Shown here in pieces: positions 1 to 37,717 of a stretch of 37,717 nt of DNA (within the stretch, counting starts at the first letter, position 1; every line of letters starts with the position of its first letter). Made by a program: the position numbers and the translations under genes. Origin of the DNA: an uncultured Pseudomonadota bacterium (GTDB taxonomy: Bacteria; Pseudomonadota; Gammaproteobacteria; Burkholderiales; CAIKXV01). The DNA lies in the NCBI GenBank assembly GCA_903831455.1, contig CAIKXV010000161.1, forward strand, positions 1 through 37,717. The letters are read 5' to 3'. The notes beneath the pieces were generated by a model, which was given only the letters and a program-made list of their open reading frames with translations, was not told where the DNA came from and ran no database searches.

Positions 1-139
1 CGCCCGCCTGCCCGGGGTGCAGCAGCACGTAGCCGGCCAGGGCCGCCTCCGAGGGCATCGGAAGCACCGTGGCGGCGAGGAAGGCGACCGCGGCGACCGA
101 CCACAGTCCGCCTTCGGCCGAGACGATCCAGTCACTCAT
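1..139 (-). CDS. YqaA-family (DedA/VTT-like) membrane protein, N-terminal part only
   Basis: This reading frame begins with ATG at 139 and runs off the left edge of the window, so only the first 46 residues are visible. They form a short hydrophilic start (MSDWIVSAEGGLW) followed by a hydrophobic stretch and the motif LPMPSEAALAGYVL. The combination of MSDW, a first membrane segment and a 'LP.PSEA.LAG' turn is what I recall of the YqaA group of small inner-membrane proteins related to DedA/SNARE-associated proteins; their molecular role is poorly known. No strong Shine-Dalgarno sequence precedes the ATG. The gene points the same way as the selenoprotein gene upstream of it, but a strong inverted repeat at 203-236 lies between them, so they are probably separate transcripts. 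The family call rests on a short fragment. Confidence 0.6.
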   Translation of the reverse strand, partial: MSDWIVSAEGGLWSVAAVAFLAATVLPMPSEAALAGYVLLHPGQAG

Positions 140-202
140 CGGCGCAGGGGTGCCCGTCGGGTGGATCGGGCCTCGGGGATTCCGTCCGCCGGCGACCCGC
201 GA

Positions 203-236
203 GGCGGGTGGCGCACGCTCACGCGCGCCACCCGCC
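203..236 (-). terminator. Perfect 12-bp inverted repeat, likely terminator of the selenoprotein gene
   Basis: The arms GGCGGGTGGCGC (203-214) and GCGCCACCCGCC (225-236) are perfectly complementary around a 10-nt loop. It starts 15 bases after the stop codon at 251-253. There is no clear T-tract on the minus strand, so termination efficiency is uncertain. Confidence 0.55.
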
Positions 237-250
237 GGAACCGGTGCACC

Positions 251-847
251 TCAGGACGACCGGCCCCCGGCCGCGCGCGCCTTCATCGACTCGGCGAGCT
301 CTCCGTGCTGCACGTGCAGGGTGAGCAGCCAGCGCTGTCCTCCGGACATGAAGCCGATGTAGTGCCCGAGTTCCACGAGTTCGGGCTCGGTGAAGTGGCG
401 ATGCAGTTCCTCCCACATCGCGTCGTCCGCATGCAGCGGATTGCCGATGATCGCGTCGCAGTAACGCAGGGCGATCTTCTCGCGATCGGTGAACTGGTCC
501 GACCCGAGGTAGGACTGCTCGCCGTCGAGCAGGGACATCCGGTGCCCCGGTACCCGCACGAACTGTGCGGTGTTCATGTTCCCTCAGTAATGGCAGTCGG
601 TACTGAACATCCGACCCCAGGAGGTGGCGATGCGCGCGCGCATGAGCTCGCGCAGGTCCTGCGGCAGCACGCCCTCGTTGCGCATGGTGCGGATCAGTTG
701 CGTGAACGAGCGCATCACCACCTTGTTGTGCGCGCGGATCGCCTGGTTCTCCGGACCGGGGCTGCCGGTGTCGATGGCGTCCTGCAGCCACTGGTTCATT
801 TCGGGGTCGTCCACCTGGTCGGGGTGGAGGTAACTGATGCGCGCCAT
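251..847 (-). CDS. Carboxymuconolactone decarboxylase/AhpD-like selenoprotein with in-frame TGA (Sec88)
   Basis: Starting at ATG 847, with AGGAG nine bases upstream, the frame runs 87 codons to a TGA at 586-584 and then continues in the same frame to the TGA at 253-251. Read through, it is 198 residues, about the usual size of CMD-domain proteins. Neither half is complete alone. The first half ends in the active-site helix and the second carries the rest of the fold (YCDAIIGNP, FTEPELVELGHYIGF). The internal TGA sits at the second cysteine of the CxxC redox motif: C85-H-Y-U88-G-N. CMD/AhpD proteins are thiol-disulfide or peroxidase-type enzymes, and CxxU forms are known in bacteria. A hairpin meeting bacterial SECIS rules follows at 570-554. 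The alternative is a nonsense mutation of TGC/TGT, or separate translation from ATG 577, which has only a poorly spaced GAGGG before it. Substrate unknown. Confidence 0.8.
554..570 (-). promoter_or_regulatory. Candidate bacterial SECIS element within the CMD selenoprotein gene
   Basis: On the mRNA the sequence CCGCAC-AGUUC-GUGCGG forms a perfect 6-bp stem with a 5-nt loop. It begins 13 nt after the UGA, so 19 nt separate UGA and loop. The published bSECIS description (loop 3-14 nt with G among its first two bases, stem 4-16 bp, 16-37 nt from UGA to loop) is met on every count. The E. coli fdhF element has its loop at almost the same distance. Its role would be to bind SelB and direct selenocysteine insertion. 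Confidence 0.7.
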
Positions 848-1015
848 CGCGGTGGCTCCTCTGGGTCTTGTTCCGTTTCTCGGGGACGGTGACCATCGGT
901 CGGTGCACCCGCCCATGACGGGCGTGCGCAGGACCGATCCGGCATGCTACCGTGCCCGGATCGGCAAGACAAAACACCGGCGGCCAGGCGGACCGTCGGG
1001 ACCGGAGGGGTCCGC

Positions 1016-2011
1016 ATGCTCTACAGGGGTGGGTACGGAGTGGGCGCAGCGGCGCTGGCCGCGCTGGTGGCGCTCACCTCCCTGCCGTCGCTCGCGGCCG
1101 AGCGCGCGCTCGAGCAGTGGCCGGTGAAGCCGGTTCGCGTGCTCGTGGGGCAGGAGGCGGGCAGTGCGCTCGACAACGCGGTGCGCACGCTGGCCCCGGC
1201 GCTGGGCGAGGCGCTCGGCCAGCCGCTGGTGCTGGACAACCGGCCCGGGCTGGGCGGCATGATCGCGATGCAGGTCGCGCTCAACGCCACGCCGGATGGC
1301 TACACGCTGGTCAATGCGGGCACGCCGCAGATGATCGCCCCGCACACGTTCCGGCGCATGAGCTACGACTTCCAGCGCGACTTCCTGCCGATCGCGAGGC
1401 TGACCGTCACGCAGAACGTGCTCGTGGTGCCGGCATCGGTGCCGGCGGGAGATGTCCGCGCGCTCGTCGACTGGCTGCGGTCGCGTCCCGGGCACTGGAA
1501 CATGGCCTCGGCCGGCATCGGCTCGGCCAGCCACCTGGCCGGCATGCTGTTCAACACGATGACGGCCGTGCAGGCGGTGCACGTGCCCTACAAGGGCGGT
1601 GCCGCGGCGATCGGCGCGCTGCTCTCGGGCGATGCGCAGTACATGATCACGCCGCTGGCCGCGGCCATCGGGCAGGTGCGGGGCGGCAAGCTTCGCGCGC
1701 TGGCGGTGGCGGGCGAGGCGCGCGCGCCGCAGTTGCCCGACGTGCCCACGTTGCACGAGGCCGGGGTCAAGGGCTATCGCGGCAGCGGCTGGAACGGGCT
1801 GTTCGCGCCAAGGGGCGTTCCATCGGCGGTGGTGACGCGAGCGGCGGCCGCGAGCGTGGCGGCGCTGTCCCGGCCCGCCGTGCGCGAACAGTTGCAGCAG
1901 GCGGGCGTCGAGGCCGGTCCGCTGGTCGGCGCCGAACTCGAGACGTTCATGCGCGAGGAACGTGCGCGCTTCGCCGCCGCCGCCAGGGCAGCCGATCTCA
2001 GGCCCGAGTAG
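1016..2011 (+). CDS. Bug/TctC-family periplasmic solute-binding receptor (1 of 4)
   Basis: The ATG at 1016 follows GGAGGGG, and the 331-residue product opens with a signal peptide (hydrophobic residues 9-26, likely cut after SLAA or nearby). Bug proteins are high-affinity periplasmic receptors of tripartite tricarboxylate transporters; they hold organic acids between two lobes. Typical landmarks are present: WPVKPVRV, DNRPG-x-GG, PDGYTL, VPYKGGAAA and DVPTLHEAGV. The ligand loop, usually APGG.xD, reads QEAGSALDN here (D53 kept), so its ligand may differ from those of the other three receptors. It is transcribed divergently from the selenoprotein gene, with 168 bases between the starts. No TctA or TctB gene is adjacent. 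Family assignment is secure; the ligand is unknown. Confidence 0.9.
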   Translation: MLYRGGYGVGAAALAALVALTSLPSLAAERALEQWPVKPVRVLVGQEAGSALDNAVRTLAPALGEALGQPLVLDNRPGLGGMIAMQVALNATPDGYTLVNAGTPQMIAPHTFRRMSYDFQRDFLPIARLTVTQNVLVVPASVPAGDVRALVDWLRSRPGHWNMASAGIGSASHLAGMLFNTMTAVQAVHVPYKGGAAAIGALLSGDAQYMITPLAAAIGQVRGGKLRALAVAGEARAPQLPDVPTLHEAGVKGYRGSGWNGLFAPRGVPSAVVTRAAAASVAALSRPAVREQLQQAGVEAGPLVGAELETFMREERARFAAAARAADLRPE

Positions 2012-2212
2012 CAGGGCACCCCGTCCTCGACGGTCCAGCCGCCCGCGCAGGGCCGCACCCCCCACCGGCTGCGCATTGCCGATCGGCGCCTCGCGCGGCG
2101 CTGGCCCGATACCCGCGCCGATCGGCTGCCGAGGGCCCGCATGCGTGCGGGCGCGCCGCCGACGCGTTCGGGCCTGGCGCGGGACTGTTCCAGGAGGGCC
2201 CATGGCCCTAGA

Positions 2213-3559
2213 ATGCCCGCGGTGGAAGCCAAGGCCTGCCACGGCGGCGTGACCGCCGACGCCCCCCGACGCGATCTTTGCACCGACTGCGGAGTATCGC
2301 GCACGGCCGAGCCGCGGCGCTGCGGTCGCGCTTGCCAGTTCATCCGGCCCGACTACCCGGCCCTCGAGGCGCAGGTGCACGGACGCGCGCGCGATCCCGC
2401 GCGTGCCGACGAGCTGCACTTCGGTCCGATGCGGCGGATGCTGCGCGCTTCGCTCGCACCCGCACTGCCCGGGGCCCAGTGGAGCGGGATCGCCACCCGC
2501 CTGGGCGAGCGCCTGCTGGAGACGGGCGCGGTGGATGCGGTGCTGGGCATGGGCAGCGATCCGGACGATCGCTGGCGGCCGGTGCCCCGCATGGTCACGC
2601 GCGCGCAGGACATCGCCCAGTTGCGCGGGATGAAGATGGGCCACGCGCCGCTGCTCGCGCTGCTCGAGCCGGCGCGCGATGCGGGGCTGCGTCGCCTGGC
2701 CGTGATCGGCATTCCGTGCCAGGTGTACGCGTTGCGCGCGCTCGAGCGCGAGTTCGGACTGGAGCGGCTGTATGTCATCGGCACGCCCTGCTCGGACAAC
2801 ACGACCACGGACCGTTTCCACGAATTCCTCGACCTCGTGGCCCGCGAGGTCGACTGCGCGCCGGCCGACATCACCTACCTCGAGTTTCGCGCGGACTATC
2901 ATGTGGAACTGCGCTTCGCCGATGGACGGGTACGCGCCATCCCGTTCCTGATGCTGCCCCTGTCGACGCTGCCGGCCGATTTCTTTCCGCTCACCTGCCG
3001 CACCTGCGTCGACTACACCAACGTGCTGGCCGACCTGACGGTCGGCTACATGGGCGGCGAGGGCGAGCAGTGGCTGATCGTGAGGAATGCCCGGGGCGAG
3101 GAACTGGTGGCGCTGCTCGGCGACGAACTGCGCGCGCGCGAGCCGGGCAGTCGTGGCGATCGGCGCGGTCCGGTGCGAGGCTTCCTCGCCAACGTCGAGC
3201 GCGCCGCGGGCGGCTTGCCGCTGCGGCGCATGCCGAGGTGGCTGCGTCCGATCGTGGGCTGGCTGATGCCGAAGGTCGGTCCGCGCGGACTCGAATTCGC
3301 GCGGGCCCGGGTCGAGATGAAGGCGCTGGAGAGCGTGGTCCACCTGCGGCGCGAGCAGCCGCGGCGGTTGCGCACGATGCTGCCGGCGCATCTGTGGTCG
3401 CTGGTCGCGCCCTACGGACTGTCGCCGCAGCCAGGCGAGAGGCCGGCCGCGCAATCCGCCCGCGACGCCGCGGCGCCGATGCCCGGGACGGCCGGCGACG
3501 CGCAGGGCCCCGATGCGCGGCGCAGGCCCGCAGGCCCGAACGGAACCGGATCGCGCTGA
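2213..3559 (+). CDS. BciB/HCAR-like F420 hydrogenase/dehydrogenase beta-subunit family protein
   Basis: The 448-residue product has the N-terminal cysteine cluster C23-T-D-C26 ... C37-G-R-A-C41, then GIPC169QVYALRAL, GTPC193SDN and LTC262RTC265VDYTN-x-LADLTVGYMG. This layout matches the family holding the beta subunit of F420-reducing hydrogenase, plant 7-hydroxymethyl chlorophyll a reductase and bacterial BciB (8-vinyl reductase), which bind FAD and 4Fe-4S clusters and take electrons from ferredoxin. No photosynthesis genes are visible nearby, so a chlorophyll substrate is unlikely to be the whole story. I chose ATG 2213; AGGAGGG lies about 14 bases upstream, a long spacing. The residues after about 410 are low-complexity and probably disordered. 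It ends 70 bases from the convergent GST gene. Substrate unknown. Confidence 0.75.
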   Translation: MPAVEAKACHGGVTADAPRRDLCTDCGVSRTAEPRRCGRACQFIRPDYPALEAQVHGRARDPARADELHFGPMRRMLRASLAPALPGAQWSGIATRLGERLLETGAVDAVLGMGSDPDDRWRPVPRMVTRAQDIAQLRGMKMGHAPLLALLEPARDAGLRRLAVIGIPCQVYALRALEREFGLERLYVIGTPCSDNTTTDRFHEFLDLVAREVDCAPADITYLEFRADYHVELRFADGRVRAIPFLMLPLSTLPADFFPLTCRTCVDYTNVLADLTVGYMGGEGEQWLIVRNARGEELVALLGDELRAREPGSRGDRRGPVRGFLANVERAAGGLPLRRMPRWLRPIVGWLMPKVGPRGLEFARARVEMKALESVVHLRREQPRRLRTMLPAHLWSLVAPYGLSPQPGERPAAQSARDAAAPMPGTAGDAQGPDARRRPAGPNGTGSR

Positions 3560-3629
3560 GCGCGCCGGCATCGCTCGCATGGCCCGGTCGCGCCAGGGGC
3601 CGTTCGCGCGTGCAGGGACCGGGGGGCGT

Positions 3630-4277
3630 TCAGCCCGCGCGGGCGGCGAACCGCGCCATGACCTCGCGCTCGTAGGCATTGACCGCCTGCACGCTCGGGC
3701 GCTGCTGCATGCGCGCGAAATGCGCGCTGCAGGCGGCGAACTCCGACAGGTCGAAGCCGAATTGCCCGGCGCGCCGGAAGCACCAGAAGAAGTAGGCATC
3801 CACCGCGGTGAAGTGATCGAAGAACCATTCCCGACCGGCCAGCAGGCCCTCGGCGATCGCGAGGTCCGCCCACAGCGCCTGCTTCGCCACCCGCTGCACC
3901 GAGGCATGGGCGGCCGGGTCGTCCGTGTAGTTGCCGGGCCGAGCGTGCGGGGTGAGATGCGGATGGACGGTGGAGGCGAACCAGGCCATCAGCGAGATCG
4001 CCCGGTACTCGGCGAGGCCCTCGGTCGGCAGCAGCCGGGCCTGCGGGAAGCGGCGCGCGATGAACTGCTGGATCGCGACGTTCTCGGTGAGTGGCTCGCC
4101 GTCGATCACCAGCACCGGTACCTTGCCCTTCGGGTTGATCGAAAGATAGTCCGCGGTCTTCTGTTCCTGGGCGCCCGTGTTGACCTCGCGTACGTCGAAG
4201 TCGGCCCCCGCTTCGGTGAGCGTCACGTAGGGCACCAGCGAGCAGGCGTTGGGGGCGTAGAACAGCGTGAGCTTCAC
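3630..4277 (-). CDS. Glutathione S-transferase family protein
   Basis: The product, 215 residues from a GTG at 4277, starts KLTLFYAPNACSLVPYVTL, the beta-alpha start of a thioredoxin-like GST domain with the catalytic Cys/Ser region of beta-class bacterial enzymes (NACS). The glutathione-binding turn INPKGKVPVLV and the following LTENVAIQQFIA are both present, followed by an all-helical C-terminal domain. GTG was preferred over the upstream ATG (4343) because GGAGA lies about seven bases before it and because the extra N-terminal residues would be low-complexity sequence from the repeat region. The reaction is glutathione conjugation or reduction; the substrate cannot be told. It faces the ChaC-like gene divergently, and that enzyme degrades glutathione. 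Shared regulation is possible but not shown. Confidence 0.88.
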   Translation of the reverse strand: MKLTLFYAPNACSLVPYVTLTEAGADFDVREVNTGAQEQKTADYLSINPKGKVPVLVIDGEPLTENVAIQQFIARRFPQARLLPTEGLAEYRAISLMAWFASTVHPHLTPHARPGNYTDDPAAHASVQRVAKQALWADLAIAEGLLAGREWFFDHFTAVDAYFFWCFRRAGQFGFDLSEFAACSAHFARMQQRPSVQAVNAYEREVMARFAARAG

Positions 4278-4621
4278 CGAGGTCTCCGGGAGTGCGCGAG
4301 CGTTCGCGCGGGGCGAGGCCGCAGGGTACGCCGACGCGATCATTCGCGCGAGCGGGCGCGCCTTCGCTTTCGCGCGAACGGGCGCGATTCCCCGCCGCGC
4401 GAACGGGCGCGCTTCCCCTCCGCGCGCCCTGCACGACTGGCCTGGCGAGTGGAAGGGGACCCGCGCGATGGCGGGAGCCGGTGGCGATCACGCGGCCGCC
4501 CGGTTGCGCGCGTGCCGTCCGCCCGCCCGGCTCGCCCTGCGCTTCGTCGTCATGCCCGGCATCGACCCGCCGCTCCGCAGGCCGTTATCCTGACGCGGGA
4601 TCATCCTTGACTGGCCACCCC
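4278..4621. other. Divergent intergenic region between GST and ChaC-like genes, with repeats
   Basis: No gene was found in these 344 bases. They hold three near-identical copies of a 16-mer (listed separately at 4345-4411) and must contain the promoters of both flanking genes. TATCCT at 4586-4591 is a possible -10 element for the ChaC-like gene, without a recognisable -35. Confidence 0.5.
4345..4411. repeat. Three direct copies of a 16-bp GC-rich repeat
   Basis: CGCGCGAGCGGGCGCG (4345-4360) is followed by CGCGCGAACGGGCGCG at 4371-4386 and again at 4396-4411, with starts 26 and 25 bases apart. The last two copies are identical and the first differs at one base. The spacing of about two and a half helical turns would suit a tandem protein-binding site, but in DNA this GC-rich chance repetition cannot be excluded. 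Confidence 0.6.
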
Positions 4622-5320
4622 ATGCCGCTCACTCGCGCCGATCTCGAAGCCGATCTCCTGCGCCGCAACTACGAGCGCCACCACCCGGGACTCGCGCTGA
4701 TGCCGCCGGAGGCCTACCACGGTTCCCTGGAGGCCGCCATCGCCGGGGCCGGGGGCGATCTCTGGCTGTTTGCCTACGGCTCGCTCATCTGGAACCCGCT
4801 GTTCCATTACGTCGAGCGCAGGGCTGCGGCCGCCACCGGCCTGCATCGTCGCTTCTGCCTGTGGTCCCGGATGGGCCGGGGTACGCCGGAATACCCCGGC
4901 CTCATGCTGGCCCTCGACGAAGGGGGGCATTGCGAAGGCTTCGCGTTTCGCATCGACGCCGCCCGGGTGCGGGACGAACTCACGCTGATCTGGCGGCGCG
5001 AGATGACGCTGGGCTCCTACGACCCGCGCTTCGTCGAGGTCGCCGACGGGCGGGGACGCAGGCTGCGCGCGCTGACCTTCGTCGCGCGCCCCGGCGTCGA
5101 GCACTACGCGGGGCACCTGCCGGAGGCGACCGTCGTCGAGGTGCTGGCGCGAGCCCGCGGACGACTCGGCAGCGCTGCCGACTACCTGTTCGAAACCGCG
5201 CGTTGCCTCCGCGACCACCGCATCGACGACCGCGCGCTGTTCGACATCGAGGCGAGGGTGCGCGAGCGGTGTTCGGCGTACGATCCCGGTCTGCGCAACC
5301 CGCCCGGAGACCGGCCTTGA
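4622..5320 (+). CDS. ChaC-like gamma-glutamylcyclotransferase
   Basis: The 232-residue protein carries the family signature LWLFAYGSLIWNPLF near residue 50, followed by CLWSRMGRGTPEYPGLMLAL and the LIWRREM segment that supplies the catalytic glutamate region in ChaC proteins. ChaC enzymes cut glutathione (or gamma-glutamyl peptides) to 5-oxoproline and Cys-Gly in the cytoplasm. Length fits the family (about 220-230). The start at ATG 4622 was chosen because the YxGSL fold starts soon after and the upstream extension is repeat-derived; no strong ribosome-binding site is visible. Its stop codon overlaps the proposed TTG start of the following Bug gene, suggesting coupled translation. Function is inferred from the signature motifs. 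Confidence 0.88.
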   Translation: MPLTRADLEADLLRRNYERHHPGLALMPPEAYHGSLEAAIAGAGGDLWLFAYGSLIWNPLFHYVERRAAAATGLHRRFCLWSRMGRGTPEYPGLMLALDEGGHCEGFAFRIDAARVRDELTLIWRREMTLGSYDPRFVEVADGRGRRLRALTFVARPGVEHYAGHLPEATVVEVLARARGRLGSAADYLFETARCLRDHRIDDRALFDIEARVRERCSAYDPGLRNPPGDRP

Positions 5321-6372
5321 TCCCACGCCCGCGCCATCCCGCCTTCCTCTCGCCCGACGCGCCGGCAACGGCCCTCGATCGCAGCCCCGGGCCACGACGC
5401 CTGCAACGGGCCGGCCCGTGCCTGTTCGCGGCCGGGGCACTTCTGGCGGTGTCCGCGGCGATCGCCCAGGGGGGCGATTTCCCGGTGAAGAGCCTGCGCA
5501 TCGTCGTGCCCTATGCGCCCGGTGGCGTCGTCGACTACGTCGGCCGCAGCCTCGGGCAGCGGCTCGCCGAGCAGGTGGGCCAGCCCGTGGTCATCGACAA
5601 CCGCGGGGGTGCCGGCGGCATGGTCGGCACCGAGCTGGCCGCGCGCGCGAGTGCCGACGGCTACACGCTGCTGGTGATGGACCCGGCGATCGTGATCAAC
5701 CAGAGCCTGCAGCCGAAGCCACCCTACGACGTGCTGCGCGACTTCGTCACCGTCACCGTCGCCACGTCCTCGCCGCTGGTGCTGGCCATCAACCCGAAGG
5801 TCCCGGCGCGCAGCGTCCAGGAACTGGTCGCCGCCGCCAGGGCCAAGCCCGGGAGCCTCGCCTTCGCCTCGGCGGGCGTCGGTACCACGCCCCACATGGC
5901 GGGCGAGTTCTTCAAGTCGCGCATCGCGCAGAACATCGTGCACGTGCCCTACAAGGGCAGCGGACCCGCGATGCAGGACCTGGTCGGCGGCAACGTGCAG
6001 CTCACCTTCTCGTCGATCGCCGCGGCCATACCGTTCATCCGCGAGGGACGGCTCGTCGGCCTGGCGACGACCGGCGCGAAGCGGGTGCCTGCGCTGGCCG
6101 ACCTGCCGACGATGGTCGAGGCGGGTTTCGCCGGCTTCGAGGTCGAACTCTGGCAGGGGGTGTTCGTGCCGGCCGGCACGCCGGCACCCGTGGTCGCCCG
6201 CCTGCACTCGGAGGTCGTGCGCGCGCTGCAGTCGGCGGACCTGCGTGCCGCGCTGGCGAAGGTGGGCAACGATCCGGTCGGCAACGCGCAGCCGGCGGCG
6301 GCCGCCTTCGTTCGCGCCGAACTCGCGAAGTGGGCGAAGCTCGTCAAGGACGCGGGCATCCGCCCCGAGTGA
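5317..6372 (+). CDS. Bug/TctC-family periplasmic solute-binding receptor (2 of 4), TTG start
   Basis: The mature part is a textbook Bug receptor: FPVKSLRIVVPYAPGGVVD, DNRGGAGG, ADGYTLL, VPYKGSGPAM, and LPTMVEAGF. A signal peptide (LFAAGALLAVSAAIAQ) precedes it. No in-frame ATG or GTG occurs between the preceding gene's stop and this signal peptide. The best start is TTG at 5317, which overlaps the stop of the ChaC-like gene (TTGA) and has GGAGA about seven bases upstream. This gives 351 residues with an unusually long, basic N-region of roughly 30 residues before the hydrophobic core. It may bind a carboxylate, as characterised relatives do; the ligand is unknown. The start codon is the least certain part of the call. 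Confidence 0.85.
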   Translation: MIPRPRHPAFLSPDAPATALDRSPGPRRLQRAGPCLFAAGALLAVSAAIAQGGDFPVKSLRIVVPYAPGGVVDYVGRSLGQRLAEQVGQPVVIDNRGGAGGMVGTELAARASADGYTLLVMDPAIVINQSLQPKPPYDVLRDFVTVTVATSSPLVLAINPKVPARSVQELVAAARAKPGSLAFASAGVGTTPHMAGEFFKSRIAQNIVHVPYKGSGPAMQDLVGGNVQLTFSSIAAAIPFIREGRLVGLATTGAKRVPALADLPTMVEAGFAGFEVELWQGVFVPAGTPAPVVARLHSEVVRALQSADLRAALAKVGNDPVGNAQPAAAAFVRAELAKWAKLVKDAGIRPE

Positions 6373-6566
6373 GCGCACGGCGGGGCTGCCGCGTGCGTGG
6401 CGCGGCCGGGCGCAGCGGTGGCGCTGGCCGGGCCATCGCGAGGCTGCCGCACCGGCACCGACGACCGGGGCCTTCGCTGCGCGAATCGCGCGGGGCGACG
6501 TGCAGCGATGCACGCCCGCGACCCTGAACGACACACGTGGCCCGTGGAACGGGCGGGGAGAACGAC

Positions 6567-7334
6567 ATGACGAACCAGGCGGATGCCACGCGACGCGTGG
6601 CCCTCGTGACCGGGGCGGGCAGCGGCATCGGCCGCGCCTCCTCGCTTGCCCTGCTGCGCGATGGCTGGCACGTGGCGCTGGCCGGACGTCGGGCCGAGGC
6701 GCTGGAAGAGGTGGCGCGTGCGTCGGGCGCCGGCGATCGCGCGCTCGCCGTGCCCACCGACATCACGTTCCCGGAGTCGGTGGCCGCGCTGTTCGACACG
6801 GTGCGCGAGGCTTGGGGGCGGCTCGACCTGCTGTTCAACAACGCCGGGCTCAACGCCCCCGGCGTGCCGCTGGAGGATCTCCCGGTCGATCGCTGGATGG
6901 CCGTGATCAACACCAACCTCACCGGTGCCTTCCTCTGCACCCAGCAGGCCTTCCGGCTGATGAAGGCGCAGTCGCCCCGCGGGGGACGGATCATCAACAA
7001 CGGGTCGATCTCGGCGCACGTGCCGCGTCCCGACTCGGCGCCCTATACGGCCAGCAAGCACGCGATCACCGGACTCACGAAGACCACCGCGCTCGACGGG
7101 CGCAAGTACGACATCGCCTGCTGCCAGATCGACGTGGGCAACGCGATGACCGAACTCGCCGCGCGGATGTCGCGCGGCGTCAAGCAGGCCGATGGCGAGA
7201 TCCGGGTCGAGCCGATGATCGACGTGGAGGACGTCGGACGCACGGTGCTGCACATGGCCAACCAGCCGCCCGGCGTGAACCTGTTCAGCGTGACGATCAT
7301 GGCCACGAAGATGCCTTTCGTCGGTCGCGGCTAG
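6567..7334 (+). CDS. Short-chain dehydrogenase/reductase (classical SDR)
   Basis: The product is 255 residues, starting at ATG 6567 after GGGGAG. It has the complete classical SDR set: the nucleotide-binding TGAGSGIG (15-22), NNAG (91-94), catalytic Ser147 in NNGSIS, and Y160-TAS-K164. It should be a cytoplasmic NAD(P)(H)-dependent oxidoreductase acting on an alcohol or ketone; which one cannot be read from the sequence. R41 directly after the second beta strand (LAGRR) favours NADP(H). It lies between two Bug receptor genes on the same strand, 194 bases after the first and 389 before the second, so it may belong to the catabolism of a captured substrate, but this is only proximity. Confidence 0.9.
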
Positions 7335-7430
7335 GCGCGGCGACCGCGGAGCAACCCTGGCGGGGCGCGGTGCGGGGAGGCAGGGCCCGCGGCGCTCGGA
7401 CCGCCCGAGCCGAGCGGGGTGCCGGGCCGT

Positions 7431-7462
7431 CGGCGCGCATCCCGAGGCGGTGATGCGCGCCG
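7431..7462 (+). terminator. 11-bp perfect inverted repeat, possible terminator of the SDR gene
   Basis: CGGCGCGCATC (7431-7441) pairs perfectly with GATGCGCGCCG (7452-7462) around a 10-nt loop. It lies about 100 bases after the SDR stop codon. There is no T-tract, so it could equally be a protein-binding palindrome. Confidence 0.4.
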
Positions 7463-7664
7463 GCAGCGTCACCGGACCGGGCTGTCCGGGCGCGTGTGCG
7501 AAGGTCCGAATGCTGACGGGCATCGGAGGGGTGACGCCCGCTTCCGGGTCGCGGATCCGGGTGCGAAGGACCGCCGGCCGACCGGATCCTGTGTCGGGCC
7601 CACGGGTACCCGCGCGGGGACATCAGCGCGCCGGTCCCCTATCGGTGATCGCGCCCGCCCGGCG

Positions 7665-7670
7665 TATCAT
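7665..7670 (+). promoter_or_regulatory. Possible -10 element of the third Bug gene
   Basis: TATCAT (five of six matches to TATAAT) stands out in very GC-rich sequence 53 bases before the ATG. No convincing -35 is found 17 bases upstream. Confidence 0.25.
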
Positions 7671-7723
7671 CCGCCCATTACGCGCCGGCTGTGCACAGGC
7701 GCGATATCCCCAGGAGACAGGAC

Positions 7724-8698
7724 ATGACCCTTCGCGCCCTTCCGGCCGCCGCCACCGCCCTGTGCGCCGGCGCTTCGTTCGCGCTCGCCGTGCCCGCCTC
7801 GGCGCAGACCTACCCCGCCAAGCCGCTGCGCATGGTGATTCCGTTCGCCCCCGGCGGCGGCAGCGACTTCATCGGCCGCATCGCGGCCCAGCAACTCACC
7901 GAATCGCTCGGCCAGACGGTGGTGGTCGAAAACCGCGGCGGTGCCGGCGGCTCGCTGGGCGTCGAGGTGGGCATGAAGGCGGCCCCCGACGGCTACACGC
8001 TCACGCTGATCGCGGCCAGCTATCCGGTCAACCCCAGCCTCTACAAGCTCAACTTCGATCCGGTCAAGGACATCCAGCCGGTGATCCAGCTGTCGATGGG
8101 CCCGTTCCTGGTCGCGGTGCACCCCTCGCTGCCGGTGAAGACGGTCAAGGACCTGATCGCGCTCGCGCGCAAGGCGCCCGGCGGACTCAACTACGCCACC
8201 AGCGGCCAGGGCAGCATCGTCCACCTCGCCACCGAGCACTTCAACAGCATGGCGGGGATCAAGATGACCCACATCCCCTACAAGGGCACCGGGCCCGCGC
8301 TGAGCGACACCATCGCCGGGCACACCACGGTGATCTTCGGCAGCATCGCCTCGACACTGCCGTTCGTGCGTGCCGGCAAGCTGCGCGGCATCGCGGTGAC
8401 CACCGCCAAGCGCATTCCGGCCGAGCCGAACATCCCGTCGATCGGCGAGACGGTGCCGGGCTACGACGTCACCAACTGGCACGGCATCATCGTGCCCAGG
8501 GGTACGCCCCGCACGGTGGTCGATCGACTCAATTCCGACCTGACCCGCGCGCTGCGCAACAAGGACATGGTCGATCGGCTCCAGGCCGACGGTGTCTCGC
8601 CCGCCGGCGGATCGCCCGAGGAGTTCGGCACGCGCATCGCGCGGGAGATCGAACTGTGGCGCAAGATCGTCGCGCAGGCGGGCGTCAAGGCCGAGTAG
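7724..8698 (+). CDS. Bug/TctC-family periplasmic solute-binding receptor (3 of 4)
   Basis: The ATG at 7724 follows CAGGAGACAG, giving a 324-residue protein, the usual Bug length. A clean signal peptide ends in AVPASAQ-TYPAKP. The canonical ligand region IPFAPGGGSDFIGR is intact, with ENRGGAGG, PDGYTLTL, IPYKGTGPAL and NIPSIGETV following. Of the four receptors here it is closest to the family consensus. Bug proteins deliver a bound organic acid to a TctA/TctB membrane pair or act as sensors. No membrane subunits are adjacent. A strong hairpin 15 bases after the stop suggests that it is transcribed alone or as the last gene. Confidence 0.93.
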   Translation: MTLRALPAAATALCAGASFALAVPASAQTYPAKPLRMVIPFAPGGGSDFIGRIAAQQLTESLGQTVVVENRGGAGGSLGVEVGMKAAPDGYTLTLIAASYPVNPSLYKLNFDPVKDIQPVIQLSMGPFLVAVHPSLPVKTVKDLIALARKAPGGLNYATSGQGSIVHLATEHFNSMAGIKMTHIPYKGTGPALSDTIAGHTTVIFGSIASTLPFVRAGKLRGIAVTTAKRIPAEPNIPSIGETVPGYDVTNWHGIIVPRGTPRTVVDRLNSDLTRALRNKDMVDRLQADGVSPAGGSPEEFGTRIAREIELWRKIVAQAGVKAE

Positions 8699-9024
8699 GC
8701 GTCCGCACGGCACCGACGGCGTTCGCTCCCCGGGAGCGCATGCCGTCGGCCACCCCGTTGCCTGCGTCCGGGCGAGCCGCCCGACCCTGAGCCGGCACCC
8801 GCGGGCGACTCCCGGCGCCGAGGCGACCGTGCCGGCTGCGCCCGCACCGTGTCCGCCGGCCGCGATGCATGCCGCGTACGGCGATGGCGGTCGGGTATCC
8901 CGTACCCCGCCGCGGCCATCGGCCGACGCCACGAGCGTGGACGTCGGCAGCCCCGACGCCTGCACCCGCCCACGCGGCGCGCGCGGGGTGGTGGATCCGC
9001 GGCGTCGTGCGGGGGGCGTGCGGC
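8699..9024. other. Intergenic region between convergent Bug and dadA-like genes
   Basis: These 326 bases separate two convergent genes. Apart from the long hairpin at 8713-8749 nothing recognisable was found, and there is no plausible small gene on either strand. Confidence 0.5.
8713..8749 (+). terminator. Long hairpin, likely terminator of the third Bug gene
   Basis: The left arm CCGACGGCGTTCGCTCCC (8713-8730) pairs with 8732-8749 over 18 positions with two mismatches. It lies 15 bases after the stop codon. As it sits between convergent genes it could act in both directions. No T-tract follows. Confidence 0.55.
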
Positions 9025-10284
9025 TCAGTTCAACCCGAGGAACGCGAAGTCGACCTCGGGGCGACGGCCGGCGACGAGGTCGGCCAGCGCGCGTCCCGAG
9101 CCGCAGGCATGGGTCCAGCCCAGCGTGCCATGCCCGGTATTCAGGTACAGGTTGCGCAGCGCCGAGCGGCCGATCAGCGGCACGTTGGACGGCGTGGCCG
9201 GGCGCAGGCCTGCCCAGAACCGCGCAGCCTCGCGGTCTCCGGCGCGGGGGAAGAGCTCGAACAGCCGCTCGAGGATCATCCGGCAGCGCCGTTCGTTGAG
9301 GCCGGTGTCGTAGCCGGCCAGTTCGGCCGTGCCCGCGCAGCGCAAGCGGTGCCCCAGCCGCGAGATCACGATCTTGTACTCGTCGTCGGTCAGGCTGACC
9401 GTCGGGGCGACATCGCCCTCGCGCACCGGCAGCGTCACCGAGTAGCCCTTGGCCGGATAGACCGGGATGCGCAGGCCGATGCGGTCGAGCACGGGCGCGC
9501 TGTAGCTGCCCAGGGCGACCACGTAGGCGTCGGCGCGAAGCGGGTGGGGGCGCTGGTCGGGGTCGACGAGCTCGACCCCCGCGAGCCGGTCGCCCTCGCG
9601 CAGCAGGGCGTGGATCCGGTGCCCGAGCAGGAAGCGCACGCCGCGGGCTTCGGCGAGTGCGGCCAGCTCGCGCGTGAAGCGGTGCGCATCCCCCGACTCG
9701 TCGCTGGACGTGTAACTGCCGCCGACGATCCGCGACCGGGCTTCGGCGAGCGCGGGTTCCACGCGGACGCACGCATCGGCGTCGATCAGGTCGAGATCGC
9801 AGCCGTGCTCGCGCATCACGCGCGCGGGGCCCTCGGCGGCCGCGAACTCGCGCGCATCGGTGTACACGTGCAGGATGCCCTTCTGCAGATGATCGTAGGC
9901 GAGCCCGGTCTGGGCGCGCAGCGACTGCAGCGTCTGCCGGCTGTAGAGGCCCAGGCGCACCAGCTGGCCGATGTTGCGACGGGTGCGCGAGGGCAGGCAC
10001 TCGCGCAGGAAGCCTGCGCACCAGCGCCACAGCGCGGGATCTCGACGCACGCGCAACAGCAGCGGCGCTTCCTCGCGCCCCAGCCAGGACAGCACCTTGA
10101 GCGGTGCGCTCGGGTGGGCCCAGGGCTCGGCATGGCTCACGGAGATCTGGCCGCCGTTGGCGAAGCTCGTCTCGTTGCCGGGTACCGGCTGGCGGTCGAC
10201 CACGGTGACCTCATGGCCGTCGGCGCGCAGGAACCACGCGGCGGCCGTGCCGACCACGCCGGCGCCCAGCACCAGGATATGCAT
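9025..10284 (-). CDS. dadA: D-amino acid dehydrogenase, small-subunit (DadA) family flavoprotein
   Basis: The 419-residue protein begins MHILVLGAGVVGTAAAWFL, a dinucleotide-binding GxGxxG (7-12) for FAD. Further DadA landmarks follow: RQPVPGNETSFANGGQISV, the PYPAKGYS-type segment (VYPAKGYSVTLP), and the C-terminal GLRPATPSNVPLIG with LNTGHGTLGWTHACGSG. DadA oxidises D-amino acids, classically D-alanine, to 2-oxo acids and ammonia at the inner face of the membrane, passing electrons to the quinone pool. The usual partner dadX (alanine racemase) is not here. It follows the sulfatase gene by 64 bases on the same strand and may share its transcript. The substrate could be another D-amino acid; several DadA paralogues are common in Burkholderiales. 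Confidence 0.88.
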   Translation of the reverse strand: MHILVLGAGVVGTAAAWFLRADGHEVTVVDRQPVPGNETSFANGGQISVSHAEPWAHPSAPLKVLSWLGREEAPLLLRVRRDPALWRWCAGFLRECLPSRTRRNIGQLVRLGLYSRQTLQSLRAQTGLAYDHLQKGILHVYTDAREFAAAEGPARVMREHGCDLDLIDADACVRVEPALAEARSRIVGGSYTSSDESGDAHRFTRELAALAEARGVRFLLGHRIHALLREGDRLAGVELVDPDQRPHPLRADAYVVALGSYSAPVLDRIGLRIPVYPAKGYSVTLPVREGDVAPTVSLTDDEYKIVISRLGHRLRCAGTAELAGYDTGLNERRCRMILERLFELFPRAGDREAARFWAGLRPATPSNVPLIGRSALRNLYLNTGHGTLGWTHACGSGRALADLVAGRRPEVDFAFLGLN

Positions 10285-10348
10285 GCGAACTCCCGTCGAG
10301 AGGGGGCGTGACCGGCGCCCGCCGTGGCGCGCCCCGCCCGCGGACGGG

Positions 10349-11884
10349 TCAGGCCATCCCGATCGGCTCGGGCAGCGGGTCGCGAATCTCCCCGGGGCGT
10401 GCCCGCATCATCTGCTCGAGTTCGTCGCGCAGGCCGCGGTAGCCCGGGTCGTCGAACCGATTGTGCATCTCGCCCGGGTCGTTGCGCAGATCGTAGAGTT
10501 CGCCCGCCCCCGAGCCGAGTTCGAACGTGCACTTGGCATCCCGCGTGCGCACCGTGCGCAGCGCCAGCGCGACCCCGCAGCGCGAGGCGTGGACGTGCCA
10601 CTCGCTGTAGGCGACCGGCCGCGATTGCGGCTCGCCTGCGAGCAGCGGCAGCAGGCTGCGCGACTGGGCTCCTTCCGCAAGCTTCGCGCCGCCGGCCTCG
10701 CAGAAGGTGGCGGCGAGGTCCAGGGTGGAGACCGGGTCGCGCACGACCTCGCCCGCCCGCACGCCCGGACCGCGCGCGATGAGGCCGATGCGCAGCAGGT
10801 CCTCGTAGGGAATCGGGTGCTTGAGGTAGAGCCCGTGGTTGCCGAGCAGATCGCCGTGGTCGGTGCTGTAGACGACCAGCGTGTTGTCGGCCAGTCCCAT
10901 CGCGTCCAGCGACTCGAGCATGCGCCCCACGCTGTGGTCCACGAGCGAGATCATCGCGTAGTAGTTCGCGGCCATCTCGGCCAGTTGCGCGTCGGTCTGG
11001 TCCGGGCAGCGCGACCCCTGGGTGCGGAAGCGCAGCATCACCGGATCGCTGAGGTCCGGCTGGCCCTCCAGCACCGCGCGGTGCCACCAGGGGCGTCGGT
11101 CGAGGTCCTTCACGCGGTGCTCCGGGAGCCGCAGCGCGCGCGGGTCGTACAGGCGCGACCACGGCTCGGGTGCGTCGAACGGATGGTGGGGGTCGCCGAA
11201 GGAGGCCCACACGCAGAACGGCTTCGAGCGGTCGCGCTGCGCCAGCCACTCGATGGTGCGGTCCGCCACCCAGGTCGAGCCGTGCCAGGCGACCGGCAGC
11301 GCCGAGTTCCAGGTCTGGGCGGCGCCATTGCCCGGCCGGGTTTCCGACGCCCAAAGCTCGCGCGCCTCGCCCGCCCGCCCGCGGCTGTCGAACCAGCGCT
11401 CGTAGTGGCCCACGATCGGCCGCTGCGGCGGTCGGTCCCGGTGCATGTGGCCGAGCACGGTGAGCTGGGCGTGCCGGAAGCCCATGTACGGCCCCTGCCA
11501 GCCGCGCTCGTAGAGCTCGCCGTTGAAGCGATCCTCCGGCGTGCCGGTGGGTGCGAAGGTGGCCTTGGTCGCGAAGTGCGCCTTGCCGACGAACGCGGTC
11601 GCGTAGCCGGCGCGGCCGAGCGCGCCCGCGAAGCCGCCGTCGCCGATGGCCGGATCGAGATCGACCCCGTTGTCCCACACGCCATGGGTGAGGGGCAGCA
11701 TGCCGGTGAGGATCGAGGCCCTCGAAGGCTGGCAGACCAGGTTCGGCGTGATCGCCGCGCCGAAGCGGGTGCCGCTGGCCGCGAGGCGATCGAGGTGGGG
11801 CGTGAGCACCTGCGGGTTTTCGAACCCGTAGGCGTCGCCGCGCTGCTGGTCGGAGGTGATGAACAGGATGTTGGGTCGCGTCAT
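10349..11884 (-). CDS. Sulfatase family hydrolase (formylglycine-type)
   Basis: The product is 511 residues, starting MTRPNILFITSDQQRGD, whose aspartate pair supplies calcium ligands in the family. C51-Q-P-S-R fits the C-x-P-S-R motif, in which the cysteine is converted to formylglycine. Other family pieces are HGVWDNG, YSTDHGD (metal site) and SEWHV. Substrates of relatives include sulfate esters, phosphonates and choline sulfate; this one's substrate cannot be named. No signal peptide is present, so it is probably cytoplasmic. No formylglycine-generating enzyme gene or AtsB-type anaerobic maturase lies in the window. It follows the fourth Bug receptor gene by 91 bases on the same strand, so the receptor may bring in its substrate or product. 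Confidence 0.9.
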   Translation of the reverse strand: MTRPNILFITSDQQRGDAYGFENPQVLTPHLDRLAASGTRFGAAITPNLVCQPSRASILTGMLPLTHGVWDNGVDLDPAIGDGGFAGALGRAGYATAFVGKAHFATKATFAPTGTPEDRFNGELYERGWQGPYMGFRHAQLTVLGHMHRDRPPQRPIVGHYERWFDSRGRAGEARELWASETRPGNGAAQTWNSALPVAWHGSTWVADRTIEWLAQRDRSKPFCVWASFGDPHHPFDAPEPWSRLYDPRALRLPEHRVKDLDRRPWWHRAVLEGQPDLSDPVMLRFRTQGSRCPDQTDAQLAEMAANYYAMISLVDHSVGRMLESLDAMGLADNTLVVYSTDHGDLLGNHGLYLKHPIPYEDLLRIGLIARGPGVRAGEVVRDPVSTLDLAATFCEAGGAKLAEGAQSRSLLPLLAGEPQSRPVAYSEWHVHASRCGVALALRTVRTRDAKCTFELGSGAGELYDLRNDPGEMHNRFDDPGYRGLRDELEQMMRARPGEIRDPLPEPIGMA

Positions 11885-11975
11885 GGTGAGGCCTGGAGTC
11901 CGGGCGCGCGAGGGGATCGGGCGCGGGGTGGAGGATCGGGAGATCGGTGCGTCGGGCGGGCGCTGCGGCAGCGGA

Positions 11976-13037
11976 TCAGCGCTTGGGCGCCAGCACCGAA
12001 TAGATGTCGCGGAACTGCCGGGCCTGCTCGGCGACGTAGCGCCGCGCGGGCTCCCCGGTGAGGAAGTTCGGCGTCCAGAAGTTGCGCGCGAGGTCGCGCT
12101 GCCACTCCTCGCTGCCGGTGACGGTCGCGAGGGCCTCCTCCCAGAACAGCACCTGCTCGCGCGGCATCGAGGGCGGCCCGATCACGCTGCGCCAGTTGGT
12201 GTACACCCCGTCGATGTCCTGCTCGCGCAGCGTCGGCACGCCGGCCATCAGGCCGGGCAGGCGTTGCCCGGCGGTCACGGCCAGCAGGCGCACGCGACCG
12301 GACTGCAGGTGCGGCGGGAAGTTGGCAACGGTGCCCACCGCGATGTCGAGGTCACCCGCGAGCACGGCCAGGATGGCTTCGCCGGCTGCCTTGTAGACCA
12401 CGAACCGCGCGGCGGCTGCGTCCAGCCCTGCAGAGCGCAGTGCCACCACGCCGCCGGTGTGTGCGCCCGCGCCCAGGGACGGCGCGACTCCGATCGACAG
12501 CGCGCCGGGATCGCGGCGCAGCCGCGCGACCACCTCGCGCATCGATTTCAGCGGAGAGTCGGCGCGCACCGCGAGCGCCATGTAGTCGTCGAAGAGGATG
12601 GCCAGCGTGGTCACGTCGGCGTGGTCGATCGGGTGCAGTCCGGTGACCGGGTTGGAGACCAGGTTCGGTCCGCCCATCGCGATCGTCGGCACGCTGCGGG
12701 CGCGTTCGATCATCTGCGCCCAGGCAATGCCCTGTCCCGCGCCCGGCCGATTGACGACCAGCGTCGGATGCCCGGTGAGGCGCCGCTCGTCGAGCGTGCG
12801 CTGGATCACGCGTGCCGTGAGATCGATGCTGCCGCCCGGCGCGGCGCCGACGAACAGCTCGACCGGTCGCGGGGGGCGCCACGCCGCCTGCGCGCGCGCG
12901 ATCGGCGCGAGCAGGCTGGAGCCGAGCGCCGCGGGCAGCAGCGCGCTCAGGCCTCGCCGCTGCCGTTGGTATCGATGTGCCCGGGCATCGTCGGCATGGA
13001 CGGGATCGGCTGCGCAGGCGCGAGGCTCGGGCTGCAT
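11976..13037 (-). CDS. Bug/TctC-family periplasmic solute-binding receptor (4 of 4)
   Basis: This receptor, about 353 residues, is more diverged but keeps RPVELFVGAAPGGSIDLTARV, NRPGAGQGIAWAQM, FVVYKAAGEAILAVL and GVPTLREQDI. The N-terminus is long and basic (about 30 residues with two arginine pairs) before a hydrophobic segment ending in PIARAQA, probably the signal peptidase site; RQRRGLS is weakly reminiscent of a twin-arginine signal but is not a clear match. Start may be ATG 13037 or the GTG directly before it (13040); GGAGGAG precedes both. It is followed by the sulfatase and DadA-like genes on the same strand, which may form an operon for one substrate class. The ligand is unknown. 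Confidence 0.83.
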   Translation of the reverse strand: MQPEPRACAADPVHADDARAHRYQRQRRGLSALLPAALGSSLLAPIARAQAAWRPPRPVELFVGAAPGGSIDLTARVIQRTLDERRLTGHPTLVVNRPGAGQGIAWAQMIERARSVPTIAMGGPNLVSNPVTGLHPIDHADVTTLAILFDDYMALAVRADSPLKSMREVVARLRRDPGALSIGVAPSLGAGAHTGGVVALRSAGLDAAAARFVVYKAAGEAILAVLAGDLDIAVGTVANFPPHLQSGRVRLLAVTAGQRLPGLMAGVPTLREQDIDGVYTNWRSVIGPPSMPREQVLFWEEALATVTGSEEWQRDLARNFWTPNFLTGEPARRYVAEQARQFRDIYSVLAPKR

Positions 13038-13153
13038 CACGACTCTCCTCCGCGCGGTCGGCGGGGTGCTCGTCCGCCCCCGTCTCTGACCCGCGACACG
13101 CGCACCCTACCAGATCGGGCGCGCCTCACCCAGAGGCGCGGCTGGCGCTGCGC

Positions 13154-14368
13154 TCACGCGCGCGCGACTCGAGCGGACACGAGGACGCCGGCGAGTCCCA
13201 GGGCCGCCACCGCCGCGAGCGAGCCGAACATCAGCGGGTAGCTGCCGGTGGCCTGGTAGCCCAGCGCGAAGAGGGCCGGCCCGACCAGCACGCCCGCGTA
13301 AGCGGCCGAGGAAGTCCCCGCGGTCACGGTCGCGATCTGGCTGCGCGGGGCGATGCGCGTGGTCTCGGCGTGATAGACGCCATTCCACCCGAACGAGGTC
13401 ATGCCCAGCAGCGCGACCAGCCCGTAGACCAGCGCGGGCGGCCAGCTCGCCTCGAGCCAGAACAGCGCGCTGCAGCCCACCACCGTCACCGCGGCCAGCG
13501 CAGCGAGCACCGGGGGCCCGGAGGTGCGATCGGCGATGATGCCCCAGACCGGACGCGACAGGCCGCCGGCCGCCTGGTAGAGCGCGACCATCGCACCGGC
13601 GGCCACCAGCGAGTAGCCCGCCACGAGATACAGGTACGAGACCAGGAAGGTCATCACGCAGCGCTGGATCAGCGCGAAGCAGAACCCGCCGCTCGCCAGC
13701 CAGCGCAACGCGGGTTCTCGCCAGACCACGCCCAGTCCCCCGCTGCGGGTGCCGAAGAGCGCTGCACCACGTTCGCGCTGCGAGTCCCACAGCGGATGCG
13801 TCCACTGCATCGCGACGAGCACGGCCAGCGCCACGCCGATGGCCGGCAGCACCGACCACTGCCAGCCCCAGGCCACGGCGATCGCCGGCGCGGTGAGCCC
13901 CACCAGCACGCCCCCCAGGGGCACGCCGCTCTGCTTGATCGAGAACACCAGGTTGCGGTGCTGCTGCGGGGTGAAGCGCACGATGACCTGCGCGGCTCCC
14001 GGATTGATCAGCCCGAGCGCGGAGCCGCAGAGCAGCGTGGCGGCGAGCATGGCGGGGAGGTTGGGCAGGGTGGCCAGCGCCATGCCGACGATGCACAGCA
14101 GGGAGGCGAACTGGGCGGTGCGTGCCGGGCCCAGCCGGCGTGACAGCCCCCCGGCGAAGGTGGCACTGGCCACCGCCATGCCGAACAGCAGGCTCACCTG
14201 CAAGCCCACCCACGAGGCATCGATGCCCAGCGTCTGGGCGATCTTGGGTGCGACCACCGGCAGGGTGACGTTCGCGCAGGCCGTGACCGACTGCACGACC
14301 GTGACCAGGACCACCACCAGGATCGGGTCGGCGCGGAGATCCCCGCCGGCGGGCTCGTTGGCGTTCAC
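13154..14368 (-). CDS. MFS transporter (paralogue of the gene at 14922-16172)
   Basis: The 404-residue protein has about twelve hydrophobic segments and the MFS loop features SRRLGPARTAQF (after segment two) and FSIKQSGVPLGG (central part of the N-terminal half). It aligns by eye along its length with the MFS protein two genes upstream, sharing GVDAS/GIDAS..VGLQ.SL, FS.KQ.GVPLGG and a late GWNGVYH/GWNGVFH. MFS proteins are single-component inner-membrane carriers; substrate unknown. Translation probably starts at GTG 14368, whose bases overlap the greB stop (GTGA), so it should be translationally coupled to greB. The longer frame upstream of the GTG reads through greB in another frame and is not coding. 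Confidence 0.88.
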   Translation of the reverse strand: MNANEPAGGDLRADPILVVVLVTVVQSVTACANVTLPVVAPKIAQTLGIDASWVGLQVSLLFGMAVASATFAGGLSRRLGPARTAQFASLLCIVGMALATLPNLPAMLAATLLCGSALGLINPGAAQVIVRFTPQQHRNLVFSIKQSGVPLGGVLVGLTAPAIAVAWGWQWSVLPAIGVALAVLVAMQWTHPLWDSQRERGAALFGTRSGGLGVVWREPALRWLASGGFCFALIQRCVMTFLVSYLYLVAGYSLVAAGAMVALYQAAGGLSRPVWGIIADRTSGPPVLAALAAVTVVGCSALFWLEASWPPALVYGLVALLGMTSFGWNGVYHAETTRIAPRSQIATVTAGTSSAAYAGVLVGPALFALGYQATGSYPLMFGSLAAVAALGLAGVLVSARVARA

Positions 14369-14925
14369 GGCAGCGGCAGGTATTCGATGCGCAGCACCTC
14401 GATCGACTCGGTGCCGGCCGGGGTTCGCAGCGTCAGCGTGTCGCCCTCGCGGGAGCGGGCGAGGGTGCGTGCCATGGGTGATATCCACGAGATGCGTCCC
14501 AGCGCGGGATCGATCTCGTCGACGCCCACGATCGACAGCCGCTGCTCGTTGCCATCGGCGCGCGCGAGGGTGACCGTGGCGCCGAAGAACACCTGGTCGG
14601 TGGCTTCGCGGGCCGCCGGGTCCACGACCTCGGCCAGGTCGAGCCGACGCGTGAGAAAACGGATGCGCCGATCGATCTCGCGAAGGCGGCGCTTGCCATA
14701 GATGTAGTCCGCGTTTTCCGAGCGGTCGCCGTTCGAGGCGGCCCATGACACCGCCCGCACCACGTCCGGTCGCTCGCGGTCGAGCAGATGCTTGAGCTCG
14801 GTCTTCATCCGCAGGTAGCCGCCCGGCGTCATGTAGTTGCGGCTGCCGGCGGGAAGCGGCGAGAGGGCCTGCGCGCCGTCCTCGTCGTCGCTGTCGTCGG
14901 ATTCGCGGGTGAAGGCCTTGCTCAT
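14365..14925 (-). CDS. greB: Transcription elongation factor GreB
   Basis: The product is 186 residues. It begins with an acidic leader (MSKAFTRESDDSDDEDG) typical of beta/gammaproteobacterial GreB. The N-terminal coiled coil follows (about 33-100) with the conserved tip SNGDRSENADY near residues 64-73, whose acidic residues reach into the RNA polymerase secondary channel. The C-terminal FKBP-like domain comes last (GATVTLAR, ISWISPMARTL, EVLRIEYLP). GreB rescues backtracked polymerase by stimulating transcript cleavage. Both ends overlap neighbours by four bases (ATGA with the MFS gene before it, GTGA with the MFS gene after it), an unusual setting for a housekeeping factor. The Shine-Dalgarno sequence is poor, in keeping with translational coupling. 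Confidence 0.95.
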   Translation of the reverse strand: MSKAFTRESDDSDDEDGAQALSPLPAGSRNYMTPGGYLRMKTELKHLLDRERPDVVRAVSWAASNGDRSENADYIYGKRRLREIDRRIRFLTRRLDLAEVVDPAAREATDQVFFGATVTLARADGNEQRLSIVGVDEIDPALGRISWISPMARTLARSREGDTLTLRTPAGTESIEVLRIEYLPLP

Positions 14926-16172
14926 CGGGGGGCGCGGGGCATCGGATGCCGTGGCGAAGGACCGCGCGTGCGCGCGACGAGCTGCGCGCGTCGCGCGAAG
15001 GCCAGCCCTGCCAGCGGCGCCACGGCAAGCACGGCGAAGGTCGAAGTGTAGCTGCCCAGCGCGGCGTAGAGCGCGGCGAACAGCGACGGTCCGGCCAGCG
15101 CGGTGAGAAAGAGGAAGAAGCCCGCGCCGCTGGACACCATCCCGACGCTGCCGTGGGGCGAGAGCCGCGCGAGCTGTCCGTGGAAGACGCCGTTCCATCC
15201 GATGCCGATGAAGCCGAAGACCAGGAACAGCGCGGCGACCGCGCTCGGCGGCCAGTGCGCGCCGACCGTGCCCGTCAGCAGGCACATCAGCGTCATCAGC
15301 GCCCCGGCCACCCAGAGGATCGTCAGGCTGTCGCGCATCCGGTCGGCGGCGAAACCCAGCATCACGCGCCCGGCGGCTCCGCCGAACTGCGCCATGCCCG
15401 ACACCACGCCGGCCACCACCAGCGCGTAGCCCGCATCCTTGACCAGCAGGTTGACGGTGAAGGCGGTGAGCGCCACGTGCATCACGTTGAACAGCGCCCC
15501 TGCGATCACGAGGCTGCGCACCGCCGGGTCGGCCCAGGCGATCGGAATGCCGCCCAGGGGCTGGCCCAGCCACGGCGCATCGGGTACGCGGTCGTCGTCC
15601 CAGCGCTCGCGGCGCGGCTGCAGCGCGACGAGGAGCGCGAGGCAGACCGCCGCGTAGAACAGCAGCGCCCATGGCCAGCCCGCGGTCACGGCGATCGCGG
15701 GCCCCGCGAGCGAGGCGGCCATGCCGCCAAGCGGCACGCCCGCCTGCTTGAGGGAGAACACGACGTTCTGGCGGGTCATCGGCACGAAGCGTGCGAGCCA
15801 GTGCGCGGTGGCCGGCGTGGTGATGCCCAGTCCCAGCCCGATGGCGACCGATCCCGCGGCCACCGTCCACAGCGTGCCGGTGGCCGCCGCGCACAGTCCG
15901 GCCGCGTTGAGGCCCAGCGCGACCTGCACGGTGCGCGTGGCGCCCAGCCGCCTGATCAACGTGCCCGTGGCGAAGGTGGCCGCGAGTGCGCTGCCGTAGA
16001 CGAGGCTCGCCTGGAGGCCGATCAGCGAGGCATCGACGCCGAGCGTGCGGGCGATCGCGGGCGCGAGTGCCGGCAGGGCAGCGGTGCAGACCGCGAGCAT
16101 GCCCTGGACCGCCGAGGCGAGCGCGATGACCGCGGCGACGCGGTCCTGGGGGTGGCGGTTGGGTGAAGTCAC
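14922..16172 (-). CDS. MFS transporter (first gene of the MFS-greB-MFS unit)
   Basis: The protein, 416 residues from GTG 16172, shows about twelve hydrophobic segments. The MFS signature loop is TLIRRLGATRTVQV, with FSLKQAGVPLGG later and GWNGVFHGQL in the C-terminal half. It resembles its downstream paralogue at 13154-14368 throughout. GTG 16172 places about 15 residues before the first membrane segment, normal for MFS; an ATG at 16241 would add 23 residues without a ribosome-binding site. A GAGG about eleven bases before the GTG is weak support. Its stop codon overlaps the greB start (ATGA). It faces the response-regulator gene divergently across 521 bases. Substrate unknown; organic-acid uptake is a guess from gene surroundings. 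Confidence 0.87.
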   Translation of the reverse strand: MTSPNRHPQDRVAAVIALASAVQGMLAVCTAALPALAPAIARTLGVDASLIGLQASLVYGSALAATFATGTLIRRLGATRTVQVALGLNAAGLCAAATGTLWTVAAGSVAIGLGLGITTPATAHWLARFVPMTRQNVVFSLKQAGVPLGGMAASLAGPAIAVTAGWPWALLFYAAVCLALLVALQPRRERWDDDRVPDAPWLGQPLGGIPIAWADPAVRSLVIAGALFNVMHVALTAFTVNLLVKDAGYALVVAGVVSGMAQFGGAAGRVMLGFAADRMRDSLTILWVAGALMTLMCLLTGTVGAHWPPSAVAALFLVFGFIGIGWNGVFHGQLARLSPHGSVGMVSSGAGFFLFLTALAGPSLFAALYAALGSYTSTFAVLAVAPLAGLAFARRAQLVARTRGPSPRHPMPRAPR

Positions 16173-16693
16173 GCGCGGATGGGCCTCGTCACCCGCGCGA
16201 TTGTAGACGACCGCCCTCGGCGCCCGGCCGGTCGCGGACATCGCGCTGACCGTACGGCGGCGGCGGCGCGGTCGCCGGACGCCCCTCCTGACGGCGATGG
16301 CCCTTCGATGCCGGGCTCGGGCGCAAGACCGGCGGGCGCCGTACGCGATCCGGATCGGCGGTGGAATCGCCGGGGCGTGGCGATCGGCCGAGGCGTGCGG
16401 GACGGGATCCCGTGCCCACGGTGCGACGCCTGCCGAGGTCGGTGCCGATCGAGCCGCGCGCGCGGCCATCGCACGCGAGTGCGCCCGCGTCCGGCCCCAC
16501 GACCGGATCGTGCCCGGTTCCGCGCCGCGCGGATCGCGGGGCCGGTGGATCGGGCGGCTCGTGGCGCCCGGAGGACGCCGCGCGCGGTGGTAGCCTTCCG
16601 GTTCCCGCGCGCCCCGGTACCCGCCGCGGGGCAGGTCCCACCCGGGGCATCGGCTCCCGCCCCTGATCGCCGGGCATCGAACCACGGTCATCC
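16173..16693. other. Divergent intergenic region upstream of MFS unit and two-component genes
   Basis: No gene with believable composition was found in these 521 bases. They must carry the promoters for both directions. A 12-bp palindrome ACGGGATCCCGT lies at 16402-16413 and could be an operator, for example for the adjacent response regulator, but one copy is weak evidence. Confidence 0.45.
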
Positions 16694-17407
16694 ATGCGCA
16701 TCCTGCTGGTCGAAGACGAACCGCTGCTCGCCGATGGCCTGGCCCGCTCGCTGCGCGCGGCAGGCTATGCGGTCGAATGCCTCGATGACGGGCAGGCGGC
16801 CGATACGCTGCTGCTGACCGAGACCTACGACTGCCTGATCCTCGATCTCGGGCTTCCGCGGCTCGACGGCCTGCAACTGCTGGCGCGCCTGCGCCGACGG
16901 GGCGTGCGCACGCCGGTGCTCATCCTCACCGCGCGCGACCAGCTCTCCGACCGGGTCGACGGCCTCGACCTGGGCGCCGACGACTACATGACCAAGCCCT
17001 TCGACCTGCCCGAGCTCGAGGCGCGGGTGCGGGCGCTGATCCGGCGAGCGCAGGGAGCGGCCACTGCGCAGCTGAGCGTGGGGGACCTGTTGCTCGATAC
17101 CGTGGGCAAGCGGGTCAGCGTCGCCGGACAGCCGCTCGCGCTGTCGGCGCGCGAGTATGGCGTGCTCGAGGTCCTCGTGCTGCGCTCGGGGAAGGTGGTG
17201 GGCAAGTCCCAGCTCTCGGAATGCCTGTATGCATCGGGCGAAGAGCCGGGCCCCAACGCGATCGAGGTCTACATCCACCGCCTGCGGCGCAAGCTGGAGG
17301 TGGCCTCGGTGACCCTGCGCACCATCCGCGGGCTGGGCTACCTGCTGGAGCCCGGGACATCCTCCGGTCCCGCGGCCTCCAGCGGACGTACTCCGGATGC
17401 TGCGTGA
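16694..17407 (+). CDS. OmpR-family response regulator, TctD/QseB-like
   Basis: The 237-residue protein has a receiver domain (1-115) with the acidic pocket E8-D9, phospho-acceptor D51 (CLILDLGLPRLDGL), T79 (ILTA) and K101 (MTKPF), followed by a winged-helix DNA-binding domain (about 125-218) ending IRGLGYLLEP. It should control transcription when phosphorylated by the sensor encoded next. The closest described systems are TctD-TctE (tricarboxylate uptake) and QseB; the abundance of Bug receptors nearby favours a TctD-like role, but this is inference. The 3' end overlaps the kinase gene by 11 bases. The last 18 residues are a low-complexity tail. Confidence 0.9.
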   Translation: MRILLVEDEPLLADGLARSLRAAGYAVECLDDGQAADTLLLTETYDCLILDLGLPRLDGLQLLARLRRRGVRTPVLILTARDQLSDRVDGLDLGADDYMTKPFDLPELEARVRALIRRAQGAATAQLSVGDLLLDTVGKRVSVAGQPLALSAREYGVLEVLVLRSGKVVGKSQLSECLYASGEEPGPNAIEVYIHRLRRKLEVASVTLRTIRGLGYLLEPGTSSGPAASSGRTPDAA

Positions 17408-18866
17408 CGCGCCGCTGCGGCGGCAGCTGCTGATCTGGCTGCTGCTGCCGATCGCGCTCGCGCTCGCGGCGGGCGGCTGGGTCACCTACCTGGTGGCCTA
17501 CCGGATGGTCAGCAAGGCGCACGACCGGGCGCTGTTCGACGCCGCGCTCGCGGTCGCCGGGCAGGTGCGGGTCGACGGACGGCGGCTGGTCGTCGACCTG
17601 CCGCAGGTGGCGCGCAAGATCCTGCAGTCCGATCTCCGGGATCGCGTCTACTACGCGGTGACCGGCCCCTCGGGCGAGTTCCTGAGCGGCTACACCGCGA
17701 TGCCCCTGCCGCCTGCAGCCGGCGGCTCGGTCGAGCGCGCGGCGAGCCTGGCTGGCTCGCCCGGGCAGGCGCTGTACTACGACGCGGTCTACCGCGGGCA
17801 GCCGGTACGCGTGGTGGTGATGGCGGTCGCGCTCGACGCCCTTTCGGAGGGTCGTCTGGCCGGTCCGGCGCTGGTCCAGGTGGCCGAGACGCTGGTCGAT
17901 CGCCGCGACATGGCGCGCGAGGTGCTGTTCGCGACCCTGCTGGTCGAGGTCGGCCTGATGCTGCTGCTCGCACTCATCGTGTACGTGGTGCTCGGACGAA
18001 CGCTCGCGCCGCTGGAGGCCCTGCGTCGCGAGCTGGCGCTGCGATCGCCCGACGCGCTGACCCCGGTGACCGAGGACCGTGCGCCGATGGAGGTCCGGCG
18101 GCTCGTGCACTCGGTCAACGACCTGCTGCTGCGTATCGGCGAGGCGGTGGCGGTACAGCGTCGCTTCGTGGCCGATGCCGCGCACCAGCTGCGCACGCCC
18201 GCCGCGGCGCTGAAGACCCAGCTCGAACTGGCCGAGCGCGCCACCGACCCCGCGCAGCTGCGCTCGGGGCTCGCCCAGGTCCACAGCGCGCTCGACCGCA
18301 ACATCCGACTGGTGAACCAGCTGCTCGCGCTGGCGAGGGCGGAGCCGGGCGGCATGGCGACCGGCGCTCACGAGCCGCTCGACCTGGTGCAGGTGGCACG
18401 GGCGGCGGCGGAGCAGTGGGTGCCGAGGGCGCTCGCCCGCGACATCGACCTCGGGTTCGATGCCGCCGACGTGGCGTTGCCGATCGAGGGCGACCCGCTG
18501 ATGCTGGGCGAACTGCTCGGCAACCTGCTCGACAACGCGCTGCGCTACACCCCTGCCGGCGGCAGCGTGACGGTATCGGTCGAACCCGCGATGGGCGAGG
18601 GTCCGCGCCCCGCGGTACTGCTGCGGGTCGAGGACAACGGACCCGGCGTCCCGGAGGCCGAACGCGAGCGGGTCTTCGAGCGGTTCCACCGCGTGCCGGG
18701 CAGCAGCGAGCAGCCGGGCGCGGGACTGGGCCTCGCGATCGTGCGCGAGATCGCCCTCGCGCATCACGGCACGGTCGCGCTGGGCTCCGGGCCGGGCGGA
18801 CGCGGCACCCGGGTGGATGTCCTGCTGCCCCGGCGCAGGATGGCCGAGCAGCCGGTCGGGACTTGA
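17397..18866 (+). CDS. TctE/QseC-like sensor histidine kinase
   Basis: This 489-residue membrane kinase has a first membrane segment at about 10-32, a periplasmic sensor domain to about 175 that resembles the 2CSK_N domain of TctE, and a second membrane segment at 176-200. A HAMP-like linker comes next, then the H-box [14 protein letters not shown] with phospho-acceptor H263, the N-box [13 protein letters not shown]1 VEDNGPGVP and G2 [13 protein letters not shown]. The start at ATG 17397 lies inside the last codons of the regulator gene, so translation is coupled. It should autophosphorylate on sensing a periplasmic signal, perhaps an organic acid or a liganded Bug protein, and pass phosphate to the neighbouring regulator. 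The signal is not known. Confidence 0.92.
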
Positions 18867-19026
18867 AATCGGGCCGGGGGCCACCATATCCCCGGGGCCG
18901 TGCGCATCGCCTGCGTCCCGCACGGCGCGAACGACATGGCCCGCGCCCGGCAAGGTCCCACCCCACCGTGCGCGGCGACGGACGCCAGCACGAACCCCGA
19001 ACCCCGCCCGCACGCGATCCCCGAAC

Positions 19027-20976
19027 ATGACCGACACGACCGCTACCCCCGACCGCCAGACCCTGGGCTTCCAGGCCGAGGTCAAGCAGTTGCTGCACCT
19101 CATGGTGCATTCGCTCTACAGCAACAAGGAGATCTTCCTGCGCGAGCTGGTGTCCAATGCCTCGGACGCCTGCGACAAGCTGAGGTTCGAGGCGCTGCAG
19201 GACGCCTCGCTCCTCGAGTCCGACCCGGAGCTCTCCATCCGCATCGGCTACGACCCCGAGGCCCGGACCGTGTCGATCACCGACAACGGCGTGGGCATGT
19301 CGCGCGAGGAGGTCATCGACCACCTCGGCACCATCGCGAGATCCGGCACCCGGGAGTTCCTCTCCCGCCTGTCCGGGGACCAGCAGAAGGACTCCAACCT
19401 GATCGGCCAGTTCGGCGTGGGCTTCTACTCGGCCTTCATCGTGGCCGATCGCGTCACCGTGGAGACCCGGCGTGCCGGGCTGCCCGCGGGCCAGGGCGTG
19501 CGCTGGAGTTCGGCCGGCGAGGGCGAGTACACGCTCGAGGCGTTCGAACGGGCCGCGCGCGGCACCACGGTCACGCTGCACCTGCGAGAAGGCGAGGACG
19601 GTTTCCTCGACGGTCTGCGGTTGCGCACCGTGCTGCGCCGCTATTCCGACCACATCGTGCTGCCGGTGCGCATGGCCAAGGAGCGCTGGGACGCCGAGCA
19701 GTCGCGCCACGTGCGCGAATCCGAGGAGGAGACGGTCAACCAGGCCTCCGCCCTGTGGGCTCGCGCGCGCAACGAGATCACCGACGAGCAGTACACCGAG
19801 TTCTATCGCCACCTGTCGCACGATTACGAGGCCCCGCTCGCGTGGAGCCATGCGAAGGTCGAGGGGCGGCAGGAGTACACCCAGCTGCTCTACCTGCCCG
19901 CGCGTGCGCCCTTCGACCTGTGGGATCGCGAGCGGCGACACGGGCTCAAGCTGTACGTGCGCCGGGTGTTCATCATGGACGACGCCGAGCAGCTGCTGCC
20001 TGCCTACCTGCGATTCGTCCGCGGCGTGGTCGACTCGAACGACCTGCCGCTCAACGTGTCGCGCGAAATCCTCCAGGAAAGCCGCGACATCGAGGCCATC
20101 CGCGCCGGCTGCGTGAAGCGCGTGCTGGCGATGGTCGAGGATCTCGCGCAGAACCAGGCGGAGAAGTTCGCGACGTTCTGGGAGACCTTCGGCCGGGTGT
20201 TCAAGGAGGGCGTGGGCGAGGACGGCGCCAATCGCGATCGCATCGCCCGGCTGTGCCGCTTTGCCTCCACCCGCGGCGAGGGAGCGGCGCAGACCGTGGG
20301 CCTTGCCGACTACGTTGCCCGGATGAAGGAGGGCCAGGAGAAGATCTACTACATCACCGCCGACACCCACGCACAGGCGGCGAGCAGCCCGCATCTCGAG
20401 GTGTTCCGCCGCAAGGGCATCGAGGTGCTGCTGCTGTCCGACCGGGTCGACGAGTGGATGGTCGCGCACCTTCCGGAGTTCGACGGCAAGCCGCTCGCCT
20501 CGGTGGCGCGCGGCGCCCTGGACCTGGGCGCACTGGAGGACGAGTCCGAGCGCGCCGAGCAGGCCCGCGTGAGCGACGAATCGAAAGCGCTGGTCGAGCG
20601 CGTGAAGTCCGTACTGGGCACCCGTGCGAAGGATGTCCGAGCGACCCTGCGGCTCACCGACTCCCCCGCCTGCCTGGTCGCCGACGAGGGCGAGATGGGG
20701 ATGAACCTCGAGCGGCTGTTGCGCGCGGCGGGCCAGAAGGTGGAGGCGAGCCAGCCCATCCTCGAGATCAACCCCTCGCACCCGCTGGTGCAGCGGCTCG
20801 CGGGCGAGGCCGACGGCGAGCGTTTCGAAGGCTGGGCGCACGTGCTGTTCGACCAGGCGATGCTCGCCGAGGGCGGGCAGCTCGAGGACCCGGCCGCGTT
20901 CGTGCGCCGCCTGAACGGGCTCATGCTCGCGCTGGCGGGCGATCGCGGCGAGCCCTCGCGCATCATCGTTCCCTGA
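19027..20976 (+). CDS. htpG: Chaperone protein HtpG (Hsp90)
   Basis: The protein has 649 residues, normal for HtpG. The N-terminal ATPase domain carries the GHKL motifs [23 protein letters not shown] and [11 protein letters not shown]. The middle domain has the catalytic-arginine loop region [16 protein letters not shown], and the C-terminal dimerisation domain ends PSRIIVP. It lacks the eukaryotic charged linker and MEEVD tail, as expected for bacteria. It remodels client proteins with DnaK in an ATP cycle in the cytoplasm. The start ATG 19027 precedes [22 protein letters not shown]; the upstream frame is not conserved-looking. No heat-shock promoter could be identified in the 160 bases upstream. 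A GC-rich hairpin follows the stop. Confidence 0.97.
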
Positions 20977-20989
20977 GCGCGGTGCCGGA

Positions 20990-21015
20990 GCCGGCGGCCG
21001 CTGCGGCCGGCCGGC
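20990..21015 (+). terminator. GC-rich hairpin after htpG
   Basis: GCCGGCGGCCGC (20990-21001) pairs with 21003-21015 with a single bulged base and a very short loop. It starts 13 bases after the htpG stop. There is no T-tract. Confidence 0.4.
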
Positions 21016-21116
21016 CCGGGACGCGGCGTCGTCTCCGGCCCGCCGGACGCCGGCCGGATCGACGTGCGCCAGCCGAGGTCCGGTCGCGCCGGCGCGAAGC
21101 GTGAGACACTCGCGAC

Positions 21117-21689
21117 ATGGAAGCGTTGCTCGTCTCGACCGGGATGGTCGCCATCGCGGAGATCGGAGACAAGACGCAACTGCTCTCGCTGGTGCTGTCC
21201 GCGCGCTATCGACGGCCGCTGCCGATCATCGCCGGCATCCTCGTGGCGACACTGGCCAACCACTGGCTGGCCGCGCTGGTGGGCGAATGGGTGCGCTCGG
21301 CGCTCGGCCCGGACGCCTTGCGCTGGCTGGTGGGGCTGTCTTTCCTCGCGGTCGCGGCATGGACCCTGGTGCCCGATCGGCTGGACGAGGACGAGGCGCG
21401 TCCGCGCAGGGGCGGGGGCGTATTCATGGTGACCGTGGTCGCCTTCTTCATCGCCGAGATGGGCGACAAGACCCAGGTGGCGACCGTGCTGCTGGCGGCC
21501 CGCTTCGATGCGCTGGCACAGGTGGTGGCCGGCACCACGCTGGGCATGCTGGTCGCGAATGTCCCCGCGGTGCTGGCCGGCCATCTCGCCGCCCCGCGGC
21601 TGCCGCTCGGGTGGATTCGCGGCACCGCGGCCGTGCTGTTCGCGGCACTGGGCCTGTACGTGCTGTACGGGTTCGGCGCGAGTTCCTGA
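21117..21689 (+). CDS. GDT1/TMEM165 (UPF0016) family cation transporter, MneA-like
   Basis: The 190-residue membrane protein contains the family's duplicated E-x-G-D-K-T motif: E15-I-G-D-K-T in the first half and E114-M-G-D-K-T in the second, each inside a hydrophobic segment. Six membrane segments fit. The two acidic motifs form the cation site. Bacterial relatives characterised so far export manganese, or move Mn or Ca. The halves are joined by an acidic then basic linker (PDRLDEDEARPRR) on one side of the membrane. The gene stands alone between htpG and a convergent phosphatase gene, 16 bases apart. No manganese riboswitch-like structure was recognised in the 140-base leader. Ion specificity is inferred from family knowledge. 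Confidence 0.92.
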   Translation: MEALLVSTGMVAIAEIGDKTQLLSLVLSARYRRPLPIIAGILVATLANHWLAALVGEWVRSALGPDALRWLVGLSFLAVAAWTLVPDRLDEDEARPRRGGGVFMVTVVAFFIAEMGDKTQVATVLLAARFDALAQVVAGTTLGMLVANVPAVLAGHLAAPRLPLGWIRGTAAVLFAALGLYVLYGFGASS

Positions 21690-21705
21690 GCGCGGGCGCG
21701 GCCGA

Positions 21706-22353
21706 TCAGGAGAAGCGCACCCGGCCCGTGATGCGCAGGGCGCCGCCCGGGCCGGGTCGCACCGCCAGAGCTTCGCCCATCGCCGGCACCTGGCCCGTGG
21801 CCGCCGTGATGTTGACCTGGTGGGTGACCATCACGAGCAGCCCCGGGCCCGAATGGCGGGCCACGCGCTCGGCGAGCGCGCGAGTGCGCGCCGGACCGGA
21901 CCCGGGATCGCCGAAGAACGAGTCGAGCGCCGGCCATGGCGCGGCCTCGCCGAAGGCGAGGCGGGCGGTTTCCAGGCACCTGCACCAGCGCGAGGAGAGC
22001 ACGGCGTCGATCCGCACCGCCCGCGCGCGCAACCGCTCGCCGCCGCGGCGGGCCTGCGCGCGGCCTTCGTCGGACAGGTTGCGCTGGCTCGCGCAGTCGC
22101 CGAGCCGGAAACCGGGCGGGTCGCCGATGCCCGGTTCGGTGAGCGCATGGCGCAGCAGCAGGGTCGTGCCCGGTTCGTCGAGCGCGGCCAACTCGACGGC
22201 GTCGGCCTGAACGCTCCCGGTCCGGCCGAAGAGTCCGACCGCGAGGCCCGCGAAGGCGAGCGAACGGCGCACGGGGAGCGGTCGAGGCGTCGCGTCCGCG
22301 ACGCAGCCCCCGGGGTTGCCCGGGCGCGCCCGGGGCGGCGACCTGTCATCCAT
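21706..22353 (-). CDS. Secreted histidine phosphatase-family protein
   Basis: The 215-residue protein has an N-terminal basic stretch then a hydrophobic segment (LAFAGLAVGLFGRTGSVQADA) that looks like a signal peptide, so it is probably periplasmic. The catalytic motif reads TLLLRHALTEPG, the RHA variant of the RHG motif that carries the phosphorylated histidine. SSRWCRCLETA supplies the second arginine, and VMVTHQVNI gives the second histidine of the active site. The active-site set is therefore complete. Closest described relatives are small bacterial proteins such as Ais and other periplasmic members of the histidine phosphatase superfamily; the substrate is unknown. It is convergent with the GDT1-type gene and divergent from the GST gene. 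Confidence 0.85.
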   Translation of the reverse strand: MDDRSPPRARPGNPGGCVADATPRPLPVRRSLAFAGLAVGLFGRTGSVQADAVELAALDEPGTTLLLRHALTEPGIGDPPGFRLGDCASQRNLSDEGRAQARRGGERLRARAVRIDAVLSSRWCRCLETARLAFGEAAPWPALDSFFGDPGSGPARTRALAERVARHSGPGLLVMVTHQVNITAATGQVPAMGEALAVRPGPGGALRITGRVRFS

Positions 22354-22493
22354 GCCCGCATGCTAGCGGGCAAGCCGGGCGGACGTGCAACCCGGCCGGG
22401 CGTCGCGTCGGGCAACGGTCAGCCGTGCAGGTCGCCGCGCGGTGGGCGCTGTCCGCCGATGGGGCCGTCGCGACGAGTCCGGCGGCATGCCGC

Positions 22494-22499
22494 TATCAT
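22494..22499 (+). promoter_or_regulatory. Possible -10 element of the GST-FIST operon
   Basis: TATCAT lies 56 bases before the GST start in otherwise GC-rich sequence. No -35 is recognisable. Confidence 0.25.
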
Positions 22500-22555
22500 G
22501 CGTGCGCATCGCGTCGACCTCGGCGCGGTGCCTCGCGCGAGAAGGAGGAGAGGAC

Positions 22556-23149
22556 ATGTTCAAGCTGTACACGACCCGCAATTCAGGCAACGGCTACAAG
22601 GTGCGCCTGCTGGCGAGCCTGGTGGGGGCACCCTGCGAGCAGGTGTTCCTCGATTTCGCCGCCGGCGAGCACAAGTCCCCGGCCTACCTGAAGATCAATC
22701 CGCGCGGCCAGGTGCCGGCGATCGAGGCCGAGGGCCGCATCATCTGGGACTCCACCGCGTGCCTGGTGTACGTGGCGCGGCGCTATGGCGGCGAGTCGTG
22801 GCTGCCGACCGACCCGCTGGGGATGGCCGAGGTCGCGCAGTGGCTCGCGCTCGCGTCCAACGAGATCCAGTTCGGGTTGCAGGCCGCGCGCGGCATCGTG
22901 ACGATGCGTCGCCCCGGAAACCTCGAGGAGTGCCAGGCGCGCGGCCGCACCGCGCTGGGCGTGATCGAGCAGCGCACCGCCGACCATCCGTGGCTCGCGC
23001 TGGGACGGCCGACGATCGCCGACATCGCCTGCCAGGCCTACGTGGAGGTCGCGGGCGATGCGAACATCGACATGTCGGCCTATCCGGCCACGCAGGCCTG
23101 GCTCAAGCGGATCGAGGGCCTGCCGGGCTGGGTCAGCCGGGTCCAGTAG
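22556..23149 (+). CDS. Glutathione S-transferase family protein
   Basis: ATG 22556 follows a near-perfect ribosome-binding site (AAGGAGGAGAG). The 197-residue protein begins MFKLYTTRNSGNGYKVRLLA, a thioredoxin-like GST domain with Ser at the usual catalytic position (NSGNGYK). INPRGQVPAIE and WDSTACLVYVARRYG form the glutathione-binding part. The helical domain follows, with GRPTIADIACQAYV, the family's conserved N-capping/hydrophobic staple region. It belongs to the broad theta/YfcG-like bacterial group by appearance. It should use glutathione in the cytoplasm, substrate unknown. The FIST gene starts 31 bases after its stop, so both are probably co-transcribed. Confidence 0.9.
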   Translation: MFKLYTTRNSGNGYKVRLLASLVGAPCEQVFLDFAAGEHKSPAYLKINPRGQVPAIEAEGRIIWDSTACLVYVARRYGGESWLPTDPLGMAEVAQWLALASNEIQFGLQAARGIVTMRRPGNLEECQARGRTALGVIEQRTADHPWLALGRPTIADIACQAYVEVAGDANIDMSAYPATQAWLKRIEGLPGWVSRVQ

Positions 23150-23180
23150 CCTTCGGCCCGATCCGATCCCGGGGACTGCG

Positions 23181-24323
23181 ATGGCGCTGGATCTGCAACT
23201 CGGAGCGATGGCGCCGGGCGGCGCCTTCGTCTGCGCACAGGTCAGCGATCCGCTCTGGCAGAAAGCGGCCGATCGGTGCGCCGAGACGGTGCAGGCCTCC
23301 GGCCTGTCGCCGGCGCTCGGGTTCGTCTACGTGTCCGATCTGCACGGGCCGCGGTTTCCGTCCATCGTCGCGCGGCTTCGCGAGCGCACCGGCATCGAAC
23401 ACTGGGTGGGTGCGACCGGGCTTGGCGTCTGCGCCACCGGTCGCGAGTACTTCGACGAGCCTGCGATCTGCCTGCTGGCTGGCACCTTCCCCGGCGGGGG
23501 CTTCCACGTGTTCGGGGACTCGCCCGAGGGCGATGCGTCCAGCCTCCTGCGGGCAGGGGACACCGATGCCAACATCGCCGTGGTCCATGGCGACCCCGGC
23601 GATCCCGGCATCGTCGAGCGCATCCAGGGGCTGGCGAGACGCGTGTCGAGCGGCTTCGTCGTCGGCGGGCTGGCCAGCGGGCGCGGCGAGCCGGTGCGCT
23701 GGGCCGACGGCGCTGCCGCCGGCGGCCTGTCCGGCGTGCTGCTGGGCGAGTCCGTCCCGGTGCTCACGCGGATCAGCCACGGCTGCGTGCCGGTCGGCCC
23801 GAAACGCGTGGTGACCGAGTGCCACCGCAACGTGATCATGAAGCTCGATGACCTCCCGGCGCTCGAGGCCTTCGATCGCGACGCCGGCCACCGCCACGGG
23901 GGCGACTACCGCCGTGCGGCTGCCGAACTGTTCGCCGGCCTCGTGGTCGGCGGGGGCAGGGGATCGGAACTGCTGGTGCGCAATCTCGTGGGCGTCGATC
24001 CGCAGCAGCAGTGGCTCGCCATCGGTGACCAGGTGGAGCCAGGGACCGAACTGATGTTCTGCCGACGCGATGCGCAGAGCGCGCGCGAGGCCATGGTGCG
24101 CATGCTCACCGACGCCCGCGACGCGATCGGCGGCACGCCGCGCGGTGGCCTCTACTTCTCCTGCCTCGGTCGCGGGGAGAGCCTCTTCGGCACCGAGTCG
24201 GGAGAACTGGCGCTGATCGCCCGCCATCTCGGCGAGTTCCCGCTGGCCGGATTCTTCGGCAACGGAGAGGTGTCGCACGACCGGCTGTACGGGTACACGG
24301 GCGTGCTGATGCTGTTCGCCTGA
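23181..24323 (+). CDS. FIST N- and C-domain protein (small-ligand sensory protein)
   Basis: The protein is 380 residues with the two-domain layout of FIST proteins. The N-terminal part (about 15-200) runs through IEHWVGATGLGVCATGREY, GGFHVFGDSPEG and GFVVGGLASG. The C-terminal part (about 210-370) has VVTECHRNVIMKLDDLPALEAF, LLVRNLVGVDPQQQWLAIGDQV and FSCLGRGESLFG ending GFFGNGEV. FIST domains are predicted to bind small molecules such as amino acids and are often attached to signalling domains; here the domain stands alone with no output module. It follows the GST gene closely, and a GC palindrome after the stop may end the transcript. What it binds, and its partner, are unknown. Confidence 0.85.
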   Translation: MALDLQLGAMAPGGAFVCAQVSDPLWQKAADRCAETVQASGLSPALGFVYVSDLHGPRFPSIVARLRERTGIEHWVGATGLGVCATGREYFDEPAICLLAGTFPGGGFHVFGDSPEGDASSLLRAGDTDANIAVVHGDPGDPGIVERIQGLARRVSSGFVVGGLASGRGEPVRWADGAAAGGLSGVLLGESVPVLTRISHGCVPVGPKRVVTECHRNVIMKLDDLPALEAFDRDAGHRHGGDYRRAAAELFAGLVVGGGRGSELLVRNLVGVDPQQQWLAIGDQVEPGTELMFCRRDAQSAREAMVRMLTDARDAIGGTPRGGLYFSCLGRGESLFGTESGELALIARHLGEFPLAGFFGNGEVSHDRLYGYTGVLMLFA

Positions 24324-24370
24324 GCGTGCGCAGTCGGGTCGTCGGGTCGGTCGACTCCGGCGGCGCGCGA

Positions 24371-24388
24371 GGCCCGGGCGCCCGGGGC
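24371..24388 (+). terminator. GC palindrome, possible terminator of the GST-FIST unit
   Basis: The core CCCGGGCGCCCGGG (24373-24386) is a perfect palindrome flanked by further GG/CC pairing, then CCCTTGC. A perfect palindrome lacks a loop, so the RNA hairpin would be shortened; it may instead be a protein site. Confidence 0.3.
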
Positions 24389-24625
24389 CCTTGCATCCCG
24401 TCCGCGCTCGAGCATCGCCCCCGACCCTCGGGCCTTGCGCGGGCGGCGCCCGTGCCGAGGATGTCGCGGCGTCAACGATGCCCGCCGCCGTGCACGTCCT
24501 CCTTGATGCGAAAGAGGCTTGCCCCCATTTTCCTGTCGAGCGGAAGCGGCCGCTCGGGCGCGGGCGCGCGGGATCGGGCACGATCGGAGGTCGGCGCGAG
24601 GCGCTCGGGCACGCGCGCCCGCGAT

Positions 24626-24693
24626 CGCCGTTCGCCCCGAATCACCGTTCGTCCCGAATCGGCGCCCATCCCGAATCGGCGTTCATCACGAAT
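24626..24693. repeat. Four tandem copies of a degenerate 17-bp repeat upstream of the DnaJ-like gene
   Basis: Units are CGCCGTTCGCCCCGAAT (24626-24642), CACCGTTCGTCCCGAAT (24643-24659), CGGCGCCCATCCCGAAT (24660-24676) and CGGCGTTCATCACGAAT (24677-24693). All share a 3' CGAAT and the frame C-x-x-CG-(T/C)(T/C)C. They are directly adjacent without spacers and end 20 bases before the ATG, so they would lie in or at the 5' untranslated leader. The AT-containing ends stand out against the GC-rich background. Confidence 0.75.
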
Positions 24694-24713
24694 TCACCGC
24701 GGGATCCGCACGC

Positions 24714-25622
24714 ATGCAGTACAAGGACTACTACCGTACCCTCGAAGTGGAGCGCAGCGCGAGCGCCGACGAGATCAAGAAGGCCTACCGGCGGCTTGCG
24801 CGCAAGTACCACCCCGACGTCTCCAGCGAGAAGGATGCCGAGGAGCGCTTCAAGGCGGTGAACGAGGCGCACGAGGTGCTGAGCGATCCGGAGAAGCGGG
24901 CCGCCTACGACCGGCTGGGCTATTACAGCCAGGGCCAGGACTTCCGCCCGCCGCCGGGCTGGGAGCGTCAGTTCGGGCAGGGAGGCGGGTTCCGCGCGGA
25001 GGATCTCGACGGGCTGGATCTCGGGGATCTCTTCAGTGGCCTGTTCGGGCGTCGCGGCGCGGCCGGTGGCGCCCGCGGTCCGGGTCGGCGACCGGGTGCC
25101 CGCGCTGCGCCGCCGCTCGAGGCCGAGGCGACGATCAGTCTCGACGAGGCCTTTCGCGGGACCGAGCGCACGTTCCAGATCAGCGCCGCCAACGGCACGC
25201 AATACCCGGTCAACGTGCGGATCCCCGCCGGTGCGACCGATGGCAGCCGGCTGCGGGTACCCTCGCGCGGAGTGGCCGGCGACATCTCGCTCACCATCCG
25301 GATCGCACCGCATCCGATCTACCGCTGCGAGGGGCGAAACCTGCTGGTGGACCTTCCGCTGCGGCCCGACGAGGCTGCGCTCGGGGCGAGCGTCGAGGTG
25401 TCGACGCCAGCCGGAGCGGTACGACTCAAGGTGCGGCCGGGCACCAGCAGTGGCCAGCGGTTGCGGCTCGCCGGCCGCGGGCTGCCGAATCCGAAGGGCG
25501 ACGCCGGCGATCTCTACGCGGTGGTCCAGATCCGCGTGCCGGCCGAACCCACCGCGGAGGAGATCGAAGCCTACCAGGCGCTCGCGCGCGTCTCGCGCTT
25601 CGACCCGCGCGCGCCGCGCTGA
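24714..25622 (+). CDS. cbpA: CbpA-type J-domain co-chaperone (DnaJ family, no zinc finger)
   Basis: The 302-residue protein opens with a J domain (1-70): [32 protein letters not shown], with the DnaK-activating HPD at 33-35. A Gly/Phe-rich linker (about 73-125) follows, then two beta-sandwich substrate-binding domains ([63 protein letters not shown]). The four CxxCxGxG zinc repeats of true DnaJ are absent, which defines the CbpA/DjlA-like class; CbpA assists DnaK in stress and can bind bent DNA. ATG 24714 was chosen because the J domain starts there. No good Shine-Dalgarno is seen, only GCGGGAT. The start lies directly after the tandem repeats. Confidence 0.92.
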
Positions 25623-25805
25623 ACGGCGCTCCCCGGGGGCGTTGCGGGCGGCGCCGGCTGCCCAGGCCCGGGGCGTGTCGTGCGTCCGCCACCGGGGTGG
25701 CGCAGTCCGTGCCGCCGGCACCCCGGGTCGGTCCGGAGCGGCCGCGGGGTTGCGGTCGGACTCCGCGGGTGACGCCTCCCGGGACGCGACGCGGCGCACG
25801 CATCG

Positions 25806-25811
25806 CATAAT
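25806..25811 (+). promoter_or_regulatory. Possible -10 element of the MmgE/PrpD gene
   Basis: CATAAT, 32 bases before the start codon, matches five of six bases of the -10 consensus. No -35 is recognisable. Confidence 0.25.
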
Positions 25812-25843
25812 GCCGATCCTGCCGCGCTCGCCCGGAGGGCCGC

Positions 25844-27190
25844 ATGACCGACTACATCGACCGGATCGCCGATTTCGTCCACCGTACCCGGCTGGAGGAC
25901 ATTCCGCCGGCGGCGCTGGCCCACCTGCGCCGGATCTTCGCCGACACGCTGGTGGCGATGGCCGCCGGGATGCAGCAGCCCGAGATGCGCGCGCTGGTCT
26001 CGCGCCAGCTCGACGAGGGCGCGGACGGTATGGCGCAGGTCGTGGGTACGGGGCGCCGGGCCGCGCCGATGGATGCGGCGGCACTCAACGCCACGGCGGG
26101 CTGCTGGCTTGAACTGGACGAGGGCAACCTGAGGACCAACGGCCACCCGGGCATCCAGGTGCTTCCGGCCGCGCTCGCCGTCGCGCAGCAGCTGGGGGCG
26201 AGCGGACGGGAGTTCCTCGAGGCGTGCGCGGTCGGCTACGAGGTGTCGGGCCGGCTGGGCGGCGCCTGCGACATGCGCATGATCGTCCACCCGCACGGCA
26301 CGTACGGCGTGGTGGGGGCGGCAGTCGCGGTGGCTCGTTTGCGGGGACTTCCCCGCGAGCGCTTGCGCGAACTGGTCAACCTCGCGGGGTCGTCCCCGCT
26401 GGCGGGAAACCGGATGACCATGAAGGACGGGGCGACCCTGCGCAACTGGTACGCGGCGCACAGCGCCCAGATGGGGCAGATGGCGGTGCGGCTGGTCGAG
26501 TCGGGGTTCACCGGGCCGCACGACGGAATCCGTCCGACCTGCAACGACATCCTGTACGACAACTTCCGACCGCACGACGTCGTCGAGGGCCTGGGCCGCG
26601 AATGGGTGCTCGCGGAGGGCTACCTCAAGCTCTATCCCTGCGCCCGACCGATCCATGCGGCGATCGACGCGCTTCGCGATGCACTGGCGCGGGCGCCTCG
26701 CCCGGTGACGGCGGAGGAGATCGTCGCCATCGATCTTCGCTCGTTCCGGTTCGTCGTCTATCTCGACCGCACCGATATCCGCAACGCGTTCGCCACGCGG
26801 TTCTCGACGCCCTTCGCGCTCGCCAGCGCGATCTGGCACGGCAGCCACGGGCTGGAGTGCTTCTCCGACGAGGCCGCCGCCCGTCCGGCCATCCTCGAGC
26901 TCGCGCGTCGCGTACGCATGACCGAAGTCCCCGAGTACACCGCCGCGTTCCCCGCGCGCCAGCATTGCGACCTGGCGATCACGCTTCGCGACGGCCGTCG
27001 GCTCGAGGGTCGCTGCGAGACGATGCGCGGGGAGCCGGGCAACCCGGCCGACGATGCGGAGTTCGAGCGCAAGTTCCTGGCGATCGGATCCCCGATCTGG
27101 GGCGAGCCGCGTGCGCGCGCGCTGTACGCCGAGGCTCTCGCGGTGGATGCGGTGGGTGACATGCGCGGTTTCGCCGGCGGTCCGATCTGA
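25844..27190 (+). CDS. MmgE/PrpD family protein (2-methylcitrate dehydratase-like)
   Basis: The product is 448 residues, the standard length. The N-terminal all-helical domain begins MTDYIDRIADFVHRTRLEDIPP and includes AALNATAGCWLELDEGN and a histidine-bearing NGHPGIQVLPAALA. YEVSGRLGGAC, HPHGTYGVVGAA and EGYLKLYPCARPIHAAIDAL follow; the last is the family's 'K.YPCCR..H' active-site segment. Known members dehydrate 2-methylcitrate (PrpD) or act on cis-aconitate and itaconate-type acids. No prpB or prpC gene is present, and single MmgE/PrpD genes near Bug receptors are common in Burkholderiales with undefined substrates. GGAGGG precedes the start. The dehydratase or isomerase role is inferred from family only. 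Confidence 0.9.
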   Translation: MTDYIDRIADFVHRTRLEDIPPAALAHLRRIFADTLVAMAAGMQQPEMRALVSRQLDEGADGMAQVVGTGRRAAPMDAAALNATAGCWLELDEGNLRTNGHPGIQVLPAALAVAQQLGASGREFLEACAVGYEVSGRLGGACDMRMIVHPHGTYGVVGAAVAVARLRGLPRERLRELVNLAGSSPLAGNRMTMKDGATLRNWYAAHSAQMGQMAVRLVESGFTGPHDGIRPTCNDILYDNFRPHDVVEGLGREWVLAEGYLKLYPCARPIHAAIDALRDALARAPRPVTAEEIVAIDLRSFRFVVYLDRTDIRNAFATRFSTPFALASAIWHGSHGLECFSDEAAARPAILELARRVRMTEVPEYTAAFPARQHCDLAITLRDGRRLEGRCETMRGEPGNPADDAEFERKFLAIGSPIWGEPRARALYAEALAVDAVGDMRGFAGGPI

Positions 27191-27349
27191 TCCGGTCGGT
27201 GGCCGGTGCCGGGCAGTCCCGTCGCGCGCCCCCGGCCGGACACCGGCGACCACCACGGCGTCATCGCCGCGCTGCGCGCGCCGTGCGGTAACGGGCCTTC
27301 CACCCGCTGGGCATGGTCGCCCGGATGCGGGCGCCCGACGGCCCCCGCC

Positions 27350-27355
27350 TATACT
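27350..27355 (+). promoter_or_regulatory. Possible -10 element of the hypothetical protein-protease pair
   Basis: TATACT, 42 bases before the ATG at 27398, matches five of six consensus bases. No -35 is recognisable. Confidence 0.25.
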
Positions 27356-27397
27356 CGCGATCCTCATCGAGCGCAGGACCGCGCAAGTCGAACCGAC

Positions 27398-28555
27398 ATG
27401 AACAGCTTGCCCGACCCTCGTCGCTACCCGCCGCGCGGCGCCCCCGACCGCCTGCTGGAACTCACCCGTGCGGCGCTCAACACGGGCGACCCGATCGCGC
27501 GCTCCGTCCACGACGACGCGCTCGTGTCCGAGTTGCGCGCGCGCTGGACCGACGGGGATGATCGCGCGCTCGAGCAGGCGCTGGCGGCCGCCACCGGACC
27601 GGCCGAGTACGCGCACTTGCTGGCGCGGGCACGCGACGCCACCGAGCCGCTCCTCGCCGCCGGCGAGGTGGCCCCGCGACTGTTCGCGTTGCCGCTGGTG
27701 ATCGTGGCCGGTGGCACGGCCGGGCGCCACCTCGGCGGCGCGCTGCCCGATGTGGCGGCGGTCGAGTCCCTGCTGGCCGAGCACTCGGCGCTGGGCGACG
27801 CGCAGCGGTTCTCGATCGGCAACGCGCTGTGCGGCCCGGGCGGGCTGCAGGCCGTCGGACTGGGCAGCCTCGCGCGCGCCCAGTCCGGGGCCGAAGCGGC
27901 GGCGCGCCTCGCCGGGATGGCCGACGAGTTCACGCCCGAGCCCATCGACCTGGGCGACGGGACCGAGGCGGTGCACCTGCGCTTCCTCGTGGGCGCCGCA
28001 TGGCTCAGCAGCGAAGCCCGGCGCTGGGTACGGCCCGGTGACGCGGCGGGACGATGGGCGACGCCGCTCACGCACCTGCTCGCGCGCCAGCTCGCCCAGG
28101 CCGACGTCACCGTGCTGCCGCTGGCGCGACCGCCGCTACCGCTCGCGCACGCGGCCGCGGCAGGAGAGTCGGCGGCGGCCGACATCGGCTTCCAGCTGTT
28201 CGCCGGGGCGGCGCTGCGTCGCGCGCGCGCCTCGGCCGGCGAACCCACGGCCATCATCGCCGCGCACCGCACGGACCGCGCGCAAGGCCCTGCGGGCGAG
28301 TTGCGTGTCACCCTGTCCTCGCCGTTCGACGCCGCGCTGTGCGAGGCATGGACGCGCCCGATCGGCGCTGGCGACGACCTGCCGTCGCTGACCGCGACGA
28401 TCGACGGTTTCCTCCAGGAATGCCGTGTCGCCGACCGGGTGCTGGTCCCGGAGGTGATGCCCGATCGTCACCCGGCCCGCCCTGCCGAGCGACTGCTGCT
28501 GACGGTTGCCGACCTCGAGGCCGACGGCGCCCCGGCGGCGCCCGTCGCGCACTGA
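27398..28555 (+). CDS. Hypothetical protein of 385 residues, upstream of an S1C protease
   Basis: I do not recognise this family. The frame is clearly coding: it is the only long frame here with balanced composition, and it ends five bases before the protease gene. The protein is alanine- and leucine-rich, with no signal peptide or membrane segment except a moderately hydrophobic stretch (LFALPLVIVAGGTAG, about 94-108). Notable parts are RFSIGNALCGPGGLQAV, HLRFLVGAAWLSSEARRW and a C-terminal region with beta-strand character (GELRVTLSSPFD, ERLLLTVADLEADG). There are only three cysteines and no metal motif. It is probably cytoplasmic. The 5-base gap implies co-expression with the protease, but no function can be given. 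Confidence 0.75.
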   Translation: MNSLPDPRRYPPRGAPDRLLELTRAALNTGDPIARSVHDDALVSELRARWTDGDDRALEQALAAATGPAEYAHLLARARDATEPLLAAGEVAPRLFALPLVIVAGGTAGRHLGGALPDVAAVESLLAEHSALGDAQRFSIGNALCGPGGLQAVGLGSLARAQSGAEAAARLAGMADEFTPEPIDLGDGTEAVHLRFLVGAAWLSSEARRWVRPGDAAGRWATPLTHLLARQLAQADVTVLPLARPPLPLAHAAAAGESAAADIGFQLFAGAALRRARASAGEPTAIIAAHRTDRAQGPAGELRVTLSSPFDAALCEAWTRPIGAGDDLPSLTATIDGFLQECRVADRVLVPEVMPDRHPARPAERLLLTVADLEADGAPAAPVAH

Positions 28556-28560
28556 CTGCG

Positions 28561-30003
28561 ATGCGGCCCCTCGCTCCCCGGACGGATACGGAAGTCGTCC
28601 CCTCCCGCCGCATGAGCGCGCTCGAGCGGGTTTGCAGGGCGGGGCTGCTCGCGGCACTCGCCGGCGCGATCGTGGCGCTGCCCGCGCCGGCGCTGGGGCA
28701 GCGCACTGCCGCCGCGGTGGCGAGCACCGCGCCGCGCGCGTCCGTCGAACCCGCGCCGCGCGGGGCCGCTTCCGCCGCGATCGCCGAGTCGCCCGAGGCG
28801 CTGTTCCGACGCGCGCTGCAGTACACGGTTCAGGTGCGCACCACCGTGACCCTGCCCTTCGAGGGCGATCGCAAGGGGGCCCAGCGTGGCGCCGGGTTCC
28901 TGGTCGACGCCGCGCGCGGCTGGATCATGACGAACTCGCACGTGGTGTCCGGCTCGCAGGCGCGGGTGGAGGTCGCGTTCGCCGACAACGAATTCATCGA
29001 GGCGCAGCGGGTCTACGTCGATCCGTTCCTCGATCTCGCGGTGCTGGCGATCGATCCCGAACGCACGCGCGCGATCCCCGTCCCCGCGCTCGAGTGCGAC
29101 CGCATGCCGCCGGTCGGGCATGCGGTGGGTGCCTTCGGGCACCCGTGGGGCCTGCGCTACACCGGAACGCGCGGCATCATCTCCGGGGTGACCGCGCGGT
29201 TCGAGTTCGAGGTCCTCCAGACCGATGCCCCGATCAACCAGGGCAACTCGGGCGGGCCGCTGATCAGCCTCGAGAACGGTCGTATCGTCGCGATCAACAC
29301 GCTGACCTTCCGCGGGGCGCAGAACACGAACTTCGCGATCTCCACCGTCTACGCCTGCGGCATCCTGCGGCTGCTCCAGGAGGGGCGCGACCCCAGCCCA
29401 CCCGAGCTCACCTGGGTGTCCTTCCGCGACGTCGACGAGCGCCGCCTGTTGCGCATCGCCCGCAACTTCGCCCGCGACGCCCTGCCGCTGGAGCCGGGCG
29501 ACATCGTGCGCGGCGTGGTGGGCGTGATCGATCGCATCGATAACGACACCCAGCTGGTCCATGCGCTGCGCGGGCGGCTGGACGACTTCACGCTGCAGGT
29601 GCTGCGCGCGGGCCAGCCGGTGCAGGTGCGGGGACGACTGCCGGCCGCGCCGCGGGTGATGGAGCGCCGCGGCATCCTGGTCGGGGGCGTGCTGATCGCC
29701 GAGTCGCGCTACCGGGACAGCCCCGACGTCGGGGCCCCGGCGCTGGTGGTCCATCATGTCGAGCCGGGTTCGCCGGGGCAGTCGGCGGAATTCAGCCCGG
29801 GCGACCTGGTGGAATCGGTCGCGGGGCGCCCGGTGCGCACGCTCGACGAGCTCTCGGCGGTACTGGGCGAACTGGGCGGGCGTCGCGTGGTTCCGGTCGT
29901 GCTGCGCAGGTTGGGCGGCGGGCAGCGCGCCTACTTCAGCTTCCTCGAGCGCCCGATGGCGATGGTCGGCGTGGAGCGCGTCGACCTCTCGCGGCGGGAC
30001 TGA
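28561..30003 (+). CDS. S1C-family trypsin-like serine protease with PDZ domain (HtrA/Deg-like)
   Basis: The protein has 480 residues. A long basic start leads into a signal peptide (LLAALAGAIVALPAPALG, about 29-46), so it acts in the periplasm. The trypsin-like domain has the complete triad: H127 in MTNSHVV, D158 in FLDLAVLAID and S230 in INQGNSGGPL. A region at about 300-360 resembles a degenerate PDZ domain, and a second PDZ domain lies at about 370-460 (HHVEPGSPGQSAEFSPGDLVESV). The domain order is that of Deg/HtrA proteases, which degrade or check misfolded envelope proteins. An alternative start at ATG 28612 (MSALERV) would give a more normal signal peptide. A compact hairpin follows the stop. 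Confidence 0.9.
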   Translation: MRPLAPRTDTEVVPSRRMSALERVCRAGLLAALAGAIVALPAPALGQRTAAAVASTAPRASVEPAPRGAASAAIAESPEALFRRALQYTVQVRTTVTLPFEGDRKGAQRGAGFLVDAARGWIMTNSHVVSGSQARVEVAFADNEFIEAQRVYVDPFLDLAVLAIDPERTRAIPVPALECDRMPPVGHAVGAFGHPWGLRYTGTRGIISGVTARFEFEVLQTDAPINQGNSGGPLISLENGRIVAINTLTFRGAQNTNFAISTVYACGILRLLQEGRDPSPPELTWVSFRDVDERRLLRIARNFARDALPLEPGDIVRGVVGVIDRIDNDTQLVHALRGRLDDFTLQVLRAGQPVQVRGRLPAAPRVMERRGILVGGVLIAESRYRDSPDVGAPALVVHHVEPGSPGQSAEFSPGDLVESVAGRPVRTLDELSAVLGELGGRRVVPVVLRRLGGGQRAYFSFLERPMAMVGVERVDLSRRD

Positions 30004-30019
30004 ACCCGCGGTCGCGCGG

Positions 30020-30036
30020 CGCCCCGCGGCGGGGCG
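30020..30036. terminator. Compact hairpin between convergent protease and oxidase genes
   Basis: CGCCCCG-CGG-CGGGGCG is a perfect 7-bp stem with a 3-nt loop, 16 bases after the protease stop and 22 before the stop of the convergent gene. It is placed to serve both directions. Confidence 0.5.
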
Positions 30037-30058
30037 ACGTCGCGGCCGACCGCCCGGC

Positions 30059-31204
30059 TCACGCGGGCAGCGGTGTCGCGGGGATGTCGTCGGGCTCGGC
30101 GACGCCGAGCAGGTCGGCCACGTGGTCGGCGATGGCCATCGACGAGGTGAGTCCGGGTGACTCGATGCCGAACAGGTTGACCAATCCCGGGATGCCGTGC
30201 TCGCGTTCGCCGTGGATGACGAAGTCGGCCGGCGGCTCGCCCGGTCCGGTGATCTTGGCGCGGATGCCGGTGTAGTCGGGGGTGAGCGCGCCATCGCGCA
30301 GCCCGGGGTAGTAGCGCCGGATCGCCTCGTAGAAGGCCGGCTCGAGCGAGTGGTCGAACTGGTAGTCGATGCGATCGATCCAGTTGAAGTCCGGCCCGAA
30401 CTTCACCCGACCGCTCAGGTCGACGGTCACGTGCACGCCGAGCCAGTCGCTGCGCGCGACGGGATAGACCAGTCGCGAGAAGGCGGGCTTGCCGGTGAGT
30501 GCGTAGTAGTGGCCGATCGCGTAATGGGTCTTCGGGACCGTATGGACCGGCACTCCGCGCAGCGCACCGGCGAGCTGCGGTGCGGTCAGCCCGGCGCTGT
30601 TGACCACGGTGGCGCAGTCGATGCTCATCGGATCCGCGCCGCCGACCTCGAGGCGGATGAAGTCGCCGTTGATACCCCCGCCGGTGACCGGGCTGCCGAA
30701 CACGCAGGTGGCCCCGGCATTCTCCGCGTCGCCCTGGTAGGCGAGCATGAGCGAGTGGCTGTCGATGATGCCCGACGAGGGCGAATGCACGGCCGCCGCG
30801 AACACCACCTCGGGTTCCATCGCGCGCGCCTCGTCCACCGATACCCAGCGCAGGTCGCCGACGCCGTTGGCCTCGGCCTGTGCCTTGTACTTCGCGAGCT
30901 GGGGCACCTGGTCGTCGTGCGTGGCGACGATCAGCTTGCCGATGCGACGGTGCGGGATGCCGCGCTGCGCGCAGTAGCGGTAGAGCTTGTGCTTGCCGGC
31001 CACGCACAGCTTCGCCTTGAGCGAGCCGGGCGTGTAGTAGATGCCCGCGTGGATGACCTCGGAGTTGCGCGAGCTGGCTCCGTTGCCGATCCCGTCGGTG
31101 GCCTCAAGCACGATGACCTCGCGCCCCGCGCGCGCGAGACGGCGCGCGATCGCCAGTCCCACCACGCCGGCCCCCACCACCACACAGTCGACCCGCTCCG
31201 CCAT
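30059..31204 (-). CDS. LhgO-like FAD-dependent 2-hydroxyglutarate oxidase family protein
   Basis: The 381-residue flavoprotein begins DCVVVGAGVVGLAIARRLA (FAD-binding GxGxxG at 11-16). It then shows GNGASSRNSEVIHAGIYY, the LhgO/L2HGDH family signature around the flavin, PGSLKAKLCVAGKHKLYRYC, HYAIGHYYAL and a closing GIESPGLTSSMAIADHVA. LhgO oxidises L-2-hydroxyglutarate to 2-oxoglutarate, feeding electrons to the quinone pool. Family members also act on other 2-hydroxy acids or on glycerol 3-phosphate, so the substrate is not certain. The start at ATG 31204 sits just before the FAD fold. It is divergent from the DUF3025 gene across 120 bases, and convergent with the protease gene. Confidence 0.87.
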   Translation of the reverse strand: MAERVDCVVVGAGVVGLAIARRLARAGREVIVLEATDGIGNGASSRNSEVIHAGIYYTPGSLKAKLCVAGKHKLYRYCAQRGIPHRRIGKLIVATHDDQVPQLAKYKAQAEANGVGDLRWVSVDEARAMEPEVVFAAAVHSPSSGIIDSHSLMLAYQGDAENAGATCVFGSPVTGGGINGDFIRLEVGGADPMSIDCATVVNSAGLTAPQLAGALRGVPVHTVPKTHYAIGHYYALTGKPAFSRLVYPVARSDWLGVHVTVDLSGRVKFGPDFNWIDRIDYQFDHSLEPAFYEAIRRYYPGLRDGALTPDYTGIRAKITGPGEPPADFVIHGEREHGIPGLVNLFGIESPGLTSSMAIADHVADLLGVAEPDDIPATPLPA

Positions 31205-31324
31205 CCCGCCGTCCCGATCGTTGCGTCGTTGTCCGCGCGGCGCTGCCGCCCGCCGGGGCGCCATGCCGCGACACCGGTGCGCGCCTCGCGACCGGGGTCG
31301 CGCAGTGTAAGGCAAAATCCCGGG

Positions 31325-32134
31325 ATGACTTCCGCCCCGGGCTGGGATCGGGACTTCGCCCGCCATCGTCCGTTCTTCGCGGCACTCGAGCCTCGACTCG
31401 CGTCGCTTGCGCGACTGCCCGACTTTCCGGGCAGGGCGCAGGCCGATGCGTGGCTGCGCGAGTCCGACGACGCGATCCGCGATGCGTTGGGCAAGTCGCT
31501 GACACTGGTGGCCCCCGACGCGCGAGCGGGCGCCCGGGACTACGAGCGGGCCATTGCCGATCGCGGAGAACTCGCCTGGCGGGAGCGCGACTGGCACGAC
31601 CTGATGAACCTCCTGGCATGGCTGGCCTTCCCGCGCACGAAGGCTGCGATCAATGCCGGCCATGTGGCCTCGGCCGCCGAGGTGCACCCGGCGTCCGGGC
31701 GAGGGCCCCGACGCGATGCGCTCACCCTGTTCGACGAGAGCGGTGCGCTGGTGGCCTGCAGCGATCCGGGGCTGCTCGACCTGCTGCGGGGCTTCCGCTG
31801 GCGCGAACTGTTCGTCGAGCACCGCGAGGCGGTGCGCACGCAGTTGCGCGTGCTGGTTGTCGGGCACGGACTGCTCGATCGTTGCCGGCAGCCGTGGCCG
31901 GGCATGACCGCGCACGCGCTGTGCCTTCCGGTGTCGGCGGCCGAGTGCGCCCTCGATGCGCCCGCGCTCGGCCACGTGCTCGACGAACGCATGGCCGGGG
32001 CCGTGGCCGCGCTCGCCACGCCCCGCGATCTGTCGCCGCTGCCCCTGATGGGCATCCCCGGATGGTGCGCGGACAACGAGGACCCGGCCTTCTACGGCAA
32101 CACCCGCATCTTCCGGCCGGGGCGACGTGCATGA
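31325..32134 (+). CDS. DUF3025 family protein
   Basis: The 269-residue cytoplasmic protein carries the segment ERDWHDLMNLLAWLAFPRTKAAINAGH, the hallmark I know for DUF3025, a family of unknown function restricted mostly to beta- and gammaproteobacteria. Other pieces are LTLFDESGALV, FRWRELFVEHRE and the C-terminal PLPLMGIPGWCADNEDPAFYGNTRIFRPGRR, also typical. The upstream extension of the frame overlaps the oxidase gene on the other strand and is not coding. No Shine-Dalgarno sequence is obvious before ATG 31325. The function is unknown; no enzymatic motif can be identified. Confidence 0.88.
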   Translation: MTSAPGWDRDFARHRPFFAALEPRLASLARLPDFPGRAQADAWLRESDDAIRDALGKSLTLVAPDARAGARDYERAIADRGELAWRERDWHDLMNLLAWLAFPRTKAAINAGHVASAAEVHPASGRGPRRDALTLFDESGALVACSDPGLLDLLRGFRWRELFVEHREAVRTQLRVLVVGHGLLDRCRQPWPGMTAHALCLPVSAAECALDAPALGHVLDERMAGAVAALATPRDLSPLPLMGIPGWCADNEDPAFYGNTRIFRPGRRA

Positions 32135-32216
32135 TCGACCGTCGCGTCCCGCAGGACCGTCCCTGAGCCGTCGGGGCTGGCGTACCGGGACCGACGCCCG
32201 CTAGACTGACAGGCGA

Positions 32217-32270
32217 CCCCGGCGTTCGACCGGGGCATCGGAGCGCCACGAGGGGCGCGTCGGGCGCTCC
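32217..32270 (+). repeat. Two consecutive hairpins in the leader of the hydrolase gene
   Basis: CCCCGG-CGTTCGA-CCGGGG (32217-32235) is followed by GGAGCGCC (32240-32247) pairing with GGCGCTCC (32263-32270). They lie between a possible -10 element (TAGACT, 32202-32207) and the ATG at 32285, so they would be part of the mRNA leader. No known riboswitch class was recognised. Confidence 0.45.
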
Positions 32271-32284
32271 GCTTCCAGGGGGGG

Positions 32285-33502
32285 ATGGCTATGCGGGGTC
32301 CATGGGTGGGTCTGGCGCTCATCGCGACGGTGGGCGCCTTCGCGCCGCCGGCAGCCGCGCCTGCGTACGCGCAGGAGCGCACGCTCGAGCAGGTCAAGAC
32401 CGAGGTTCTTCGTCGCGCGGGACGGCAGAACCCGTTCGAGTTCGTCCGTCGCGATGACGTCGAGGAAGTGGTGCGGGGGCTGGACAGCCTGGACCGCGAC
32501 CACTGGGCGCAGCAGTGGTGCCGCATGGGGCTGCGCCACGAGGCGCGCGGCGATCGCCTGCTCGCCGAGGGCGCCGCCCCCGCGCAGATCGGCGAGGCCT
32601 ACACGCTGGCGTTCAACTACTGCCGGGCCGGTCGCTATCCGGTGGCGAGCACGCCGGGCAAACGCGAGGCCTACCAGCATTCGCTGCGCATGTTCCGCAA
32701 GGCCGCTGCCTACTTCGATCCACCGTTGCAGATCGTCCGCTTCCCGTTCGAGGGGCGCGAACTGATCGGCTACCTGCAGGTGCCGCGCGGCGCGGTTCGC
32801 CCGCCCGTGGTGCTGCACTGGGGAGGGGTGGACGGGTGGAAGGAGGATCGCCAGCTCAACAGCAGCGTGCTCCATCGGTTCGGGTTCGCGACCTTCACGA
32901 TGGACATGCCCGGCACCGGGGAGAATCCGATCCTGTTCGGAGAGCCGCGGGCCGAGCGCACCTTTTCCGCGGCCATCGACCATCTGATCGGTCGCGGCGA
33001 TGTCGACGGTCGTCGCATCGGCGTCTGGGGCTCCAGTTTCGGCGGCTACTGGGGCGCGAAGCTCGCCTACACCGAGGCTGGCCGCATCCGCGCGGCCGTC
33101 ACGCAGGGCGGGAACGTGCATCACGGCTTCCAGCCGGAATGGCTGGGTCCGGCCCTCACGCGCACCGCGGCCACGTATCTCCTCGGGCCCTCGAGCCTGC
33201 TCGACGCGCGCAGCTTCGTGCTCGGCGTGCGTACCCTGGACGAGGTGCTGCGAGCCGCGCCCGCGCTGTCGCTGAAGACGCAGGGCCTGCTCGACCGCCC
33301 CTCCGCGCCCCTGCTGGCGGTCAACGGCAAGCTCGACGACCAGGCGCCGATCGAGGATGTCTACATCCTGCTCGAACACGGCGCGCCGAAGGAAGCCAGG
33401 GTCTATCCGCAGGGGCGGCACATGGGCCGCAGTCCCGGCATGCGCGAGGACGAACTGGCCACGATGATCGCCACCTGGTTGCGCCAGCGGCTGGGGCCCT
33501 GA
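32285..33502 (+). CDS. Secreted alpha/beta hydrolase (FrsA/DUF1100-like esterase)
   Basis: The 405-residue protein has a signal peptide (WVGLALIATVGAFAPPAAAPAYAQ, cut near residue 30). A helical N-terminal part follows (about 35-145, with AFNYCRAGRYPV), then an alpha/beta hydrolase fold. The nucleophile elbow G249-S-S251-F-G places Ser251 as nucleophile; D351 or D352 in VNGKLDDQ and H379 in QGRHMGRS complete a plausible triad. VLHWGGVDGWKED supplies the oxyanion region and DMPGTGE is the family's conserved segment. Known relatives include FrsA and 2,6-dihydroxypseudooxynicotine hydrolase, but a signal peptide makes this a periplasmic enzyme with unknown substrate. Start may be ATG 32285 or ATG 32291; GGGGG lies shortly before. 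Confidence 0.87.
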   Translation: MAMRGPWVGLALIATVGAFAPPAAAPAYAQERTLEQVKTEVLRRAGRQNPFEFVRRDDVEEVVRGLDSLDRDHWAQQWCRMGLRHEARGDRLLAEGAAPAQIGEAYTLAFNYCRAGRYPVASTPGKREAYQHSLRMFRKAAAYFDPPLQIVRFPFEGRELIGYLQVPRGAVRPPVVLHWGGVDGWKEDRQLNSSVLHRFGFATFTMDMPGTGENPILFGEPRAERTFSAAIDHLIGRGDVDGRRIGVWGSSFGGYWGAKLAYTEAGRIRAAVTQGGNVHHGFQPEWLGPALTRTAATYLLGPSSLLDARSFVLGVRTLDEVLRAAPALSLKTQGLLDRPSAPLLAVNGKLDDQAPIEDVYILLEHGAPKEARVYPQGRHMGRSPGMREDELATMIATWLRQRLGP

Positions 33503-33526
33503 ACCCGCGGCTCGACCCCCGCGGGT
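33503..33526. terminator. Perfect 8-bp hairpin directly after the hydrolase gene
   Basis: ACCCGCGG (33503-33510) and CCGCGGGT (33519-33526) pair perfectly around an 8-nt loop, beginning at the base after the stop codon. The convergent quinone oxidoreductase gene ends 65 bases further on. Confidence 0.5.
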
Positions 33527-33591
33527 CCGCCGGTGGCCGGCGCGGGACCGTGCGCACTGCGCGCGGCCCGGGCCGTGTTTCGACGGAGGGC

Positions 33592-34590
33592 TCAGCCCAC
33601 GGTGAGCACGATCTTGCCGATGTGCTCGCCGCTTTCCATCAGCGCGTGCGCGGCGGCGGCCTGCGCGAGCGGGAAGGTGGCATGGATCACCGGCTTGACG
33701 CGCCCGGCGGCCAGCAGCGGCCACACCTCGCGCTCGAGCGCGGCGGCGACGCCGGCCTTGTAGGCGTCGTCGCGGGGACGCAGCGTCGAGCCGCTCATCG
33801 TCAGGCGCCGTCGCATGAGTTCGTTGAGGTCCACGGTGGCCTTCATGCCCCCGAGGAAGGCGATGAACACCAGGCGACCGTCGTCGGCGAGGCAGCGCAG
33901 CTCGCGGCCGACGTACTCGCCGCCGACCATGTCGAGGATGACGTTCACGCCGCGCCCGCCGGTGGCCTCGCGGATCACCGCCTCGAAATCCTCGTCGCGG
34001 TAGTTGACGGCACGGCGAGCGCCCAGGCGCTCGCAGGCGGCGCACTTCTCCGCGCTGCCAGCCGTCGCGTAGACCGTGTGGCCGCGCGCGGCGGCGAGCT
34101 GGATGGCGGTGGTGCCGATGCCGCTGGAGCCCCCTTGCACCAGCAGGCTTTCGCCGGGTGCGAGCCGGGCGCGTTCGAACACGTTGCTCCAGACGGTGAA
34201 GAAGGTCTCCGGCACCGCGGCCGCCTCGATCATCGAGAAGCCCGCCGGGACGGGCAGCACGCTGCCGGCGGGCGCGAGGCAGTGGCTGGCGTAGCCACCG
34301 CCGTTGGTGAGCGCGCAGACGGCATCGCCCACCTTCCAGCGGTCCACGCCCGGGCCGACTGCGGCGATCGTGCCGGCCACTTCCAGGCCCGGGAGGTCGC
34401 TCGCGTTCTTCGGCACCGGGTAGCGACCGATGCGCTGGAGCACGTCGGGGCGGTTGACCCCGGCGGCCTGCACGGCGATCAGCACTTCGCCGGCCCGCGG
34501 TACGGGCATCGCGCGGCGCGCGGGCCTGAGCACTTCGGGCGCGCCGGGCGTGGAGATTTCGACGCAGTCGAATTCGGTGGGCAGGGTCAT
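33592..34590 (-). CDS. NAD(P)H-quinone oxidoreductase, zinc-independent MDR family (PIG3-like)
   Basis: The 332-residue protein is a medium-chain dehydrogenase/reductase without the zinc ligands of alcohol dehydrogenases. It starts with a catalytic GroES-like domain (AAGVNRPDVLQRIGRYP, LPGLEVAGTIAAVG). The Rossmann fold follows: LLVQGGSSGIGTTAIQLA is the NADPH-binding AxxGxxG-type loop, with ARRAVNYRDEDF and VILDMVGGEYV. The pattern matches human PIG3/TP53I3 and bacterial quinone oxidoreductases, which reduce quinones by one or two electrons using NADPH. ATG 34590 follows GAGGATT with suitable spacing. The region upstream, 34591-35020, is low complexity. Physiological substrate unknown. Confidence 0.92.
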   Translation of the reverse strand: MTLPTEFDCVEISTPGAPEVLRPARRAMPVPRAGEVLIAVQAAGVNRPDVLQRIGRYPVPKNASDLPGLEVAGTIAAVGPGVDRWKVGDAVCALTNGGGYASHCLAPAGSVLPVPAGFSMIEAAAVPETFFTVWSNVFERARLAPGESLLVQGGSSGIGTTAIQLAAARGHTVYATAGSAEKCAACERLGARRAVNYRDEDFEAVIREATGGRGVNVILDMVGGEYVGRELRCLADDGRLVFIAFLGGMKATVDLNELMRRRLTMSGSTLRPRDDAYKAGVAAALEREVWPLLAAGRVKPVIHATFPLAQAAAAHALMESGEHIGKIVLTVG

Positions 34591-35020
34591 GGGCGGTAAT
34601 CCTCGGATCGAGCGGCGCGGCGCGTCGCTGTTGGACGGGAGCAGGGTGAATCGAGGCGTCCCGATCGGCGCGGGCGCGGCGAGTCGCACGAAGCCCGGCG
34701 GGTGGCCATGCCGGGTGCCCCGCGGCATCCGGCGACCGGTGCGAGGGGGACGAGGATTGCGCCGGCCGTGGCCGGGACAGGCGGGACGAATGGAAAGACA
34801 GGCACGCTGCACCGGACAGGCACGGCAGGCAAGACGGCCGCGATGGGCGCGACGGCACCGACAGGCACCCGCCGCAGGGGCGGCGCGACAGCCGCGCCAC
34901 GTACGGAACGCACGCGGCGCACGGCACGCGCGCCAGGCAAGACGGACCGGGCGGACACGGCCGGCGCGGCGGATACGGCGGGCATGGCTGGCGCCGCGGC
35001 AGGCACGACCGGCTCGCGGC
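34591..35020. other. Low-complexity intergenic region with short degenerate repeats
   Basis: These 430 bases lie between two minus-strand genes. About 34740-35010 is made of irregularly repeated short words such as CAGGCA, GGCACG, GGCGGGAC and CAGGCAAGAC. All six frames translate into monotonous Arg/Ala/Pro or Thr/Gly/Ala strings, so I do not call a gene. The plus strand of this stretch is rich in A and G compared with its surroundings. The upstream gene at 35021 has no visible terminator inside it. Confidence 0.5.
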
Positions 35021-35635
35021 TCACCGTGCGAGCGTCGCGCGCACCTCGGCGGAGCGATCCCACAGGTTCGGGACCTGGGCGCTGGAGTAGCCGGAGACGA
35101 ACGGTTTCTCCTCGCCGGTGGCCGGGTCGTAGACGTGGCGCGATACCGCCCCGATGTTCGCACCGTAGACGTGGACGCTGATCGACACCCGGTCGTCCAG
35201 CGCGTTGCTGACCTCGTGGATGTCGCCCTCCGTCGGTGACAGGCGATCGACGGCACCGGGCTCCAGTCGATACTCGCCAGCCACCTGGAGCGGTGCGCCG
35301 GGCGCGGGCCGCGCGAAGCGCCGGCAGCGCTCGGCGCCGCGCAGCATGCCCACCATGCCCCAGGTACAGTGGTCGTGTACCGGCGTGCGCTGCCCCGGTC
35401 CCCATACGAAACTCACCACCGAGAAGCGTTCGAGCGGGTCGCAGTGCAGCAGGTACTGGCGGTAGTAGACCGGGTCGGGCACGGTGGCCTCGTCGGGCAG
35501 CCAGTCGTCGTGGGCCACCAGCGCGCCGAGCAGCGCCGCCCCGCGGTCGAGCATCGCGGCCTCGTCGCGTCCGTGGGTGGCGGCCAGCGTGGTGAACTCG
35601 GCGATGAACTGGCGCAGGCGTTCGAGATGGGCCAT
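35021..35635 (-). CDS. Gln-type thiol dioxygenase (3-mercaptopropionate/cysteine dioxygenase family)
   Basis: The 204-residue cupin protein has the iron-binding histidines H87 and H89 (TPVHDHCTWG) and H140 (GDIHEVSN), plus the family's H155-V-Y157. Y58-R59-Q60 has glutamine where cysteine dioxygenase has its carboxylate-binding arginine, and R166 follows; from memory, this set matches the 3-mercaptopropionate dioxygenase of Pseudomonas with a constant offset of two residues. There is no cysteine at the position (94) that forms the Cys-Tyr crosslink in mammalian cysteine dioxygenase. The enzyme should add O2 to a thiol to make a sulfinate in the cytoplasm. GGAGG lies ten bases before ATG 35635. 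The exact thiol (mercaptopropionate, cysteine or other) is unproven. Confidence 0.88.
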   Translation of the reverse strand: MAHLERLRQFIAEFTTLAATHGRDEAAMLDRGAALLGALVAHDDWLPDEATVPDPVYYRQYLLHCDPLERFSVVSFVWGPGQRTPVHDHCTWGMVGMLRGAERCRRFARPAPGAPLQVAGEYRLEPGAVDRLSPTEGDIHEVSNALDDRVSISVHVYGANIGAVSRHVYDPATGEEKPFVSGYSSAQVPNLWDRSAEVRATLAR

Positions 35636-35797
35636 GGCGGCGTGTCCTCCGGGAAGGCCGCATGGTAGCGCGCTCGCCGCGGGGGTGCGCGCGAGCCGGG
35701 GCTACCATCGCCCCCTCTGCTCCGCAGGCCGCATGCGCCGTGCACCGATGCCATGGCTTGCGGCACACACCGGGTACCCCATCACAGGAGGGTTTCG

Positions 35798-37165
35798 ATG
35801 GCTTCAGGCGTGTTCGACATGGCGCTGCAGCGCGATCTCTGGTCCACCGCCGAATTGCGCGAGATCTTCGGCGAGCACGCGCGCGTGCAGCGCTGGTTCG
35901 ACTACGAGGCGGCGCTCGCGCAGGCGCAGGCGAGCCTCGGGCTGGTGCCCGAGGCTGCCGCCCGCGAGATCGACTCGAAGTCGCGCGACGGGACGATCGA
36001 CCTCGAGCGGATCGGGGTCGCCGTGCGCGTGGCGCGCCATCCGCTGGTCCCCGCGCTGCGCGAACTGGCGCGCCGCTGCAGCGACGAGAGCGCGCAGTGG
36101 CTGCACCACGGACCGACCACGCAGGACGTGCTCGACACGGGAACCGTGCTCCAGTTGCGCGCCGCGCATGCGGTGTTCCTGCGCGACCTCGCCGCAGTGG
36201 GACGCGAACTCGAACGACTGGCCGGGACCTGGCGCGATGCGCCGATGGCCGGACGCACGCACGCGGTACAGGCCTTGCCGATCACCTTCGGGCACAAGTG
36301 CGCGATCTGGCTGGCTGAACTGGCCCGCCACCACGAACGGCTGCTGCAGGTCGAGCCGCGGCTGTTCGTGGGTAGCCTGGTCGGCGCGGTCGGCACCCAG
36401 GCGTCCTTCGGCGAGCAGGCGGGTGAACTCGAACGGCGCCTGATGGCCCGCCTCGGGCTCGGCGTGCCCGAGATCAGCTGGCAGCCCGCGCGCGACCGCT
36501 TCGTCGAGTATGCCGGGCTGCTGGGCCTGCTCGGCGGCACGCTCGCCAAGATCGCGGCCGAGATCGTGCTGCTGTCCCATGACGAGATCGGCGAACTCGC
36601 CGAGCCCTCCGCGGACGGCAAGGTGGGTTCGTCGACGATGCCGCACAAGCGCAATCCCGCCGCCTGCGAAAACATCGCGCTGCTCGGCCGCTCGCTTCGC
36701 TACGCGGTCGCCTTCATGCACGAGGCGCTCGGCTCCCAGCACGAGCGCGACGGGGTGGCGTGGAAGGTCGAGTGGAAGGCACTGCCCGAGATCTGCATGA
36801 CGGTGGCCGCGATGCTGGCGCAAACCCGCGAGGTACTCGCGGGCCTGCAGGTGGACGCGGCGCGCATGCGCGCCAACCTCGACCTGACCGGCGGCTACCT
36901 GCTGGCCGAGCGCGTGGTGTTCGTGCTGGCCCGCAAGGTCGGCAGGCAGATGGCCCGGCAGTGGGTGGAGCGCGCGATCGCGCAGGGGCGCGAGCACCGA
37001 CTGCCGCTCGCCGATGCCCTGCGCCGCGATCCACAGGTCTGCGGTGCGCTCGGCGCGGACGAGATCGCCGCCGCCCTCGATCCTTCGGGCTACCTCGGGA
37101 CTGCACCGGCAAGGGTCGACGCGCTGCTCGAGCAGGTGCGGGCGGCGGGATGGACCCGCCCGTGA
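35798..37165 (+). CDS. Fumarase/aspartase-superfamily lyase (PcaB or adenylosuccinate-lyase-like)
   Basis: The 455-residue protein starts at ATG 35798 after a strong AGGAGGG. It has the superfamily's three conserved regions: HHGPTTQDVLDTG (103-115), GRTHAVQALPITFG (152-165, with H155) and the signature GSSTMPHKRNP (277-287), whose flexible loop carries the catalytic serine. These enzymes remove fumarate-like groups or, in PcaB, cycloisomerise 3-carboxymuconate. Length and the opening FDMALQRDLWSTAELREIFGEHARVQRW favour the PcaB/3-carboxymuconate cycloisomerase-like subgroup over true PurB. However, no protocatechuate genes are adjacent, so another C-N or C-O lyase reaction is possible. It is divergent from the thiol dioxygenase gene across 162 bases. 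Confidence 0.87.
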   Translation: MASGVFDMALQRDLWSTAELREIFGEHARVQRWFDYEAALAQAQASLGLVPEAAAREIDSKSRDGTIDLERIGVAVRVARHPLVPALRELARRCSDESAQWLHHGPTTQDVLDTGTVLQLRAAHAVFLRDLAAVGRELERLAGTWRDAPMAGRTHAVQALPITFGHKCAIWLAELARHHERLLQVEPRLFVGSLVGAVGTQASFGEQAGELERRLMARLGLGVPEISWQPARDRFVEYAGLLGLLGGTLAKIAAEIVLLSHDEIGELAEPSADGKVGSSTMPHKRNPAACENIALLGRSLRYAVAFMHEALGSQHERDGVAWKVEWKALPEICMTVAAMLAQTREVLAGLQVDAARMRANLDLTGGYLLAERVVFVLARKVGRQMARQWVERAIAQGREHRLPLADALRRDPQVCGALGADEIAAALDPSGYLGTAPARVDALLEQVRAAGWTRP

Positions 37166-37717
37166 AGGCGGGGCCACCGGCGTGCGGGCACCGAGCCCCG
37201 GTTCGCAGGCGCGGGTGGTTGCAGGCGAGGACGTCATGAAGACCGTCGGCGGCAGCGAGCGCCGATGCGCGGGCCCCGACGCGCGGACGACGACGCGGGT
37301 CGGTCGGGCGCAATCGCATGCGTGTCTGCCAGGCGAGCCTCGCACGGTGCACGACCGTCGTCGCTGGCGCTCGGCTCGAAAGGCTCGCGAAAGGGCGGCG
37401 GCGGATACTCTGCGTCACCGTACGGACCGGGTTGTGATCACGGATTGTGCGGCGCAACATTGAAAGGTCTCGGACCCCCTAGCGGAGGCCCGTACGACCT
37501 GTGGTAACGTTGCGCGAGTTCGCAGTTGGCCACTCCCCAGGTGGCCGGGCCGGCGTGGCGAGTTCGCGTTCGCCGGCAGCGGGCAGTCCCCCTCGCCGCG
37601 GGTTCGGTTCCGGGGGGCTGCGCGGAGGGCCGGAGGCGGAGGTTCAAGGGGCCTCAGCCGCGGGACACACCGCGGCGGGACCCGGAGCGGTTTCACGCAA
37701 TCTCGTAACGGAGGAAG
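37166..37717. other. Gene-free right end, probable structured leader of a gene beyond the window
   Basis: No believable coding frame occurs in these 552 bases. The last eight bases are GGAGGAAG, a strong Shine-Dalgarno sequence at the very edge, so a plus-strand gene probably starts just outside. The stretch 37460-37680 is rich in hairpins, for example GGCCAC-TCCCCAG-GTGGCC (37528-37546) and GCCGCGG-GACACA-CCGCGGC (37657-37676). I compared it from memory with tRNA, tmRNA, 6S, SRP, RNase P, TPP and cobalamin elements and recognised none. Confidence 0.45.
37432..37460 (+). promoter_or_regulatory. Weak candidate promoter for the right-edge leader
   Basis: TTGTGA (37432-37437) and CAACAT (37455-37460) are separated by 17 bases. 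The match to consensus is four of six and three of six. It would give a leader of about 250 bases. Confidence 0.2.

Follow-up and report, generated by a model that had tools for sequence, protein, structure and literature searches.

Two adjacent reading frames of an uncultured betaproteobacterium, at positions 584-847 and 251-577 on the minus strand of the window (the whole stretch of 37,717 nucleotides that was analysed), keep the same register and are parted by a single TGA at 584-586. The question raised by this locus is whether they are the halves of a broken gene, two separate coding units or one gene whose internal TGA is read as selenocysteine (Sec). Joined, as the first-pass annotation had proposed and as is seen directly in the sequence, they give one frame of 198 codons (251-847, minus strand), which starts at the ATG at 845-847, has the TGA at codon 88 as its sole break and ends at an ordinary TGA stop at 251-253. 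The read-through product, MARISYLHPDQ...TDCHYUGNMNTAQ..., has 198 residues, and the ORF caller did split the gene into two ORFs, as had been foreseen for automatic annotation. On the basis of the conserved TGA, a covarying hairpin, the selenium machinery of the genome and an AhpD-like fold, the gene is predicted to encode a selenoprotein of the AhpD/CMD superfamily. A probability of about 0.93 is given to the reading in which it is a full-length AhpD-like (CMD-superfamily) oxidoreductase with Sec as its second active-site cysteine, the UGA at 584-586 being read by means of SelB, tRNA-Sec and a bacterial SECIS (bSECIS) hairpin.

Reading frame and conservation of the TGA codon

The listed ORF ending at 584 begins at an ATG at 916, upstream of the start typical of the family, the ATG at 847; a Shine-Dalgarno-like AGGAG can be read 8 nt 5' of the latter (856-860, minus strand). 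Just 3' of the stop codon, at 203-236, a perfect 12-bp inverted repeat with a 10-nt spacer and without a T run was noted by eye. The next gene downstream (1-139, minus strand) is truncated by the contig start, and its first residues resemble those of a DedA/YqaA-type membrane protein. A divergent gene for a TctC receptor of the tripartite tricarboxylate transporter type is found at 944-2011 (plus strand; Pfam PF03401, E 2.8e-64), with the ATG at 1016 as a likelier start than the listed one, and FrhB/FdhB-like F420 hydrogenase/dehydrogenase beta-subunit domains (PF04422, PF04432) are encoded in this betaproteobacterium at 2141-3559 (plus strand).

The same TGA is present in all 11 orthologues, namely the window gene and ten others that are 75-90% identical to it, and none of the ten has a Cys codon there, which contradicts the scenario of a Cys in all close relatives. 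A wider set was formed by the best 80 of 501 relatives from public genomes, ranked by E-value, plus the window gene, and is not a population sample; in these 81 genes codon 88 is TGA in 50, TGC in 30 and TGT in one, with no other codon, so that the proposed check of homologues at this position returned 31 Cys and 50 TGA. The recurrence of the TGA in the ten orthologues and in 50 genes of this set rules out chance or assembly error. Furthermore, a search of 150 genomes, comprising that of the window and those of relatives, gave a match in 44; several of the 80 public loci come from genomes that are also in this set. Within the genus, it occurs with TGA in seven of 11 genomes (G000-G010, the window's included), the other six copies being 88-90% identical, and an orthologue at about 90% identity was not found in the remaining four (G003, G004, G006 and G010). 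A second gene, about 52-57% identical and likewise with TGA, occurs in seven genomes of the genus and in two further members of the order. Among viral contigs, 68 stretches had the pattern and none was a relative by tblastn, while plasmids gave a single match, from Massilia, with 32.6% identity over 67% of the query.

Coding quality had been described as unbroken past the TGA, and the substitution pattern agrees, pointing to purifying selection on the distal part: dN/dS between the window gene and its ten orthologues is 0.06-0.18 after the TGA (nine pairs, one more being saturated) and 0.13-0.32 before it, and is lower after than before in eight of the nine measurable pairs. Over all pairs of the 11 genes, nonsynonymous and synonymous differences stand in a similar relation in both parts (1433:1954 after the TGA, 1291:1662 before it). 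One orthologue (L065/L016) has an extra TAG near its C-terminus. A quick maximum-likelihood tree with 90 rows, rooted for drawing only, comprises the 81 genes (best 80 of 501 plus the window) and nine from relatives; it places the window gene in a clade of ten, all with TGA (SH-aLRT 100). Sec and Cys at codon 88 are related by two changes on this tree, and a clade of eight Cys genes lies nested within the TGA genes.

Further arrangements were observed at individual loci. Locus L071 contains the window gene twice (4001-4594 and about 7078-7690), each copy with TGA in CHYU. Elsewhere in the order, a Sec copy with CSYUGN stands in tandem with a paralogue in which Asp and Phe replace both active-site residues (L054 at 2290-3422, L030, L031 and L032/L057); the two products perhaps form a hetero-oligomer. 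Genes from public bins titled 'Bordetella parapertussis' (L068, L070, L071, L085, L087 and L100) group with those of betaproteobacterial bins, and these titles are probably wrong labels.

The downstream hairpin and the selenium machinery

A 6-bp hairpin begins 13 nt past the TGA (554-570, minus strand), with a stem formed by 565-570 and 554-559 and the loop AGUUC at 560-564; with the U of UGA taken as position 1, the pairing is between 17-22 and 28-33. Its loop of 5 nt, stem of 6 bp, loop start A-G and spacing of 19 nt from UGA to loop lie within the bSECIS model as set out in the consulted part of PMC13188914 (loop of 3-9 nt, stem of 4-16 bp, G in the first two loop positions and loop 16-37 nt after UGA). 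The complete stem of six pairs is present in 36 of 40 distinct TGA sequences and absent from all 31 Cys sequences (best 80 of 501 plus the window). In the remaining four, two sequences have five pairs, L078/L094 has two and L084 has three, the stem of the last two being apparently shorter and displaced in register. Pairing extends to 96.3% of cells in the TGA set versus 83.8% in shuffles, and 32 cells are changed on both sides in a compensatory manner versus 7.5 in shuffles, a value reached by none of 500 shuffles; two of the five covariation measures (pairs with a double change and further pair types) are not above shuffles. The Cys control set stays at shuffle level (35.5% of cells versus 33.3%).

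The evidence for the hairpin is comparative, since that of the window is by itself unremarkable: its single-sequence fold has a z of -0.91 against shuffles, and 4.3% of synonymous recodings of the window pair as fully. A search of window positions 400-900 against Rfam gave no match up to E 10. A covariance-model search placed a paralogue on contig C152 first (E 8e-12), the window second (8e-9) and the next hit at 0.05; these hits are circular and no evidence, because the window is part of the model and the paralogue's 36 bases are identical to model row L087.

Regarding the machinery, the window's genome (4.10 Mb in 306 contigs, 97.8% complete, 4.5% contamination) contains selA, selB, selC and selD, the four genes whose search had been recommended. 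The selA gene is on contig C223, selB is present twice (L145 on C223; L146 on C282, with a locus at 9886-11946; 44% identical), and selD has its own TGA in GGG-U-GC. The sole tRNA-Sec (selC) found in the bin lies on C282, beside the second SelB and an fdh cluster, and none was found behind the selA-selB pair of this genome, unlike in the sister genomes G005 and G007. The origin of C282 is doubtful: its G+C is 0.694 versus 0.72, and its tetranucleotide correlation with the window, similar to that of C223, is a weak check because sister genomes correlate nearly as well.

Across the 150 genomes, a selA match over the cut-off is found in 50, among them every one of the 14 whose TGA-bearing match is strong (E 1.5e-14 or better), an association with a hypergeometric probability of 5e-8 that ignores kinship, eight of the 14 being of one genus. 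Genome G004 has another CMD gene with TGA in CxxU (L172), but its selA match, of only 22 bits, is below the cut-off; this bin is 84% complete, in 530 contigs.

These results bear on three other explanations of the in-frame TGA. A pseudogene or sequencing error, in which a nonsense mutation split a gene that once contained Cys, would suit a frame broken by a single TGA in a metagenome bin of many contigs, but is very improbable, given that all 11 orthologues, from separate assemblies, carry the same TGA, that dN/dS after it remains low and that the hairpin covaries. Slightly more credit, though still very little, can be given to two polypeptides, translation stopping at the UGA and restarting at the AUG at 577, with the halves then assembling: a GAGG overlaps the UGA, the AUG begins 9 nt after the U of UGA and its Met is kept in 11 of 11 orthologues. 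The split would, however, separate the two active-site residues, and outside the orthologue clade the AUG is missing from all 32 distinct TGA sequences, CAG or CAA standing there instead (best 80 of 501 plus the window). Moreover, a Met at +3 is usual in the CxxCxxMH motif of AhpD proteins, which counts against a restart at this codon. Finally, a general reassignment of TGA to a sense codon in the organism would account for an in-frame TGA within a conserved gene, yet it is the least credible of the three, as the gene's own stop is TGA and the internal TGAs encountered occupy redox Cys/Sec positions in CMD, SelD and FdhA proteins.

Under the selenoprotein reading, which is preferred, the ribosome would decode the UGA as Sec with SelB and tRNA-Sec, and insertion would be directed by the putative bSECIS hairpin 13 nt downstream.

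Modelled fold, active site and possible activity

The AlphaFold2 model of the protein (pLDDT 86, pTM 0.81) has an all-helical AhpD-like fold, its confidence being lowest (54-66) at residues 81-100, around the motif. The best Foldseek matches are the debrominase Bmp8, Atu0492 and 2prr (E 3.5e-4 to 9.5e-4, probability 1.00). With VIA-align, AhpD-like structures, Bmp8 included, reach Z 13.6-15.8 over 129-171 residues, values to be read with the caveat that helical models can attain Z of about 13-14 through common arrangement alone; the AhpD of M. tuberculosis gives Z 7.7-7.9.

The CxxU redox motif, C85-H-Y-U88 (584-595, minus strand), is supported by the sequence and by alignments. The TGA had been placed at the resolving cysteine of this motif (C85-H-Y-U88-G-N), a role that residue 88 may have: in alignments it corresponds to the second Cys in the CxxC of AhpD, that is, to Cys133 of M. 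tuberculosis AhpD and Cys51 of PA0269, as numbered in the consulted part of PMC3141380. The relay Glu (E67) is present, as are C85, Y87 and U88; in an alignment of 23 rows (A1), Glu67 is kept in 23, Cys85 in 20 and Tyr or Phe at 87 in 23. The window clade differs in having six extra residues between Glu67 and Cys85; at position +4 from the second Cys, where AhpD has its relay His, it has Asn (Asn92). Within the best 80 of 501 relatives plus the window, this +4 residue is N in 10, G in 33 and R in 7 of the 50 TGA rows, and G in 8 and R in 23 of the 31 Cys rows. This His is described as invariant in the AhpD-like structures compared in PMC3141380, as far as the consulted part goes.

The likeliest predicted activity is that of a selenol/thiol peroxidase or a disulfide reductase. 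Judging from fold and motif, the Cys85/Sec88 selenol-thiol pair would most likely cycle to a selenenylsulfide and reduce a peroxide or the disulfide or sulfenate of a partner. Sec may compensate for the missing proton-relay His, which is also absent from the Cys homologues.

The genomic neighbourhood was described with a simple ORF caller and a profile of four TctC proteins, leaving out the single TGT locus. TctC is the divergent upstream neighbour in seven of 10 orthologue loci (window included) and, at TGA loci in general, occupies the divergent upstream position in 19 of 37, the same-direction upstream position in 0 of 11 and the downstream position in 15 of 43. This amounts to 34 of 91 adjacent genes, versus 25 of 226 more distant genes. 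Given the kinship of the loci and the variation in their neighbours, this enrichment is not an independent one. No TctC was found among 195 genes of TGC loci, a contrast that may reflect lineage, since most Cys loci belong to other phyla. As the family in Burkholderiales tends to adjoin these solute-uptake genes, its substrate may conceivably derive from the catabolism of an imported compound.

A related alternative accepts the selenoprotein and not the peroxidase: a substrate-specific catabolic reductase, for instance a Bmp8-like reductive dehalogenase tied to TctC receptors. It is a real, if clearly minor, possibility. Bmp8 is the top Foldseek match and the fourth of 15 profile hits, the enrichment of TctC beside TGA loci suits such a role, and the relay His has been lost; against this, peroxidase-related structures reach a higher Z (15.0-15.8 versus 13.9), and the TctC enrichment carries the dependence noted above.

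Place among known selenoproteins

Sec variants of AhpD-like proteins were rightly called established by the first-pass annotation: in the consulted part of the 2005 Sargasso Sea study, CxxU selenoproteins of the AhpD-like (27 sequences) and CMD-domain (4) types are already in print (PMC1088965), and that of the GOS survey names AhpD-like 1 and 2 (PMC2398784). With these and those of PMC13188914, in the parts consulted, the window protein shares the superfamily, a CxxU with Sec in second place and a downstream bSECIS. Unlike them, and compared through models rather than sequences, it passes none of PF02627, TIGR01926, NF041047 and NF041238. Pfam gave no CMD match (PF02627), only sub-threshold Globin and DUF7563. 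Of 10 other CMD proteins run against this model, eight exceed its cut-off, one from the sister group included (L097, 24.1 versus 23). For the three NCBIfam models, one scores 17.1 of 81.8 and two are absent up to E 1. The best NCBIfam match, over residues 1-173, is to the YciW-related (seleno)protein NF053654, and at 44.2 bits versus a cut-off of 310 it leaves the protein far outside that family.

Among known structures, PA0269, 2prr, 2oyo and 6k40 share with the window protein the fold (Z 14.3-15.8), the relay Glu, the Tyr, the first Cys and the position of the second, and differ from it in the Sec, Asn92 and the insertion between Glu67 and Cys85. The likeness to Bmp8 (6ohi, 6ohj) is one of fold only, with about 17% identity and Sec in the window protein. 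The kind of protein is therefore known, and the branch to which that of the window belongs lies outside the current Pfam and NCBIfam models tested; in the open-licence PMC papers searched (main texts), the subgroup is not named. Selenoproteins of this branch are easily missed, because the ORF caller splits their genes and the family models fail to recognise them.

In addition, other CMD-superfamily genes show TGA in CxxU in 15 of 22 loci examined (L172, L174, L176-L182, L184-L186, L034, L059 and L060), with motifs such as CHYUMAHN, CHYUTEHN and CEFUVDIN and, by eye, a hairpin behind the TGA in most of them; none was found in L037, L042, L061, L173, L175, L183 and L187.

According to the consulted part of a 2006 survey, FdhA was the only selenoprotein found in betaproteobacteria (PMC1794560). 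A bolder reading, somewhat less probable even than the catabolic reductase, would make the window clade a separate selenoenzyme subfamily with an inserted active-site helix turn and Asn for the relay His, acting on a specific small TctC-imported substrate, for example by reductive dehalogenation, within a betaproteobacterial use of selenium extending far beyond FdhA. Contrary to the FdhA-only picture, as given in that part of the survey, at least five selenoprotein genes are predicted in this single betaproteobacterial bin (G000): those of SelD, FdhA, two MARxxY CMD proteins and a CHYU-MAHN AhpD-like protein, located on C142 (L151), C282 (L146), C152 (L044), C44 (L059) and in the window, with that of FdhA on the doubtful contig C282. 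Moreover, the family offers aligned Sec and Cys forms, in which the contribution of Sec can be studied where AhpD's relay His is missing.
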